Shown: piece after piece, positions 1 to 55,854 of the stretch
Position numbering within the stretch: position 1 is the first letter of the stretch
How the letters are laid out: each line of letters begins with the position of its first letter
NCBI GenBank assembly: GCA_020249465.1
Contig: JADCFP010000091.1
Coordinates: 1-55,854 of the forward strand
Source of the DNA: Roseomonas sp.
Lineage (GTDB): Bacteria; Pseudomonadota; Alphaproteobacteria; Acetobacterales; Acetobacteraceae
Direction: 5' to 3'
DNA length: 55,854 bases
The notes under the pieces: model-generated
What the model saw: only the letters and a program-made list of their open reading frames with translations
Databases searched by the model: none
Told to the model about the DNA's origin: nothing
Made by a program: the position numbers and the translations under genes

Positions 1-2735
1 GCAACAAAGCCAAGCGGCCTGCCGAACATCAGCAAGGATGCCACGACGCCAATCAAGCCCAGGGGCAGAATGGCCACCACCAGCCCAAGCCGCGCAAAGC
101 TTTGCAATTGGAACATCAGCACGGTCAGCATGACCACGATCATGACCGGCACCACGGCCATGACGGAAGCGCGGCTTTTTTCGCTTTCCTCCGCAATACC
201 GCCGACTTCAATGCTGTAGCCGGCGGGCAGCTTCGCTTGCAGTGCTGCAATGCGTGGCGCCAGTTCCGTCACCACCGATTCCGGCAGTACGCCAGGGCGC
301 ACATCGGCCTGCACGGTCAGCGCCAGAACACGGTCCCGCCGCCAAACCAGCGGATATTCCTGACCGTAAGAGATTGTGGCGAATTGCCCAAGCGCCACCG
401 AACGGCCACCTGGGATCGGCACCTGCATGGTTTGCAGCGTATCGAGCGAAAGACGCTCACTCGCCCGCGCCCGCGCCAACACATTCACGAGATAAATATC
501 ATCGCGAATTTGCGTAATGACGCTGCCAGTGATCACCGAATTGAGCGTCGCGGCAATGGCAGCAGAGGAAAGCCCCAATTGGCGGGCCTGATCCTGGTCC
601 ACTTCGATGCGCAATTGGCGTGACGGTTCAATCCAGTCAAAGCTTGGGCTACGTACCCCGCCGCTGGTCGCAACCACTTGCGCCAATTCCTTCGCAATGC
701 TGCGGATGCCTTCAATCTCGGGGCCCAACACGCGGTATTGAATGGGCCAGCCCACCGGCGGGCCAAGTTCCAGCGGCGCCACGCGTGAAATCGCTGCCGG
801 GAATTGCTCGGCCAACAGCGCTTCGATGCGCGGTTGCAGGCGCTTGCGCGCTTCCAAATCCTTCGCCACCACCACGGCCTGGGCAAAAAACGGATTGGGC
901 AATTGCACATTGAGCGGCAAATAGAAGCGGATGGCGCCGCGCCCGACATAGCTGCTCCAATGCGCAACATCCGGGTCCTTGGCGAAGGCTGCATCCAACC
1001 TTTCCATGACGGTTTCGGCGGCATGGATGGAAGCATTCTGCGGCAAGGTCACATCCACGACCAATTCGGGCCGATCCGAAGACGGAAAGAATTGCTGCGG
1101 CACGAAACGCAAGGCGAAAAGCGCAATGACAAACGCCACCACCGCAGCGGCAATGGTGACCCAACGGAAACGGATGGCGAAGCGCAAAAACCCAGCATAG
1201 CCCTGCAAGATGCGTCCCGGCGCCGGCGCTTCCACGGCATTGGCGCCCTTCGGCGCCTTCAGGATCACCATGCCCAGCAAGGGAGCGAAGATCACCGCGA
1301 CCAACCAGGAAACCACCAGCGCAATGCCCACAACCGCGAAGATGGAAAAGGTATATTCGCCCGCTGAACTTGCCGCGAAGCCAATCGGCAAAAATCCGGC
1401 AATGGTGACAAGCGTGCCGGTCAGCATCGGCGCCGCCAGCGTGCGATAGGCGAAGGTTGCCGCCTGATCCTTGCGGTCACCAACGGAAAGTCGCCTTATC
1501 ATGGCGTCAATCGTTGTCATCGCATCATCCACCAGCAAGGTCAGCGCGATAATCAGCGCGCCGAGCGAAATGCGCTGCAAATCAATCCCAGCCAGCAGCA
1601 TCAGTGGAAAGACAATGGCGAGCGTCAGCGGGATGGAAAGCGCCACCACCGCACCGGCGCGCGCACCAAGCGCCACAAAACTCACCGCCATGATGATCAG
1701 GATTGCCTGCCACAGGCTTTCGGTGAAATCGCCAATGGCGCTATCCACGGTCTTTGCCTGATCGGCCACCAGGGACGCTTCGATCCCAATCGGCAAATCG
1801 CGTTCGATCTTGCGCATTTCGCGCCGCAGATTGTCACCCAGCGCCAGAATATCGCCGCCTTCGCGCATCGCGATCGCAAGGCCAATGGCAGGGCGGCCAT
1901 TCACGCGGAACATCGGCTGCGGCGGGTCCGTAAAACCCCGGCGGATTTCGGCAATATCCGTCAGCCGCACCAGTCGATCCCCGGCCAGGAAGGATACGCT
2001 GGCCAGATCAGCCTCATTCTGGAAAGCGCCCGAAACGCGCAGCGACAAGCGCTCAAGCCCGGTCTGCACCACGCCCGCCGGACGCACCGCGTTTTGCGCC
2101 TGAAGGGCGGCGATCAAAGCCGGGTAATTCAACCCAAGCCCGGCCAGTCTTTCCAGGGAAAACTCGACAAAAATCACCTCATCCTGCGCGCCCAGAATTT
2201 CGATTTTCGTGACATCCGGCACGCGCAGCAGGCGGGATCGCACCGCTTCCACCTGATCGCGCAATTCGCGCTGCCCAAAGCCATCGGCGGTGAAGCCGAA
2301 GATGATGCCGAAAGTATCGCCAAAATCATCATTGAAGCCGGGGCCGATCACGCCCTGCGGCAAGGTGTGGCGCATATCGCCCACGCGCTTCCTCACCTCA
2401 TACCACATGTCCGGCACCACGGCGGCCGGGGTGGAGCCTTTCAAATCAACAAAGATCGTGGTCTGCCCGGCGATGGTATAGCTGCGCAGCCTATCGAGAT
2501 TGGGCGTTTCCTGCAGCGTGCGTTCCAACCGCTCGGTCACTTGCAACAGGGTTTCTTCTATTGTCGCGCCGGGCCAGGCCGCCTGCACCACCATGGTGCG
2601 GAAGGTGAAGGCCGGGTCTTCATTGCGGCCTAGGCGCAGAAACACCAGCGCGCCGGCAATTACCGCCACCAGCATGAAATAGGCGATAAGCTGCGGCCGC
2701 TTGATGGACCATTCGGAAAGATTGGGCCCGATCAC
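1..2735 (-). CDS. RND-family efflux transporter permease, 3' part cut by window edge
   Basis: Inner-membrane, proton-driven pump of the AcrB/HAE-type resistance-nodulation-division family. About 911 residues are visible and the C-terminus lies beyond position 1. A first membrane segment follows the N-terminal IKRPQLIAYFML. It is followed by a long periplasmic porter domain, then a run of membrane helices containing LLVDDAM; the paired Asp are the proton-relay residues of helix 4. A second porter domain begins around FVPQQFFPSSDRPELVV. The start is GTG, whose GTGA overlaps the stop of the membrane-fusion gene, so the two are translationally coupled. Together they make the inner-membrane and adaptor parts of a tripartite pump; no outer-membrane TolC-like gene is visible. 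The substrate cannot be told from sequence. Confidence 0.93.
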   Translation of the reverse strand, partial: MIGPNLSEWSIKRPQLIAYFMLVAVIAGALVFLRLGRNEDPAFTFRTMVVQAAWPGATIEETLLQVTERLERTLQETPNLDRLRSYTIAGQTTIFVDLKGSTPAAVVPDMWYEVRKRVGDMRHTLPQGVIGPGFNDDFGDTFGIIFGFTADGFGQRELRDQVEAVRSRLLRVPDVTKIEILGAQDEVIFVEFSLERLAGLGLNYPALIAALQAQNAVRPAGVVQTGLERLSLRVSGAFQNEADLASVSFLAGDRLVRLTDIAEIRRGFTDPPQPMFRVNGRPAIGLAIAMREGGDILALGDNLRREMRKIERDLPIGIEASLVADQAKTVDSAIGDFTESLWQAILIIMAVSFVALGARAGAVVALSIPLTLAIVFPLMLLAGIDLQRISLGALIIALTLLVDDAMTTIDAMIRRLSVGDRKDQAATFAYRTLAAPMLTGTLVTIAGFLPIGFAASSAGEYTFSIFAVVGIALVVSWLVAVIFAPLLGMVILKAPKGANAVEAPAPGRILQGYAGFLRFAIRFRWVTIAAAVVAFVIALFALRFVPQQFFPSSDRPELVVDVTLPQNASIHAAETVMERLDAAFAKDPDVAHWSSYVGRGAIRFYLPLNVQLPNPFFAQAVVVAKDLEARKRLQPRIEALLAEQFPAAISRVAPLELGPPVGWPIQYRVLGPEIEGIRSIAKELAQVVATSGGVRSPSFDWIEPSRQLRIEVDQDQARQLGLSSAAIAATLNSVITGSVITQIRDDIYLVNVLARARASERLSLDTLQTMQVPIPGGRSVALGQFATISYGQEYPLVWRRDRVLALTVQADVRPGVLPESVVTELAPRIAALQAKLPAGYSIEVGGIAEESEKSRASVMAVVPVMIVVMLTVLMFQLQSFARLGLVVAILPLGLIGVVASLLMFGRPLGFV

Positions 2736-3817
2736 TGCGCGGCTTCCAGCAAGCGCACCTTCTGCCCGGGGCGTAGCGCCTGCACGCCCGCAGTCACCAC
2801 CACATCCCCGCGCGTCAGGCCAGAACTGACAATCACCCGCGCCGGATCGTGGCGCAGCACCTCAACGGGGCGCAGTGCGACGCTGCGCGATGCGGGATCC
2901 ACCACCCATACCGCTGGGCTCGCACCCTGGCGCGTCAGCGCACTGGCCGGGAGGCTATAGCCACCCCCGCTAGTGACCTCCATCCGACCGGTCACAGTTG
3001 ACCCGAGGCGCAACGCCGGCGGCGGATTACTCAGCCCGATACGCACCCGGAACGTGCCGGTGACGGGATCGGCGCTTGGCGAGACTTCCCGCACGCGGCC
3101 TTGAGCGCTGACATTGGGGTCAAGCGTGAGTGCCACGCTCACCACCACGCCGGGCGGTGCCTGGTCCTTGACCAGTGGCGGTACATCAAACACGCCATCC
3201 AACCCTTCCTGGCGCGCAAGGCGGATAATCATGCGCCCTGGGGCGATCACTTCGCCGGGTTCCGCCCCGCGGGCCGTCACCGTGCCCGGCGCATCGGCTA
3301 CCAGCACTGTATAGCCCAGGCGGTTTTGCGCGATATTCACCTGGGCTTCAGCAGAATCAACCGCACTGGTCGCGGTTTGTAATTGCTGCGCCGCCTGATC
3401 ATAGCGCTGGCGCGTGCCGAAACCGGTGCGCAGCAATTCGCGCGCGCGGTGATAATTCGCATGGGTTTCGACCAACTGCGCCTCAGCGGCCAGAAGCGCC
3501 GCACGGGCTGCGCGCAGGCTGTTTTCCTCGGTCGTCGGGTCAAGCCGCGCGATCACCTGCCCGGCCTCCACCCGATCCCCCACATTGACCAGGCGTTCCA
3601 CCATGCGGCCATCAATGCGAAAGCCGAGATTGACTTCGGTTTGCGCCTGGATGGTGCCGGTCAGGGTAACGATGGTGCTTTCGGCACGCTCACCCACACT
3701 CACCACGCGTACCGGGCGCGGATCGGCTGCTGGCGGCGGGGGCGCCTGATCGCAAGCGGCCAGGGCCAAGGCCAGGACCAGGCATGGCAGCCCATAGGCG
3801 CCCGGAAAATCCCGCAT
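2732..3817 (-). CDS. Periplasmic membrane-fusion (HlyD/AcrA-type) lipoprotein of RND pump
   Basis: Adaptor subunit (361 aa) linking the RND pump to an outer-membrane channel. The N-terminus is a lipoprotein signal ending in a lipobox ALAAC, so the mature protein should be lipid-anchored at Cys. Next come a biotinyl-lipoyl half motif (GFRIDGRMVERLVNVGDRVEAGQ), an alpha-helical hairpin of alternating Ala/Glu/Arg, the second lipoyl half (APGTVTARGAEPGEVIAPG) and beta-barrel/membrane-proximal domains. I place the start at the ATG at 3817 because GGAGGG lies 7 bases before it and the signal peptide then begins correctly. An in-frame ATG at 3850 would add 11 residues without a good ribosome site. 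It lies between the hydrolase (35 bp upstream) and the pump (GTGA overlap). Confidence 0.92.
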   Translation of the reverse strand: MRDFPGAYGLPCLVLALALAACDQAPPPPAADPRPVRVVSVGERAESTIVTLTGTIQAQTEVNLGFRIDGRMVERLVNVGDRVEAGQVIARLDPTTEENSLRAARAALLAAEAQLVETHANYHRARELLRTGFGTRQRYDQAAQQLQTATSAVDSAEAQVNIAQNRLGYTVLVADAPGTVTARGAEPGEVIAPGRMIIRLARQEGLDGVFDVPPLVKDQAPPGVVVSVALTLDPNVSAQGRVREVSPSADPVTGTFRVRIGLSNPPPALRLGSTVTGRMEVTSGGGYSLPASALTRQGASPAVWVVDPASRSVALRPVEVLRHDPARVIVSSGLTRGDVVVTAGVQALRPGQKVRLLEAAQ

Positions 3818-3852
3818 CCTCGATCCCTCCAAATTCAAAAATCGACGCATGA

Positions 3853-5364
3853 TTAGCGCCTGAGCGGCGCAGCCGTATCGGCGGCGCGTCCCGTTGTTGC
3901 GCTCTGCGTCCCGGCGGCGCTTGGCATGATGCCCTCCATCCTCTCTCGCATGTATGGGAAGAACGGGTTCGATGAAATGCGCAATAGGGAATCCAGGCTC
4001 ATCACCAATACGCCATTTTCGCCTCGTGGCGCGATGGTGCCAAGCCTGACACCAAAGTGATCCTGGGCCGACGGCGCGAGACCATAGAGCCCATCTTCCA
4101 CCGGGAAGGGCAAGGCCACATGCGACAGCGAGAAAAGCCCAGCCGGCCAGGCAAGCCCCAGCGCCCGGGCAGTCTGAGCGGTTTCGCCGGCAGCGGTTCG
4201 GCGCGCTTCCACCGAGAGGCTATCCGGCGCGGCATTGGTCACAATTGTCAGGCTAAAGCCGCGCGGCGCAGGCGGCATGGCGGCCAGGGCCGCGTCCGCG
4301 CCGGGGCTCAGCATGGGGCCAAGCCGCGCTTCGCGATTGAGGTCGAACAGCACAAGCTCACTCCGGCCGGCGGGCAAAAGCGCATGCAAAGTGGTGATCA
4401 CTGCACGGGTGCTGACCGTGGAATCCGCGACCGATTGGAAAGTCAGGGTCGGCGGCAGGTTTTGCAGCCGGCCGGCTTCCGTCACGCGCCGCAGCCGGGC
4501 TTGCACCTCGGCGGTCAATTGATGGGATTGCCGCGCGGCATTCACCGGGAAGGAATTGAATTTGAAGGGGTTGAATTCCGGCAGCACGGAAAGCCAGGCC
4601 GCCCCCGCAAAGGCCGGCAGCAGCGCGGGCAGGCCGGCCAGCCCCGCGAAACGCGCAAAAGGTGTCACGCCCACCATGGGGGAGAGCAGCACAAGCTGAT
4701 CCGGCAAAGCCGCACCACCCGCTTCCGCTTCTTCCAAAGCATGGCGCAGCACCAGCGCGCCGCCATTGGAATAGCCGACCAGATGCAAGGGCAGGCCGGG
4801 CGCGCGGCGGCGCGCTTCGCGCACCGCGAGTCGCGTGGCAGCAGCCCATTTCGGCCAGGTGGCGTCCGTCAGCCCCGCCGGCACCGTGCCATGGCCTGGC
4901 ATCCGTGGCGCAATGGCAATGAAGCCCGCTTCCGCGTAAAGCTGCGCCAAATGGCGCATGCTGAAAGGCGCATCGGTCAGGCCATGCACCAGCACCACGG
5001 CGCCCCGGGGCGGGGCTTGCGGTTCAAGAATGAAGGACCGGTTCCAATCCTGGGCGAAGCGGGTTGGGTTGAGCGGGCTTGCCGCATCATAGCGATTGCC
5101 GGGACCACGATCTTCCGCCGGCAGGCCTTCGGTGATTTTCTGGCGGACGAAATCAAAGGCGCGCGCTTCGGCCGCCATGAATCCGGCCCAATCCGTCGCA
5201 TCCAGCGCGGCCGCATCCAATTCGGGCGGCACCTTCGTATGCCAAAGGCGCAAATCAGGGCCGTGATAGACATCCCAGGCGCGCAGCGCGATACCTATCG
5301 CCAGCAGCACCGCCACCAGAATCAACGCCTGCTTGCCGAAACCCTTTGCCCAACGCATCAGCAT
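3853..5364 (-). CDS. Membrane-anchored alpha/beta hydrolase (S33/monoacylglycerol-lipase-like)
   Basis: A 503-residue serine hydrolase with one N-terminal membrane segment (QALILVAVLLAIGIALRAW), so the catalytic domain probably faces the periplasm. The alpha/beta fold is visible as VVLVHGLTDAPFSM (oxyanion strand), PRMPGHG, and the nucleophile elbow GYSNGG. A large insertion and C-terminal region hold the candidate acid and the His (LSHVALPF). GGAGGT precedes the ATG at good distance. It is the first gene of what looks like an operon with the fusion protein and RND pump, and its start lies only 23 bp from that of the divergent AI-2E gene. The substrate is unknown; lipid or ester hydrolysis at the envelope is inferred. 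Confidence 0.85.
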   Translation of the reverse strand: MLMRWAKGFGKQALILVAVLLAIGIALRAWDVYHGPDLRLWHTKVPPELDAAALDATDWAGFMAAEARAFDFVRQKITEGLPAEDRGPGNRYDAASPLNPTRFAQDWNRSFILEPQAPPRGAVVLVHGLTDAPFSMRHLAQLYAEAGFIAIAPRMPGHGTVPAGLTDATWPKWAAATRLAVREARRRAPGLPLHLVGYSNGGALVLRHALEEAEAGGAALPDQLVLLSPMVGVTPFARFAGLAGLPALLPAFAGAAWLSVLPEFNPFKFNSFPVNAARQSHQLTAEVQARLRRVTEAGRLQNLPPTLTFQSVADSTVSTRAVITTLHALLPAGRSELVLFDLNREARLGPMLSPGADAALAAMPPAPRGFSLTIVTNAAPDSLSVEARRTAAGETAQTARALGLAWPAGLFSLSHVALPFPVEDGLYGLAPSAQDHFGVRLGTIAPRGENGVLVMSLDSLLRISSNPFFPYMRERMEGIMPSAAGTQSATTGRAADTAAPLRR

Positions 5365-5387
5365 CCGGCACCTCCGAAAGACAGAAG

Positions 5388-6416
5388 ATGAGCGCCTTGC
5401 CCCGTCCCCTGATTGTTCTGCTCTCGCTCACCTGCGTGGTCATATTGGCGGCAGGGCTTTCGGCAGCGCAAGCCGTGGTCGCGCCGATTGTTTTTGCCTT
5501 CTTTGCCATTGCACTGGTCTGGCCGCTGCAAGGCGCTTTGCAAAAACGCATTCCCGCAGTGGCGGCGCTGTTGGTGACCATGCTGGTTACGCTGGTGACA
5601 TTGCTTGGCCTGGCCTGGCTGGTCGCCTGGGCCTTTGGGCGCGTTGGTTCGCATATTGTTTCGAATGCAGCGCAACTTCAGGCATTCTATGCGGCGCAGC
5701 TTGCCTGGGCGGAGGCACGCGGCATTGATGTGGCGGGCACCATCGCCGCGCAATTCGATGCGCGCTGGCTGGTGCGTCTGGCGCAAGGTGTGCTGGCGCA
5801 GCTGCGCGGCACACTCAGCTTCATTCTGCTGACGCTGGTGTTCGTATTGCTCGGCCTGTTGGAGGTTGGCGCCGTGAGGTCGCAAATGCTGATCCTCCGG
5901 CACAATACGCCGACAGCGCTGCTGCGCGCGGCGGAGCGGATTGGTGCAAAGCTGCGCGCCTATATGCTGGTGCGCACGCTGGTATCGGTCGCAACCGGCC
6001 TGGTGGTTTGGGCCTTTGCCGCGATTATGGGGCTTGAGCTTGCCGCCGAATGGGGCGCGATTGCGCTGGTGTTGAATTACATCCCCTTCCTCGGGCCGCT
6101 GGTGGCGACACTGTTCCCGACGCTTTTCGCGGCGTTGCAATTCGGGTCCTGGGGTTCGGCGTTGATGGTTTTTGCCGGAATGCAGGTGATGCAGTTTCTG
6201 GGCGGCAGCTATATCGAACCGCGGCTGGCGGGGCGCAATCTGGCGGTTTCGCCGTTTCTGGTGCTGGCTTCAGTCTTTATCGGTGGGTTCCTGTGGGGCG
6301 TCCCCGGCGCCTTTATCGGGCCGCCGGCGCTGATTGCTGCGCTGACGCTTTGTGAGGAATTCCTCGCCGCGCGGCCCTTTGCTGCGCTGCTGTCGGGAAA
6401 GGAAGCGCGCGAGTGA
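5388..6416 (+). CDS. AI-2E family (PerM/UPF0118) transporter
   Basis: Polytopic inner-membrane protein of 342 residues. Hydrophobic segments occur near the N-terminus (two close helices), around residues 55-85, and as a C-terminal cluster including the family-typical GPLVATLFPTLFAALQFGS and YIEPRLAGRNLAVSPF. The family contains the proposed autoinducer-2 exporter TqsA and many members of unknown or Na+/H+-antiport role. The substrate here cannot be assigned. The ATG at 5388 follows a purine-rich AAAGACAGAAG; earlier in-frame TTG codons would only add a polar stretch. It is divergent from the hydrolase and convergent with the patatin gene, leaving 4 bp between the two stops. A paralogue lies at 18468. 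Confidence 0.9.
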   Translation: MSALPRPLIVLLSLTCVVILAAGLSAAQAVVAPIVFAFFAIALVWPLQGALQKRIPAVAALLVTMLVTLVTLLGLAWLVAWAFGRVGSHIVSNAAQLQAFYAAQLAWAEARGIDVAGTIAAQFDARWLVRLAQGVLAQLRGTLSFILLTLVFVLLGLLEVGAVRSQMLILRHNTPTALLRAAERIGAKLRAYMLVRTLVSVATGLVVWAFAAIMGLELAAEWGAIALVLNYIPFLGPLVATLFPTLFAALQFGSWGSALMVFAGMQVMQFLGGSYIEPRLAGRNLAVSPFLVLASVFIGGFLWGVPGAFIGPPALIAALTLCEEFLAARPFAALLSGKEARE

Positions 6417-6420
6417 TCAG

Positions 6421-7443
6421 TTAGATGCCGGCGAGCAAGGCATCCAGATCAAGTGAGGAATGCTTGCCAATCGCTGAACCGTGATCGCGCAGAAACGCGT
6501 CACCCGCCTGCCGCCCGGCATCGCGCAGCCATTCCAGAAATGCCCATTCGGCATTGAGCTTGGATGAATAGCCAAGGTCCACCATCACATCATTGCGCAC
6601 CATATGGAGCCGCATGCGCGCCCAGGCCGCGCCTTCGCTATCGCCCGCATCGGCAACTTTGCGGAGCAGCGCCATCATCTTCAGCTCCTTCAGCGCCACC
6701 GCGTTGAAGGAGATTTCATTGACGCGATCCAAAATGTCGCGCGCGCTGCGCGGCAAGCCGGGGCGGTCAATTGGGTTGATCGGGATCAGGATGGTGTCAT
6801 CCGATTCCAATTCCGTGACCAGCGGCACCAGGGTTGGATTGCCGGCAAAGCCGCCATCCCAATAGGCTTCGCCATCAATTTCCACCGCCTGGAAAAGCTG
6901 CGGCAGGCAGGCGGAAGCGAGCAGCGCCTCCACCCCCAGATCAGCATTACGGAAAACGCGCGCCCGGCCCGTGCGCACATTGGTCGCCGTCACAAACACC
7001 TTGATCGGCCCACTGCGGAGTGCGGCGAAATCCAGGCTTTCGGCCAGCACATCCGCGAGCGGATTGCCGCCCACCGCCGGCACATCATAGGGCGAGACCA
7101 TGCGCGCCATCAGATCCATCATCAGAAAGGCCGGCGAGTTATCAAGCGTCCAGCGCCCGAGCATGATATCCACCGGGCCGCGCTGAAACGGGCTGAAGCG
7201 CGCAGCTTTTGAGACCTTGCGCCAAAAGCCCTCAAGCGCCTGGCGCGCGCCATCCCGGCCTTCGCGCGCATAGCCGCAGGCCATGATTGCGGCATTCATC
7301 GCACCGGCTGAGGTGCCGGAAATACCCTCAATTTCCAGCCAGGGTTCTTCCAAAAGCCGATCAAGCACGCCCCAGGTAAAGGCGCCATGCGCGCCACCAC
7401 CCTGCAGGGCCAGGTCAACATTGACGGTTTCGCGCTTGGCCAT
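6421..7443 (-). CDS. Patatin-like phospholipase family protein
   Basis: Predicted cytoplasmic Ser/Asp-dyad acyl hydrolase, 340 aa. All patatin motifs are present: oxyanion loop QGGGAHG near residue 15, nucleophile GTSAG near residue 45, and the catalytic Asp in DGGFAGNP. The C-terminal third is helical. The start at 7443 has AAGGA 8 bases upstream; codons further up encode an unrelated Pro/Lys stretch. There is no signal peptide. Related alphaproteobacterial genes are often found with polyhydroxyalkanoate metabolism. Here its promoter carries the same TGCACTGCAA box as the phaR promoter, which hints at a role at polyhydroxybutyrate granules or in lipid turnover (inference). Confidence 0.9.
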   Translation of the reverse strand: MAKRETVNVDLALQGGGAHGAFTWGVLDRLLEEPWLEIEGISGTSAGAMNAAIMACGYAREGRDGARQALEGFWRKVSKAARFSPFQRGPVDIMLGRWTLDNSPAFLMMDLMARMVSPYDVPAVGGNPLADVLAESLDFAALRSGPIKVFVTATNVRTGRARVFRNADLGVEALLASACLPQLFQAVEIDGEAYWDGGFAGNPTLVPLVTELESDDTILIPINPIDRPGLPRSARDILDRVNEISFNAVALKELKMMALLRKVADAGDSEGAAWARMRLHMVRNDVMVDLGYSSKLNAEWAFLEWLRDAGRQAGDAFLRDHGSAIGKHSSLDLDALLAGI

Positions 7444-7524
7444 GGTGGGTTTCCTTTTGGACGGCTGGAGGGGGACGCCCCCCATGGGGCTGCCGATCCC
7501 GCGCCCCTTTCAGCCCAGGCTATG

Positions 7525-7535
7525 CTGCACTGCAA
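7525..7535. promoter_or_regulatory. Candidate PhaR-type operator upstream of the patatin gene
   Basis: CTGCACTGCAA, a near-palindrome around a central C, lies 82-92 bp upstream of the patatin start in a 285-bp divergent intergenic region. Its TGCACTGCAA core is identical to bases 23475-23484 in the phaR/PhaE-like promoter region. PhaR proteins are known to bind TGC/GCA-rich inverted repeats. Assignment to PhaR is inference. Apart from this box I see no gene in 7444-7728. Confidence 0.45.
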
Positions 7536-7728
7536 TAGAAAAATCCTACCAGGCATAAGCCTGGTGTCCCATCAACCTCGGGGCCGCTTCACAGAAGCGC
7601 TCCGAAATCCGCGAAACTGGCCAGCGTTATGACAGGCATTTTTCCGGCACACGCCGCTCGGGCCGGGGCTTTCCCTGCCGCCGACTATTGCCTATCTGAC
7701 CTCGAGTCCTTCTGGAGACCGCGCCAAG

Positions 7729-8616
7729 ATGCCTGATGACGCCCTTGACATCATTCCGCGCGACCTGCGCTTCGGCCTAGTTGAAAACGCGGATGCGGCG
7801 TGGTTCGACGGCGATCCACTGAAATCCTCCATCATAGATGGCTTCGCGGTTCTACTTCCGGAAGGCGAGAGGTTCTTCATCCGCTCGCTGCGCCATTATG
7901 CCGGCCAGATTGACGATCCCGTGGTGCGCCAAGACATCCAAGGCTATGCCGTGCAGGAAGCCTTCCACACACGCGAGCACGAAGCCTATAATCAGGCACT
8001 TCGAAACCTTGGCTACGACGTGGATGCGATGGAAGCAAAAGCTCGGTCGCTGCTTGACTGGGCATCAGATCCCTTCCGGCGCCTGCTTGTCACCTGTGCG
8101 ATCGAGCAGATAACCTATGCCTTAGCTCGCTTTTTGCTTTCGCGCCGTGGATTGTTGCGTGACTCGCGCCCGGCCTATCGGCGGCTCTGGACCTGGCATG
8201 CGCTGGAAGAATTGGAACATTCCGCGGTTTCGCTGCGCGTCCTACGCGCCGTCACACGGAACATGCCAGGATGGAAACGCTATCTGGCGCGGGTAGCACT
8301 GATGAGCGTCGTGCTGGCCCGCTTCTTACCCCTCGCGGTCCGCAATGCCCGCGCTATGGCCCGCGCCTCAGGCGTACCGATGGGCGCAAGGGGCGGGCTG
8401 CGGTTGACGTGGCTGCTGTTCGGGAAGCCCGGGTTCTTCCGCGCCGCGCTTCCGCCGCTGCTCGCCTACTACAGGCCGGGCTACCGCGGTGAACGCACGG
8501 CAGATGCCGAGTTGGTGCGACAGGGCCGTGCTGCGCTGGCCGCAGAACTCGGCGAGGCTGCCACGGCAAGCGTATACAGGCTTCGGGGCGCCGGTGCGGC
8601 GCATGCAGCGGCGTGA
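7729..8616 (+). CDS. Predicted metal-dependent hydrolase (PF10118-type, ferritin-like fold)
   Basis: All-helical 295-residue protein with the metal-ligand pattern of the PF10118 family. It shows Glu/His in QEAFHTREH, a Glu in CAIEQITYALARF, and HALEELEHS, consistent with a ferritin-like di-metal site. The family is annotated as a predicted metal-dependent hydrolase, but its reaction has not been settled to my knowledge. The C-terminal half is Arg-rich and amphipathic. The stop overlaps the GTG of the methyltransferase gene (GTGA), so the two are co-translated and probably act on the same metabolite or lipid. Confidence 0.85.
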   Translation: MPDDALDIIPRDLRFGLVENADAAWFDGDPLKSSIIDGFAVLLPEGERFFIRSLRHYAGQIDDPVVRQDIQGYAVQEAFHTREHEAYNQALRNLGYDVDAMEAKARSLLDWASDPFRRLLVTCAIEQITYALARFLLSRRGLLRDSRPAYRRLWTWHALEELEHSAVSLRVLRAVTRNMPGWKRYLARVALMSVVLARFLPLAVRNARAMARASGVPMGARGGLRLTWLLFGKPGFFRAALPPLLAYYRPGYRGERTADAELVRQGRAALAAELGEAATASVYRLRGAGAAHAAA

Positions 8617-9434
8617 TTGCGACCCGGGTTGCCGAATGGATGTTGCGCACAACGGCACGCGGCGGCTTTCCGCGTGCAAGGCGCTTTATCTGGACACGTT
8701 TCTACGATCTGCTGGCGACCAGATGGACGGATCCCCGCTGGTGCTTCATGAATTATGGATGGCTGCCCCCTGGGGAAGGCTTCCGCCTCCCACCGGAGGA
8801 GGAAGCTGACCGCCCCTTTATCGGGCTCTATCAGCAGGCCATCCAAGGCGTTGAGCTGGAAGGCGCCCAGTTGCTTGAGGTGGGCAGCGGGCGCGGCGGC
8901 GGGGCTGCCTGGATGGCGCGGTGCGCAGGCGTGGCCAGTGTAACAGGTGTGGATCGCTCAGGCCGTACCGTGACACTGGCTTCACGGCTACACGCTGACC
9001 AACCAGGCCTTGCCTTCCGTATCGGCGATGCCGAGGCACTGCCCTTTCCAGATGCCAGCTTCGATGGCGTTGTGAATATTGAATCCTCCCATTGCTACGG
9101 CAGCATGCCACGCTTTACGGCGGAGGTCTTTCGGGTGCTACGACCTGGCGGCTGGTTCGCCTGGGCCGATATGCGCGCACCCGATATGCTGCCCGATCTG
9201 GACCGTGCCTTTGCCGAAGCCGGCTTGGTGCTGGAAGCGGAGAATGACCTGACCGCCGGCGTTGTCCGCGCGCTTGAGGTGACCGAGGCGCGCAAACAGG
9301 ATGTTTTGAATAAACTTGTCCTGTTTCCGCCGCTGGCCCGAGAATTCGCCGGGATGCAGGGTTCATTGCTGGAGGGGGCGCTGCGCCGTGGCCAGGTTGT
9401 CTACCTCGCTCGGCGCTTCAGGCGACCCGCGTAG
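8613..9434 (+). CDS. Class I SAM-dependent methyltransferase
   Basis: Rossmann-fold methyltransferase of 273 aa. Motif I is LLEVGSGRGGGAAW (near residue 89), the acidic residue ending strand 2 is in VTGVDRS, motif II is GDAEALPFPDASFDGVVNIE, and post-motif is RVLRPGGWFAWADMR. This pattern resembles the UbiE/Coq5 and phthiotriolone/fatty-acid O-methyltransferase groups, so a lipidic or small acidic substrate is possible. The N-terminal region with conserved aromatic residues (RFYDLLATRWTDPRWCFMNYG) supports the fatty-acid/phthiotriolone side. The start is GTG within the GTGA overlap with the upstream ferritin-like gene. Confidence 0.88.
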   Translation: MIATRVAEWMLRTTARGGFPRARRFIWTRFYDLLATRWTDPRWCFMNYGWLPPGEGFRLPPEEEADRPFIGLYQQAIQGVELEGAQLLEVGSGRGGGAAWMARCAGVASVTGVDRSGRTVTLASRLHADQPGLAFRIGDAEALPFPDASFDGVVNIESSHCYGSMPRFTAEVFRVLRPGGWFAWADMRAPDMLPDLDRAFAEAGLVLEAENDLTAGVVRALEVTEARKQDVLNKLVLFPPLAREFAGMQGSLLEGALRRGQVVYLARRFRRPA

Positions 9435-9475
9435 AGCATACTGGCATCGTACCCCTGCTCTGGTGGGGATGCTCT
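9433..9475. repeat. Interrupted inverted repeat after methyltransferase gene
   Basis: Arms AGAGCAT (9433-9439) and ATGCTCT (9469-9475) flank an inner CCCC/GGGG pair (9452-9455 with 9465-9468). The left arm includes the stop codon of the methyltransferase. There is no T-tract, so factor-independent termination is unlikely. It resembles the short AGAGC.../...GCTCT palindromes scattered between alphaproteobacterial genes. The rest of 9476-9661 shows no gene. Confidence 0.35.
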
Positions 9476-9661
9476 TCATGACATCCAGGGTGCTTCGCGC
9501 GGCAGATCGAGCCTTACGCCTTGCCTTGCGTCCCATCAGCATACGGAGCGTTTCACGGCAGCGCCGCGAAGAGCGTGAAAAGTTAAGAAATCCTTGGCTT
9601 TTGGCGATTTTTCCTCTATTTATAAAGATGATGCCGGAAAGCTGGTAAAAGGTTCAAGCAA

Positions 9662-10750
9662 ATGTTCGAGGTTGGGGGCTATCAGGCGGCGAGGGGCGCG
9701 GCGGGTGTTTTGCCGGCTGACGCCGCGCGGGCTGAGCCATTGCCCTGCCTGCATGAAACCACCCACCATCTGCCACCGAGCAAGCAATTTGACGCCTGGC
9801 GCGATGCCAATGCCAGCTTTCTGAGCCACCACATCCCGCCATCCCGCCCCGAAAGCTATGAGGCCGAGGCCACGACGTGGAGCTTTGGCCGGCTGGCGCT
9901 GACCAAGGCCGAAACCCCAGGTGGCGCCTATAGCCGCACCGCCGAATGCCTGCGTCGGGATGGTTTGGATCATTGGTGCGTTTCCATGGCCCTGCAGGGC
10001 AGCCGGGTGCATCGCACGCGTGACCAAGTCACCATGATGCAGCCGGGGCAGATCATGCTGGATTCGCTGGCGCAGCCTTTTGAGGTAGCGCGCACCCGTT
10101 CTTCCTGGCTGTTTCTGTATCTGCCGCGCGATTTGCTGCCGGAAACCAGGCGGCTTGGCTATGATTCCCGCATGTTGAACACGCCTGAAGGCCGGCTTTT
10201 GGCTGAGCATTTACGGCTGCTCTCGGCGGAATTGCCGCGCATGAGCGCGCCCGAGGCGGAACGGATGGCGGAAGCAACCCAGGCCATGATCGCCCTTGCC
10301 GTGGCGCCCGGTGCGGGTGCCGAACAGGCCATATCAGGTCCGGTGGCGGCGGCGCAGATCATGCGGCTACGGGCGCTCATCCGCGCCAATTTGGGGTCGG
10401 CCACCTTTGGCCCGGCACGGCTTTGCCGGCTGGCCGGGATTTCGCGGTCTCAGCTTTATCGGTTGTTTGAGATGGATGGCGGGGTTGCGCTTTGCATTCA
10501 GCGAGAGCGGCTGGCGGCGGCGCATCGCGCCCTGTCCAACCCGGCTGATCCGCGCAGCATTTCAGAAATCGCCGAATCGGTTGGGCTTTTCGATCCTTCC
10601 AGCTTCAGCCGGATGTTCCGCCGGAGCTATGGGATTTCGCCCCGCGAATTGCGCCTTTCGACCAGTGCGGGCACGCATGCGGCGGGCAGCCATGTGCCGG
10701 CAGCGGCCTGGCAGGCGGGGAACTTCCCGGCATTGCTGCGGATGCTTTAG
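9662..10750 (+). CDS. AraC-family transcriptional regulator
   Basis: A 362-residue regulator. The N-terminal 200 residues match the cupin-like AraC-binding-like sensor class (CVSMALQGSRVHRTRDQVTM, then PGQIMLDSLAQPFEV). The C-terminal ~100 residues carry two helix-turn-helix units, FGPARLCRLAGISRSQLYRLF and ISEIAESVGLFDPSSFSRMFR, ending in the family's YGISPRELR. AAAGG lies 9 bases before the ATG. It stands alone after the hydrolase/methyltransferase pair on the same strand and shares a bidirectional terminator with the convergent binding-protein gene. Ligand and targets are unknown. Confidence 0.92.
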   Translation: MFEVGGYQAARGAAGVLPADAARAEPLPCLHETTHHLPPSKQFDAWRDANASFLSHHIPPSRPESYEAEATTWSFGRLALTKAETPGGAYSRTAECLRRDGLDHWCVSMALQGSRVHRTRDQVTMMQPGQIMLDSLAQPFEVARTRSSWLFLYLPRDLLPETRRLGYDSRMLNTPEGRLLAEHLRLLSAELPRMSAPEAERMAEATQAMIALAVAPGAGAEQAISGPVAAAQIMRLRALIRANLGSATFGPARLCRLAGISRSQLYRLFEMDGGVALCIQRERLAAAHRALSNPADPRSISEIAESVGLFDPSSFSRMFRRSYGISPRELRLSTSAGTHAAGSHVPAAAWQAGNFPALLRML

Positions 10751-10864
10751 AATCTGGGCTTCGGGGATTTTTCTTCAAAAGCGTGTTATCCGCATTTTCC
10801 TGCGGCACAACGCGAGCCTGGCGCCAATGAATTGAGAATTCATCCCAAAGGGGAGCGCCGACAG

Positions 10865-10905
10865 GAAAAAAGGCGGTGGAAATTCCACCGCCTTTTCTTT
10901 TTCCC
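10865..10905. terminator. Bidirectional factor-independent terminator
   Basis: A 10-bp stem, GGCGGTGGAA/TTCCACCGCC (10872-10892), is preceded by an A-run and followed by TTTTCTTTTT. It therefore works as a hairpin plus U-tract on either strand. It sits between the AraC regulator (plus) and the amino-acid binding-protein gene (minus, stop 10915). Confidence 0.85.
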
Positions 10906-10914
10906 TGAAGGGTC

Positions 10915-11949
10915 TTACCGCATTGGCGGCGCGTATTGCAGGCCGCCCTTGCTCCACAAATTATTGACACTGCGCGGGAAGCCGATTGGTGTCATGTTGC
11001 GTTCCCAAATCTCCCCGTAATTGCCAACAGCGCGGATGATGCGCGGCGCCCAATCACGCTCAAGGCCCAGCATCTGCCCGAGGTCACCGGTCTGGCCCAT
11101 GAAACGCTGGATATCGGGGTTGGTGCTATTGGCGAAGCTGCCGACATTAGCTTGCGTAATGGCAAGTTCTTCCGCCGTCACCAGGGCGAAATGCACCCAG
11201 CGCACAACATCGAAGTAGCGCCAGTCACCCTTGCGGACCACGGGACCAAGCGGTTCCTTGGAAATGATTTCCGGCAGCAGCAGGAAGCGATTGGCATTGG
11301 CGCCCTGCGCCGCGGCGAAGGACGCCAGGGATGACGCATCCGTGGTATAGGCATCGCAGCGCTTGTTGATGAAGGCGCTCCGGATTTCCTCGATATTCTC
11401 GATCACCACTGGCGTGAAGCGCAGCCGATTGGTGCGGAAGAAATCGGTCATGTTAAGTTCGGTGGTGGTGCCGGGCTGCACGCATACCGTCGCACCATCA
11501 AGCTGCTTGGCTGAGGTCACACCGCTATCGCGATGCACCATGAAGCCCTGGCCGTCATAGACATTGATGCCCGCGAAAACGAGGCCGAGCGAGGCTTCAC
11601 GCGTCAGCGTCCAGGTCGTGGTGCGGGACAACAGGTCAATTTCACCGGATTGCAGCATCGTGAAGCGCTGCTGCGTCGAAGAAGGGACAATACGCACCCG
11701 GTTAGGATCGCCCAGGATTGCTGTGGCAACGGCGCGGCAATAATCCACATCAAGCCCGCGCCATACGCCCTGGCTATCCGGCAAGGAAAAGCCAACCGTG
11801 GAGGGTGAGGTGGAGCAGATCAACTGCCCACGGGCGCGAATGGCGGCCATGGTATCGGCCGCCGGTGCTTGCGCCATTGCCGGCATGGAGGTGATGGCCA
11901 TCAACCCCGCCAGGGCCGCGCCGGAAAGGGCGCGGGTAAATCGCATCAT
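10915..11949 (-). CDS. Amino-acid ABC transporter substrate-binding protein (AapJ/family 3)
   Basis: Periplasmic solute-binding protein of 344 aa with a cleavable signal peptide ending AMA|QAP. The mature protein begins with the family-3 pattern IRARGQLICSTSPSTVGFS, then GVWRGLDVDYCRAVATAILGD and EIDLLSRTTTWTLTRE, like AapJ for general L-amino acids. GGGAGA is 7 bases before the first of two ATG codons. No permease or ATPase gene accompanies it, so it must share a distant transporter or serve as a chemoreceptor partner. It lies 114 bp downstream of the M20 peptidase in the same direction. Confidence 0.92.
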   Translation of the reverse strand: MMRFTRALSGAALAGLMAITSMPAMAQAPAADTMAAIRARGQLICSTSPSTVGFSLPDSQGVWRGLDVDYCRAVATAILGDPNRVRIVPSSTQQRFTMLQSGEIDLLSRTTTWTLTREASLGLVFAGINVYDGQGFMVHRDSGVTSAKQLDGATVCVQPGTTTELNMTDFFRTNRLRFTPVVIENIEEIRSAFINKRCDAYTTDASSLASFAAAQGANANRFLLLPEIISKEPLGPVVRKGDWRYFDVVRWVHFALVTAEELAITQANVGSFANSTNPDIQRFMGQTGDLGQMLGLERDWAPRIIRAVGNYGEIWERNMTPIGFPRSVNNLWSKGGLQYAPPMR

Positions 11950-12063
11950 TTTTCAATCTCCCAAAGGTTCTGCAAGCCGGACGAGACCAGCCTCACTTTC
12001 ATAACATGACCGCGACCGCGGCCAAGGCCAAGCCCCTTCCTCGCCAGGGTGCCCCGCAAGGCT

Positions 12064-13344
12064 TCAGCCGCGTTGCCTGAGGCCGCACCATTCAGCGATG
12101 AAGGTCGCGATGGTGCGCGTGCATTTGCGCAAATCCTCGATCGAGGTCCGCTCATCAAAGGCATGCGCGCCCTCCCCCTTTGGGCCATAGCAAAGGCCGG
12201 GGATGTCAAAATAAAGCCCGTAATAGCGCGTGTCATTCACCGCCGTGGTGCGTCGTTCCGGCAATTGCCCGCCATGGACCGAGGCATGGGCGGCGGCCAA
12301 AACGGCCTCGGCCTCGCTGCCCGGTTCCAGCACATAGGGGTCGGTCTGAAAGCCGGTCCAGACGATCTCGGGCGGGTTATTGGCCAGGAAGCCATCACCC
12401 TTGGCTGCCGCGCGCACGGTCGCTTCAATGCCCGCCATGGCTTCTTCCGGCGAGGTACCGGGCACAAGACCGATCCGGCAATCCACCTCACACCAGGCAG
12501 GGGTGGAAGAAGCCCAATCACCGCCGCGAATAATGCCGGGGTTGAATTTGATCGGGTCCTTGATGTCGGCATACCAGGTGCTGGCCCGCGCGGCTTCGTT
12601 CAATGTGCGGGTATGCGCGTAAAGCGCCTGGATCAGCACATAGGCGGACATGATGGCATTGCTGCCATCCTGTGCCACCGCGACATGCACGGGGATGCCG
12701 CGCACGCGGAGCCGAAACCAGATTGTGCCCGTTTGGCTGCGGGTGATGGTATGGCCCGTCGGTTCCGGCACCAACGCGGCGTCAGCACGATAACCGCGCA
12801 GCAACGTGGAAAGCGCGCCATTGCCGGTGCTCTCTTCCTCGGTCACCGTTTCCACATAGACATCGGCGGCGGGTTCAAAGCCGGCATCGCGAATGGCATC
12901 CATGGCATAGACCATGCAGGCAACGCCCGATTTCATGTCATGCGCGCCGCGGCCATACATCCAGCCATCGCGGATCACGGCGGCATAGGGCGGATGGGTC
13001 CACATATCAGCGGGACCTTCGGGCACCACATCAATATGGCCTTGCAGGATCAGGCTGCGGCCTGTTGGGTTTTTGGCGCGATAGGCCGCCACCACCTGCA
13101 CGCTGCCGGCGGGATCGCATTCCACCATCGGCGCCATTTTCGGATGCGGCGGCACATCCGCCAGCGTGTAGCGGTCCACCGCATAACCGCGCGCCGCCAT
13201 TTGACGGGCAAACCAATCCTGCAAGGGCGCTTCGCGGCCACGCAGGCTTGGAAAGCGCACCAGCTCCGCCAGGAACTGCACCTGCTTGTCAAAATTTGCA
13301 TCAATGGCGGCGGCAATCCGCGCCATGGCTTCCTTATCGGCCAT
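12064..13344 (-). CDS. M20 family metallopeptidase (ArgE/DapE-like deacylase)
   Basis: Di-zinc amidohydrolase of 426 aa. Metal ligands are seen in LQGHIDVVPEG, GRGAHDMKSG, and the Glu pair TEEESTGNGA. A dimerisation domain insert contains GIPVHVA, and the last ligand region is GEGAHAFDERTS. Without a signal peptide it should be cytoplasmic. Members of this subgroup (ArgE/DapE/acetylornithine-deacetylase-like) remove N-acyl groups or hydrolyse small peptides. It is sandwiched between a dipeptide/oligopeptide binding protein and an amino-acid binding protein, which fits intracellular processing of imported acylated amino acids or peptides (inference). Confidence 0.9.
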   Translation of the reverse strand: MADKEAMARIAAAIDANFDKQVQFLAELVRFPSLRGREAPLQDWFARQMAARGYAVDRYTLADVPPHPKMAPMVECDPAGSVQVVAAYRAKNPTGRSLILQGHIDVVPEGPADMWTHPPYAAVIRDGWMYGRGAHDMKSGVACMVYAMDAIRDAGFEPAADVYVETVTEEESTGNGALSTLLRGYRADAALVPEPTGHTITRSQTGTIWFRLRVRGIPVHVAVAQDGSNAIMSAYVLIQALYAHTRTLNEAARASTWYADIKDPIKFNPGIIRGGDWASSTPAWCEVDCRIGLVPGTSPEEAMAGIEATVRAAAKGDGFLANNPPEIVWTGFQTDPYVLEPGSEAEAVLAAAHASVHGGQLPERRTTAVNDTRYYGLYFDIPGLCYGPKGEGAHAFDERTSIEDLRKCTRTIATFIAEWCGLRQRG

Positions 13345-13383
13345 GCTGATCAGTCTTTCCCATCAGTGGTTGTCATGCTGGGC

Positions 13384-14952
13384 TCAGGGCGGGCTCGCCA
13401 AAAGCGCATTGGTGTACCAGGAAGGCGAGGCATCATATTTCACCTTATTCCTGAGCCCTGCCCAAGAAACCTTCAGATAAAAGATCGGAAGAACGCCACC
13501 ATCTTCGATGCCGATCCGCATCGCCTGAGCGGTCAGCGCATTGCGCCGCGTGGTATCCATGGTGCGCAAAGCCTCGGCCAGGGGCGCATCCATCGCCGGG
13601 TTTGAATAATGCTGGCGATTGAAGGGGCCGGCGCCGGTTTCGCTATTGCGGGTCATCAGCACCTGGCGAAGCGTATTGGCCGCGATGGAGGAGGTATAGG
13701 TGGTCATGAACATCGAAAACTCCCGCGCTGTCGCACGGGTGAAAAGATTGGCGGGCGGCAGCACCTCCACACGGGTTTCGATGCCAAGCCGCGTCCAACC
13801 CTGTGCGATGGCCTGCGCCACATCGGTATCAGACGTAAACCAGCCATTGGGGCTATGGATGGTGATGCGGAAACCATCGGGATAGCCCGCTTCACGCAGC
13901 AAAGCGCGCGCCTGATCCAGATCATAACGCGGCGGCGGCATATTGGGTGCGCGGTCGGCAACGGCGGGCGCGGCGAATTGTTCCGCCGGCATGCCTTGTC
14001 CCATCAGCAGCCGATCCACAATGCCCTGGCGATTGATCGCGAGCGAAAGCGCGCGGCGCACCCGCGCATCGCGCAAGGGGTTGCGTTCCAGAACACGGCC
14101 TTGCTTGTCGGTGACGAAGGGTGATGGATCACGCGCCGCATCGGGGAACAGATAGGCAGTACCATTGCTGGCAACACCAAAAACCGCAAGCCGCGCATCG
14201 TTGGAAAGGCGCTGCACATCCTGCACGGGGACGAAATCAATCAAATCCACATCGCCGGATAGAAGCGTTGCCACGCGCGCCCCGGCATTGCTGATGAAGC
14301 GCGTCACCACCCTTTCCCAGGGTTGCGCTTCGCCCCAATAATTGGGGTTGCGGGTGATTTCATGCCTCTCGCCCTGCGTATAGCTGACATGGCGATAGGC
14401 GCCGGTGCCAATCATGGCGCGGCCCGCGTTGAAATCAGCGAGCGTCGCATTCGCATGCAGGTTCCGCGAAACGATCATGATATTGGACAGGTCCCAATCC
14501 AGAAAGGGATTGGGTTCCCTGGTTCGGATCAGCACGCGGCGCGGTTCCGGGATTTCAATGGCGGCGATGCTGCGCACAAAGGGCGTGAAGGGGCCAGGGC
14601 TATTGGCGATGGTAGGCACACGCGCATAGGAAAAGGCGATATCTTCGGCCGTGAAGGGCGTGCCGTCGTGGAATTTGATTCCATCACGCAGCTTGAATTC
14701 CCAGGTGAGGTCATCAACGGCGCGCCAAGATTCAGCAAGGCGTGGCACCAGCCGTCCAGAGGTATCGAAATCCACCAGGGTTTCGAAAATCTGCCGCAGG
14801 ATCGCGTTATTCGGGTTGGAGGAATGGTAATGCGGGTCCATGCCCGAAGGCGCGGACTGCGCGCCGATGGTCAAGTTACGCTGCGCCTGGGATGGCGTCG
14901 CCCATATTCCCAGCACACCCAGCACAAAAAATAGCGCCTTGAACCTTCCCAT
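13384..14952 (-). CDS. ABC transporter substrate-binding protein, family 5 (DppA/OppA-like)
   Basis: Periplasmic peptide/nickel-type solute-binding protein, 522 aa, signal peptide ending SQA|QRN. Family features are ILRQIFETLVDFD, LAESWRAVDDLTWEFKLRDG, KFHDGTPFTAEDIAFSYAR, and RRALSLAINRQGIVDRLLMGQG. I use the ATG at 14952; a TTG five codons earlier is possible but leaves the signal unchanged. It is first in the apparent operon with the M20 peptidase (39 bp gap) and AapJ-like gene. No DppBCDF permease genes follow. Confidence 0.9.
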   Translation of the reverse strand: MGRFKALFFVLGVLGIWATPSQAQRNLTIGAQSAPSGMDPHYHSSNPNNAILRQIFETLVDFDTSGRLVPRLAESWRAVDDLTWEFKLRDGIKFHDGTPFTAEDIAFSYARVPTIANSPGPFTPFVRSIAAIEIPEPRRVLIRTREPNPFLDWDLSNIMIVSRNLHANATLADFNAGRAMIGTGAYRHVSYTQGERHEITRNPNYWGEAQPWERVVTRFISNAGARVATLLSGDVDLIDFVPVQDVQRLSNDARLAVFGVASNGTAYLFPDAARDPSPFVTDKQGRVLERNPLRDARVRRALSLAINRQGIVDRLLMGQGMPAEQFAAPAVADRAPNMPPPRYDLDQARALLREAGYPDGFRITIHSPNGWFTSDTDVAQAIAQGWTRLGIETRVEVLPPANLFTRATAREFSMFMTTYTSSIAANTLRQVLMTRNSETGAGPFNRQHYSNPAMDAPLAEALRTMDTTRRNALTAQAMRIGIEDGGVLPIFYLKVSWAGLRNKVKYDASPSWYTNALLASPP

Positions 14953-15263
14953 CCCCGTTATCCCCAAAGGTTTATGGAAGAATAACGTCGCGCCGGGCCG
15001 GCATTACGTCAAGCCGCAAGATTTACATGTTTTATGGCGCTGCGGCGCGCTTACTGAGCCCAGGTTTAAGGGAAGCTTCACCATTGCCCGAATAGGCTTC
15101 ACCCTCAACAGAAGCGTCGATTCCTAACCATGAAAAACGCGCCTTTGATCTGGTCCAGGGCCCTGTCCCGTAAAACGCTGAGGTGCTGGCCGTCATTGAA
15201 GGAAGGCGCGCGCCTCACCTTTCTCAATCCTTTGTTGATATCATTCGGTTAGGCAGCCTCCCC
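14953..15263. other. Divergent intergenic region, no gene seen
   Basis: This 311-bp gap separates the divergent peptide-binding-protein gene and the histidine kinase and must contain both promoters. I see no convincing -10/-35 pair, RNA fold or small gene. A GTG at 15183 could extend the kinase by 27 residues, but the extra peptide does not look conserved. Confidence 0.5.
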
Positions 15264-17660
15264 ATGACAATAACCTTGCCGCAACACCCGTCAGCAGAAC
15301 CCCCGGCTGCATCGGAAGGTCGCCCCTGGCTGGAATGGAATGCCGAGGCGGATGAGCTGCAGTTTTCTGCCGCGGCGCTGTTCCTTTTGGGCGTGGCGCC
15401 ATCGGAAGCGCCGGCGAATGAGATTGAGCTTGTCGCCCTGTTCAAAAAGCCGAGCCAGAGCAAATTGGCGATCGCGCTGGAAGATATTTTGACGCATGGC
15501 GAATGCCGCCCGGTTGAATTGCTGCGCAAGACCCCGGCGGGCGTGCAGCTTTTTTTGTTCAGCGGTCGTCTCGATCCTTCGCGCCCTGGGCGGCTTGTGA
15601 TCGCCACTTTTGAAGACATAACGAATAGCAGCGATGGTCAACAACATCTGGCGGCCAGGGAGCGCTTCCAGAGTTTCGTCAATCTTCTCCTGCAAAACCC
15701 AACCTTTTTCGTTTCGGTCCCGCTTGGGCTGATGATGGTGACCAATGGCTTCATCATCCAGGCAAACCCGAAACTCACGGAAATTCTTGCAACCCCAATG
15801 GCAAGCCTGGTTGGAGAACCAATCTCGCGCATTCTGTCCGACAAACAGGCTTATGATTTCTACATGGAAACCGTATGGGGTGAAGGCAGTGAACATGGCG
15901 ATGACCATGTGGAAACCGAATTCGAAAATGAAGATGGTACGCGGCTTTGGCTGAAGGTAGGCATTTCGCGCATTGCCGTACCCGGCGATGGTAATTCGTG
16001 CCTTTGCATCATTGAGGATATCACAAGCCGCAAAAAGCTTGAGCAGGATGTCTGGGACGGCCTGGCCGAGACGATCTCTGCCAAGGAGGCGACAGAAAAT
16101 GCTGCCCGCGCCAAGGATGAATTCCTGGCGATGGTAAGCCATGAAATTCGCACCCCCCTTTCGGCGGTGATCGGCATGCAAAGACTTGCGCTGCGCGATC
16201 CGGAATTGCGTGAGAAGACTCGCAAGCATCTGGATATGGCGAAAACCAATGCCGAATTTCTGCTGGAATTGCTGAATGATATCCTCGATTTCTCGAAGAT
16301 TGAGGCTGGAAAGCTGGCACTTGAATCGGTGGATTTCTCGCTCCGCAACCTTGTTGGCGATAGTGTTGCCCTGCTTGCCGAACGTGCGGAGACCAAGAAT
16401 ATCGCCCTTGATGTCGGCATTGATGATGAGGTGCCCGATACGCTGGAAGGCGACCCTGCCCGCATCAAGCAACTCCTGCTGAACCTGATTGGCAATGGCA
16501 TCAAATTCACTGACCATGGCAGCGTTTCGCTCAGGGTCCGGCTACAGGAAAGGCAGGAGGAGAATTGCCGCATCGGCTTTGTGGTAGCGGATACCGGCAT
16601 TGGCATTTCGCCCGATGCCCAGGCAAGGCTGTTCAAGAAATTCACCCAGGCTGACACCTCTACAACCAGGCGTTTTGGCGGCACCGGTCTTGGGCTTGCG
16701 ATCTGCAGGCAGATTGTTGACCTGATGCAAGGCGATATTCACCTGACCAGTCAGCTCGGGCAGGGAAGCTGCTTTACCTTCACCATCCCCTTCAAGCTTG
16801 GTACCAAACCAGGCCAAAGCCGGAATGAGCAATTACGGCCGCATTCGCATCAGTTGCAGATTCTGTGCGCTGAGGATTTTCTGCCAAATCAGCTCATTAT
16901 CCAGGGGCTTTTGGAAGAAATGGGCCATAGGGCTGAATTTGTGGAAAATGGCCGTAAGGCGCTGGAAGCGCTACCCCTGCGCGGCTTCGATCTGATCCTG
17001 ATGGATGGCCGCATGCCGGAAATGGATGGCGCCACGGCGATCCGGCTGATCCGTTCCGGGGGTGATGGGAAATTCCACATCCCCAATTCGAATATCCATA
17101 TCATCATGCTCACCGCCAATGCCGGCGATGAAAGCCGGCAATTCTACCTGTCCTGCGGCGCTGATGATTTTCTGGTCAAGCCGATTGATGAGGCGCAGCT
17201 GCACCAAAGCCTGTCCAGGGTGATTGAAAAGCGGCTTGCGGAGGGTGCCTCTCTCCTCCCATTCCTGCGCGACGATCATGATGCATTGGCGGAGATTTTC
17301 GGTATCGCCCCGGCACCGGCGGGCGCTGCGCCGGAGATCAGGCTTGCAACCTCGGCCACATCCGAAATCACGCAGACAGTGAATTTGAAGGATCGCCTCA
17401 AAAGCGCCTTGCGTGAGGATTTGCCAACCCGAATCAGCGCTCTTGATACGGCCTTTGCCATGCAGGACCTAGGCGCACTGGCACAGCTTTTTCACAGCCT
17501 GAAGGGCAGTGCGGGTTTCATCTGGCCAAGTAGTGATCTTGTGAAACTGAGTATAGAGCTGGAAAAACTGGCTGACATCAATGATTGGGACGCTGTCTCA
17601 AGGGACATATCGCGCCTGCGCGCGATGCTGGTGGAAGTGGCAAAAGGGGCCGAAGCATGA
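15264..17660 (+). CDS. Cytoplasmic hybrid sensor histidine kinase (PAS-HisKA-HATPase-REC-Hpt)
   Basis: A 798-residue hybrid kinase with no membrane segment. Residues ~20-120 form a divergent PAS-like region and ~150-260 a clear PAS (VTNGFIIQANPKLTEIL), followed by a short coiled coil. HisKA has the phospho-acceptor His293 in SHEIRTPLS. The HATPase has N411 in NLIGNGIKFT, DTGIGIS and FGGTGLGLAI. The receiver has AED, phospho-acceptor Asp581 in LILMDGRMPEMDG, T/A in LTANA and Lys in LVKPID. The C-terminal Hpt has His744 in HSLKGSAGF. This is a complete internal phosphorelay. The ATGA overlap with the following response regulator suggests that protein is the output. The signal is unknown but cytosolic. 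Confidence 0.93.
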   Translation: MTITLPQHPSAEPPAASEGRPWLEWNAEADELQFSAAALFLLGVAPSEAPANEIELVALFKKPSQSKLAIALEDILTHGECRPVELLRKTPAGVQLFLFSGRLDPSRPGRLVIATFEDITNSSDGQQHLAARERFQSFVNLLLQNPTFFVSVPLGLMMVTNGFIIQANPKLTEILATPMASLVGEPISRILSDKQAYDFYMETVWGEGSEHGDDHVETEFENEDGTRLWLKVGISRIAVPGDGNSCLCIIEDITSRKKLEQDVWDGLAETISAKEATENAARAKDEFLAMVSHEIRTPLSAVIGMQRLALRDPELREKTRKHLDMAKTNAEFLLELLNDILDFSKIEAGKLALESVDFSLRNLVGDSVALLAERAETKNIALDVGIDDEVPDTLEGDPARIKQLLLNLIGNGIKFTDHGSVSLRVRLQERQEENCRIGFVVADTGIGISPDAQARLFKKFTQADTSTTRRFGGTGLGLAICRQIVDLMQGDIHLTSQLGQGSCFTFTIPFKLGTKPGQSRNEQLRPHSHQLQILCAEDFLPNQLIIQGLLEEMGHRAEFVENGRKALEALPLRGFDLILMDGRMPEMDGATAIRLIRSGGDGKFHIPNSNIHIIMLTANAGDESRQFYLSCGADDFLVKPIDEAQLHQSLSRVIEKRLAEGASLLPFLRDDHDALAEIFGIAPAPAGAAPEIRLATSATSEITQTVNLKDRLKSALREDLPTRISALDTAFAMQDLGALAQLFHSLKGSAGFIWPSSDLVKLSIELEKLADINDWDAVSRDISRLRAMLVEVAKGAEA

Positions 17661-18403
17661 GAGCACTTGTCGTTGATGATGACATCGTATCGCGCATGGC
17701 CCTTGCTGACCTGATGCGCAGCTTCATTGAACTGAAGGTCGTTGAAGCCGTGGATGGGCTGGATGCCTGGGAAAAGCTGGAAATGGGGCCGGCCCCCATG
17801 ATCTGCTGCTGCGATGTGCAAATGCCGCGCCTTTCCGGGATTGATCTGTTGAAGCGCGTGCGCGCCTCAGCGCGCCACAAGGAGATTCCATTTGTTTTGG
17901 TAACCGCGGCATCAGACCTTGATACTGTCAGAAAGGCCGTGACGCTTGGCATCAGCCATTATATCGTCAAGCCCTTTCATGCGCGTGAGGCGCGCGGATC
18001 ACTGCAAAAAATCCTCAACGCCGCCTGGGAGAGGATCGCGGAACCAACCTCCGCGACATTGAATCGGCTGAATATCGCGCCGGATCAGTTGATGGCCTAT
18101 CTCTACTCGCTACGCGGTCAATGCGCGGTGTTCGCGCGCGACCTCAGACGGTCCAAAAGCCTTCAGGACGTGCAGGATGTGGTCGGGCGGCTCAAGGGTT
18201 TGCATACGGGCTGTCTTACCCTTGGTCTGCATTATGCCGCCGGCCTGGTGATGCAAATACCGGATGAAAAATCCGATATCGAAAGGGTGGAACAGGCGCT
18301 GATTGAAATCGAATTGGCGATTTCCACACAGGAGGAAAGGGTCAAGGCGCGCCATAGCCTGGCCACTGGCGCCGCCCTCAAGCGGAGCGCGGTCCGGGCC
18401 TGA
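17657..18403 (+). CDS. Response regulator with C-terminal degenerate Hpt-like helical domain
   Basis: A 248-residue protein. The N-terminal receiver is canonical: acidic VVDDD, phospho-acceptor Asp53 in CCCDVQMPRLSG, Thr83, and Lys105 in IVKPF. The C-terminal ~120 residues are helical. They contain GRLKGLHTGCLTLGL (from 177), which resembles the Hpt motif xHxLKGxxxxxG but has Arg in the place of the phospho-His. No DNA-binding or enzymatic output domain is present. It overlaps the hybrid kinase by ATGA. It may act by protein interaction, as a phosphate sink or as an inhibitor of a true Hpt (inference). Confidence 0.88.
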   Translation: MRALVVDDDIVSRMALADLMRSFIELKVVEAVDGLDAWEKLEMGPAPMICCCDVQMPRLSGIDLLKRVRASARHKEIPFVLVTAASDLDTVRKAVTLGISHYIVKPFHAREARGSLQKILNAAWERIAEPTSATLNRLNIAPDQLMAYLYSLRGQCAVFARDLRRSKSLQDVQDVVGRLKGLHTGCLTLGLHYAAGLVMQIPDEKSDIERVEQALIEIELAISTQEERVKARHSLATGAALKRSAVRA

Positions 18404-18467
18404 ACCCCCTCGGGCCGCTTTCCCCAAGGGGCACGATTGTGCTTGGGTGTGGTTGCAGGAGCCAACC

Positions 18468-19559
18468 ATGCCAAATGCCGAATCGCCCGGGCCGTCGCCA
18501 ACGCGCCATACGCAAACCGCCATGCTCGCAGAAAGGGCAGCGGTTTTGCTGCTGCTGGCCTTGCTGCTCTATGGCGTCATTCGCGTGCTGGAGCCATTCG
18601 GCCTTGCCATTGCGTTTGGCGCCTTTATCGCCATCGGTACCTGGCCGCTTAGGGATGCGATGGTGAAGCGCGGTATCCCACGCAGTATCGCTGCAACCCT
18701 TATGCTCTTGGTGCTGATCCTGTCTTTGGCGATACCGGCGCTAGCGCTGACGCCGGAGTTGGGTGGGCAAATCGCGCATGCTGCAAAAGTCGCGCGCGAA
18801 TTATTGGCGGGCCTGCCGGAAGCGCCGCCCACCTGGCTTTCTGGGCTTCCGTTGGTGGGTGGTGCCATCAGCAATTGGTGGCCGCAATTGCTGCATTTTC
18901 AGGGCGATTTTTCGGAATTGCTGGCGCCGTATGCCGGGCGTATCACCAGCCTTTTGGTGGATATCGGCCAGGCGGCGGCCGGGAGTGTGGTGCAAATCCT
19001 GCTCGCGCTGATTGTCGCCACTGCCTTCTGGGTCAGTGGCGACAAGCTGGCCGATGAGGTGAACGACATCGCCGCGCGCCTTGGCGGTGACACCGGGCGC
19101 AATGCGGTCAGTGCAGCCGAAGGCGCGGTGCGCGGTGTGGCCTGGGGCATTGTTGGCACCGGCATCATCCAGGCCATGCTGATGGGCATTGGCCTTGCCA
19201 TTGCGGGCGTGCCTGGCGTTGGCGTCATTTCCTTCCTGACGCTGATCTTTTCCATCAGCCAGATCTTGGGACCGCTGGTGGTGGTCGCCTGGCTTGGCGC
19301 GGCGGCTTGGCTCTACAGTGAAGGTCAGATGGTTTGGGCCATTTTCATGGGGCTTTGGGGGCTGATCATGGTCTCGGGCAGCGACAATATCGTGCGGCCT
19401 TTGCTGATCAAACGCAGCAGCGAAATGCCATTATCCCTGATTATTCTTGGCGTTTTTGGCGGCTTGATCGCCTTTGGCTTCCTTGGGCTATTCATCGGCC
19501 CTGCCTTGCTTGCTGTCGCGCATGGGCTGCTCAAGGCTTGGCGCAGCGCCGAAAGCTGA
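18468..19559 (+). CDS. AI-2E family (PerM/UPF0118) transporter, second copy
   Basis: Polytopic membrane protein of 363 residues. The N-terminal 16 residues are polar, then two helices (AAVLLLLALLLYGVIRVLEP; IAFGAFIAIGTWPL), a third from ATLMLLVLILSLAIPALAL, an amphipathic middle region, and a C-terminal cluster with GVPGVGVISFLTLIFSISQILGPLVVV and the family motif SDNIVRPLLIKRSSEMPL. AGGAG is 7 bases before ATG 18468. It is distinct in sequence from the copy at 5388. It follows the kinase/regulator pair by 64 bp in the same direction and may be co-transcribed with it. The substrate is unknown. Confidence 0.9.
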   Translation: MPNAESPGPSPTRHTQTAMLAERAAVLLLLALLLYGVIRVLEPFGLAIAFGAFIAIGTWPLRDAMVKRGIPRSIAATLMLLVLILSLAIPALALTPELGGQIAHAAKVARELLAGLPEAPPTWLSGLPLVGGAISNWWPQLLHFQGDFSELLAPYAGRITSLLVDIGQAAAGSVVQILLALIVATAFWVSGDKLADEVNDIAARLGGDTGRNAVSAAEGAVRGVAWGIVGTGIIQAMLMGIGLAIAGVPGVGVISFLTLIFSISQILGPLVVVAWLGAAAWLYSEGQMVWAIFMGLWGLIMVSGSDNIVRPLLIKRSSEMPLSLIILGVFGGLIAFGFLGLFIGPALLAVAHGLLKAWRSAES

Positions 19560-19630
19560 AACCTACGGGGCTGGCAAAGCCCGCATCCCGCGTTATGACT
19601 AGCCCGAAGAAAGGGCAGGAGAGAGACCCC

Positions 19631-20704
19631 ATGGCCACACGCAAGCATCGCATCGCCGTCATCCCCGGGGATGGCATTGGCAAGGAAACCACGCCCGAAG
19701 GGCTTCGCGTGCTGGATGCCGCGGCGCGGCGCTTCGGTTTTGAATTGGAACTGACGCATTACGATTGGTCCTGCGAAACCTACGCCAAGACCGGCAAGAT
19801 GATGCCGGATGATGGTATGGATCGGCTGAAGGATAGCGACAGCATTTTCCTGGGCGCCGTAGGCTGGCCCGGCGTGCCGGATCATGTCTCGCTTTGGGGT
19901 TTGCTTATCCCGATCCGGCGCGGCTTCGACCAATATGTGAATCTGCGCCCATGCCGGTTGCTGCCGGGGGCGACCACGCCGCTCGCGAACCGTGGCCCCA
20001 AGGATATTGATTTTATCGTGGTGCGCGAGAATACGGAAGGCGAGTATTCGTCAAGCGGCGGGCGCATGTTTGCGGGGACGGACCGCGAATTCGTCTCCCA
20101 GGAAAGCGTCTTTACGCGCATTGGTGTGGATCGCGTGCTGCGCTATGCTTTTGAATTGGCCCAGACCCGCGCGCGCAAGAAGGTGACGAGTGCCACGAAA
20201 TCCAATGGTATCACCTTCACCATGCCCTATTGGGATGAACGCTTTGCCGAAATGGCCAAGAATTATCCCGGCATCACCACGGATCAGTTCCATATTGATA
20301 TTCTCTGCGCCCATTTCGTGCAGCATCCGGATTGGTTTGATGTGGTGGTCGGGTCCAACCTGTTCGGTGATATCCTGTCAGACCTTGGGCCGGCGGTGGC
20401 GGGTTCCATCGGCATTGCGGCGAGTGCCAATATCAACCCCGAAAAGCGCTTCCCTTCCATGTTCGAACCCGTGCATGGCAGCGCGCCGGATATCGCGGGC
20501 AAATTCATCTGCAACCCGATCGGGCAGATCTGGTCGGGCGCGATCATGCTGGAACACTTGGGGGAAAAGCAGGCCGCGGATGCTATCCTAGCGGTGATTG
20601 AAAAGCTGCTGGCGGAAGGTGGCCCGCGCACGCGTGACATGGGCGGGCAGGCCGGCACGGCGGATGTCGGCCGCGCGATTGCTGAAGCCGTTGCGAAATT
20701 CTGA
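19631..20704 (+). CDS. Tartrate/D-malate dehydrogenase (DmlA/TtuC-like)
   Basis: NAD- and divalent-metal-dependent beta-decarboxylating dehydrogenase of the isopropylmalate/isocitrate family, 357 aa. Visible are IPGDGIGKE, the substrate-binding NLRPCRLLPG (in place of LeuB's leucine-specific loop), VVRENTEGEYSS, the catalytic Lys region KSNGITFTMPYWDE, NLFGDILSDL with metal Asp, and FEPVHGSAPDIAGK. The tartrate/D-malate subgroup shows VRENTEGEYS and W in MPYWDE, which favours D-malate or tartrate over 3-isopropylmalate. AGGAGAGAG precedes the ATG. It ends just before a terminator hairpin facing phaA. Confidence 0.87.
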   Translation: MATRKHRIAVIPGDGIGKETTPEGLRVLDAAARRFGFELELTHYDWSCETYAKTGKMMPDDGMDRLKDSDSIFLGAVGWPGVPDHVSLWGLLIPIRRGFDQYVNLRPCRLLPGATTPLANRGPKDIDFIVVRENTEGEYSSSGGRMFAGTDREFVSQESVFTRIGVDRVLRYAFELAQTRARKKVTSATKSNGITFTMPYWDERFAEMAKNYPGITTDQFHIDILCAHFVQHPDWFDVVVGSNLFGDILSDLGPAVAGSIGIAASANINPEKRFPSMFEPVHGSAPDIAGKFICNPIGQIWSGAIMLEHLGEKQAADAILAVIEKLLAEGGPRTRDMGGQAGTADVGRAIAEAVAKF

Positions 20705-20709
20705 CCGGC

Positions 20710-20752
20710 AAAAAACGAAGGGTTCGCCGGAACAAACCGGCGAGCCCATTTT
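20710..20752 (-). terminator. Terminator of the phaA operon
   Basis: An 11-bp stem, GGGTTCGCCGG (20720-20730) with CCGGCGAGCCC (20737-20747), has one wobble or mismatch. Read on the minus strand it is followed by TTCGTTTTTTG, a good U-tract. On the plus strand the tail is only ATTTTCG, so it may also weakly end the dehydrogenase gene. Confidence 0.7.
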
Positions 20753-20779
20753 CGTAACACAATAAGCGTAGGAAGCGGC

Positions 20780-21952
20780 TTACCGCTCCAGGCACATGGC
20801 AACACCCATGCCGCCACCGATGCAAAGCGTCGCCAGCGCCTTCTTCGCGCCGCGCTTTTGCATCTCAAACAACAGCGTCGTCAGCACGCGCGCACCGGAA
20901 GCGCCAATCGGGTGGCCAATGGCAATGGCGCCGCCATTCACATTCACCTTGCTGGTATCCCAGCCCAGATCCTTGTTCACGGCGATGGCCTGCGCAGCGA
21001 AAGCCTCATTCGCTTCAATCAAGTCGAGATCATCAATCTTCCAACCTGCCTTGGCGAGGGCCTTGCGCGATGCTGGGATGGGGCCAGTGCCCATGATGGA
21101 AGGATCAACGCCCGCCGTCGCCCAGGAAACGATGCGCGCCAGTGGCGTGATGCCGCGCTTGGCAGCTTCGGCAGCCGTCATCACCACCACCGCCGCCGCG
21201 CCGTCATTGATGCCGGAAGCATTGCCGGCGGTGACAGACCCATCCTTGGCGAAGGCGGGGCGCAGCTTGCCCAGGATTTCCATGGTCGTATCCGGCTTCG
21301 GATATTCATCGGAGGACACAACCACATCGCCCTTGCGGCCCTTCACCGTGACCGGGGTGATTTCATCGGCGAAACGGCCTGCCGCCATCGCCTCGCCCGC
21401 CTTGCGCTGCGAGTTAAAGGCGAATTGATCCTGTTCATCGCGCGTGATCTGGAAGGCGCGGGCGACGTTTTCCGCCGTATTGCCCATGTGATAGCCATGG
21501 AAGGCATCCATCAGCCCATCACGCAGCATGGTATCCATCAGGGAAAGATCACCCATCTTCTGCCCGGCGCGGAGCTGCTGCGCATGCGGCGCCTGGGTCA
21601 TGCTTTCCTGACCGCCTGCGACAACAATGCGCGCATCGCCGGTCGCGATCTGCTGCGCTGCCAAGGCAACGGCGCGCAGGCCTGAACCGCAAAGCTGGTT
21701 GATGCCAAAGGCCGTGTGTTCCACCGGAATGCCAGCATTCACGGAAGCCTGCCGCGCCGGGTTCTGCCCCGCACCGGCGGCGAGAATCTGGCCCAGAATC
21801 ACCTCATCCACTTCCGCGCCCTCAATACGGGCGCGTTCCATGGCGGCCTTGATGGCAACCGTGCCCAGCGCGTGCGCGGGCAGAGAGGCAAAAGCCCCGT
21901 TGAAAGCGCCAACCGGCGTACGGGCGGCAGAAGCGATGACGATTTCAGTCAT
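20780..21952 (-). CDS. phaA: Acetyl-CoA C-acetyltransferase (beta-ketothiolase)
   Basis: Condenses two acetyl-CoA to acetoacetyl-CoA, the first step to polyhydroxybutyrate. At 390 aa it is the usual length. The acylated nucleophile Cys is in [21 protein letters not shown] carries the His, and the second Cys is in [15 protein letters not shown] and the N-terminal [15 protein letters not shown] are typical of PhaA/AtoB. The ATG at 21952 follows GAGGAAGGA. It is last in a minus-strand row after the PhaE- and PhaC-like genes. No acetoacetyl-CoA reductase (phaB) gene is in the window. Confidence 0.93.
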
Positions 21953-21997
21953 TGGGGGGATATCCTTCCTCAAGAATGGGTCATTTGCAGCTTGGTA

Positions 21998-23131
21998 TCA
22001 CAAACCGCGCATCCAGTCGCGCAAGGGCTGCCACAGCGCGGTTTCGGCCGCAACGCCGGCGACCATGCCGATATGCCCCGCCGGCGCCATATGCAGCTTG
22101 ACCTGACGCAAGCGGCCGGTCAGCGCCAGGGCAGAGGCTGGCGGCACAATGCGGTCCCGATGCGGAATGGCGGCGAAGGCGGGGCCCTGCCAAAAGGCCG
22201 GGTCCACCACCTGCCCGGCGACGCGCCACGCAAGACTCGCCGGTTCATTCCGCCCATACCAGCCGCCAACGCATTGCCGCGCCACCGGGGCGGCCAGGGG
22301 CACGCCATCATTCAGCCAATCCTCCAGCGCGACGAAGCGTCGCGCGGCGGGGGATGCCTGATCAAGCCGACCGAAAGCCCGGAACTTTTCAGCAATGCCA
22401 AAGGGATCGAGGCTGGCAAACAGGGTTTGCAGCACATCCACCGGCAGCGCGCCGGTTGGTTCCATGAGCGCCTCCAGCCCCGGCAGGGCAGCAGCCGCGG
22501 CGCGGGCGCGCGCTTCGCCATCCGGCCCGGCATGAAAATCCCAAGGGGTCGCCAGCAATGCCAGGCCGCGCACCAAATCCGGCCGACGCAGCGCGAGTGC
22601 CAAGCCAAGCAAGCCTCCCATGCAATAGCCGGCCAGGATTACCGGCCCCGGCGCGGCCATCAGCGCGCGTTCCAGCCGCCCAGCGATGTAATCCGTCAGG
22701 GTGAAGTGCCGTTCGGCCTCACCGGGCCAGCCCCAATCGAGCAAAAGGGTGCGAAACCCCTGCCCCGGCAGCCAGCGCAGCAGGGATGCTTCAGGCATCA
22801 GATCAAGCACATAGGCGCGGTTCACCAGCGAAGGCACAAAGACCACGCAGGGCCCCTGCCCGCCATAATCCAGCAATCTGCTGTCTTCCTCGGCCCAAAT
22901 CGCCGGCACTGGCGGCGCCTGACGCTCAAACGGATGGCGCCGATAGGCCGCGAGCCCCGCCACCAGCGCCCGATCCGCCCGCAGCAGCCGGTTCAGAACC
23001 GCGCCGCGAAACGCCTCAGGCGCGTGGCCTGCGCTGGCGAGGGCGGCGCTGATTCGCGCGGCTTCCGCCTGCCCCGCTTTCGAGATCGGCCAGGCGCCGT
23101 TCCAGGGTGGCGAGCCGTTCGGCCATGGCAT
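21998..23131 (-). CDS. PHA-synthase-like alpha/beta hydrolase (short PhaC-like)
   Basis: A ~377-residue alpha/beta-fold protein with the lipase-box variant GYCMGG, where Cys replaces Ser as in PHA synthases. Downstream are RDRIVPP (candidate Asp) and PAGHIGMV (catalytic His), giving the Cys-Asp-His triad of PhaC. FVPSLVNRAYVLDLMPEASLLRWL and LLDWGWPG are also PhaC-like. The length and the small upstream partner resemble class III enzymes (PhaC plus PhaE). The start is uncertain. The frame stays open to 23293, overlapping the upstream gene; I chose ATG 23131, and ATG 23158 is an alternative. Product polymer and activity are inferred. Confidence 0.8.
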   Translation of the reverse strand: MPWPNGSPPWNGAWPISKAGQAEAARISAALASAGHAPEAFRGAVLNRLLRADRALVAGLAAYRRHPFERQAPPVPAIWAEEDSRLLDYGGQGPCVVFVPSLVNRAYVLDLMPEASLLRWLPGQGFRTLLLDWGWPGEAERHFTLTDYIAGRLERALMAAPGPVILAGYCMGGLLGLALALRRPDLVRGLALLATPWDFHAGPDGEARARAAAAALPGLEALMEPTGALPVDVLQTLFASLDPFGIAEKFRAFGRLDQASPAARRFVALEDWLNDGVPLAAPVARQCVGGWYGRNEPASLAWRVAGQVVDPAFWQGPAFAAIPHRDRIVPPASALALTGRLRQVKLHMAPAGHIGMVAGVAAETALWQPLRDWMRGL

Positions 23132-23417
23132 CCCGGGCAGCGCCCCCGCTGCCGCCATGGCCCGTATCCCCGCCAGCCCCAGATGGAGCGGCAGCGGGCG
23201 CGGGCCGCGGCGGCGAAGCGGCGCTGTCATGCGGCGCGCCACCCGGCGTGAAGGGCTTGCTGAATTGCGCTGCCGCCCGGAACCAGGCCGCACCTAGCGA
23301 GGCGAAAGCGGCCCATCTTTCGGCCAATTCCGTATCGGCGGCGAGGCCGGCCACCTCGCTCTGCCAGAGCGCGATCCAGTCTTCCGCAAGCTTTTCGAGA
23401 TCCTCGGGGCCAGCCAT
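23016..23417 (-). CDS. Small PhaE-like PHA-synthase partner (hypothetical)
   Basis: A 133-residue protein. The acidic helical N-terminus contains conserved-looking Trp (DWIALWQSEVAGL, then ERWAAFASLGAAWFRAAA). The middle is a Gly/Ala/Pro-rich linker, then a coiled-coil heptad run MAERLATLERRLADLES and a basic tail. This plan matches PhaE/PHA-synthase subunit proteins (PF09712-like), where the C-terminal coiled coil contacts PhaC. The ATG lies 57 bp from the TTGCACTGCAA box, and the coding sequence overlaps the PhaC-like frame by about 116 bp. Function is by context and shape only. Confidence 0.65.
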   Translation of the reverse strand: MAGPEDLEKLAEDWIALWQSEVAGLAADTELAERWAAFASLGAAWFRAAAQFSKPFTPGGAPHDSAASPPRPAPAAAPSGAGGDTGHGGSGGAARDAMAERLATLERRLADLESGAGGSRANQRRPRQRRPRA

Positions 23418-23473
23418 CGCTTAGGCTTATAACCGCATCCGCCCAGGCGCGATATGACCAGAAGGGCGCGTTT

Positions 23474-23484
23474 TTGCACTGCAA
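23474..23484. promoter_or_regulatory. Candidate PhaR operator between phaR and the PhaE-like gene
   Basis: TTGCACTGCAA is a perfect 5-bp-arm palindrome around a central C. It lies 71 bp upstream of phaR and 57 bp upstream of the divergent PhaE-like gene. PhaR is known to repress its own and other pha genes through TGC/GCA inverted repeats near such promoters. The TGCACTGCAA core recurs upstream of the patatin gene at 7526-7535. Confidence 0.55.
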
Positions 23485-23554
23485 CAGGCTTTCGCTTTGC
23501 GTTATGTAACGTGCTAGGTCCAATCCAGAACCGCAAAAGCCGAGGCAAGCACCC

Positions 23555-24151
23555 ATGTCTGGTCGTCAATCCCCCGAATCCGGCGAGCAGAAGGCGCTGC
23601 CCCCGATTGTTGTCAAGAAATACGCGAATCGGCGGCTCTACAACACTGAAACCTCATCCTATGTCACTTTGGATGATCTGGCCGCCATGGTTCGCGACGG
23701 CCGGGATTTCGTGGTTTATGACGCCAAATCCGGCGAAGACCTGACCCGCAGCGTGCTGACGCAAATCATCGTGGAACAGGAGGGCAAGGGGCAGAATATG
23801 TTGCCCACCTCGGTCCTCCGGCAATTGATCGGGCTTTATGGCGATAATCTGCAATCGCTCGTGCCGCGCTATCTGGAAGCGGCCATGGCATCCTTCTCGC
23901 AGCAACAGGAACAGATGCGCGATACGCTGAGCAAGACCATGAGCGGCTTCATGCCCTTCCCGTCGAGTGTTTCGGATATGCAGGAAGTCAGCAAACAGAA
24001 TATCGCCATGATGGAACGCGCGATGAGTTTGTTTACCCCTTTCGCGCGACGCGAGGAAAACGCCCCGAGCGATGAAACCGAGGCGTTAAAGAAAGAAATT
24101 GAGACACTGCGCGGCGAATTGGCGGCGCTGAAATCGCGCAACAAGGGCTGA
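23555..24151 (+). CDS. phaR: Polyhydroxyalkanoate synthesis repressor PhaR
   Basis: Polymer-responsive repressor of 198 aa. The N-terminal DNA-binding (PHB/PHA accumulation regulator) domain is plain: IVVKKYANRRLYNTETSSYVTLDDLA, then VRDGRDFVVYDAKSGEDLTRSVLTQII. This is followed by the PHB_acc region GQNMLPTSVLRQLIGLYGDNLQ. The C-terminus is helical with hydrophobic Met/Phe-rich segments (MSGFMPFPSSV, MSLFTPF) suited to granule binding, and a final coiled coil. In this family PhaR leaves DNA when it binds nascent polymer, releasing phasin and synthesis genes. GAGG lies ~10 bases before the ATG. It is divergent from the PhaE-like/PhaC-like/phaA genes. Confidence 0.95.
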   Translation: MSGRQSPESGEQKALPPIVVKKYANRRLYNTETSSYVTLDDLAAMVRDGRDFVVYDAKSGEDLTRSVLTQIIVEQEGKGQNMLPTSVLRQLIGLYGDNLQSLVPRYLEAAMASFSQQQEQMRDTLSKTMSGFMPFPSSVSDMQEVSKQNIAMMERAMSLFTPFARREENAPSDETEALKKEIETLRGELAALKSRNKG

Positions 24152-24253
24152 TGGCGTTGTTTTTTTGAGGCGCATCTTCACCGCTTGATCATCTATGCCA
24201 CGCATAATCCGCACTCAGTACGGGGCATGATGCCCCGCTGAGGAATCGGGTTG

Positions 24254-24715
24254 ATGGACAGCATCGTCGAAATTGCAGAATCATTCCGGCAGGGTGAGAC
24301 CGGGATCGCCGAAGTGGTCTCCACCCAAAGGGCCAATGCCGCCGATAAGCATGTAGGTGCCCGCATTCGCGAAAGGCGCACCATGCTTGGCCTGTCGCAA
24401 CAGCAATTGGCCAAGATGATCGGCGTCACCTATCAGCAGGCGCATAAATATGAACGCGGGCTGAACCGCATTTCCGCCGGCCGGCTTTACGGCATTGCGC
24501 AGGTTTTGGGCGTGCCGATTTCCTGGTTCTTTGAAGGGCTGAAATCCGAAACCGCCGATCCTTCCATGTCTCAGCGCCAGCGCATGTGCCTGGAACTCGC
24601 GCGCAATTTTGCGCTGATTGACAATGACAAGCACCAGGAAGCGCTGAGCCAAATGGCGCGCGCCTTGGCTGCCCAGGCCCAGGCCGTGGCGCGGAGCGGT
24701 GTGGCGGGCGAATAA
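24254..24715 (+). CDS. XRE-family helix-turn-helix regulator (PraR-like)
   Basis: A 153-residue regulator with a single Cro/C1-type HTH: VGARIRERRTMLGLSQQQLAKMIGVTYQQAHKYERG, then NRISAGRLYGIAQVLGVPISWFFE. The segment order and the WFFE end match the PraR group common in alphaproteobacteria, where members control biofilm or surface traits. The N-terminal 30 residues and C-terminal 50 residues are helical and variable. GAGGAA precedes the ATG at 24254; a TTG one codon earlier is less likely. It lies between phaR and xseA, all on the plus strand. Confidence 0.9.
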   Translation: MDSIVEIAESFRQGETGIAEVVSTQRANAADKHVGARIRERRTMLGLSQQQLAKMIGVTYQQAHKYERGLNRISAGRLYGIAQVLGVPISWFFEGLKSETADPSMSQRQRMCLELARNFALIDNDKHQEALSQMARALAAQAQAVARSGVAGE

Positions 24716-24775
24716 GCGCGCTTTCGCCTTTGGGGGCTGATTCCAACGCCCCCCAATCCCGGCTAGATTCGGCCC

Positions 24776-26197
24776 ATGGACGAATCCCGGCCGAATAACA
24801 TCCCCGAATATGGCGTCGCCGATCTGGCCGGCGCCATTCGCCGTACGCTGGAAGGCGCTTTTGGGCGGGTTCGCCTGCGCGGTGAAATCACCGAAATGAA
24901 GCGCTATCCTTCCGGGCATATCTATCTGTCGCTCAAGGATCAGGAAGCGAAGATCGAAGCCGTTATATGGAAAGGCTCGGTGCGCAGTATCGGCACCATG
25001 CCGGAAAACGGCGTGGAGATGATCGCGACGGGCCGCATTTCCACCTATGCAGATCGGTCAAAATATCAGCTGGTGATTGAAAGGCTCGAATATGCCGGCG
25101 AAGGCGCGCTGCTGGCGCGGATTGAAGCGCTGCGCAAACGCCTGCTGGAAGAAGGGCTGTTTGATGAGGCCCGCAAGCGCCCCTTGCCGCTTTTGCCGCG
25201 CGTGATTGGCGTAATCACCAGCGAAAAAGGCGCTGTCATTCAGGATATTCGCACCACCATCGCGCGGCGCTTTCCACGCCATATCCTGCTTTGGCCGGTC
25301 GCGGTGCAGGGCCAGGGCGCAGCGGAACAGATTGCCGCCGCCATCAGGGGTTTTTCCGCCCTGCCAGCCGGTGGCGCCGTGCCGCGCCCCGATGTGCTGA
25401 TTGTCGCGCGCGGCGGCGGCAGCCTGGAAGACCTGATGGCCTTCAATGAGGAAATCGTCATCCGCGCCGCGGCTGAAAGCTCGATACCGCTGATTTCCGC
25501 CGTGGGGCATGAAACCGACACCACGCTGATTGATTACGCGTCCGACCGCCGCGCACCGACGCCGACCGCCGCCGCTGAATTGGCCGTGCCCGCGCGGGCA
25601 GAGCTTTCCGCCGCGCTGATGCAAACCGGGGCGAGGCTTGGCCAGGCTGCGTCGGGTTTGGTGAATGCCGCACGGCTTCGGCTGCTCCGCGCCGAACGTG
25701 GCTTGCCGGATGTGCCGGCGCGGCTCGCGCAATCGCGCCAACGCCTGGATGATTGGGGCGAAAGACTGCCGCGCGCTGCCGGCACAAGCATCGCCACGCG
25801 GGCGCAGCGGCTTGGCGCGATCCGCATTCCCCATCCTCGCGAAGGCATTCTGGCGCGCCGCGCGGCGGTTGAAGCGCTCGGCCTTCGCCTTGGCAGCGCC
25901 TGGGCGCGGCGGCGCGATGGGCTGGCTGGGGCGCCGGGCCTTACGCGGCTTTCGGCGGCGCCGGTACTGGCGACGCTCCGCCAGCGGCGGACCCAATTGG
26001 AGGGGCTGGCTGCAAGGCTGGAAAGTGCTTCCTATACCTCGGTTTTGGCGCGCGGCTTTGCCTTGGTGCGCGATGCCAAGGGCGCGCCGGTGGTGGCGGC
26101 AGGCGCGATTGCCCCCGGCCAGCCCTTGCGCCTGACCTTCGCCGATGGCGAAGTGGGGGTCAGTGCCGATGGCACGCGCCAAGGACGCCTATTGTGA
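24776..26197 (+). CDS. xseA: Exodeoxyribonuclease VII large subunit
   Basis: Catalytic subunit (473 aa) of the single-strand exonuclease ExoVII. The N-terminal OB-fold includes RVRLRGEITEMKRYPSGHIYLSLKD. The nuclease domain has VIGVITSEKGAVIQDI, RRFPRHILLWPVAVQGQGA, the conserved DVLIVARGGGSLEDLMAFN and SAVGHETDTTLIDYASDRRAPTPTAAAEL split across adjacent strands. A helical region follows and the end has YTSVLARGFALV. Its length is normal. The small subunit gene xseB is not adjacent. Its stop touches the start of the M23 gene. Confidence 0.96.
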   Translation: MDESRPNNIPEYGVADLAGAIRRTLEGAFGRVRLRGEITEMKRYPSGHIYLSLKDQEAKIEAVIWKGSVRSIGTMPENGVEMIATGRISTYADRSKYQLVIERLEYAGEGALLARIEALRKRLLEEGLFDEARKRPLPLLPRVIGVITSEKGAVIQDIRTTIARRFPRHILLWPVAVQGQGAAEQIAAAIRGFSALPAGGAVPRPDVLIVARGGGSLEDLMAFNEEIVIRAAAESSIPLISAVGHETDTTLIDYASDRRAPTPTAAAELAVPARAELSAALMQTGARLGQAASGLVNAARLRLLRAERGLPDVPARLAQSRQRLDDWGERLPRAAGTSIATRAQRLGAIRIPHPREGILARRAAVEALGLRLGSAWARRRDGLAGAPGLTRLSAAPVLATLRQRRTQLEGLAARLESASYTSVLARGFALVRDAKGAPVVAAGAIAPGQPLRLTFADGEVGVSADGTRQGRLL

Positions 26198-27009
26198 TGA
26201 ATGCCCTGCCTCGTCGGCTGCTATTGGCTGCACCTGCCCTGCTGCTGGCCGCACCCGCCCGCGCTGTAACCTTGAATGAGGCCGCGCTGACCCAGGGTGG
26301 CTTTGTGCTGGGCCGTGCCGCGCCGGGGACCAGGCTCGCGCTGGATGGCAAGGCGGTCAGGGTCTCGCCGGCGGGGCAATTTGCCTTTGGCTTCGGGCGC
26401 GATCATGCCGCGCAGGCCCGGCTGGCCATCACGGCCCCGAATGGCACGACGGAAACTCGTTTGCTGAACATCGCCAAGCGCGCCTGGCCGACCGAGAGCA
26501 TTTCCGGCCTGCCCCCAGCCCAAGTGACGCCCGATGCTGAAACCCTGGCGCGCATTGCCCGCGAAAGGGAAAAACTGGGCGCGGTGCGGGCGGTTGAAAC
26601 CGCCCTGACGGGCTTTGCCGAGGGTTTTATCCGCCCCGCCCCTGGACGGATTTCCGGCGTGTTTGGCAGCCAGAGGATCTTGAACGGCCAGCCACGCCAG
26701 CCCCATTACGGGCTGGATTTCGCTGCCCCCACCGGCACGCCGGTGCTGGCCTGTGCCGCCGGGCGCGTCACCCTGGCCGATGAGTTTCATTTCTTTGGCA
26801 AATTGATCGTGCTGGATCATGGGCATGGGGTAAATTCGCTTTACGCCCATTTGTCCGAGGTCTCGGTACGGGAGGGGGAGAGCATCGCCAAGGCGCAAAG
26901 GATCGGCGCCATTGGCATGACGGGCCGCGTGACCGGGCCCCATTTGCATTTCAGCCTGTCCTGGTTCCTGCAATGGCTGGACCCGCAGCCGGTCGTGCTG
27001 CCCGCCTGA
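26197..27009 (+). CDS. M23-family peptidoglycan endopeptidase
   Basis: Exported 270-residue lysostaphin-type Zn peptidase. The signal peptide RRLLLAAPALLLAAPARA is followed by a beta-rich N-domain (residues ~25-90), a helical spacer, and the M23 core with HYGLDFAAP (Zn ligands His, Asp), YAHLSEV and HLHFS. All metal ligands are present, so it should be active in cleaving peptide cross-bridges of the wall. It starts at the ATG overlapping the xseA stop; a GTG one codon earlier would give a GTGA overlap. It ends 67 bp before srfB on the same strand. Confidence 0.9.
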   Translation: MNALPRRLLLAAPALLLAAPARAVTLNEAALTQGGFVLGRAAPGTRLALDGKAVRVSPAGQFAFGFGRDHAAQARLAITAPNGTTETRLLNIAKRAWPTESISGLPPAQVTPDAETLARIAREREKLGAVRAVETALTGFAEGFIRPAPGRISGVFGSQRILNGQPRQPHYGLDFAAPTGTPVLACAAGRVTLADEFHFFGKLIVLDHGHGVNSLYAHLSEVSVREGESIAKAQRIGAIGMTGRVTGPHLHFSLSWFLQWLDPQPVVLPA

Positions 27010-27076
27010 AGTTGCGCCCGATACGGGTGGGCGGCATATTGCTGCAAAGCATACTCTAATTTCGGGATTTTTGGGA

Positions 27077-30052
27077 ATGCAGGGCCTGCCGCAGATCATC
27101 AGCCTGGTGCCGCAGACCGGTCTGCAATTCATCGACATCCGGTTCAATCTGGACCGCCTGCCGCGCGCGCCGCGTTCCTTCTGGGAACAGCCGCTGCCCC
27201 CCGGTGCTGAACCGGCGAGCGGCGAGTTGGTTAATCTGCGGCGCCTCACGGAAAACGGCGAAGGCGCGCTGCTGGACCCGATCAGTGGCCGCAGCCCGCC
27301 AGATGAGGAAATCTATCAGATCGGTCGCGGCCAGGCTTTGGAATTCATCCTGGGGCGCTGGTTGCCGCTGCCCTATTTTCGTGTGGCTGCGGTGGGTGCC
27401 TCGGGCCAGGAAGTCTATGACAAGGGGCCGACCAATTGGGCGCGGCTGCGCATCACGGCGTTGTCCGCGCCGGATCAGGAAGGCCATACGCATCATGCTG
27501 TGCTGGCCTTTGATACGGCACTGCGCGCGCGTGAAGAAGGCCGCCCCTATACAGCGATTTCGCCCGCGGATAGCGAACGCGCCGGCGAATTCGCCTTTGT
27601 GTCGGATCGGGAACAGACCAGTTGGTTCATGAACGAACCTTGGCTGATCCAGTGGCTGGAAGAAATCCTGCAGGAAATGCGCTTGGCCAGTGGCCGGCGC
27701 CTTCGGCCCGAGGATGAGCAACGCGCCTGCGAACATTGGGCGCGCTATATCACGCTGCTGGAATTGCTGACCGAAGCGCGCATCCTGCCACGCGTGAAGC
27801 TGGTGGATGTGGTGTCCAACAGTAAATCCTATGAACCGATCAATGTTGATCTGGTATTGGATATCGGCAATGCGCGCACTTGCGGCATTCTGGTGGAAGA
27901 TGAACGCGACAGCCGGCTTAATCTGAACAACAGCTATCCCCTGAAACTGCGAGATTTGAGTGCGCCGGAATTGGGTTATGCCTTTCCCTTCGAAAGCCGC
28001 GTTGAATTTGCGCGTGCGAGTTTCGGCAAGGATGCACTCAGCCGTCGTTCCGGGCGCGGCAATGCCTTTCAATGGCTGAGCCCGGTGCGCATCGGCCCCG
28101 AAGCCGTGCGGCTTTCTGCTGCCGCGCGCGGCAATGAGGGGGCGACGGGGCTTTCATCGCCCAAGCGCTATCTTTGGGATGAAAGGGCCACAACGCAGGT
28201 CTGGCGCTTCAATGGCATGGCCGCGGATGGCGTGACCACGGAACCGCCGGTAAGTGGCAGCTTCATGGCTTGGGTGACGGAAGAAGGCGAAGTGCTGCGC
28301 GCCAAGCCGCGTGGCCGTGGTGGCGCGCCGCGCCAACCTGCCGTGCGTGCGCGCTTCAGCCGTTCATCGCTGATGAGCTTCCTGCTCGCGGAAATCCTGT
28401 TGCAGGCACTGTCACAAATCAATTCGGTCGAAACCCGCTATGCGCGGAGCTTCCCGGATGTGCCGCGACGGCTGCGGCGCATTTTGCTGACCATGCCGCC
28501 GGCCATGGCACTGGCCGAACAGCGGATTTTTCGCCATCGTGCCGAAGCTGCCGTGCGCCTGGCTTGGGATATGATGGGCTGGGGCAATGCGGCACCTGGC
28601 GCCGCTGCACCACCGCCGGAACCACGCATCATCGCCAATTTGGATGAGGCGACGGCGACGCAGCTGGTCTTCCTGTACACCGAAGCAAGCCAGCGTTTGC
28701 GTGGCGATCCTGCGAGCTTCTTTGCGCTGACCGGGCGCGCGCGCGAAGGCTATGGCAAGGCGCCATCGCTGCGTGTGGCGAGCATTGATATTGGTGGCGG
28801 CACCACGGATTTGATGATCTGCACCTATTCCGCCGAAGCCGGACAGGAAATTGAACCGCATCAGAATTTCCGCGAGGGTTTCCGCATTGCGGGTGATGAG
28901 GTGTTGCAGGAGGTCATTCAAAGCATCGTCCTGCCGCAGTTGGAAGAAAGCCTGCGTGTGGCCGGGGCGCGTGACCCAAAGGCGTTGCTGCGTGAAGTGC
29001 TGGGTGGTGATCGCGGGGCGCAAAGCGAATTGGAACGGCATTTGCGCCGGCAATTCGTGACACAAGTGCTGGAACCGACCGGGCTTGCGATCCTGCATGG
29101 CTACGAAAAGATAGATGAACGCGCGAGCGGTGAATTTCTCCGTGAGAAGCTGGCGTCCATCCTTCAGGGTCGCGATGTGGCGGCGCCCTTGCGTTACTTC
29201 GAACAACAGGCAGCGCGTGCCGGGGCTTCCGGATTCCAATTGCTGGAAGCGGAAATGGCCGCCGCCGCAGGCAGTGTGGATGCGATTGTGCAGGCAGCGC
29301 TTGGCCAGGTGATCGCTGATCTCTGCGAAGTTGTTTATGCCTTTGATTGCGATTGGCTGCTGCTGTCTGGCCGGCCATCCAGGCTGCGCGCGATATTTGA
29401 CATGGTGCTGGCGAAGATGCCCGTGCCGCCACATCGCATTGTCGGCATGCATCGCTATCGCGCCGGAAGCTGGTATCCCTTCCGCGATTCCGCCGGGCGC
29501 GTGGATGATCCGAAAACCACGGCAGCGGTTGGCGCCATGCTCTGCGCCGTGGCGGAAGGGCGTTTAGAAAATTTCCTGATGCGCACAAGCAGGCTTGCCA
29601 TGCGTTCGACCGCCAAATACCTCGGACGGATGGAAATTTCGGGGCAGATTCTTCGGCAAAATGTGCTGCTGCAAGACCCGGATGCGGCACTGCCCAAGGC
29701 GCCGGGTGCATCGCAGGATGTGAAATTCACCATGGAGTTCCGTGCGCCGGTTTTTCTTGGCTTCCGTCAACTGGATCTGGAGCGCTGGACCGCGAGCCGG
29801 CTTTACATTCTGGAATATGCCAATCCCGATAACGTGCCGCGGCTGAAACTGCCCTTGAAGCTTGCCATTCAGCGCGCCGAAATAGACCCCGAAAGCGCGG
29901 ATGCCGAGGAATTGCGGGAGGATTTCAGTATAGACGAGATCCTGGATGCGGAGGGCGATCCGCAGCATCGCGGCATTGTACGACTGCGCCTGCAAACCGA
30001 ACGCAGTGAGGCTGGCTATTGGCGCGATACCGGCGCGCTTTCGGTGCCGTGA
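27077..30052 (+). CDS. srfB: SrfB-family protein (actin/Hsp70-like ATPase fold)
   Basis: A 991-residue SrfB-family protein, named from an SsrB-regulated Salmonella gene; biochemical role unknown. The sequence carries the marks of an ASKHA (actin/Hsp70) ATPase: phosphate-1 loop LDIGNARTCGI (~261-271), phosphate-2 loop IDIGGGTTD (570-578), and adenosine motif LLLSGRPS (761-768). An N-terminal ~250-residue domain and a C-terminal beta-rich tail lie outside this core. There is no signal peptide or membrane segment, so it should be cytosolic. I start at ATG 27077. It heads a row of seven plus-strand genes; srfC follows after 10 bp. The last ~100 codons are acidic. Confidence 0.88.
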   Translation: MQGLPQIISLVPQTGLQFIDIRFNLDRLPRAPRSFWEQPLPPGAEPASGELVNLRRLTENGEGALLDPISGRSPPDEEIYQIGRGQALEFILGRWLPLPYFRVAAVGASGQEVYDKGPTNWARLRITALSAPDQEGHTHHAVLAFDTALRAREEGRPYTAISPADSERAGEFAFVSDREQTSWFMNEPWLIQWLEEILQEMRLASGRRLRPEDEQRACEHWARYITLLELLTEARILPRVKLVDVVSNSKSYEPINVDLVLDIGNARTCGILVEDERDSRLNLNNSYPLKLRDLSAPELGYAFPFESRVEFARASFGKDALSRRSGRGNAFQWLSPVRIGPEAVRLSAAARGNEGATGLSSPKRYLWDERATTQVWRFNGMAADGVTTEPPVSGSFMAWVTEEGEVLRAKPRGRGGAPRQPAVRARFSRSSLMSFLLAEILLQALSQINSVETRYARSFPDVPRRLRRILLTMPPAMALAEQRIFRHRAEAAVRLAWDMMGWGNAAPGAAAPPPEPRIIANLDEATATQLVFLYTEASQRLRGDPASFFALTGRAREGYGKAPSLRVASIDIGGGTTDLMICTYSAEAGQEIEPHQNFREGFRIAGDEVLQEVIQSIVLPQLEESLRVAGARDPKALLREVLGGDRGAQSELERHLRRQFVTQVLEPTGLAILHGYEKIDERASGEFLREKLASILQGRDVAAPLRYFEQQAARAGASGFQLLEAEMAAAAGSVDAIVQAALGQVIADLCEVVYAFDCDWLLLSGRPSRLRAIFDMVLAKMPVPPHRIVGMHRYRAGSWYPFRDSAGRVDDPKTTAAVGAMLCAVAEGRLENFLMRTSRLAMRSTAKYLGRMEISGQILRQNVLLQDPDAALPKAPGASQDVKFTMEFRAPVFLGFRQLDLERWTASRLYILEYANPDNVPRLKLPLKLAIQRAEIDPESADAEELREDFSIDEILDAEGDPQHRGIVRLRLQTERSEAGYWRDTGALSVP

Positions 30053-30062
30053 GGATCAGGCA

Positions 30063-32693
30063 ATGACAACACCGAATGCCGAAAACGAAGCCCTGGCGCA
30101 AAGCTGCGATGCGGTGGCGGATGCCGCGCATGGGGCCATTGAATGGATCGCCCAGGCCGGCGATGTGGTGCGCGAAGAAGGCCCTGCCTTGGCGCGCGAT
30201 TTCCGGCGCGAAGGCTTGCGCGCGCGCAAGCTTGCCAATGCTGCACGCCGGCCCATGTGCGTTTCCGTCTTTGGCCCAAGCCAACAGGGGAAAAGTTATC
30301 TGATCGCCTCCCTGGCGCGGAAGGAAGGCAAGCCAACCACGATCCGCTTTGGGGAGGAGTTGCGCGGCTTCAACCGCGACATCAACCCCGATGGTGGTAA
30401 GGAATCAACCGGCCTTGTGACGCGCTTCACGACACGCCCGGTGAACGGCCTGCCTGGCATGCCTGTGGTCTGCCGCATGCTGTCTGAAACCGACATCGTG
30501 AAAATCATGGCGAATGCCTTCATGGAGGATTTTGACCGTGACACGGTGATCCCGCTTGATGGCGCCGTAATCGAAGCGAGCCTTGCCAAAGCCCGCGCGA
30601 AGGCTGCGCCGGTGGCGGTAGGACGGCTGAATGAAGATGATATCTATGATCTGTTCGAGTATTTCGAACGCTATTTCCTGAACCATCCGACGCATCTGGC
30701 GCTGAAGCCAGGTGCCTGGCGGGAAATTGAAAGCCTGGCGCCGCGTCTTGCCATTGCGGATCGGGTGGAGCTTTACGGCTTGCTTTGGAACACTACGCCA
30801 ACCATGACAGCGACCGCACTGAAATTGGTGCAGGCTCTGGCGCAGCTCGATTTTCCGGAAGAAGCCTGCTGCCCGATGCTGGCGGTCGAGCCCAAGGCGC
30901 AAAGCATTATTGATGTCGAAACCATGTCCCTTCTCGGCAAGGGCGATGGCGACCCCGTGCCGGTGGCTACCCGCGCCGGGCGGCGCGCGGAATTGCCGCG
31001 CGCGGTGCTCACGGCCGTTGTGGCCGAATTGCAGTTGCAGCTTGAAGACAAGCCCTTTGATTTTTTTGACTACACCGATCTGCTCGATTTTCCCGGTGCA
31101 CGCGGACGCGAGAAATACAACGCCGCCAAGGCCGAGGAAGTGGCGCAGAGCGATCTTTTCATGCTGCTCAGGCGCGGCAAGGTTGCTTATCTCTATCAGC
31201 GCTATCTGGCGGAACAGGAACTGACTTCCATGTTGCTCTGCCTGAAGCACAGCAATCAGGAAGTGCGCACCGTGCCCGCCATGGTGCGGAACTGGATTGA
31301 TGGCACGCATGGCGCCACGCCAGAGGCACGAAAGGGCCAGGATGTCGCCTTGTTTCTGGTGCTCACTATGTTCGACATGGAATTTGAGATCAAAGGCGGC
31401 GCCGAAGACAATGTGGAACGCTGGTCCACCAGGTTAAAGACGACAATTTTCGAATTCCTGGGTCTTGGCCATGATTGGCCATCGGAATGGGTGCCGGGCC
31501 AGCCTTTCAATAATACGTTTTGGCTGCGTAACCCTGAAGTGCTGAACAAGGGACTTTTGGACTATGACGCCAATGGGCGCGAGGCGAGCTTCCGCGATCC
31601 GGCGCGGGTAGCGCAATTGAAAGCGAATTTCCTTGCCAATCCGGATGTGCAAAAGCATTTCGCTGATCCCGAACGCGCCTGGGAAGCGGGCATGGCGTTG
31701 AATGATGGCGGCATTGGCTATCTTTCCGAAAAGCTCCGCCCGGTCTGCAATCCTGCGCTCAAGCGCCGTCAGGTGCAGGGACAATTGGGTGATCTTGCCA
31801 AGCGCATGGCGGGAAGGCTGGAAGGCTATCATGTCTCCGGCGATCTGGACGCCGAATTGGCCAAGCGTCGGGCGGAAGCGCGGCTGGTCGGGCGGCAACT
31901 ACTCGCTTGCGCGGAAGCTCAGGCTTTTGGGTTGTTGCTGCGCGAATTGCAGGTGCAGGGCGAAACCCTGGCCGAACTGTTCCGCCGCCAGCAATTGGCT
32001 GCGGCCGAAACACCTTCTGCCGTAACCGCGCCAGTCGGGCGCAAGACCACGGCGCGGGAATTGCGGAGCGAATTTGAAGCACTGTTTGAAGATGATCCCG
32101 CACCCGCTGCCCCGGTTGAAGAAGCGGAAGAAGGCCCGCGCGATCAGGCTGATCTTTTTGCGGAGGCTGCGGTGGCGGAATGGTTGCAGAATATGCACCG
32201 CTTCGCTGCGCGCAATGACAGCCCTGAATTGTTCCGCATGGACCGCGAAGCCATTGCGACATTGGTTGCGCAGCTTGCTGCCGCCGCACGTCGCTTGAAG
32301 CTGCGCGAAAACATCGCAACGCGCATGAGGACCGAGGCCGCCTATAATGAATCCATGGCCAATCGGCTGCTGAAACCAGTGATGATTGCCGAACGCGCGA
32401 TCAATGATTTCGTCACCTGGATGGGTTTTGACAGGATGCCGATTGAAGCCCGCCCCAAGGCCGGGCGTGAAGGGCGCAGCATTTTCATCCGCCCGCCAGC
32501 GCCTGCCGATGACATGCCGCGGCTTTCCGAAACGCCCATTGCCTATGACGCTGCGTTTTACGTTGACTGGGCGGTCGCTTTTGTGCGGCTGGTGGAAGAC
32601 AATGTGCGTGGCGCGGGCGGTGCGATGGTGGATGAAAAATCCAATGCCCGTCTCGGCAGCCTGCTGAGTGGGCTCCGGAAGGCAGCCGCCTGA
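30063..32693 (+). CDS. srfC: SrfC-family protein (dynamin-like P-loop GTPase)
   Basis: An 876-residue SrfC-family protein (putative bacterial virulence factor family). The Walker A/G1 is GPSQQGKS (71-78). A candidate switch-I Thr lies in ESTGLVT (~114-120), G3-like DFPGARG is at 342-348, and a G4-like TMFD is at 435-438 in place of T/NKxD. The long helical C-terminal half with acidic and Pro/Ala-rich stretches (~700-740) resembles the stalks of bacterial dynamin-like proteins. No membrane helix is present. Membrane remodelling or scaffold action is inferred from the fold only. It is tightly linked to srfB (10 bp) and to the bitopic-protein gene (26 bp). Confidence 0.86.
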   Translation: MTTPNAENEALAQSCDAVADAAHGAIEWIAQAGDVVREEGPALARDFRREGLRARKLANAARRPMCVSVFGPSQQGKSYLIASLARKEGKPTTIRFGEELRGFNRDINPDGGKESTGLVTRFTTRPVNGLPGMPVVCRMLSETDIVKIMANAFMEDFDRDTVIPLDGAVIEASLAKARAKAAPVAVGRLNEDDIYDLFEYFERYFLNHPTHLALKPGAWREIESLAPRLAIADRVELYGLLWNTTPTMTATALKLVQALAQLDFPEEACCPMLAVEPKAQSIIDVETMSLLGKGDGDPVPVATRAGRRAELPRAVLTAVVAELQLQLEDKPFDFFDYTDLLDFPGARGREKYNAAKAEEVAQSDLFMLLRRGKVAYLYQRYLAEQELTSMLLCLKHSNQEVRTVPAMVRNWIDGTHGATPEARKGQDVALFLVLTMFDMEFEIKGGAEDNVERWSTRLKTTIFEFLGLGHDWPSEWVPGQPFNNTFWLRNPEVLNKGLLDYDANGREASFRDPARVAQLKANFLANPDVQKHFADPERAWEAGMALNDGGIGYLSEKLRPVCNPALKRRQVQGQLGDLAKRMAGRLEGYHVSGDLDAELAKRRAEARLVGRQLLACAEAQAFGLLLRELQVQGETLAELFRRQQLAAAETPSAVTAPVGRKTTARELRSEFEALFEDDPAPAAPVEEAEEGPRDQADLFAEAAVAEWLQNMHRFAARNDSPELFRMDREAIATLVAQLAAAARRLKLRENIATRMRTEAAYNESMANRLLKPVMIAERAINDFVTWMGFDRMPIEARPKAGREGRSIFIRPPAPADDMPRLSETPIAYDAAFYVDWAVAFVRLVEDNVRGAGGAMVDEKSNARLGSLLSGLRKAAA

Positions 32694-32719
32694 GACATGC
32701 AACCTAAAGGCCGCACCAC

Positions 32720-33757
32720 ATGAATCTGCGTGTTGAAAATGATCGGCGCCTTTCCCTTGGCCATGCGCGCATCACCATTGCCGGCCTGCAAGTGCCGGCT
32801 GATGGTGGCTTTCGGATCATGCGCGAAGGCTATGCTGCGGCCAATCTTGGGCGGCGTGGCTGGCAGGTGCAGGAAGAAAAACTGACCCCGGTGGAAATTC
32901 GCCAGGAAGGGGCGGACACTGTTCTAGTGCTTGGGCCACGGCTGACGCGGCATCTGGAACCTGGCCCGCTGGTTTTTCTTTTGCCTGCGACAGGTTTGGA
33001 AACAAGCCTGTTCTGGCCAGATGATATTGATGTCTTCGACGGTGACTTACCGCCCGAACCGGTCATGCCGCGAGAGCCGGAAGTAGCGCCAAAGCCCCCC
33101 CCGATTGCCGCAGCACCGCCCGCGCCTCCGACTACGCCAGCGCCGCGCGAAGATGTGGCGGTGACGACAGCAGAGCCAAGCCAATCGCGCACGCCATTGC
33201 TGGCAGGGATAGGGCTACTGTTGCTGGCCGTGATTGGCGGCGCTGCGTGGTGGTTCACCTCAGCACCACAACCTGCACCCATCGCAGCACCTGCGCCGAC
33301 GCCGCCTGCACCGCAAGTGCCAGCGCCAACACCGCCGGCACCACCACCCGCACCGGTCACAGCGGAACGGCCATGGCTTGAACGCAGCGATGGCATGAGC
33401 TTGCGTGATCTGGTGCAATCTGCCTCGGATGCTGCCGCGATCCATGCCGCCGCGCTCAGGCGTCAGGCAGCCGGGCGGCATGATGATGCGCTGGTATTGT
33501 TTGAAGAAGCGGGCGAACGCGGACATGCGCCGGCGCTAACCGCCGTGGCGCGTTTGTATGACCCGATTGGCTTTGTCGCCGGCCGCCCCTTCCGCGCACC
33601 TGATCCGCGTGCGGCGGCGCGCTATTATCGCGATGCGGTGCAGAAGGGTGATGCGGCGGCAGCGGCACCGCGTGCTGCACTCAAGACCTGGCTGGAAGAA
33701 CAAGCGCGTGCGGGCAATGGCACGGCGGAAAGCGCGCTCAAGGAATTCTGGCAATGA
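32720..33757 (+). CDS. Single-pass membrane protein with proline-rich linkers and Sel1/TPR-like C-terminus
   Basis: I do not recognise a named family. The 345-residue protein has an N-terminal ~105-residue beta-rich domain (RVENDRRLSLGHARITIAGLQV...), a Pro/Ala linker (~112-150), one membrane helix LLAGIGLLLLAVIGGAAWWF (~159-178), a second Pro-rich linker (~180-212), and a helical C-terminus. The C-terminus has Sel1/TPR-like features (LFEEAGERGHAPALTAVARLYDP, AARYYRDAVQKGDAAA). Charge suggests N-in, C-out, so it could link cytosolic SrfB/SrfC to the periplasmic vWA and SUMF1 proteins. AAAGG precedes the start, and its stop overlaps the vWA gene by ATGA. Confidence 0.75.
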   Translation: MNLRVENDRRLSLGHARITIAGLQVPADGGFRIMREGYAAANLGRRGWQVQEEKLTPVEIRQEGADTVLVLGPRLTRHLEPGPLVFLLPATGLETSLFWPDDIDVFDGDLPPEPVMPREPEVAPKPPPIAAAPPAPPTTPAPREDVAVTTAEPSQSRTPLLAGIGLLLLAVIGGAAWWFTSAPQPAPIAAPAPTPPAPQVPAPTPPAPPPAPVTAERPWLERSDGMSLRDLVQSASDAAAIHAAALRRQAAGRHDDALVLFEEAGERGHAPALTAVARLYDPIGFVAGRPFRAPDPRAAARYYRDAVQKGDAAAAAPRAALKTWLEEQARAGNGTAESALKEFWQ

Positions 33758-35703
33758 TGTTGCGTCGTGCAGCTTTGGTGCTGGTGCTTGGCCTGTTCTG
33801 CATCGGGCCAGTGGCGGAAGTCAGCGCGCAGCAGGCGGCACGGCAACCGCTACTGATGGAAGGGCGCAGCGCGTTATTCCAGCGCGTGATCTTACGCCCA
33901 GGCGCGCGGCTGGCGGAACGGCCGGATGCAAACGCGCCTGCGCAGCCAACGCCAGGCTTTGGCGTGTTCTACGTCTATGCACGGCAGGGCAGTGGGGCTG
34001 ATGCCTGGCTTGAGATTGGCGCCGCGCAGGATGGCCGCACGCAGGGTTGGGTGCGCGCGGAACGTACGATTGATTGGAAGCAGACCATGGTGCTGGCTTT
34101 CAACAATCCCGCCGGGCGCGAACGCGCCATGTTCTTCCGCGAAGCTGAAACACCGCGCGCACTATGGTTGAATACACGCGGCGGTGCGGCGGAAGCCGCG
34201 CGGCTGCGCGAAGCGGCGCGCGCCAATACCGAAGGCCCAGTGATTGCGCTGGAACCTGAGAATTTCATTGATATCACGCGGCAATTCTATCTGCTGCCGA
34301 TCATCTCGGCCCAGCGCGTGGAAAATGAAGCGGCGCAGGAAGCGCGGCTGCTGGAGGTGATTTCAGCCCCCGCTCAAGCCGCACCACCGCCGCCTGCTGA
34401 TCCGGATGCGCTCCGCAATTATCGCGGTGCGGTGGTTTTTGTGGTGGATACCACCATTAGCATGGGGCCTTATATTGAACGCACGCGGGAAGCGCTGAAG
34501 CGCGTGGTGGATCGCATTCGTGATACCGCCGTGCGTGACAATTTCCGCTTCGGCATGGTCGCCTTCCGCGACCATATGGGCGGCAATCCCAGGCTTGAAT
34601 ATGTCACGCGCATGGTGTCCCTGCCTGATCTGGCCGAGGCTTCGGATGCGATCCTGCCGCGCCTGTCCCAATTGGCCGAAGCACGCGAGAGCAATGAAGG
34701 CTTTGATGAGGATTCTCTCGCTGGCATCAAGCTCGCCTTGGATGAGGTTCCCTGGCAGCAATATGGCGGGCGCTTTGTCATTCTTATCACGGATGCCGGC
34801 GCGCGCGATGCGAAGGACCCGCGCGGGCAGACGCAAATGGGCCCGGAAGAAATGCGCCAATTGGCGCAGTCTGAGGCAAAGCAGGTTGCGATCTACGCCA
34901 TTCATCTGAAGACCCCTGAAGGGCGCAACAACCACGCGCGGGCTGAACGGCAATACCGTGAACTGACGCGCTTCGGCGCGGCGGGGGAGCTTTATTACCC
35001 AATCAATGAGGGCAACCTGAACCAATTCGGCCAGACCGTGGATGGGCTGACAGACGCGCTGCTGGCGCAAGTGGCTGCCGCCGTCGGGCGGCCCATTGCG
35101 GGCATCCGCGCGCCGCAGAGCGCGGCGGAAAGGCGCCTTTCGGAACAGGCGGAGATTGTCGGCACGGCCATGCGGCTTTCCTATCTGGGACGTGAGCGGC
35201 AACAAACCGCGCCTGATGTGGTGCGAAGCTTTGTGCTGGATCAGGAATTGAACCCTGCCGATCCGCGCCCCGAAAAACGGCCCTTGGATGTGCGCGTATT
35301 GCTCACGCGCAATCAGCTTTCTGATCTGGCAACGACCTTGCGCAATATCATCCAGGCGCAAGCGGCAGCGCGGCTTTCACCGGAAAGCTTTTTTGAGCGT
35401 GTGCGCGCTGCCGCCGCCGCGACCGCGCGTGACCCGCGCCGCATGGCGGAATTTCAGCGCCTTGGCGGGGCTTTTGGTGAATTCCTCCAGGATCTGCCCT
35501 ATCAAAGCCAGATCATGGAATTCACGCAGGAAGAATGGAACAGCATGGGCGCTGGGCGGCGCACTGAAATCGTCAATGCGCTGGAAGCGAAGCTGCGCCT
35601 TTTTGAGGAATTCAATCGCCAGCCCTCCCTTTGGGTAAGTTTCGATGGCGGGCGCAATCCTGGTGAGGCGATGTATCCCGTGCCGCTGGATGCGCTGCCC
35701 TGA
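33754..35703 (+). CDS. Exported SH3b-vWA domain protein
   Basis: A 649-residue periplasmic protein. The signal peptide (LRRAALVLVLGLFCIGPVAEVSA) is followed by an SH3b-like domain (~40-108: VILRPGARLAERPDANAP... GWVRAERTIDW), a linker, and a von Willebrand A domain (~224-400). The MIDAS begins VVDTTIS (232-236, DxTxS rather than the usual DxSxS), and an Asp follows ILITDAGARD (347). The C-terminal ~250 residues are helical. SH3b domains often bind cell-wall peptides, and vWA domains bind protein partners through the metal site. AAGGA lies 9 bases before the ATG, which overlaps the upstream stop; the ABC gene follows after 8 bp. Confidence 0.85.
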   Translation: MMLRRAALVLVLGLFCIGPVAEVSAQQAARQPLLMEGRSALFQRVILRPGARLAERPDANAPAQPTPGFGVFYVYARQGSGADAWLEIGAAQDGRTQGWVRAERTIDWKQTMVLAFNNPAGRERAMFFREAETPRALWLNTRGGAAEAARLREAARANTEGPVIALEPENFIDITRQFYLLPIISAQRVENEAAQEARLLEVISAPAQAAPPPPADPDALRNYRGAVVFVVDTTISMGPYIERTREALKRVVDRIRDTAVRDNFRFGMVAFRDHMGGNPRLEYVTRMVSLPDLAEASDAILPRLSQLAEARESNEGFDEDSLAGIKLALDEVPWQQYGGRFVILITDAGARDAKDPRGQTQMGPEEMRQLAQSEAKQVAIYAIHLKTPEGRNNHARAERQYRELTRFGAAGELYYPINEGNLNQFGQTVDGLTDALLAQVAAAVGRPIAGIRAPQSAAERRLSEQAEIVGTAMRLSYLGRERQQTAPDVVRSFVLDQELNPADPRPEKRPLDVRVLLTRNQLSDLATTLRNIIQAQAAARLSPESFFERVRAAAAATARDPRRMAEFQRLGGAFGEFLQDLPYQSQIMEFTQEEWNSMGAGRRTEIVNALEAKLRLFEEFNRQPSLWVSFDGGRNPGEAMYPVPLDALP

Positions 35704-35711
35704 GGGCATGC

Positions 35712-36467
35712 ATGAACCAAAACGCGCCGACCTTGTTGCTGCAAGATGTAGTTATCCGCCATCAGGCACCAGGCGGCGCGCCTGGTTTTGAATTGGTGGT
35801 CGAAGCCTTCTGCATCGCGCGTGGCGAGGCTTTGGCGCTGGTGGGGTCTTCCGGTTCTGGCAAATCCACCTTGCTCGATCTGCTGGCCTTGGCGCGGCGC
35901 CCCGCAAGTGCCGCGCAATTCCTGCTGACGCCGCGCGATGGCACGGCAATTGATCTGGCTGCACTGTGGCGCGCCCGCAATGAAAATCGCCTCACCGCCA
36001 TTCGTGCCGCGCATTTCGGCTATGTATTGCAAACGGGTGGGTTGCTGCCGTTTCTATCCGTGCGTCGCAATATTGCGCTGAGCCAGGCTGTGCTGGGCCG
36101 GCCTGATCCCGCGCATATCGAAGCCTTGGCAGCGCGGCTTGAAATTGCGGCTTTGCTGGACAGGACGCCTGCGTCGCTCTCCGTTGGGCAAAGGCAGCGT
36201 GTCGCGATTGCGCGCGCCTTGGCGCATCGCCCGGAAATCCTGCTGGCAGATGAACCAACGGCGAGTGTTCATCCCGCCTTGGCCGATACGGTGATGGCGC
36301 TGCTGCTGGAACAGGCGCGCGAACAGGATACGGCGCTGATCCTGGCAACGCATGATCCTGACCGCGCTGCGCGGCATGGTTTTACGCTGCTGCCGATCCA
36401 GACGGAAGCGAGCCAAGGTGCCGGGCGTTCCTGGCTTAGCCGCGCAAGGGCAGACGTGCCGGCATGA
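35712..36467 (+). CDS. ABC transporter ATP-binding protein (LolD/FtsE/MacB-like)
   Basis: Cytoplasmic ATPase subunit, 251 aa. Walker A GSSGSGKST (~44-52), Q-loop VLQTGGLLPFLSVRRNI, signature LSVGQRQRVAIARAL, Walker B ILLADEPTASVHP and H-loop ATHD are all intact. The signature reads LSVGQ rather than LSGGQ. It belongs to the LolD/FtsE/MacB type that works with FtsX-like permeases in mechanotransmission rather than classical transport. The ATG overlap with the next gene (ATGA) pairs it with the permease. Confidence 0.92.
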   Translation: MNQNAPTLLLQDVVIRHQAPGGAPGFELVVEAFCIARGEALALVGSSGSGKSTLLDLLALARRPASAAQFLLTPRDGTAIDLAALWRARNENRLTAIRAAHFGYVLQTGGLLPFLSVRRNIALSQAVLGRPDPAHIEALAARLEIAALLDRTPASLSVGQRQRVAIARALAHRPEILLADEPTASVHPALADTVMALLLEQAREQDTALILATHDPDRAARHGFTLLPIQTEASQGAGRSWLSRARADVPA

Positions 36468-37678
36468 GAAGACATACCGGGCTGCTGGCAGGGCTTTCGC
36501 TGCGTGATCTTTTGCATGAACGCACCCTGGCGCTTTGTTCCCTGATCGCCCTGGCGGCGGTGCTGGCGCCGCTGATTGTGCTGTTTGGCTTGAAGCAGGG
36601 TGTGATTGATGGCCTGCGGGCGGAGCTGATTGATAATCCGCGCAGCCGCATGGTGGTGAATGCGGCCAATCGCAATTTCGATGCGGCGTTCCTCACGCGC
36701 CTTGCCGCGCGGCCTGATATCGCTTTCGTCATTCCGCGTGTTCGCAGCCTGAATACCGAAGCGCGGTTTGAAAACCCAGCACGCCCGGGCACGGTGCTGC
36801 GCGCGGAATTGCTTGCCACCGCCGCGGGCGATCCCTTGCTGCAGGGCCTGCCCAGCATCGCGCCGCGCCAGATCATCCCAAGCGCTTCCTTCGCGGCGCG
36901 GCTTGATCTGCAAACCGGCATGCAGGTGACGCTGCGTGCCATTCGCGGTGATGCCAGCGCGCGGGAAGTCTTGAATCTGCCGGTCACGGTCGCGGCCATC
37001 GCGCCGCCGAGTGCCTTTGGGCGAGATGGTGTTTTTGTGGATCTGAAGACACTGCTGCTGGTGGATGGCTTCACCGATGGCACGCTGCCAGCCACCACAA
37101 ACCCCACCGATATCGCGGATGATCCGACGCGGATTTTTGCCGGCTTTCGTGCCCATGCGCGGCGGCTGGAAGATGTTACGCGCATAGACCATGATCTACG
37201 CCGCGATGGCGTGGAGGTTGAAACGTTGGCGGAACAGGTGGCCGGCTTGCTCAGCCTTGATCGCAGCCTGACGCTGCTATTTACCTTGCTCGCGGGTTTG
37301 GGTGGTCTTGGGTATCTCGTGTCGCTTGGGGTTGGGCTTTATGCCAATGTGGAACGCAAACAGCGTGATCTTTCGCTGCTGCGGCTGATTGGGCTTTCGC
37401 GGCGTGATCTTGTGGTATTTCCGCTTTTGCAGGCGCTGATCATCGCGGCTACGGGCGCGGCCTTGGCGGGGTTGTTGGCGCTGGGTGTGGCAGGGCTGGT
37501 TAATCGCTTGCCGCTTGGTGGTGCCAATCCTGCGGGCGGGCGCGCCCTTTGTGTCATTGCGGTGGAGCATCTTTTGCTCGCGCTGCTTGTCAGCCTTTTG
37601 GGCGCGGCGCTATCCGCCGCTTTTGCCGGGTATCGCGCCGCCCGGATCGAACCTGCAGAGGGGCTTCGCGATGCGTAA
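36464..37678 (+). CDS. FtsX/MacB-like ABC permease
   Basis: A 404-residue membrane protein with the four-helix FtsX/MacB plan. Helix 1 is LCSLIALAAVLAPLIVLFGL. A ~220-residue periplasmic domain follows (~50-270), then three C-terminal helices: LLFTLLAGLGGLGYLVSLGVGLYA, LLQALIIAATGAALAGLLAL and LLLALLVSLLGAALSAAFAG. The cytoplasmic loop LRLIGLSRRDLVVFPLLQ is the usual coupling segment to the ATPase. It overlaps the ATPase gene (ATGA) and the SUMF1-like gene (8 bp). Family members transmit ATP-driven motion across the membrane to extract lipoproteins, move substrates or activate wall hydrolases; which applies here is unknown. Confidence 0.9.
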   Translation: MRRHTGLLAGLSLRDLLHERTLALCSLIALAAVLAPLIVLFGLKQGVIDGLRAELIDNPRSRMVVNAANRNFDAAFLTRLAARPDIAFVIPRVRSLNTEARFENPARPGTVLRAELLATAAGDPLLQGLPSIAPRQIIPSASFAARLDLQTGMQVTLRAIRGDASAREVLNLPVTVAAIAPPSAFGRDGVFVDLKTLLLVDGFTDGTLPATTNPTDIADDPTRIFAGFRAHARRLEDVTRIDHDLRRDGVEVETLAEQVAGLLSLDRSLTLLFTLLAGLGGLGYLVSLGVGLYANVERKQRDLSLLRLIGLSRRDLVVFPLLQALIIAATGAALAGLLALGVAGLVNRLPLGGANPAGGRALCVIAVEHLLLALLVSLLGAALSAAFAGYRAARIEPAEGLRDA

Positions 37679-39350
37679 GCTAATCATTGCCTTGATCACC
37701 ATGGCAACAACCCTGCCACAAGCCGGTCGGGCGCAGGAAAGATGGGCGGCGGAATTCTGGAACCCAAAGCCCATCCCCGATGATCTGATCCTGCCCATGC
37801 CCTGCGGCGGCGCCATGGTATTCCGCCCGGTGCCAACACCGCTCGGACAGGGTTTGCTTGCCGATCGGCCGGCCATGTTGGGTCAGTCCGATGCGGCAAC
37901 CAATTACAGTGAATTTCTGCGCCAGAGCTTCATCGCCGGCCCGTTTCGCGGCAGCGATGCCGCTGCACCGCCGCGCTATTACATCGGCAAATATGAGGTG
38001 ACGCGCGATCAATATAGCGCTGTCACCAGTGAAACCTGCCCCACCCCCGCCACCGCCGGCCGCCTGCCGCAAGCGGATGTTGCCTGGCATGAGGCGATTG
38101 GCTTCACGCTGCGGTATTCCGCCTGGCTTGCCCGCAATGCGCGTGATGCCTTGCCGATGCGTGATGATGCGCGCGCCTTTGTGCGCCTGCCGACGGAAGA
38201 TGAATGGGAATTCGCTGCGCGCGGCGGTGCGGCGGTATCAGAAGCGGATTTCAGCGCGCGTGTATTCCCCATGCCGGAAGGCATGCAGCGCCATGTCTGG
38301 TTTCAGGGTACGCGATCCTCAGGCGGGCGCGTGCGGCCCATTGGCATGCTGGAACCCAATCCGCTTGGGGTTTTCGATATCCTCGGAAATGTCGCGGAAT
38401 GGGTGCTGGAACCCTATCGGCTCAATCGCGTTGGGCGGCCTCATGGCCAGGCCGGCGGCATGGTGGCGCGTGGTGGGGATTTCCTGACGCCGGAAGATCA
38501 AATCCGTTCAAGCCTGCGCGTGGAATTGCCGCCGCTTGATCGCAATGGCGAAGCACTGCGGCTGCGCAGCCTTGGCTTTCGCCCGGTGCTTGCTTTGGTT
38601 GCGACAAGCAGCGATCAGCGCCCCGCACAATTGCGCGCGGCGTTTGAAGCTGAAGCGCAATCGCGTGGCAGCGCCAGCGATGATCCGGCGCGGCTGTTGG
38701 AAGTGTTGAAGAATGACACGCCAGACCCGGCGCTGCGCCAGGGCATTGATCGTGTAGGCGCGGCGCTGCGTACCGCGCAACGAGAGCGCAATGACCAGGA
38801 AATGCAGGCGATCCAAGGCCAGATCGCCGCCGCCGCGCAAATCGGCCGGCAAATCCTGCTCGCAGAAGGTTTTGGCGAATTGCTTGGCGCCTTTGCGCGC
38901 GTACAGGCGGAAACCGTGCAGGCGCAGCGCACGCTTGCCGAAGATCAGGGCCGCATCGCGGCCGCAACACAGGCGGATGTGCAAGCAGCACTCCGTCGGC
39001 AGCAGGAACGTACGCAGCAAATCACCAATACCATGGCGCGTATTGAAGCGGCGCTGCGGAGCCAGGCGGAAGGCCAGCCCGCGCGTGCGCAGGAATTGAC
39101 CGCGAGCTATCTGCGCAGCGTGCTGGCCGTTGGCCGCAGTGCGGATCGGCTCCGTATCGCGGATGCGGGCAATGTAGTGCAACAGGAAATGCAGGCGCAG
39201 AATGTGCAATATTTGCCGGAATTGGCGCGCATTGCGGCGCGGCACATGGTCGCGGTCAGCAATGGCAATCCACCAAGCCGGGAACAGGCTTTGGCTGATC
39301 TGAAATCCGTCTTGCCGCCAGCAACACCGGCGCCGCCAGCGCGGCGTTAG
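37671..39350 (+). CDS. Exported SUMF1/FGE-fold protein with long helical C-terminus
   Basis: A 559-residue protein with a signal peptide (KLIIALITMATTLPQAGRA). The formylglycine-generating-enzyme/SUMF1 fold (~95-308) shows YYIGKYEVTRDQY, RLPTEDEWEFAARGG (172-186), GNVAEW (239-244), RGGDF and the closing LGFRPVL (301-307). The cysteine pair that binds copper in active FGE is absent at the C-terminal end of the fold, so it is probably a binding or structural domain. Residues ~315-559 are Gln/Ala/Glu-rich helices that look like coiled coil. GAGGGG lies 9 bases before the ATG, which is inside the permease stop region. Last gene of the Srf-type row. Confidence 0.85.
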   Translation: MRKLIIALITMATTLPQAGRAQERWAAEFWNPKPIPDDLILPMPCGGAMVFRPVPTPLGQGLLADRPAMLGQSDAATNYSEFLRQSFIAGPFRGSDAAAPPRYYIGKYEVTRDQYSAVTSETCPTPATAGRLPQADVAWHEAIGFTLRYSAWLARNARDALPMRDDARAFVRLPTEDEWEFAARGGAAVSEADFSARVFPMPEGMQRHVWFQGTRSSGGRVRPIGMLEPNPLGVFDILGNVAEWVLEPYRLNRVGRPHGQAGGMVARGGDFLTPEDQIRSSLRVELPPLDRNGEALRLRSLGFRPVLALVATSSDQRPAQLRAAFEAEAQSRGSASDDPARLLEVLKNDTPDPALRQGIDRVGAALRTAQRERNDQEMQAIQGQIAAAAQIGRQILLAEGFGELLGAFARVQAETVQAQRTLAEDQGRIAAATQADVQAALRRQQERTQQITNTMARIEAALRSQAEGQPARAQELTASYLRSVLAVGRSADRLRIADAGNVVQQEMQAQNVQYLPELARIAARHMVAVSNGNPPSREQALADLKSVLPPATPAPPARR

Positions 39351-39529
39351 TCTTTGCTGCGCTTGCGGGTTCTTCCGGCATGCTGCCGGCTTTCACCGCG
39401 GCTGCGCCTTTTCGTGGCACGGCCGAGCCCAGCCGCCGGGCGGCGCTTTGCCTTTCACGGCAAGCGTGTCAGGTAGCGACCCCGCAAAACTGGTGCCATA
39501 AGGCTGCTTTTCCTCGCCGGTTTTTCCCA

Positions 39530-40345
39530 ATGCAGCATACGACACCCGCCGCAGCACCTGGCACAAGCCTGCGCGCCCGCGCCGTGATCCTCGGCGAAAG
39601 GCTGGACCATCGCGGCCTTGGACCCGGCGGCACCGCCATGGCGGACCCCGTGCCCATCACAGCCCCCGCCCCCATCACTGCCTTCGCCTTTCGCTGGGGC
39701 GCCGTGGTGATCTTCGGCGCCGATGCCGCGCAGGAAGCCGCTTTGCTCGCCGCACTTGCCCCACGCATCACCACCCCCACCGATAACCCCGCCGAGGAAG
39801 CCGCCCTTCTCACCTTCGGCGCCGAGCGTGACGGGGTTGATGCCGAAGGCGTCATCCAGCTTTGTGATGCGGCGCCGGAACGCCTTGCCGTTGTTGCCGA
39901 TGCACTCGCGAAAAGCGCGGCCCTCGCCCAACAGGAAGCCCGTATTGCCGAGGCTTTGGACCGGCTGGAACCCGCCGTGGCGGATCTGCGCGCGGCGGGC
40001 CGGCTCAGGTTTTCCTCCCGCGCCTTGCATCGGCAGATCGGCCATGCGCTTTCCGCCCATAGCCGGAACCTCGCGCGCGTAGAGGCCGCGGATAAGCCCG
40101 AAGTGCTTTGGGATCACCCGGAACTGGAACGGCTCCATACTCGGCTTTCGGATGAGTATGAGCTCCGCGAAAGGGGCGCGGCCCTGGAACGCAAACTCGG
40201 CTGGATTGGCAATACCATCCAGACATTGCTTTCCCTGCTGCAAGCAAGGCGGGCACTTGGGCTGGAAGCGGCGGTGGTGGTGCTGGTGGGCATTGAGGTC
40301 GCCTTCACACTGTATGAGTACGTGATCCGCCCGCTCTGGCACTGA
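39530..40345 (+). CDS. DUF155 (RMD1/YagE-family) protein
   Basis: A 271-residue protein of the DUF155 family, known from yeast Rmd1 and mitochondrial RMND1; the bacterial role is not established. The family core is seen in AFRWGAVVIFG, ALAKSAALAQQEARI, RQIGHALSAHSRNLARVEAADKPEVLWDHPELERLH split over consecutive helices, and ERKLGWIGNTIQTLLSLLQARR. It ends with a hydrophobic helix (AAVVVLVGIEVAFTLYEYVI), so it is tail-anchored. I use ATG 39530; upstream in-frame codons encode an unlikely Cys/Arg-rich stretch. It follows the SUMF1-like gene by 179 bp, a region holding a small CCGGCA/TGCCGG hairpin (39375-39389) but no gene. Confidence 0.85.
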   Translation: MQHTTPAAAPGTSLRARAVILGERLDHRGLGPGGTAMADPVPITAPAPITAFAFRWGAVVIFGADAAQEAALLAALAPRITTPTDNPAEEAALLTFGAERDGVDAEGVIQLCDAAPERLAVVADALAKSAALAQQEARIAEALDRLEPAVADLRAAGRLRFSSRALHRQIGHALSAHSRNLARVEAADKPEVLWDHPELERLHTRLSDEYELRERGAALERKLGWIGNTIQTLLSLLQARRALGLEAAVVVLVGIEVAFTLYEYVIRPLWH

Positions 40346-40423
40346 AATCGCCGCCCCGGGCTGGCCTGCCGCGCAATTCCGCGCAATAAAAGCGCCGAGA
40401 CAGGTCAGTCCAAGGAATCTTCA

Positions 40424-41656
40424 ATGACGGCGAATTCGCCCGAATGGGCCCAGGCGCCCACCGCCCCTCAAAACCTCAGCCAGAAGCGCCCGCCGCCGCC
40501 TCCGGCTTCCGTGCGCCGCTACCTCAGCCTGCCGGATTTTGAAGCCGCCGCCGCGCGCTATTTGCCGCGGAGTATTGGCGGCTTTGTCTCAGGTGCGGTG
40601 GAAACCAATGCGTCACTGCGCGACAATCTTGAAGCCTTCCAGGAATGGGGCTTCGTGCCGCGCGTGCTGCGCGACACGCGCGGGCGCAATCTGAAGACCA
40701 CGCTGTTTGGCCGCGAATATGACGCGCCCTTCGGCCTGCCCCCCATGGGCGCTTCCGCGCTGGTCGCCTATCGCGGTGACCTGGTGCTGACGCAGGCCGC
40801 CCGCGCGCGCAATGTGCCGATGATCATGAGCGCATCTTCGCTTATCCCGCTGGAAGATGTGGCCAAGGCCAATCCGGATGCCTGGTATCAGGCCTATCTG
40901 CCCGGTGAGGCGGAACGCATTGAACCTCTGGTGGACCGTGTGGCGGCCGCCGGCTTCAAGACCTTTGTGCTGACGGTGGATGTGCAGGTTTCATCCAACC
41001 GCGAAAACAATGTGCGCAATGGCTATTCCATTCCGCTGAAGCCCACGCCGCAATTGCTTTGGGATGGCATTACGCATCCGGGCTGGGTGCTGAACACCTT
41101 CTTCAAGACCATGGCCAATCACGGCATGCCGCATTTTGAGAATATGGATGCCGGGCGCGGGCCGCCGATTGTCTCCCGTACCCTGATGCGTGCCTTCGGC
41201 GCGCGTGATGGGCTGGCGTGGGAGCATTTGGAACTGATCCGCAAGCGCTGGAAGGGCAAGCTGGTCGTGAAGGGCATCATCTCCCCCGAAGATGCGCGCA
41301 TGTGCCGCGATGCGGGGGCGGATGGCATCATGGTGTCCAATCATGGTGGCCGCCAATTGGATGGCACGATTTCCGGCCTGCGCAGCCTGCCGGAGATCGC
41401 CCGCGATGCCGGCGGCATGACGGTGATGTATGATGGCGGCGTGCGGCGCGGCAGTGATGTGCTGAAGGCGCTGGCACTCGGTGCTTCCTTCGTCTTCGTG
41501 GGCCGCCCAATGCTCTGCGCCGCTGCGGTCGCCGGAGAGGAAGGCGTGAAACACGCGATTGGTCTGCTGTCTGAGGAGATTGATCGCAACATGGCGATGA
41601 TGGGCATTCAGAACCCATCGCAGATGTCCATGGAATATATGCGCCCGATGCGCTGA
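40424..41656 (+). CDS. FMN-dependent alpha-hydroxy-acid oxidase/dehydrogenase
   Basis: TIM-barrel flavoprotein of the lactate dehydrogenase/glycolate oxidase/mandelate dehydrogenase family, 410 aa. Visible are LPRSIGGFVSGAVETNASLRDN, PFGLPPMGASAL, the phosphate/FMN-binding MIMSASSLIP, WYQAYLPG, VLTVDVQ, KLVVKGIISPEDARM with Lys, and the catalytic His in SNHGGRQLDG with Arg in DGGVRRGSDV. It oxidises an L-2-hydroxy acid to the keto acid. The exact substrate is open; the loop region is not LldD-specific. AAGGA is 8 bases before the ATG. The GMC oxidoreductase follows 86 bp later. Confidence 0.92.
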   Translation: MTANSPEWAQAPTAPQNLSQKRPPPPPASVRRYLSLPDFEAAAARYLPRSIGGFVSGAVETNASLRDNLEAFQEWGFVPRVLRDTRGRNLKTTLFGREYDAPFGLPPMGASALVAYRGDLVLTQAARARNVPMIMSASSLIPLEDVAKANPDAWYQAYLPGEAERIEPLVDRVAAAGFKTFVLTVDVQVSSNRENNVRNGYSIPLKPTPQLLWDGITHPGWVLNTFFKTMANHGMPHFENMDAGRGPPIVSRTLMRAFGARDGLAWEHLELIRKRWKGKLVVKGIISPEDARMCRDAGADGIMVSNHGGRQLDGTISGLRSLPEIARDAGGMTVMYDGGVRRGSDVLKALALGASFVFVGRPMLCAAAVAGEEGVKHAIGLLSEEIDRNMAMMGIQNPSQMSMEYMRPMR

Positions 41657-41702
41657 GGATGCTGGCGCTGGCATGAACGGCCAGACCTTGCCCCGAACCG
41701 CT

Positions 41703-41726
41703 TTGCATGGATTGATAGGCATGCAA
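41703..41726. promoter_or_regulatory. Inverted repeat just before the GMC oxidoreductase gene
   Basis: TTGCATG (41703-41709) and CATGCAA (41720-41726) are 7-bp arms spaced by 10 bases, ending about 16 bp before the ATG and next to the AAGGGG ribosome site. It could be an operator or a 5' hairpin affecting translation. This is seen only as a sequence pattern. Confidence 0.3.
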
Positions 41727-41742
41727 GGAAAAGGGGCAGGTC

Positions 41743-43356
41743 ATGCCAGATTATGACTACATCATCATCGGCGCTGGTTCGGCGGGCGCGGTGGTGGCCA
41801 ATCGCCTTTCGGCTGATCCGCGCAACAAGGTGCTGCTGCTGGAAGCCGGCCCCGCCAGCTATCGCTGGACGCGCATTCCCGTGGGCTATGCGCGCATGAT
41901 CAATAATCCTGAGGTGAATTGGCTCTACACGTCAGAACCGGAAGCCACCACCAATGGTCGGCGCCTGCCGGTGCCGCGCGGGCGCATTCTGGGCGGGTCG
42001 AGTGCGATCAATGGCCTCGCTTTCGTGCGTGGCCAGGCGCAGGATTTCGATACCTGGGCGCAAATGGGCAATCGCGGCTGGAGCTATGCCGATGTGCTGC
42101 CCTTCTTCAAGCGGATAGAGACCTATAAGGGAGATGGCGACGTCACCTATCGCGGCAAGGATGGGCCTTTGCCTGTGACGAATCCCGAACCTCGGGAGGC
42201 GGTTTTCCAGGCGCTGATCAAGGCCGCCGGTGAGGTCGGCATTCGCCACAACCCCGATTACAATGGCGCTCACCAGGATGGCATTGCCATGAGCCAGGCG
42301 AGCATTTCGGGCGGGCGGCGCATGAGCACGGCTGCCTGCTACCTGGACCCGATCCGTGGCCGCGCCAATCTGCATATCGAAACCGATGCACTGGCGGAGA
42401 AGCTGATATTCCAAGGCAGGCGCTGCATTGGCGTGCGCTATCGGAAGGGTGATCAGGCGCAGGAAGCACGCGCCGGGCGAGAGGTCATCATCAGCGGCGG
42501 TGCGATCAATTCACCGCAATTGCTGGAATTGTCAGGGATTGGTCAGCCGGAACGCTTGCAGGCGCTGGGCATTGAAACACTGCATGCGCTGCCCGGCGTT
42601 GGTGAAAATCTACGCGACCATTACGCACCGCGTACGCGCTGGGCGGTGGGTGCGAAGGGCTATACGCTGAATGATCGCGGGCGCGGGCTCGGTTTGGTGG
42701 AACAGGCCTTGCGCTATGCGCTGACCGGCAAGGGCATGTTGGGTTCGGTGGCGGCCCCGATCCGCGCCTTTGTCTTTTCGCGTGAAGGGCTGGAAGCACC
42801 TGATCTTTTGCTCGGTTGGGTGCCGGCCTTCACGGAACCGGGGCCGAATGGCCCGCGCATCGCCGCGCAATCCGGCATGACCTGCTATGCGCATGTCATG
42901 CGCCCGGAAAGCAAGGGGCATATCCATATCACCTCGGCCGATCCGAAGGCGCCGCCCGCGATCCATTTCAATTTCCTCTCAGCGCCCGTGGATGCGGCGC
43001 TGACGGTACGCGCGATCCAAATCGCGCGGTCCATCATGTATGCCCCGGCCATGGCGCCGTTGCAGCTGACGGAGGTTGCCCCTGGTCCAGCGCGGCAAAG
43101 CGATGCCGACATCATTGAATGGGTGAAGCAGGTGGGTGAGACCACCTATCATCCTGTTGGCACCTGCAAAATGGGGCAGGACCCGATGGCGGTGGTGGAT
43201 GCGGGGCTTCGCGTGCATGGCATTGCCGGGCTGCGCGTGGCGGATGCTTCCATCATGCCGGCGTTGACGTCCGGCAATACCAATGCGCCCTGCATCATGA
43301 TTGGTGAGAAAGCCGCCGATATGGTGCTGGGCGATGCAAAGGCCATGGCAGCATGA
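41743..43356 (+). CDS. GMC-family FAD oxidoreductase (choline-dehydrogenase-like)
   Basis: A 537-residue FAD enzyme. The dinucleotide-binding motif is [17 protein letters not shown] at the N-terminus. GMC signature 1 is [15 protein letters not shown] and signature 2 is [16 protein letters not shown]. The catalytic His is in [11 protein letters not shown], and the C-terminal FAD/active-site Asn is in [17 protein letters not shown]. It oxidises a primary or secondary alcohol; the substrate is unknown and BetA-like naming is only by class. No signal peptide. It is translationally coupled (ATGA) to the amidohydrolase gene and preceded by the alpha-hydroxy-acid oxidase. Confidence 0.93.
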
Positions 43357-44612
43357 CATTGGATGAGGCAATCGCGGCGCAAAAGCCGCTGGTGCAACAA
43401 TTATTGGATGGCGTGGCGGCGATTGGTACCGACCCGCCAGGCATCACGCGCGATGCCTATGGGCGCGGTGAGAACGAGGCGCATGATCTGATCCGCAAGG
43501 CTGGTGAGGCGCTTGGCATGCAGGCCAGCATTGATGCCGGCGCCAATCTTTCCTTGCGCTGGAGCGCCGAAAAGCCGGAGGCGCCGCCGATCATTATCGG
43601 TTCCCACTTGGATAGCATTGTGCAGGGCGGCAATTTCGATGGCGCGGCGGGCGTGATTGCCGGCATTGGCGCCGTTGCGGCGCTGCGTGCAGCGGGCATC
43701 ACGCCGCACCGGGATATTCAAGTGCTGGCGCTCAGGTGTGAGGAAGCAGTCTGGTTCGGCCTTGGCCTGATTGGCAGCCGTTGTTTGTTGGCGCGCCTGC
43801 CGGAAGGTGCGCTGGAATTGCGCCATGCGCGCACGGGCAAGACGCTGGCGGAAAGCATCACAGCGGCCGGCGGCGATCCGGCGCGGCTGAAACACGGCAA
43901 GCCCTTGCGTGATCCCGCTGCCATTGGTGCTTATCTGGAGTTGCATATCGAACAGGCGCCGCAATTGATTGAAGCGGATGCGCCGATTGCCATTTGCCTC
44001 GCTAATCCGGGCAATCTGCGCCATCCCTTCATTCGCATCTCGGGTGAGGATGCGCATACCGGCCTGCCGCATCGCTTTCGGCGTGATGCCGCGCTGGCGG
44101 GGGCGGATTTGTCGCTGTGTCTGGAAAAGCTTTGGCTGGCGGAAGAAGCCGCAGGCCGGCCCATGGCGGTGACGATTGGACGGTTTCATACGCCCGCGGA
44201 TCGGCATTCACTCACCGCCGTTTCAGGCGATTTTGAATTGAGCCTTGATCTTCGTGCCTATGATGCGGCGCATTTGGTGGCACTTGAAGCCAAGCTGCAG
44301 GAGATTGTGGCGGATGTCGCCGCGCGGCGGCGTGTGAAGATCACGCTTGGCGAACGCAGCAGTGCCGCCCCTGGGCTGATGGACCCTGGGCTTATGGCGC
44401 GCCTTGCTGATGCCGCTACGGGCTGCGGCATCACCGCGCCGCATTTGCATAGCCCCGGCACACATGATGCGAATAACTTCGCTGCCAGCGGTGTGAAGAC
44501 CGCGATGTTATTGGTGCGCAATCAAAACGGTAGCCATAACCCCCATGAGGCGATGGAAACCGATGATCTGATGGCGGCAATTGCGACGGTGGTGCGCTTT
44601 CTTGGCGCCTAG
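43353..44612 (+). CDS. M20 Zn-dependent hydrolase, hydantoinase/carbamoylase (HyuC/AllC-like)
   Basis: A 419-residue amidohydrolase of the N-carbamoyl-L-amino-acid hydrolase/allantoate amidohydrolase/ureidoglycolate group. Metal ligands are in [20 protein letters not shown], the Glu pair RCEEAVWFG and LELHIEQAP. The insertion domain has [17 protein letters not shown], the final His is in [11 protein letters not shown], and [11 protein letters not shown] closes the site. The usual EE(G)xRF motif reads CEEAVWFG, a small deviation near the metal. It overlaps the GMC gene (ATGA), so the three enzymes probably form one catabolic route for an amide- or ureido-linked hydroxy compound (inference). 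Confidence 0.88.
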
Positions 44613-44619
44613 GGCAGAT

Positions 44620-44713
44620 CGCGTTCGGATGGAAAATCTGAACGCGGGACCATGCTCGAAAAACAGAAATGTAGAGCGGGTTGCGTGAACCCATGTGAAC
44701 GCAACACGCTCTA
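44620..44713. repeat. Pair of palindromic intergenic repeats
   Basis: Two hairpins lie in tandem after the amidohydrolase stop. The first has arms CGCGTTCGGAT/ATCTGAACGCG (44620-44630 with 44636-44646, one mismatch, 5-base loop). The second has 15-bp arms TAGAGCGGGTTGCGT/ACGCAACACGCTCTA (44672-44686 with 44699-44713, one mismatch, 12-base loop). The words ...GAACGCAACACGCTCTA and ...GCGTTCGGATGGAA look like the mosaic palindromic elements repeated between genes in many alphaproteobacteria. No T-tract follows either arm. No gene lies in 44613-44757. Confidence 0.65.
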
Positions 44714-44757
44714 AGGGCCTGCCGCCTGTCTGCAAACTGAAATACCGCAGATGGATT

Positions 44758-45762
44758 TCAGCGAGGATCAGTCAATGAAAGAAATAGTGTCACACTGCTG
44801 GCCTTGATGACCTCCTCAATACTGATCGGCTTGGCGCGGGCATCAAAATCGATAAATCGGAGGGGAAAACGGTCTGATAACGCCTTCAGCGTCTCCCGCG
44901 GAGTGCGGCATCGGCCAGGGACAAATTGCACGATTATTCGCAGCGAAGGGCTACGATCCATCAGACCCCGCATGCCATCAAGCGCGCCATGTTCCAGCGC
45001 AGTGGCGGAAACAAGCACCAGGTCGGCTGAACCTTGCTCAAGCCCATCCAACGTCATGGCCGGCGCGATACAGCTATTTGCGCTGCCATATGCTAAAGGC
45101 GCTGCCGGTTGCGTACTGGCCGATGGTTCGATCAACCAAGCGGGCAGTTCCTGTGCAGTGGCGGCCTGGCCTGCCGCCAGGATACGATGCGAAACAACAA
45201 CGGTATTACGCCCATTCAGTATTATGTTACGATTCAATAGCTGATACAGCCATGGGTTGTATTCCAGCGCCACAACCCGGCCTTGCATCCCCACCAATTC
45301 ACTCATCAGCAGCGAATAATAGCCATATCCCGCTTCAAGATCATAAGCCGTTTCACCACGATCCAGGTTTCTGCAAAGAAAGGCGGTAATCCAATATTGC
45401 CAGAAGCCTTCCATCATCAGATGCGGTGCCAAACCTCTGTCAGCCGCGTCAACATACATCTTGTAACGACCCAGCACGCGGCAAAGCACTGTCCCATCCG
45501 GCAATGGGATGGTGTGGACCCGGTCCCGGACCGCAGCCTCAAAATCGCTGCGACCAGCCTCGGTAAGCAAGCTCTTGATCGAAGCAATTTCGCGCCTGCC
45601 ATAGGCGGTATTGAGCTGCGCGACGGAAGATTGCAGACGCGCAAGTTCAGAACGCAGATGGAAAAGCCCCTGCCCACCGCCTGAAGCACCACCATCGCCA
45701 GTAATCTTCCTGATCAGCCTTTGGAAAAGGCCACCATTTTGAGGTGGGGGGAGGTTGTGCAC
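44758..45762 (-). CDS. FkbM-like SAM methyltransferase
   Basis: A 334-residue protein. The N-terminal ~60 residues are Gly-rich then helical (LFHLRSELARLQSSVAQLN). The Rossmann core has AYDLEAGYGYYSLLMSELVG (motif I, with Glu-Ala for the usual Gly), VVALEYNPWLYQLLNRNIILNG and later strands, the pattern of FkbM-type O-methyltransferases. The start is a GTG at 45762 without a clear ribosome site, so the 5' end is uncertain. It stands alone, divergent from the metallo-beta-lactamase gene. Its base composition drops in G+C around 45170-45290, unlike neighbours. A role in glycan or lipid methylation is only family-based. Confidence 0.7.
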   Translation of the reverse strand: MHNLPPPQNGGLFQRLIRKITGDGGASGGGQGLFHLRSELARLQSSVAQLNTAYGRREIASIKSLLTEAGRSDFEAAVRDRVHTIPLPDGTVLCRVLGRYKMYVDAADRGLAPHLMMEGFWQYWITAFLCRNLDRGETAYDLEAGYGYYSLLMSELVGMQGRVVALEYNPWLYQLLNRNIILNGRNTVVVSHRILAAGQAATAQELPAWLIEPSASTQPAAPLAYGSANSCIAPAMTLDGLEQGSADLVLVSATALEHGALDGMRGLMDRSPSLRIIVQFVPGRCRTPRETLKALSDRFPLRFIDFDARAKPISIEEVIKASSVTLFLSLTDPR

Positions 45763-45867
45763 GAGCCCAAGAAACCTTGTATTAAAGGAATGCCTAACCA
45801 GTTATCCATCAGCAGGGTGATTTTCGCAATCCATCCGCCGCAACCATCTGGGAGGAAAGGATTAATC

Positions 45868-46839
45868 ATGAAGTTCAACCGGCGTCATGCGCTGCTTGGT
45901 GGCGCAACAATGCTTGCCGCGCCAGCCTTTATGCGCCCCTCAACAGCGCAACCTGTGGCGGTGCCGATAATCCAGACCCCAGGCTTTCACCGCTTCAAGG
46001 TTGGTTCTTTCACGGTGACCACCGTGCATGATGGTTTTTTTGCGCGCCCCTTGGAAGGTTTTGTGCGCAACGCACCCTTGGCGGAGGTGCAGGCAGTCTT
46101 GCGCGATGCCTTCTTGCCGCAGGACCGGTTGGTAATTCCCTTCACTGTCACCTTCCTTGATACTGGCCGCGATTTGGTGGTTTTTGACAGTGGCAATGGC
46201 GTCACCGCCCCGACGGCGACCAATGGCCGCATGATTGCCAATATGCAGGCCGCCGGCATTGATCCCACAAAGGTCACCCGCGTGGTCATGAGCCATTTCC
46301 ATGGCGATCACGTGAATGGCCTGCTGAATGGCGAAGGCGCGGCCGCCTTCCCCAATGCGGAAGTGATCGTGCCGACAGCCGAGATTGCCTGGTGGGGCGA
46401 CGCCACCAATGAAACCCGCAGCCCCGAAGGGCAACGTGCTACCTTCGCCAATAGCGCGCGGCGTCTGGCGCCCTATAGCGCGCGCATGCGCCGCATTGGC
46501 CCGGATGAGGAAGTTGTGCCGGGCGTGCGTTCCGTCGCTGCCTATGGCCATACCCCTGGCCACACCTGCTATCACATCGCCGATGGTGCCTACCAGATGA
46601 TGTTCGTGGCGGATACCACAAACCGCCCGGAACTTCTGGCGCGCCGGCCTGAATTCCACATTATCTTTGATTTCGATGCGGTCGCTGCGGAAGCCACGCG
46701 TCGGCGCATCTATGACCGTGTGGCGACGGATCGCATTCGCATCACCGGCTATCACTTCCCCTTCCCCGCCAATGGCTATCTGGCGAAGGAAGGCACCGGC
46801 TATCGCTTCGTTGCGGCGGATTGGTCAGGCGCCGTCTAA
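45868..46839 (+). CDS. Tat-exported metallo-beta-lactamase-fold hydrolase
   Basis: A 323-residue protein with a twin-arginine-like signal (NRRHALLGGATMLAAPAF), so it is likely folded with metal before export. The MBL fold shows the Zn motif SHFHGDHVNG, GHTPGHTCYH, FVADTTN (bridging Asp) and GYHFPFP with the last His. This places it with the broad MBL hydrolases (quorum-quenching lactonases, arylsulfatase-like, parathion-type). The substrate cannot be said. AGGAAAGG lies upstream of ATG 45868. The 105-bp gap to the divergent FkbM-like gene must carry both promoters. Confidence 0.88.
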   Translation: MKFNRRHALLGGATMLAAPAFMRPSTAQPVAVPIIQTPGFHRFKVGSFTVTTVHDGFFARPLEGFVRNAPLAEVQAVLRDAFLPQDRLVIPFTVTFLDTGRDLVVFDSGNGVTAPTATNGRMIANMQAAGIDPTKVTRVVMSHFHGDHVNGLLNGEGAAAFPNAEVIVPTAEIAWWGDATNETRSPEGQRATFANSARRLAPYSARMRRIGPDEEVVPGVRSVAAYGHTPGHTCYHIADGAYQMMFVADTTNRPELLARRPEFHIIFDFDAVAAEATRRRIYDRVATDRIRITGYHFPFPANGYLAKEGTGYRFVAADWSGAV

Positions 46840-46853
46840 CACGCGGTTAGACG
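46833..46853. terminator. Stem-loop covering both convergent stop codons
   Basis: CGTCTAAC/GTTAGACG (8-bp arms, 5-base loop) contains the stop codons of both the metallo-beta-lactamase gene (plus) and sufA (minus). No U-tract follows on either strand, so it may be an RNA-stabilising or Rho-assisted end rather than a full terminator. Confidence 0.4.
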
Positions 46854-47215
46854 TGAAAGCTTTCACCGCAGCCGCAGCGGCCCTTTTCATTCGGGTTGGT
46901 GAAGGTGAAGCCGGCTGACATGGTCTTCACCTCATAATCCATCACGGTGCCAATCAGGAACAGCGTGGCCTTGCGGTCCACCAGCACCGTGACACCCTTA
47001 TCCGTGACACTCTCATCACCCGCGCTTGGCGCGTCCACCCAGGAAAGATCATAGGCAAGGCCGGAACAGCCCTTGGTCTTCACCGCAATGCGCAGGAACT
47101 TGCCCTGTTCGCCCTTCGCGTAAAGCGCGCGCAAACGCTCCGCCGCGCCATCGGTCAAGGACATCAGCGGCGGCAAGGCGCGCCGTGCGGGTTTGGCTTC
47201 GATGCTCACATTCAT
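46847..47215 (-). CDS. sufA: Iron-sulfur cluster A-type carrier protein
   Basis: HesB/IscA/SufA-type carrier, 122 aa, that accepts Fe-S clusters from the SufBCD scaffold and delivers them to targets. The three conserved Cys are present: KGCSGLAY and the C-terminal CGCGESF. LTDGAAERLRALYA and SAGFTFTNPN are family-typical. An N-terminal extension of ~17 residues (MNVSIEAKPARRALPPL) is basic and variable. Last gene of the suf operon, 9 bp after sufT. Confidence 0.94.
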   Translation of the reverse strand: MNVSIEAKPARRALPPLMSLTDGAAERLRALYAKGEQGKFLRIAVKTKGCSGLAYDLSWVDAPSAGDESVTDKGVTVLVDRKATLFLIGTVMDYEVKTMSAGFTFTNPNEKGRCGCGESFHV

Positions 47216-47224
47216 GCCATCACC

Positions 47225-47608
47225 TCAAAACATATTGAGCGCAAGCCGCGCATCTTCGCTCATGCGGGAATGATCCCAAGGCGGGTCCCACACCACTTCA
47301 ACGAGCACATCGGAAACACCTTCAATACCGCGCACGGCTTCTTCCACCTGGTGCGGCAATTCCTGCGCGGAAGGGCAGGATGGCGTGGTCAGTGTCATTT
47401 CCACCTTCACCTTGCCGTCATCAGCGATCTCAATCGCGTAGATCAGGCCAAGTTGATAGATATCAACCGGAATTTCCGGATCAAATACGGTGGAAATGGC
47501 ACCAATCACGGCATCTTCTGACACGGGCTGCGCGGGCGGCTTCACTTCGCCTTCGGGCGTCCAGGCGGCATGGACCGGGGCTTCGGTCTTGGTGGCGTCG
47601 TCACTCAC
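47225..47608 (-). CDS. sufT: SUF system protein SufT (DUF59/PaaD-like)
   Basis: A 127-residue MIP18/DUF59-family protein acting late in Fe-S maturation. The core reads AISTVFDPEIPVDIYQLGLIYAIEI, then the conserved Cys in TLTTPSCPSAQELP and VVWDPPWDHSRMSEDAR. An N-terminal Lys/Ala/Pro extension of ~35 residues is typical of SufT in this position. I place the start at GTG 47608, preceded by AAGGAGG at 6 bases; the reading frame stays open to 47632 with an Arg-rich stretch. The start overlaps the end of the sufU-like gene by 8 bp. Confidence 0.92.
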   Translation of the reverse strand: MSDDATKTEAPVHAAWTPEGEVKPPAQPVSEDAVIGAISTVFDPEIPVDIYQLGLIYAIEIADDGKVKVEMTLTTPSCPSAQELPHQVEEAVRGIEGVSDVLVEVVWDPPWDHSRMSEDARLALNMF

Positions 47609-48080
47609 TGCTCGCCTCCTTCGCGCCGGCAAGGGCAGCGTTCAGCGTATGCCAGGCAAGCGTTGCGCATTTCACCCGACTTGGAAATTCATGCACACCC
47701 GAAAGTGGCGTCAGCCTTTCCATCGCATCTTCCAGGGAAGCCGCGCAGACGGGGCATTGGCCAGTCATCGCCAGATCACGAAAGGCGGTGCCCAGCGCTT
47801 GCGCCTCATCCGGCGTTTTGCCTTTCACCGTTTCGGTCATCAGCGAGGCACTCGCCATGGAAACCGCGCAGCCGCGGCCCTGAAACGCGGCATCGGCGAT
47901 ATTCCCATCCGGCGTCATTTTCAGGAAAAGCTCCATGCGGTCACCGCACATCGGGTTATCCCCGCGCGCGGTGCGGTCCGCATCTTCCAGCCGGCGAAAA
48001 TTGCGCGGCTTGCGGCCATGATCCAGGATCACTTCCTGATACAGGTCACGCAAATCGCCGAAGAAATCACCGCCGCTCAT
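47601..48080 (-). CDS. sufU: SufU-type iron-sulfur assembly scaffold/sulfurtransferase
   Basis: A 159-residue IscU/SufU-family protein. Cys ligands are in NPMCGD, GRGCAVS and RVKCATLAWH, with Asp in NPMCGDR. The GRGCAVSMASASLM motif and the SufU-type insertion (GTAFRDLAMTGQ...CPVCAASLEDAMERL) between second and third Cys separate it from IscU. In the SUF pathway it takes persulfide sulfur from SufS via a Zn site. It is coupled to sufS (ATGA) upstream and overlaps sufT downstream. Confidence 0.94.
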   Translation of the reverse strand: MSGGDFFGDLRDLYQEVILDHGRKPRNFRRLEDADRTARGDNPMCGDRMELFLKMTPDGNIADAAFQGRGCAVSMASASLMTETVKGKTPDEAQALGTAFRDLAMTGQCPVCAASLEDAMERLTPLSGVHEFPSRVKCATLAWHTLNAALAGAKEASSE

Positions 48081-49303
48081 GCGAAGAACTCCCGCGCCTT
48101 GACCAGTGCGCCGGCGAGGTAATCCACCTCCTCCGGCGTGGTATAAAGCCCGAAGGAAGCGCGTGCGGTGCCTTGCTCAACACCGAAGCGCGTATGCAAA
48201 GGCTCCGCGCAATGCCGACCGGCGCGGATGCAAATACCGGCGCGATCAAGCAGCGTGGAAAGATCATGCGGATGGGCGTTATCAAGCGAGAAGGCAAAAA
48301 CCCCGCCGCGATCCTGCGCGCGGCCAAGCAGCGTCAGCCCCGGCACATCCGAGAGTTTCCGCATGGCATGATCCACCAAGGCGCGTTCATGCGCTTCAAT
48401 GGCGGGCATACCAATTGCGTTCACATAATCAATCGCTGCATGCAGCCCAACCGCTTCAATGATGGCCGGTGTGCCGGCTTCAAACCGCGCGGGCGGCTTG
48501 GCCCAGGTGGATTTTTCGAAGGTGACGCTTTCAATCATGTCACCGCCACCCAGGAAGGGCGGCATGCGATCCAGATGTTCAAGCTTGCCCCAAAGCACGC
48601 CAATGCCGGTGGGCCCGTAAAGCTTATGGCCGGTGAAGCAGTAGAAATCACAGCCAATGGCGGCCACATCCACGCGCCGATGCACCACAGCTTGTGATCC
48701 ATCCAGCAATACCTTCGCGCCATGCGCATGCGCCAAAGCGACCACGCGTTCAACCGGTGTCACGGTGCCTAGTACATTGGACATATGCGCGAGTGCCACC
48801 AACCCTACCTTGCCATCGGCAAGCTTCGCGGCCAAATCTTCCATGTCCAATTCACCGGAATTCGTCACGCGGCAAACGCGCAAGGGGTTGCCGCGATCAT
48901 CGCGCAGCATTTGCCAGGGCACGATATTGGCATGGTGTTCAAGCTCAGAGATCAGTACCGCCTGATCCAGGCGCATCACGCCACGGCCCCAGCTATGCGC
49001 GACCAGGTTGATCGCTTCCGTGCTGTTGCGCGTGAAAACCACTTCCCGCGCATCCGGTGCATTGATGAAGCGCGCCACCGCACCGCGCGCCGCTTCGTAA
49101 GAATCGGTCGCCACTTCGGAAAGCCGATAGGCGCCGCGATGCACGTTCGCATAGGCGGTTTCCATGCAGCGCGTCATTGCCTCAATCACTGCGCGGGGTT
49201 TTTGCGCACTCGCCCCTGAATCAAGAAACACGAGCGGCTTGCCGTGCTGCGGCTGCGACAGGATCGGGAAATCCTGCCGGATGCGCTGGACATCAAAACT
49301 CAT
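48077..49303 (-). CDS. sufS: Cysteine desulfurase SufS
   Basis: PLP-dependent group II cysteine desulfurase, 408 aa. It begins IRQDFPILSQ and has PLVFLDSGASAQKPRAVI, the PLP-binding Asp/Gln region VLLDGSQAVVHRRVD, the Schiff-base Lys in FTGHKLYGPTG, the catalytic Cys in IRAGRHCAEPL and SFGLYTTPEEVD. It mobilises sulfur from cysteine for SufU/SufBCD. The ATG at 49303 overlaps the sufD stop (ATGA); an eight-residue longer start is possible but unlikely. Confidence 0.96.
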   Translation of the reverse strand: MSFDVQRIRQDFPILSQPQHGKPLVFLDSGASAQKPRAVIEAMTRCMETAYANVHRGAYRLSEVATDSYEAARGAVARFINAPDAREVVFTRNSTEAINLVAHSWGRGVMRLDQAVLISELEHHANIVPWQMLRDDRGNPLRVCRVTNSGELDMEDLAAKLADGKVGLVALAHMSNVLGTVTPVERVVALAHAHGAKVLLDGSQAVVHRRVDVAAIGCDFYCFTGHKLYGPTGIGVLWGKLEHLDRMPPFLGGGDMIESVTFEKSTWAKPPARFEAGTPAIIEAVGLHAAIDYVNAIGMPAIEAHERALVDHAMRKLSDVPGLTLLGRAQDRGGVFAFSLDNAHPHDLSTLLDRAGICIRAGRHCAEPLHTRFGVEQGTARASFGLYTTPEEVDYLAGALVKAREFFA

Positions 49304-50591
49304 GAGGCTGCCCCATGCCGGACCCACCAGCCATCCACGGCTTCGGTCAAGGCTTCGCGCAGCATATCATCTTCCAGCCCTTCAAAGGCTTCATGCAAAA
49401 AGGCCTGCACCAGCATGGACCGCGCCTGATCTGCCGGCACGCCGCGGGAGCGCAAATAGAACAGGCTATCCGCATCCAAGGCGCCGATGGTGGCACCATG
49501 GCTGCACTTCACATCATCGGCATAGATTTCAAGCTGCGGCTTGCTGTCCATTTCCGCTTCTTCTGACAGCAACAGCGCCTGATTCATCTGGTAGCCATCG
49601 GTCTTTTGCGCTTCGCGGCGGACCAGGATCTTGCCCTGAAACACGCCGCGCGACTGGCCTGCCAAAACGGTCTTGCAGGTCTGCCGACTGGCGCAATCCG
49701 GCGCGGCGTGATCGAGCGCCGTGGTCGTATCCACCAGCGCGCGACCAGCGGCCAATTGCGCGGTATTCATGTGGCAGGATGCCTTGGGGCCTGTCAGCGC
49801 CGCATGGATTTCCATCCGCGTCAGCCGCGCACCGGCGGAAACCGCCATGGTGTCATAACGCGCCTCGGCCGCGATGCGGGCATGGATCATGGAAAGATGA
49901 AACGCGCCATCGCCTTCCTGCTGTGCGCGCCCATGCGTCAGCGCCGCGCCTTCGGCCAGGTCAATCTCAAACACTGGATTATGCAGATATTGCGCGCCGC
50001 CACCCATCGCTGTTTCCAGGAATGTCAGCCGCGCGCCCGCACCCAGGCGGATGATATGGCGTGGATGAAAGGCAAAGGGCCGGCCCGGATCAATGGCGAT
50101 GGAAAGCAATTCCAAATGCCCGGCATCCACCCCTGCCGGCACATCCACAACCAAGCCATCTTCGAACATCAGCGTATTCAAAGCCGACATCGGATGTTCG
50201 GCCAAGGGCGCCAGCGCACCCAAGCGCCCTTCCAATTCCGGCAAATGCTGCGCGACGGAGCCGATGCGATAGGCAAGCCCATCCAGCGCCGAAAGATCAG
50301 CGCGAAAGCGCCCATCTACAAACACGGCGCGGGCAGCTGCGCGCGGCTTTGGCAGGCTCAGGCTGCCTGCAACGGCCGTCAGCGGCTCAGCAAATCCCGC
50401 CTGCGCCACGGGCGAAAGGTCTGTGTATTTCCACGCCTCCACACGCCGCGTCGGGAAGCCACGCGCCGCGACATGCGCCGCCGCATCGTCACGCAGCGCC
50501 GCCAGCCAAGGCAGCCGCGCGCCCGGCAGATGATCCTTGAGGCCCTGATAGCGCGCGAGGAAGCCTGCCGCGCCTGGTTGTGGTGCCGCCG

Positions 50592-50595
<4 letters not shown>
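49300..50595 (-). CDS. sufD: Fe-S cluster assembly protein SufD
   Basis: SufB/SufD-family beta-helix scaffold partner, 431 aa. The N-terminus has GFPTRRVEAWKYTDLS. The core shows the repeated beta-helix strands, TTTALDHAAPDCASRQTCKTVLAG split by turns, SRGVFQGKILV, and QTDGYQMN-type KTDGYQMNQALLLS. The C-terminus has the Cys/His site of the SufB-SufD interface, YADDVKCSHGATIG, then FYLRSRGVP and LVQAFLHEAFE. The start is GTG within a GTGA overlap with sufC. Confidence 0.95.
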
Positions 50596-51337
<742 letters not shown>

Positions 51338-51338
<1 letters not shown>

Positions 51339-52834
51339 CACCCAACGCTCCCTTCGAGCGAGATTTGCAACAGCTTTTGCGCTTCCACCGCGAATTCCAT
51401 CGGCAATTCCTTGAGCACTTCGCGGCAGAAACCATTCACAATCAGCCCCACCGCATCTTCCTGCGACAGCCCGCGCTGGCGGCAATAGAAAAGCTGATCC
51501 TCGGCGATCCTGCTCGTGGTGGCTTCATGCTCCACCTTGGCACTCAGGCAGCGGTTTTCGATATAGGGCACGGTATGCGCGCCACAGAGATCGCCAATCA
51601 GCAGGCTGTCGCATTGCGTGAAATTGCGCGCCCCCGTCGCCTTGGCACCAATCCGCACCAGGCCACGATAGGTATTCTGCCCATGCCCCGCGCTGATCCC
51701 CTTTGAGACAATGGTGGATTTGGTGCGCGGCCCGATATGGAACATCTTGGTCCCGGTATCCGCCTGCTGATAGTTGTTTGTGATGGCGACAGAATAGAAT
51801 TCGCCAACACTGTCTTCGCCCTGCAAAATGCAGGAAGGATATTTCCACGTAATCGCGGAACCCGTTTCCACCTGCGTCCAGGAAATCTTGGACCGCGCGC
51901 CACGGCAGGCGCCGCGCTTGGTGACGAAGTTATAGATGCCGCCCTTGCCCTGGGCATCGCCGGGATACCAATTCTGCACCGTGCTGTATTTGATGGTGGC
52001 GTCATCCATCGCCACCAATTCCACCACCGCCGCATGCAACTGGTTTTCATCGCGCATCGGCGCGGTGCAGCCTTCCAGGTAGGAAACGTAAGACCCCTCA
52101 TCGGCAATGATCAGGGTGCGTTCAAACTGGCCGGTGCTTTTCGCGTTGATGCGGAAATAGGTGGAAAGCTCCATCGGGCAGCGCACGCCCTTCGGGATGT
52201 AGACAAAGCTGCCATCGGTGAAGACAGCGCTATTCAGCGCGGCGAAGAAGTTATCGCCCTGCGGCACGACGGAGCCCAGATATTTCTGCACCAATTCAGG
52301 ATGCGTCTTCACCGCCTCACTGATCGGGCAGAAGATGATGCCATCCTTTTCCAGCCGATCCTTGAAGGTGGTCGCGACCGAAACACTGTCGAACACCGCA
52401 TCCACCGCGATGGGCATCCGCCCTTCGGCGGGGCTTTCCCCGGCCCCTTCAACGCCGGCCAGAATCGCTTGTTCCTTCAGCGGAATGCCAAGCTTTTCAT
52501 AGGTGCGCAGCAGTTCCGGATCCACTTCATCAAGTGATTTTGGCGCGACCTTCTGCTTCGGCGCGGCGTAGTAATAGGCGTCTTGGTAATCAATCGGCGG
52601 ATATTTCACCGCCGGCCAGCGCGGTTCTTCCATTTTCTGCCAGGCGGCAAAAGCGCGCAGCCGCCATTCCAGCAGCCAGGCCGGTTCTTCCTTCTTGGCG
52701 CTGATGAAGCGCACGATATCCTCGGAAAGCCCCTTGGGGGCGAATTCCATGTCGATATCCGTCTCGAAACCCCATTTATAGGTGGAATCCGTGACGGCCT
52801 GGACGGTTTCGATGGTCTCGGTAACGGCGGGCAT
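51338..52834 (-). CDS. sufB: Fe-S cluster assembly scaffold SufB
   Basis: Main scaffold subunit, 498 aa. It begins with [18 protein letters not shown] and contains [56 protein letters not shown] in consecutive segments, [21 protein letters not shown] and [16 protein letters not shown]. The C-terminal site for cluster build-up holds [16 protein letters not shown] and FYCRQRGL. First structural gene after the regulator, 9 bp downstream. Confidence 0.97.
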
Positions 52835-52843
52835 GGTTTGGTT

Positions 52844-53302
52844 CTATTCCGCAGCAAAAATGGGGGAAGTGGGCTCAGGGTGCGGGACCACGGCGGGCGG
52901 GCCGGCCAGATCGGCAATGGAAATCCCGGTTAGTGCGCGACGGATCGCCTCATTCACCGGGTCCCAGCGCCCGCGCACGGGGCAGGCACTTTCGGATTCA
53001 CAAACGCCGAAGGAATTATCCACGCAGGCGGTGAGCGCGATGGGGCCATCCATGGCGGTAATCACCTCAATCAGCGGCATGGCGGCCAGCGGGCGGGTCA
53101 GGCGATACCCGCCAAGCGCCCCGCGCCTTCCTTCGACCAGCCCGGCATGAGCCAGAATTTTCAAGACCTTGGCGACCGTGGGCTCGGCCAGGCCTGTCGC
53201 GCCGGCCAGGCCCGGCGCGGTCAGCACGCCGCCATCCGCCGCGTCATCCAGCCGTGTCAGCACCACGACGGCGTAATCGGTCAGCTTTGAAAGCCGCAGC
53301 AC
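52844..53302 (-). CDS. Rrf2-family SUF-system regulator
   Basis: A 152-residue Rrf2/IscR-type transcription factor. The winged HTH starts LRLSKLTDYAVVVLTRL, continues with GLAEPTVAKVLKILAHAGLVEGRRGALGGYRL and LIEVITAMDGPIALTACV. Three Cys in CVDNSFGVCESESACP match the spacing of Fe-S-ligating Rrf2 proteins, so it probably senses cluster supply and controls suf. I choose GTG 53302, with AGGAGG 8 bases upstream. The C-terminal tail is Pro-rich. A long palindrome overlaps its ribosome-site region. Confidence 0.92.
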   Translation of the reverse strand: MLRLSKLTDYAVVVLTRLDDAADGGVLTAPGLAGATGLAEPTVAKVLKILAHAGLVEGRRGALGGYRLTRPLAAMPLIEVITAMDGPIALTACVDNSFGVCESESACPVRGRWDPVNEAIRRALTGISIADLAGPPAVVPHPEPTSPIFAAE

Positions 53303-53314
53303 GCGGGCATCCTC

Positions 53315-53347
53315 CTGCAATCCGGACCTTGATAGTCCGGATTGCAG
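53315..53347. promoter_or_regulatory. Perfect 13-bp inverted repeat, candidate operator of the suf operon
   Basis: CTGCAATCCGGAC (53315-53327) and GTCCGGATTGCAG (53335-53347) are exact complements spaced by CTTGATA. The element lies directly upstream of, and touches, the ribosome site of the Rrf2 gene, in the 137-bp gap to the divergent hydrolase. Rrf2/IscR-type regulators bind such dyads and usually control their own operon. The alternative is an RNA hairpin in the leader masking the AGGAGG. Confidence 0.7.
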
Positions 53348-53439
53348 ATGCGCCTTGCCCCCGGCCCTGTCAAGCGCTGGACGGGCCGCCGCGCCGCGCC
53401 CATTCTGGGGCCAATCACAACCCCGAGCAGGATGATCCC

Positions 53440-54327
53440 ATGCCCTTTTTGCGAACCGATGACGGTGTTGACTTGTTCTATGAGGAAGCCGGCAGCGGCA
53501 CGCCGATGGTTTTCGTCCATGAATTCGCGGGCGATTCGCGTTCCTGGGAGATGCAAATGCGCTTCTTCTCCCGGCGCTATCGCTGCGTGGTGTTCAATGC
53601 GCGCGGCTATCCGCCATCCGCCGTGCCGAATACCGTCGCCTCCTATAGCCAGGACCGCGCGACGGATGACATTGCCGCGGTGATCAAGGGGCTGAACCTC
53701 GCGCCGGCCCATGTGGTCGGGCTTTCCATGGGCGCCTTCGCCACGCTGCATCTGGGCCTCAGGCATCCGCAATTGGCCCGCAGCCTGGTCGCCGCCGGCG
53801 TTGGCTATGGCGCGGCACCCGGCAAGCGTGACCAATTCCGGGCCGAGGTTGATGCCACCGCCGCGCGCATCCGCGCAGAGGGCATGGACAAGATGGCCGA
53901 TGTCTATTCTCGCGGCCCGACGCGCTTGGTGTTCGAGGAAAAGGACCCGCGCGGCTTCAAGGAATTCCAGACCCAGCTTGCGGAACATTCAACCGAGGGT
54001 TCCGCGTTGACCATGCAAGGTGTGCAGCGCGAACGGCCATCACTGTTTGATCTGGAAGCCGGCTTCAAGCAGATGAAGGTGCCCACGCTGGTGATCGCCG
54101 GCGATGAGGATGACCCCACGCTCGAGCCATCCCTGTTCCTGAAGCGCACCATCATGAGCAGCGCGCTTCTGGTCATGCCAAAATGCGGCCACACCATGAA
54201 TCTGGAAGACCCGGACGCCTTCAACCGCGCCGTGCTGGATTTCGTCACGCAAGTGGATTGCGGCCGCTGGACGCAGCGGATTCCGGAAAGCCTTTCCGGC
54301 GCCATCATCGCGGCAAAGGAAAAGTAA
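53440..54327 (+). CDS. Alpha/beta hydrolase
   Basis: A 295-residue alpha/beta-fold hydrolase. The oxyanion strand is TPMVFVHEFAGDSRSWEMQ, followed by VVFNARGYPPS, nucleophile elbow GLSMGAF, acid region IAGDEDDPTLEP and catalytic His in PKCGHTMNLEDP. The HEFAG form in place of HGF/HGG is unusual at the oxyanion turn. No signal peptide. The ATG at 53440 follows AGGATG; the frame is open further up but through the palindrome and a Pro/Arg-rich stretch. It is divergent from the suf operon and convergent with rlmB. The substrate is unknown. Confidence 0.88.
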   Translation: MPFLRTDDGVDLFYEEAGSGTPMVFVHEFAGDSRSWEMQMRFFSRRYRCVVFNARGYPPSAVPNTVASYSQDRATDDIAAVIKGLNLAPAHVVGLSMGAFATLHLGLRHPQLARSLVAAGVGYGAAPGKRDQFRAEVDATAARIRAEGMDKMADVYSRGPTRLVFEEKDPRGFKEFQTQLAEHSTEGSALTMQGVQRERPSLFDLEAGFKQMKVPTLVIAGDEDDPTLEPSLFLKRTIMSSALLVMPKCGHTMNLEDPDAFNRAVLDFVTQVDCGRWTQRIPESLSGAIIAAKEK

Positions 54328-54334
54328 CAATTAA

Positions 54335-54356
54335 ACGGGGGAGGTTACTCCCCCGT
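54335..54356 (-). terminator. Hairpin at the end of rlmB, between convergent genes
   Basis: ACGGGGGAG/CTCCCCCGT (9-bp stem, 4-base loop) overlaps the last codons and stop of rlmB (minus). On the minus strand it is followed by TTTAATTGTTACTTTT, a modest U-rich tail. It probably also halts the hydrolase transcript from the other side. Confidence 0.65.
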
Positions 54357-55325
54357 CACGCCTTGGGCGTCGCGCACCACCTCATAAAGCGCAACCGCTG
54401 CCGCCGCTGCCACATTCAGGCTTTCCATCGCTTGCGTGATCGGCAGGCGCACCAACTCATCACAGGTTTCGCGTTGCAGGCGCCGCAACCCAGTATCTTC
54501 CGCCCCCAACACCAAAGCCACGCGGCGATCCTTGGGGCAGGCTTCCGCGAGCGTTCGCGTTGCATCCCCCGCCAGCCCCATCACCCAAAAACCGGCTTTT
54601 TGCAGGCTGGCAATGGCACGAGACAAATTCACTTCCCGCACCACCGGCACAATATCCAAGGCGCCTGAGGCAGCACGGGCCAGCGCACCGGTTTCGGGCG
54701 GCGCGTGGCGGTCCTGCAGCACCACACAGGCCGCGCCAAAAGCCGCCGCCGAACGGAGAATCGCCCCCACATTGCGCGGGTCCGTCACCTGATCCAGCAG
54801 CAGCACCGGCCCATCGGAAGCGGCGATGGCATCTTCCAGCGCCACAGGCTCCAACGGTTCCACCAGCAGCGCGACACCTTGATGCACGGCATCTTCCGTC
54901 AGGAAGGTGCCGAAGCGCTGGCGTTCAATGCGCTCCGGCGGCAAGCGCCAGGGGCGGTTCAGCGCGGCGCGCAGGCTTTTTTCGGCGTCTTCCGTCACCA
55001 GCAGGCGGCGTGTCTTGCGGCGCGGGTTGCGAATGGCGGAAGCCACCGCGTGTTCGCCATAAAGCCAAAAGGCGCCGGAACCCGCGCCAGCGCCGGGGCG
55101 CGGCGGGGCGGGGGCTTCAGCTTCCATCGGTGCAGGGCCGGCCACGCGGCGGCCTCGGGGCGGCGGGGCTTCCTGCTCCTGGAAGCGGCTGGGGGCGCTG
55201 CGGTGCCCGCGCGGCGCTTCGGACTTATCCTCAAAGCGCGGGCGGCGCGTGGGCGATTGCGGGGCGGGGCCTTGCGGGCGGGCGCGGCCAGGGGGCCGCT
55301 TCGGGGGGCGTTGCATCGCGCCCAT
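54345..55325 (-). CDS. rlmB: TrmH-family rRNA 2'-O-methyltransferase (RlmB type)
   Basis: SPOUT-class RNA methyltransferase, 326 aa, likely modifying 23S rRNA G2251. The N-terminal ~90 residues are a Pro/Arg/Gly-rich low-complexity extension. Then comes the substrate-binding domain (GAFWLYGEHAVASAIRNPRRK) and the knotted domain with VLLLDQVTDPRNVGAILRSAAAFG, VALVLGAEDTGL and LPITQAMESLNVAAAAAVALYE (motif 3). The GAEDTGL form, with Asp for the usual Gly, is a mild variant. The start is uncertain among ATG 55325, ATG 55316 and GTG 55358; none has a strong ribosome site. Confidence 0.9.
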   Translation of the reverse strand: MGAMQRPPKRPPGRARPQGPAPQSPTRRPRFEDKSEAPRGHRSAPSRFQEQEAPPPRGRRVAGPAPMEAEAPAPPRPGAGAGSGAFWLYGEHAVASAIRNPRRKTRRLLVTEDAEKSLRAALNRPWRLPPERIERQRFGTFLTEDAVHQGVALLVEPLEPVALEDAIAASDGPVLLLDQVTDPRNVGAILRSAAAFGAACVVLQDRHAPPETGALARAASGALDIVPVVREVNLSRAIASLQKAGFWVMGLAGDATRTLAEACPKDRRVALVLGAEDTGLRRLQRETCDELVRLPITQAMESLNVAAAAAVALYEVVRDAQGVTGE

Positions 55326-55447
55326 GATGCGCCGGGCGCGCCAGAATGAAAACCTCACGCCTTTTTCCGCCCCATCCGTTGACAGGCAAGCGCCAATGCG
55401 GATAGTCCGCCCGCTCCCGCCAGTCCCGGTACCGGGCGAGCGGCTGT

Positions 55448-55530
55448 GGAGGGGTGCCCGAGTGGCTAAAGGGGACGGACTGTAAATCCGTTGGCTTGCG
55501 CCTACGTTGGTTCGAATCCAACCCCCTCCA
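55448..55530 (+). tRNA. tRNA-Tyr (anticodon GTA)
   Basis: An 83-base class II cloverleaf. The acceptor is GGAGGGG with CCCCTCC and discriminator A, the D-arm is GCCCGAGTGGC, the anticodon loop is ACTGTAAAT, a long variable arm follows, and the T-arm is TTGGTTCGAATCCAA. CCA is not encoded; TAT follows. Confidence 0.97.
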
Positions 55531-55597
55531 TATCAGCGCTTGTCAGTCTTGGCGTTCGTCGAGGCACGGGCAGGGGGGTTGGGAACAGCGCTTCGGC

Positions 55598-55671
55598 GCG
55601 GGTGTAGCTCAATGGTAGAGCCCCAGCCTTCCAAGCTGGTTGTGCGGGTTCGATTCCCGTCACCCGCTCCA
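55598..55671 (+). tRNA. tRNA-Gly (anticodon TCC)
   Basis: A 74-base cloverleaf including an encoded CCA. The acceptor is GCGGGTG with CACCCGC and discriminator T, the D-arm is AGCTCAATGGTAGAGC, the anticodon loop is CTTCCAA, and the T-arm is GCGGGTTCGATTCCCGT. It lies 67 bp after tRNA-Tyr and 54 bp before tuf. Confidence 0.97.
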
Positions 55672-55725
55672 GCGGGCGTGCGGGGTTGTTTCGTGAACGG
55701 TTCAATGAGGGTAGCGGGAAAAGGC

Positions 55726-55854
55726 CATGGCCAAAGCGAAATTTGAGCGGAACAAGCCGCACTGCAACATCGGGACGATCGGGCATGTGGACCATGGCAA
55801 GACGTCGCTGACGGCGGCGATCACCAAGGTTCTGGCGAAGGCGGGTGGGGCGAC
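55726..55854 (+). CDS. tuf: Elongation factor Tu, 5' end only
   Basis: The first 43 codons of EF-Tu, cut by the window end. [26 protein letters not shown] includes the G1 loop GHVDHGKT, followed by [24 protein letters not shown] lies upstream of the ATG. EF-Tu brings aminoacyl-tRNA to the ribosome. Its place behind tRNA-Tyr and tRNA-Gly recalls the enterobacterial tyrU-glyT-thrT-tufB unit. Confidence 0.97.

Follow-up and report, generated by a model that had tools for sequence, protein, structure and literature searches.

The question raised by this locus is what SrfB and SrfC, two proteins whose function has been called unclear by Campbell et al. (PMC3608642), do at the head of a set of envelope genes. 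Both are annotated as virulence factors. In the window, by which we mean the whole stretch of 55,854 nucleotides of Roseomonas sp. DNA that was analyzed, all seven reading frames from srfB onward were confirmed on the + strand (27077-39350), with intergenic gaps of 10, 26 and 8 bp and overlaps of 4, 4 and 8 bp, which bears out the first-pass annotation in its claim of seven tightly spaced genes running in one direction. The genes upstream of srfB are M23 and xseA by Pfam.

The last four genes give the clearest indication of function. The vWA protein (33754-35703, +; VWA_4, E 1.9e-7), which carries an N-terminal hydrophobic segment in a Kyte-Doolittle scan, is 36-38% identical over about 630-680 residues to proteins in the PpkA position of T6SS loci, where its counterparts are either fused (residues 366-990 of L128) or split (L131, L132). 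The ABC ATPase (35712-36467, +; ABC_tran, 1.1e-25) is 48-52% identical to proteins in the TagT position, the FtsX-type permease (36464-37678, +; FtsX, 3.9e-8) is 36-38% identical to those in the TagS position, and the SUMF1-fold protein (37671-39350, +; FGE-sulfatase, 2.2e-27) is 34-42% identical to those in the TagR position, with all four matches spanning most of the protein length. Sequence homology pairs the SUMF1-fold protein with TagR, the ABC pair with TagT/TagS and the vWA protein with the periplasmic half of PpkA. In the T6SS cluster of Tistrella pTM1, genes for TagF, a PP2C phosphatase and a Ser/Thr kinase immediately precede the same four genes, and the vWA part is fused to the kinase in other genomes.

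Hydropathy scanning places one hydrophobic region near the N terminus of the permease and three near its C terminus, while the SUMF1-fold protein stays below the Kyte-Doolittle threshold and has an N terminus that resembles a signal peptide by eye. The latter protein is apparently non-catalytic: with a crude pattern for the catalytic copper-binding pair, whose position in FGE we take to be the one scanned, no Cys was found in the window's SUMF1 segment, and Cys was absent from 56 of the 58 segments that contain the motif (8 further proteins lack the motif). An SH3b domain earlier proposed in the vWA protein was not confirmed by any Pfam match, and a profile search of the PDB with this protein gave no significant match. 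The link to the Tag and PpkA proteins of T6SS, the best functional lead, had been missed by the first-pass annotation.

It is also conceivable that the ABC pair works as a Lol/MacB-like exporter of lipoproteins or of SUMF1/vWA complexes, with SrfB and SrfC as chaperone-like assembly factors, which would suit the Hsp70-like motifs of SrfB and the presence of the LolD and MacB families among the best 25 of 187 NCBIfam ATPase matches, all below cut-off. We consider such a role highly improbable given that both proteins match TagT and TagS over most of their length and that the role of these proteins in T6SS loci is one of signaling.

A candidate for the remaining sensor component, a TagQ-like glycine-zipper protein, is encoded apart from the seven genes on contig C59 of the same genome. 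Members of the TagQ-like family were found at 38 of 85 loci, some of them T6SS loci in which the family member directly follows TagR, and iterated profiles recover the proteins that come next to TagR on its downstream side in L128-L130. It is the N-terminal lipobox/glycine-zipper part that recovers T6SS members by itself (E 1e-24 to 1e-28); the C-terminal part alone as a profile found no T6SS members, and direct blastp against the T6SS loci gave none at 1e-3. On this basis we assign the C59 protein to the family as a putative TagQ-like lipoprotein.

PpkA signals through its kinase, and it is here that the locus departs from the T6SS arrangement. The Pro-rich bitopic adaptor (32720-33757, +) consists of an N-terminal beta domain, Pro-rich linkers, a membrane segment at 157-182, which is its single hydrophobic segment in the Kyte-Doolittle scan, and a C-terminal Sel1/TPR domain, and has no Pfam match at 0.01. 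Its assignment as the membrane/Sel1 part of a split PpkA, made from a profile match and gene position, is supported more weakly than those above. In blastp it shows weak similarity to T6SS kinases (E 0.008 in one run, none at 1e-3 in another), its matches to fused PpkA fall in the Pro-rich/TM linker, and its VIA-align alignment spanned mainly residues 216-345. The small beta domain occupies the place expected for the kinase; none of its Foldseek matches reached 0.001, and those that remained included weak Ig-like ones. SrfA was considered as a relative of the adaptor and rejected, the iterated SrfA profile having drifted into Pro-rich/TM stretches; later SrfA searches were restricted to the N-terminal domain.

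Neither the bitopic nor the vWA protein of the window has a Pfam kinase match, and a profile search of locus stretches for the kinase, PP2C (PppA), TagF, TssM and TssK gave 0 matches in 81 srf loci, a number that includes near-copies of the window. The T6SS class in this comparison was defined by TssM presence, so that TssM occurs in those loci by definition, and two of its six T6SS loci (L105 and L131) are the same place. The window's draft genome, which is 97.5% complete, has no match to TssC (PF05943) or TssK (PF05936). Two genus-mates (G104, G160) encode the full seven-gene locus plus TssC, so that in these two the sensor might act on behalf of a T6SS; the TssC search took 46 genomes, with G050, G075 and G087 left out at less than 90% completeness.

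SrfB (27077-30052, +, with a possible alternative in-frame TTG start at 27071; PF07520, 964 bits) and SrfC (30063-32693, +; PF10139, 772 bits) both have nucleotide-binding motifs and zero hydrophobic segments in the Kyte-Doolittle scan. Phosphate motif 2 of the Hsp70/actin type (D-x-GGG-TTD) is present in all 78 SrfB proteins scanned, and the motif-1 pattern is found in 48 of them. In hhalign comparisons SrfB scores 36.5 against DnaK and 37.2 against MreB of its own genome, where the best of 100 shuffles each reach 30.4 and 27.0, and both scores also exceed those of 5 unrelated proteins. The HH probabilities are 15 and 25%, and the default alignments cover 56 and 24 columns outside the motifs; a single SrfB-DnaK alignment brings both phosphate motifs into register. 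A profile search of the PDB gave no significant match for SrfB. The earlier description of this protein as actin-like has moderate support from motifs and from the comparison with shuffles. SrfC, described earlier as dynamin-like, shows P-loop GTPase motifs: GxxxxGK[ST] is found in 72 of the 74 proteins scanned and DFPG/DLPG in 71. The likeness to dynamin was not confirmed, as PDB profile searches yielded no significant relative, and the predicted fold, made from an 8-row alignment, is unusable at a pLDDT of 45.

Three SrfA-like membrane proteins, recognized by their N-terminal domain and one of them with a trypsin-like domain, are likewise encoded on contig C59; SrfA is not directly upstream of srfB in the window. 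SrfABC proteins have been reported as toxic to cultured cells, with Xenorhabdus SrfABC described as a toxin complex (PMC6950479), and Campbell et al. suggested export of SrfC under PpkA (PMC3608642), from which one could argue that SrfA, SrfB and SrfC make up a cytotoxic complex or effector that leaves the cell and whose release is controlled by the TagQRST-like module. We find this distinctly unlikely, in view of the absence of kinase matches from the srf loci and of TssC/TssK matches from the window's genome, the nucleotide-binding, non-hydrophobic character of SrfB and SrfC, and the hydrophobic mid-protein stretch, as in membrane proteins, in 80 of 82 SrfA-type proteins (set A7, comprising 79 of 93 SrfA-type proteins plus the 3 of the window's genome).

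A neighborhood survey of PF07520, as proposed in the first-pass annotation, showed the downstream genes co-occurring in the same order in the window's family and class; G389, with an SrfB match below cut-off, was left out. Among SrfB loci that contig ends leave intact, the complete ordered set is seen in 22 of 25 from the family, in 6 of 10 from the rest of the class and in 3 of 15 from the rest of the phylum, and the order recurs in distant genera. Of the 15 genomes with SrfB in the class sample, 13 encode the vWA protein as well, one of them as a fragment at a contig end (Fisher p about 1e-14, taking the vWA genomes without SrfB to number no more than 10). Chance adjacency can be rejected because the order is conserved and SrfB and the vWA protein co-occur. 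The possibility that related srfBC loci consistently lack the five downstream genes did not hold in the window's family or class. It did hold in f49, a family from elsewhere in the phylum: of its 13 loci, 12 have SrfB and SrfC without at least four of the five. Three further cases (G337, G841 and Rhizobium L177) keep srfB-srfC-bitopic with the vWA-SUMF1 genes absent, and some modules (L125, L148) adjoin neither srf nor T6SS genes.

The distribution is patchy, and copies of the locus lie on plasmids, one of them in Gluconobacter albidus TMW2.1191 (L104), and on a tRNA-Phe island that also carries an integrase. The vWA tree gives no direction of exchange because its midpoint root was chosen purely for display; it leaves out the near-identical L021-L041 (L033, L035 and L039 were retained), L105, which is the same place as L131, and any vWA fragment shorter than 450 residues, rows L138 and L147 are labeled "other" although SrfB lies on another contig of those genomes, and L126, also with SrfB on another contig, was labeled srf by hand. 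Patchiness and mobile copies would fit a defense against contact attack or phage that kills or seals the attacked cell, and the homologous TagQRST-PpkA sensor is reported to trigger retaliation after attack (PMC11881912). Such a role seems unlikely, as PADLOC returned matches just for the ABC ATPase, all to generic ATPase families; the 0 SrfB matches in 50,697 phage records bear little on defense.

At about an even chance, we propose that the locus is a TagQRST/PpkA-type envelope-damage sensor with SrfB/SrfC as its output instead of the T6SS. TagQ and TagR would sense outer-membrane damage and the TagST transporter would relay the signal to the vWA/bitopic complex, whose cytosolic beta domain may recruit or activate SrfB, as an Hsp70/actin-type ATPase, and SrfC, as a GTPase, at that site. 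The inner membrane and the SrfA-type proteins nearby would be the targets on which both could then work, with the shared SrfA N-terminal domain docking SrfB/SrfC and the variable far domains (protease, vWA, others) doing the envelope work, so that the outcome would be local envelope repair or protection. The earlier picture of an envelope machine gained support to the extent that order and homology indicate one conserved set with the bitopic protein and ABC pair between SrfB/SrfC and the vWA and SUMF1 proteins.

The damage-sensor reading is supported by component homology, conserved order and SrfB-vWA co-occurrence, by the lack of kinase, PP2C, TagF, TssM and TssK matches in srf loci and of TssC/TssK matches in the window's genome, and by the TagQ-like family together with the requirement for TagQRST-PpkA in the outer-membrane damage response of Pseudomonas aeruginosa (PMC11881912). 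It is weakened by SrfB/SrfC occurring without the sensor in f49 and without the vWA-SUMF1 genes in G337, G841 and L177, by the stand-alone modules and the TssC of the two genus-mates, by the weak bitopic-kinase blastp and the missing signaling kinase of PpkA, and by the reported toxicity of SrfABC. Since it ties SrfB/SrfC to a sensor with a stimulus known elsewhere, outer-membrane damage, it is directly testable, and the Gluconobacter plasmid copy offers a tractable host for study.

Compared with TagQRST-PpkA, the locus shares TagT, TagS, TagR, the periplasmic vWA half of PpkA, a TagQ-like protein, the vWA-ABC-FtsX-SUMF1 order and a TM-Sel1 part as in split PpkA; it differs in that srf loci gave no match to a kinase domain, PppA, TagF, TssM or TssK and have srfB/srfC as neighbors. 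The srfABC operon without the sensor, as in f49, has the SrfA family, SrfB and SrfC in common with the window, where the srfA-like genes are on another contig and the downstream five, mostly absent in f49, are present. In the FtsZl1/Tubulin_2 systems (Makarova and Koonin, 2010), for which membrane remodeling was proposed (PMC2875224), a nucleotide-driven cytoskeleton-type protein likewise accompanies vWA proteins and GTPases, whereas SrfB/SrfC occupy the place of Tubulin_2 in the window, whose genome has no Tubulin_2 (PF13809) match. Tubulin_2 immediately precedes this sensor module in L149 and L150, which come from 2 genomes of a single genus. The module is missing from another three loci retrieved via Tubulin_2 (L151, L155, L156), which show just a weak bitopic match in L155 and a lone ABC match in L151, and the Tubulin_2 match of G376 is below cut-off.

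The T6SS damage sensor may be a part used with several outputs. Tentatively, and with somewhat less than an even chance, we suggest that TagQRST serves Proteobacteria as a general and exchangeable receptor for envelope damage, coupled to three outputs or more: the T6SS as a contractile weapon, SrfB/SrfC as an Hsp70/actin-type ATPase plus GTPase, and the tubulin-like Tubulin_2. The T6SS would be reached via the kinase and SrfB/SrfC via the kinase-less adaptor, and the Srf version would use SrfA-type membrane proteins, with their interchangeable far domains, as its tools. The Srf version may have arisen no later than the T6SS version. The earlier suggestion that the locus is undescribed finds no support, considering the TagRST/PpkA homology and the description in 2013 of srfABC beside tagQRST/ppkA in host-associated Deltaproteobacteria (Campbell et al., 2013; PMC3608642). 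In that description, srf and TPP genes are associated mostly without T6SS machinery, as here, and a PpkA kinase is named, whereas the srf loci examined here gave no kinase match. What our analysis adds is the breadth of the association, the missing kinase, the mobile copies and the rare Tubulin_2-linked version.

The first-pass annotation had described seven genes running in one direction at positions 27077 to 39350 of the forward strand (srfB, srfC, a bitopic Pro-rich gene, vWA, ABC, FtsX and SUMF1), and these are present and collinear as claimed; neighbours are either separated (by 10, 26 and 8 bp) or overlap (by 4, 4 and 8 bp). The identities proposed for SrfB, SrfC and the vWA, ABC, FtsX and SUMF1 proteins are borne out by Pfam, the bitopic protein matches no Pfam family at 0.01, and the SH3b domain ascribed to the vWA protein was not confirmed. 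The flanking genes are not part of the travelling set: DUF155 lies near the locus in 6 of 64 loci, and xseA and M23 (16 of 64 each) are confined to close relatives of the window. One close relative carries two tandem vWA genes (L031:16666-20336). Elsewhere in the window, positions 15183-17660 encode a hybrid histidine kinase with PAS, HisKA, receiver and Hpt domains in a stretch with a GC content of 0.56-0.57, below that of its surroundings.

SrfC contains GTPase motifs, and SrfB contains phosphate motifs of the Hsp70/actin type. The SrfB profile scores against DnaK and MreB exceed those of 100 shuffles of each, which gives moderate support to a putative relationship with Hsp70/actin-type proteins; it goes no further than moderate because HH assigns low probabilities (15 and 25%) and the motifs fall in register in just one DnaK alignment.

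The membrane half of the locus (vWA to SUMF1) has counterparts in the type VI secretion system (T6SS). The Tistrella plasmid pTM1, which is without srf genes, carries vWA-ABC-FtsX-SUMF1 inside a T6SS cluster, preceded by TagF, a PP2C phosphatase and a Ser/Thr kinase, and in other genomes the kinase and vWA domains are fused in a PpkA-like arrangement. Identities between the window and the T6SS counterparts are 36-38% for vWA, 48-52% for ABC, 36-38% for FtsX and 34-42% for SUMF1. The bitopic profile aligns to the TM and Sel1 region of the Tistrella kinase (residues 307-465; E 2e-16 against a small sequence set), and the AlphaFold model of the bitopic protein has a beta-rich N-terminal domain, a single TM helix and a Sel1/TPR domain. 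In our reading, the bitopic protein represents the membrane portion of a split PpkA whose kinase has been replaced. This link rests partly on gene position, because pairwise blastp of the bitopic protein against T6SS kinases is weak (E 0.008), with none at 1e-3 in a further comparison, and because the match to the fused PpkA falls in the Pro-rich/TM linker. The kinase, PP2C, TagF, TssM and TssK have no match in the stretches of 81 srf loci and are all found in 6 T6SS loci (5 distinct), which were defined in that comparison by TssM. In six srf loci (L067, L068, L069, L071, L072 and L077) a gene on the opposite strand matched the IcmH profile weakly, at 53-113 bits, perhaps reflecting only an OmpA-type domain.

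TssC (PF05943) had no match in 16 of 46 SrfB genomes, that of the window included, and 11 of these 16 carry the full seven-gene locus; TssK (PF05936) had none in the window's genome and 7 others. The homology, order and breadth of the set, like the absence of matches to the kinase and to these two T6SS markers, are established. The stimulus and action that the Srf-linked module may have are taken from the T6SS pathway, and this mechanism seems to us about evenly balanced between right and wrong; we hold it with less confidence because two genus-mates (G104 and G160) have TssC alongside the full locus and because the bitopic-PpkA link is less well supported than the other homologies.

Conservation was surveyed in loci chosen by SrfB (PF07520) alone, in tiers of the window's family (Acetobacteraceae), its class (Alphaproteobacteria) and its phylum, where SrfB is present in 32 of 200, 15 of 289 and 22 of 398 genomes respectively (one of the 22 falling below the cut-off). 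The proposal that the seven genes form one unit stood within the family, where 22 of 33 loci are full and ordered, another 8 run into a contig end and 3 are incomplete (one lacking only the ABC gene in the scan used), and in the class, whose 12 loci outside that family comprise 6 full, 2 cut and 4 incomplete ones. One incomplete class locus lacks only SUMF1, another (G797) has bitopic-vWA-ABC-FtsX on a different contig, and two (G337 and G841) are missing vWA to SUMF1; the vWA protein accompanies SrfB in 13 of the 15 SrfB-bearing class genomes. The proposal failed in family f49: elsewhere in the phylum, 16 loci divide into 3 full, 1 cut and 12 incomplete, these last being 12 of the 13 f49 loci and all missing bitopic, vWA, FtsX and SUMF1. 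In two of them an ABC gene does lie past srfC, at a distance of about 3 and 5 kb, but its frame is longer and it looks unrelated. On a Rhizobium plasmid (L177:12968-24394), the genes after srfB-srfC-bitopic are different ones, among them a gene annotated as glycoside hydrolase family 3, and none matches the vWA module within that stretch; they are possibly another partner set. A contig named Nitrosovibrio (L039) carries an srf locus whose vWA protein is 73% identical to that of the window and its closest row in the vWA tree, which may indicate a mixed bin or transferred genes.

The set is also found on mobile elements. A tblastn search of 72,556 plasmid records finds matches to the vWA protein in 125, Klebsiella accounting for 114 of these, and the seven-gene order is present in 4 of 6 plasmid stretches inspected (Enterobacter, Klebsiella, Gluconobacter and Cereibacter); a Thiodictyon plasmid stretch has vWA and ABC only, and the Gluconobacter vWA (L104) groups with the window's family in the vWA tree. 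The bitopic-to-SUMF1 stretch occurs in 31 of 5426 E. coli genomes, chromosomally in all 31, and 28 copies are at least 99% identical to the Klebsiella plasmid stretch. Among the matches listed, all ten carriers came from frogs or sediment. E. coli ET650 (L176:7230-27828) has a complete eleven-gene Srf/Tag set, from a TagQ-like protein to SUMF1, on a tRNA-Phe island with an integrase and IS1.

Further candidate partners lie on another contig of the host draft genome (C59; L171:2024-7645), where three SrfA-type genes (one encoding a trypsin-like domain) precede the genes for a TagQ-like glycine-zipper protein and for a further small protein that resembles a lipoprotein. SrfA-type N-terminal domains occur in 93 proteins in 54 loci; among 82 scanned, 7 have trypsin-like, 7 vWA and 2 DUF2135 domains, and 80 have a hydrophobic stretch within residues 100-350. 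Members of the TagQ-like family turn up in 38 of 85 loci, among them many srf loci, two loci linked to tubulin and three T6SS loci, where the member sits immediately behind TagR. With the coiled coil removed, its N-terminal part recovers 34 loci with the same T6SS and tubulin-linked members; the C-terminal part alone recovers 27 and none of those members.

In the two tubulin-linked loci, from one genus (L149:6201-17478 and L150:6088-17949), Tubulin_2 lies immediately 5' of a bitopic-vWA-ABC-FtsX-SUMF1-TagQ-like set, and three further Tubulin_2 loci examined are without the module. Two stretches (L125:8520-15796 and L148:3581-10304) have vWA-ABC-FtsX-SUMF1 with no adjoining srf, T6SS or Tubulin_2 genes in the stretches inspected, and it is therefore possible that the module has further outputs, or none. 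The vWA tree (midpoint root only, long branches) clusters by context, with 7 changes vs. a shuffled-label mean of 12.7 and 0 of 200 shuffles as low.

The locus is a good, testable lead to the function of SrfB and SrfC. The T6SS pathway has been summarized (PMC10482370) and its outer-membrane damage response requires tagQ and ppkA (PMC11881912), FtsZl1 systems have been described (PMC2875224) and Tubulin_2 placed (PMC9871819), and cytotoxicity has been reported for SrfABC (PMC6950479). No other paper linking srf with tag/ppkA was found among the matches listed (titles and abstract openings, with subscription literature thinly covered) than Campbell et al. (2013). The finding is real and is in part already published: that paper reports that in host-associated Deltaproteobacteria, most of them lacking the T6SS machinery, srfABC is accompanied by tagQ and ppkA and in most cases by tagR/S/T, and it suggests PpkA-controlled export of SrfC (PMC3608642).
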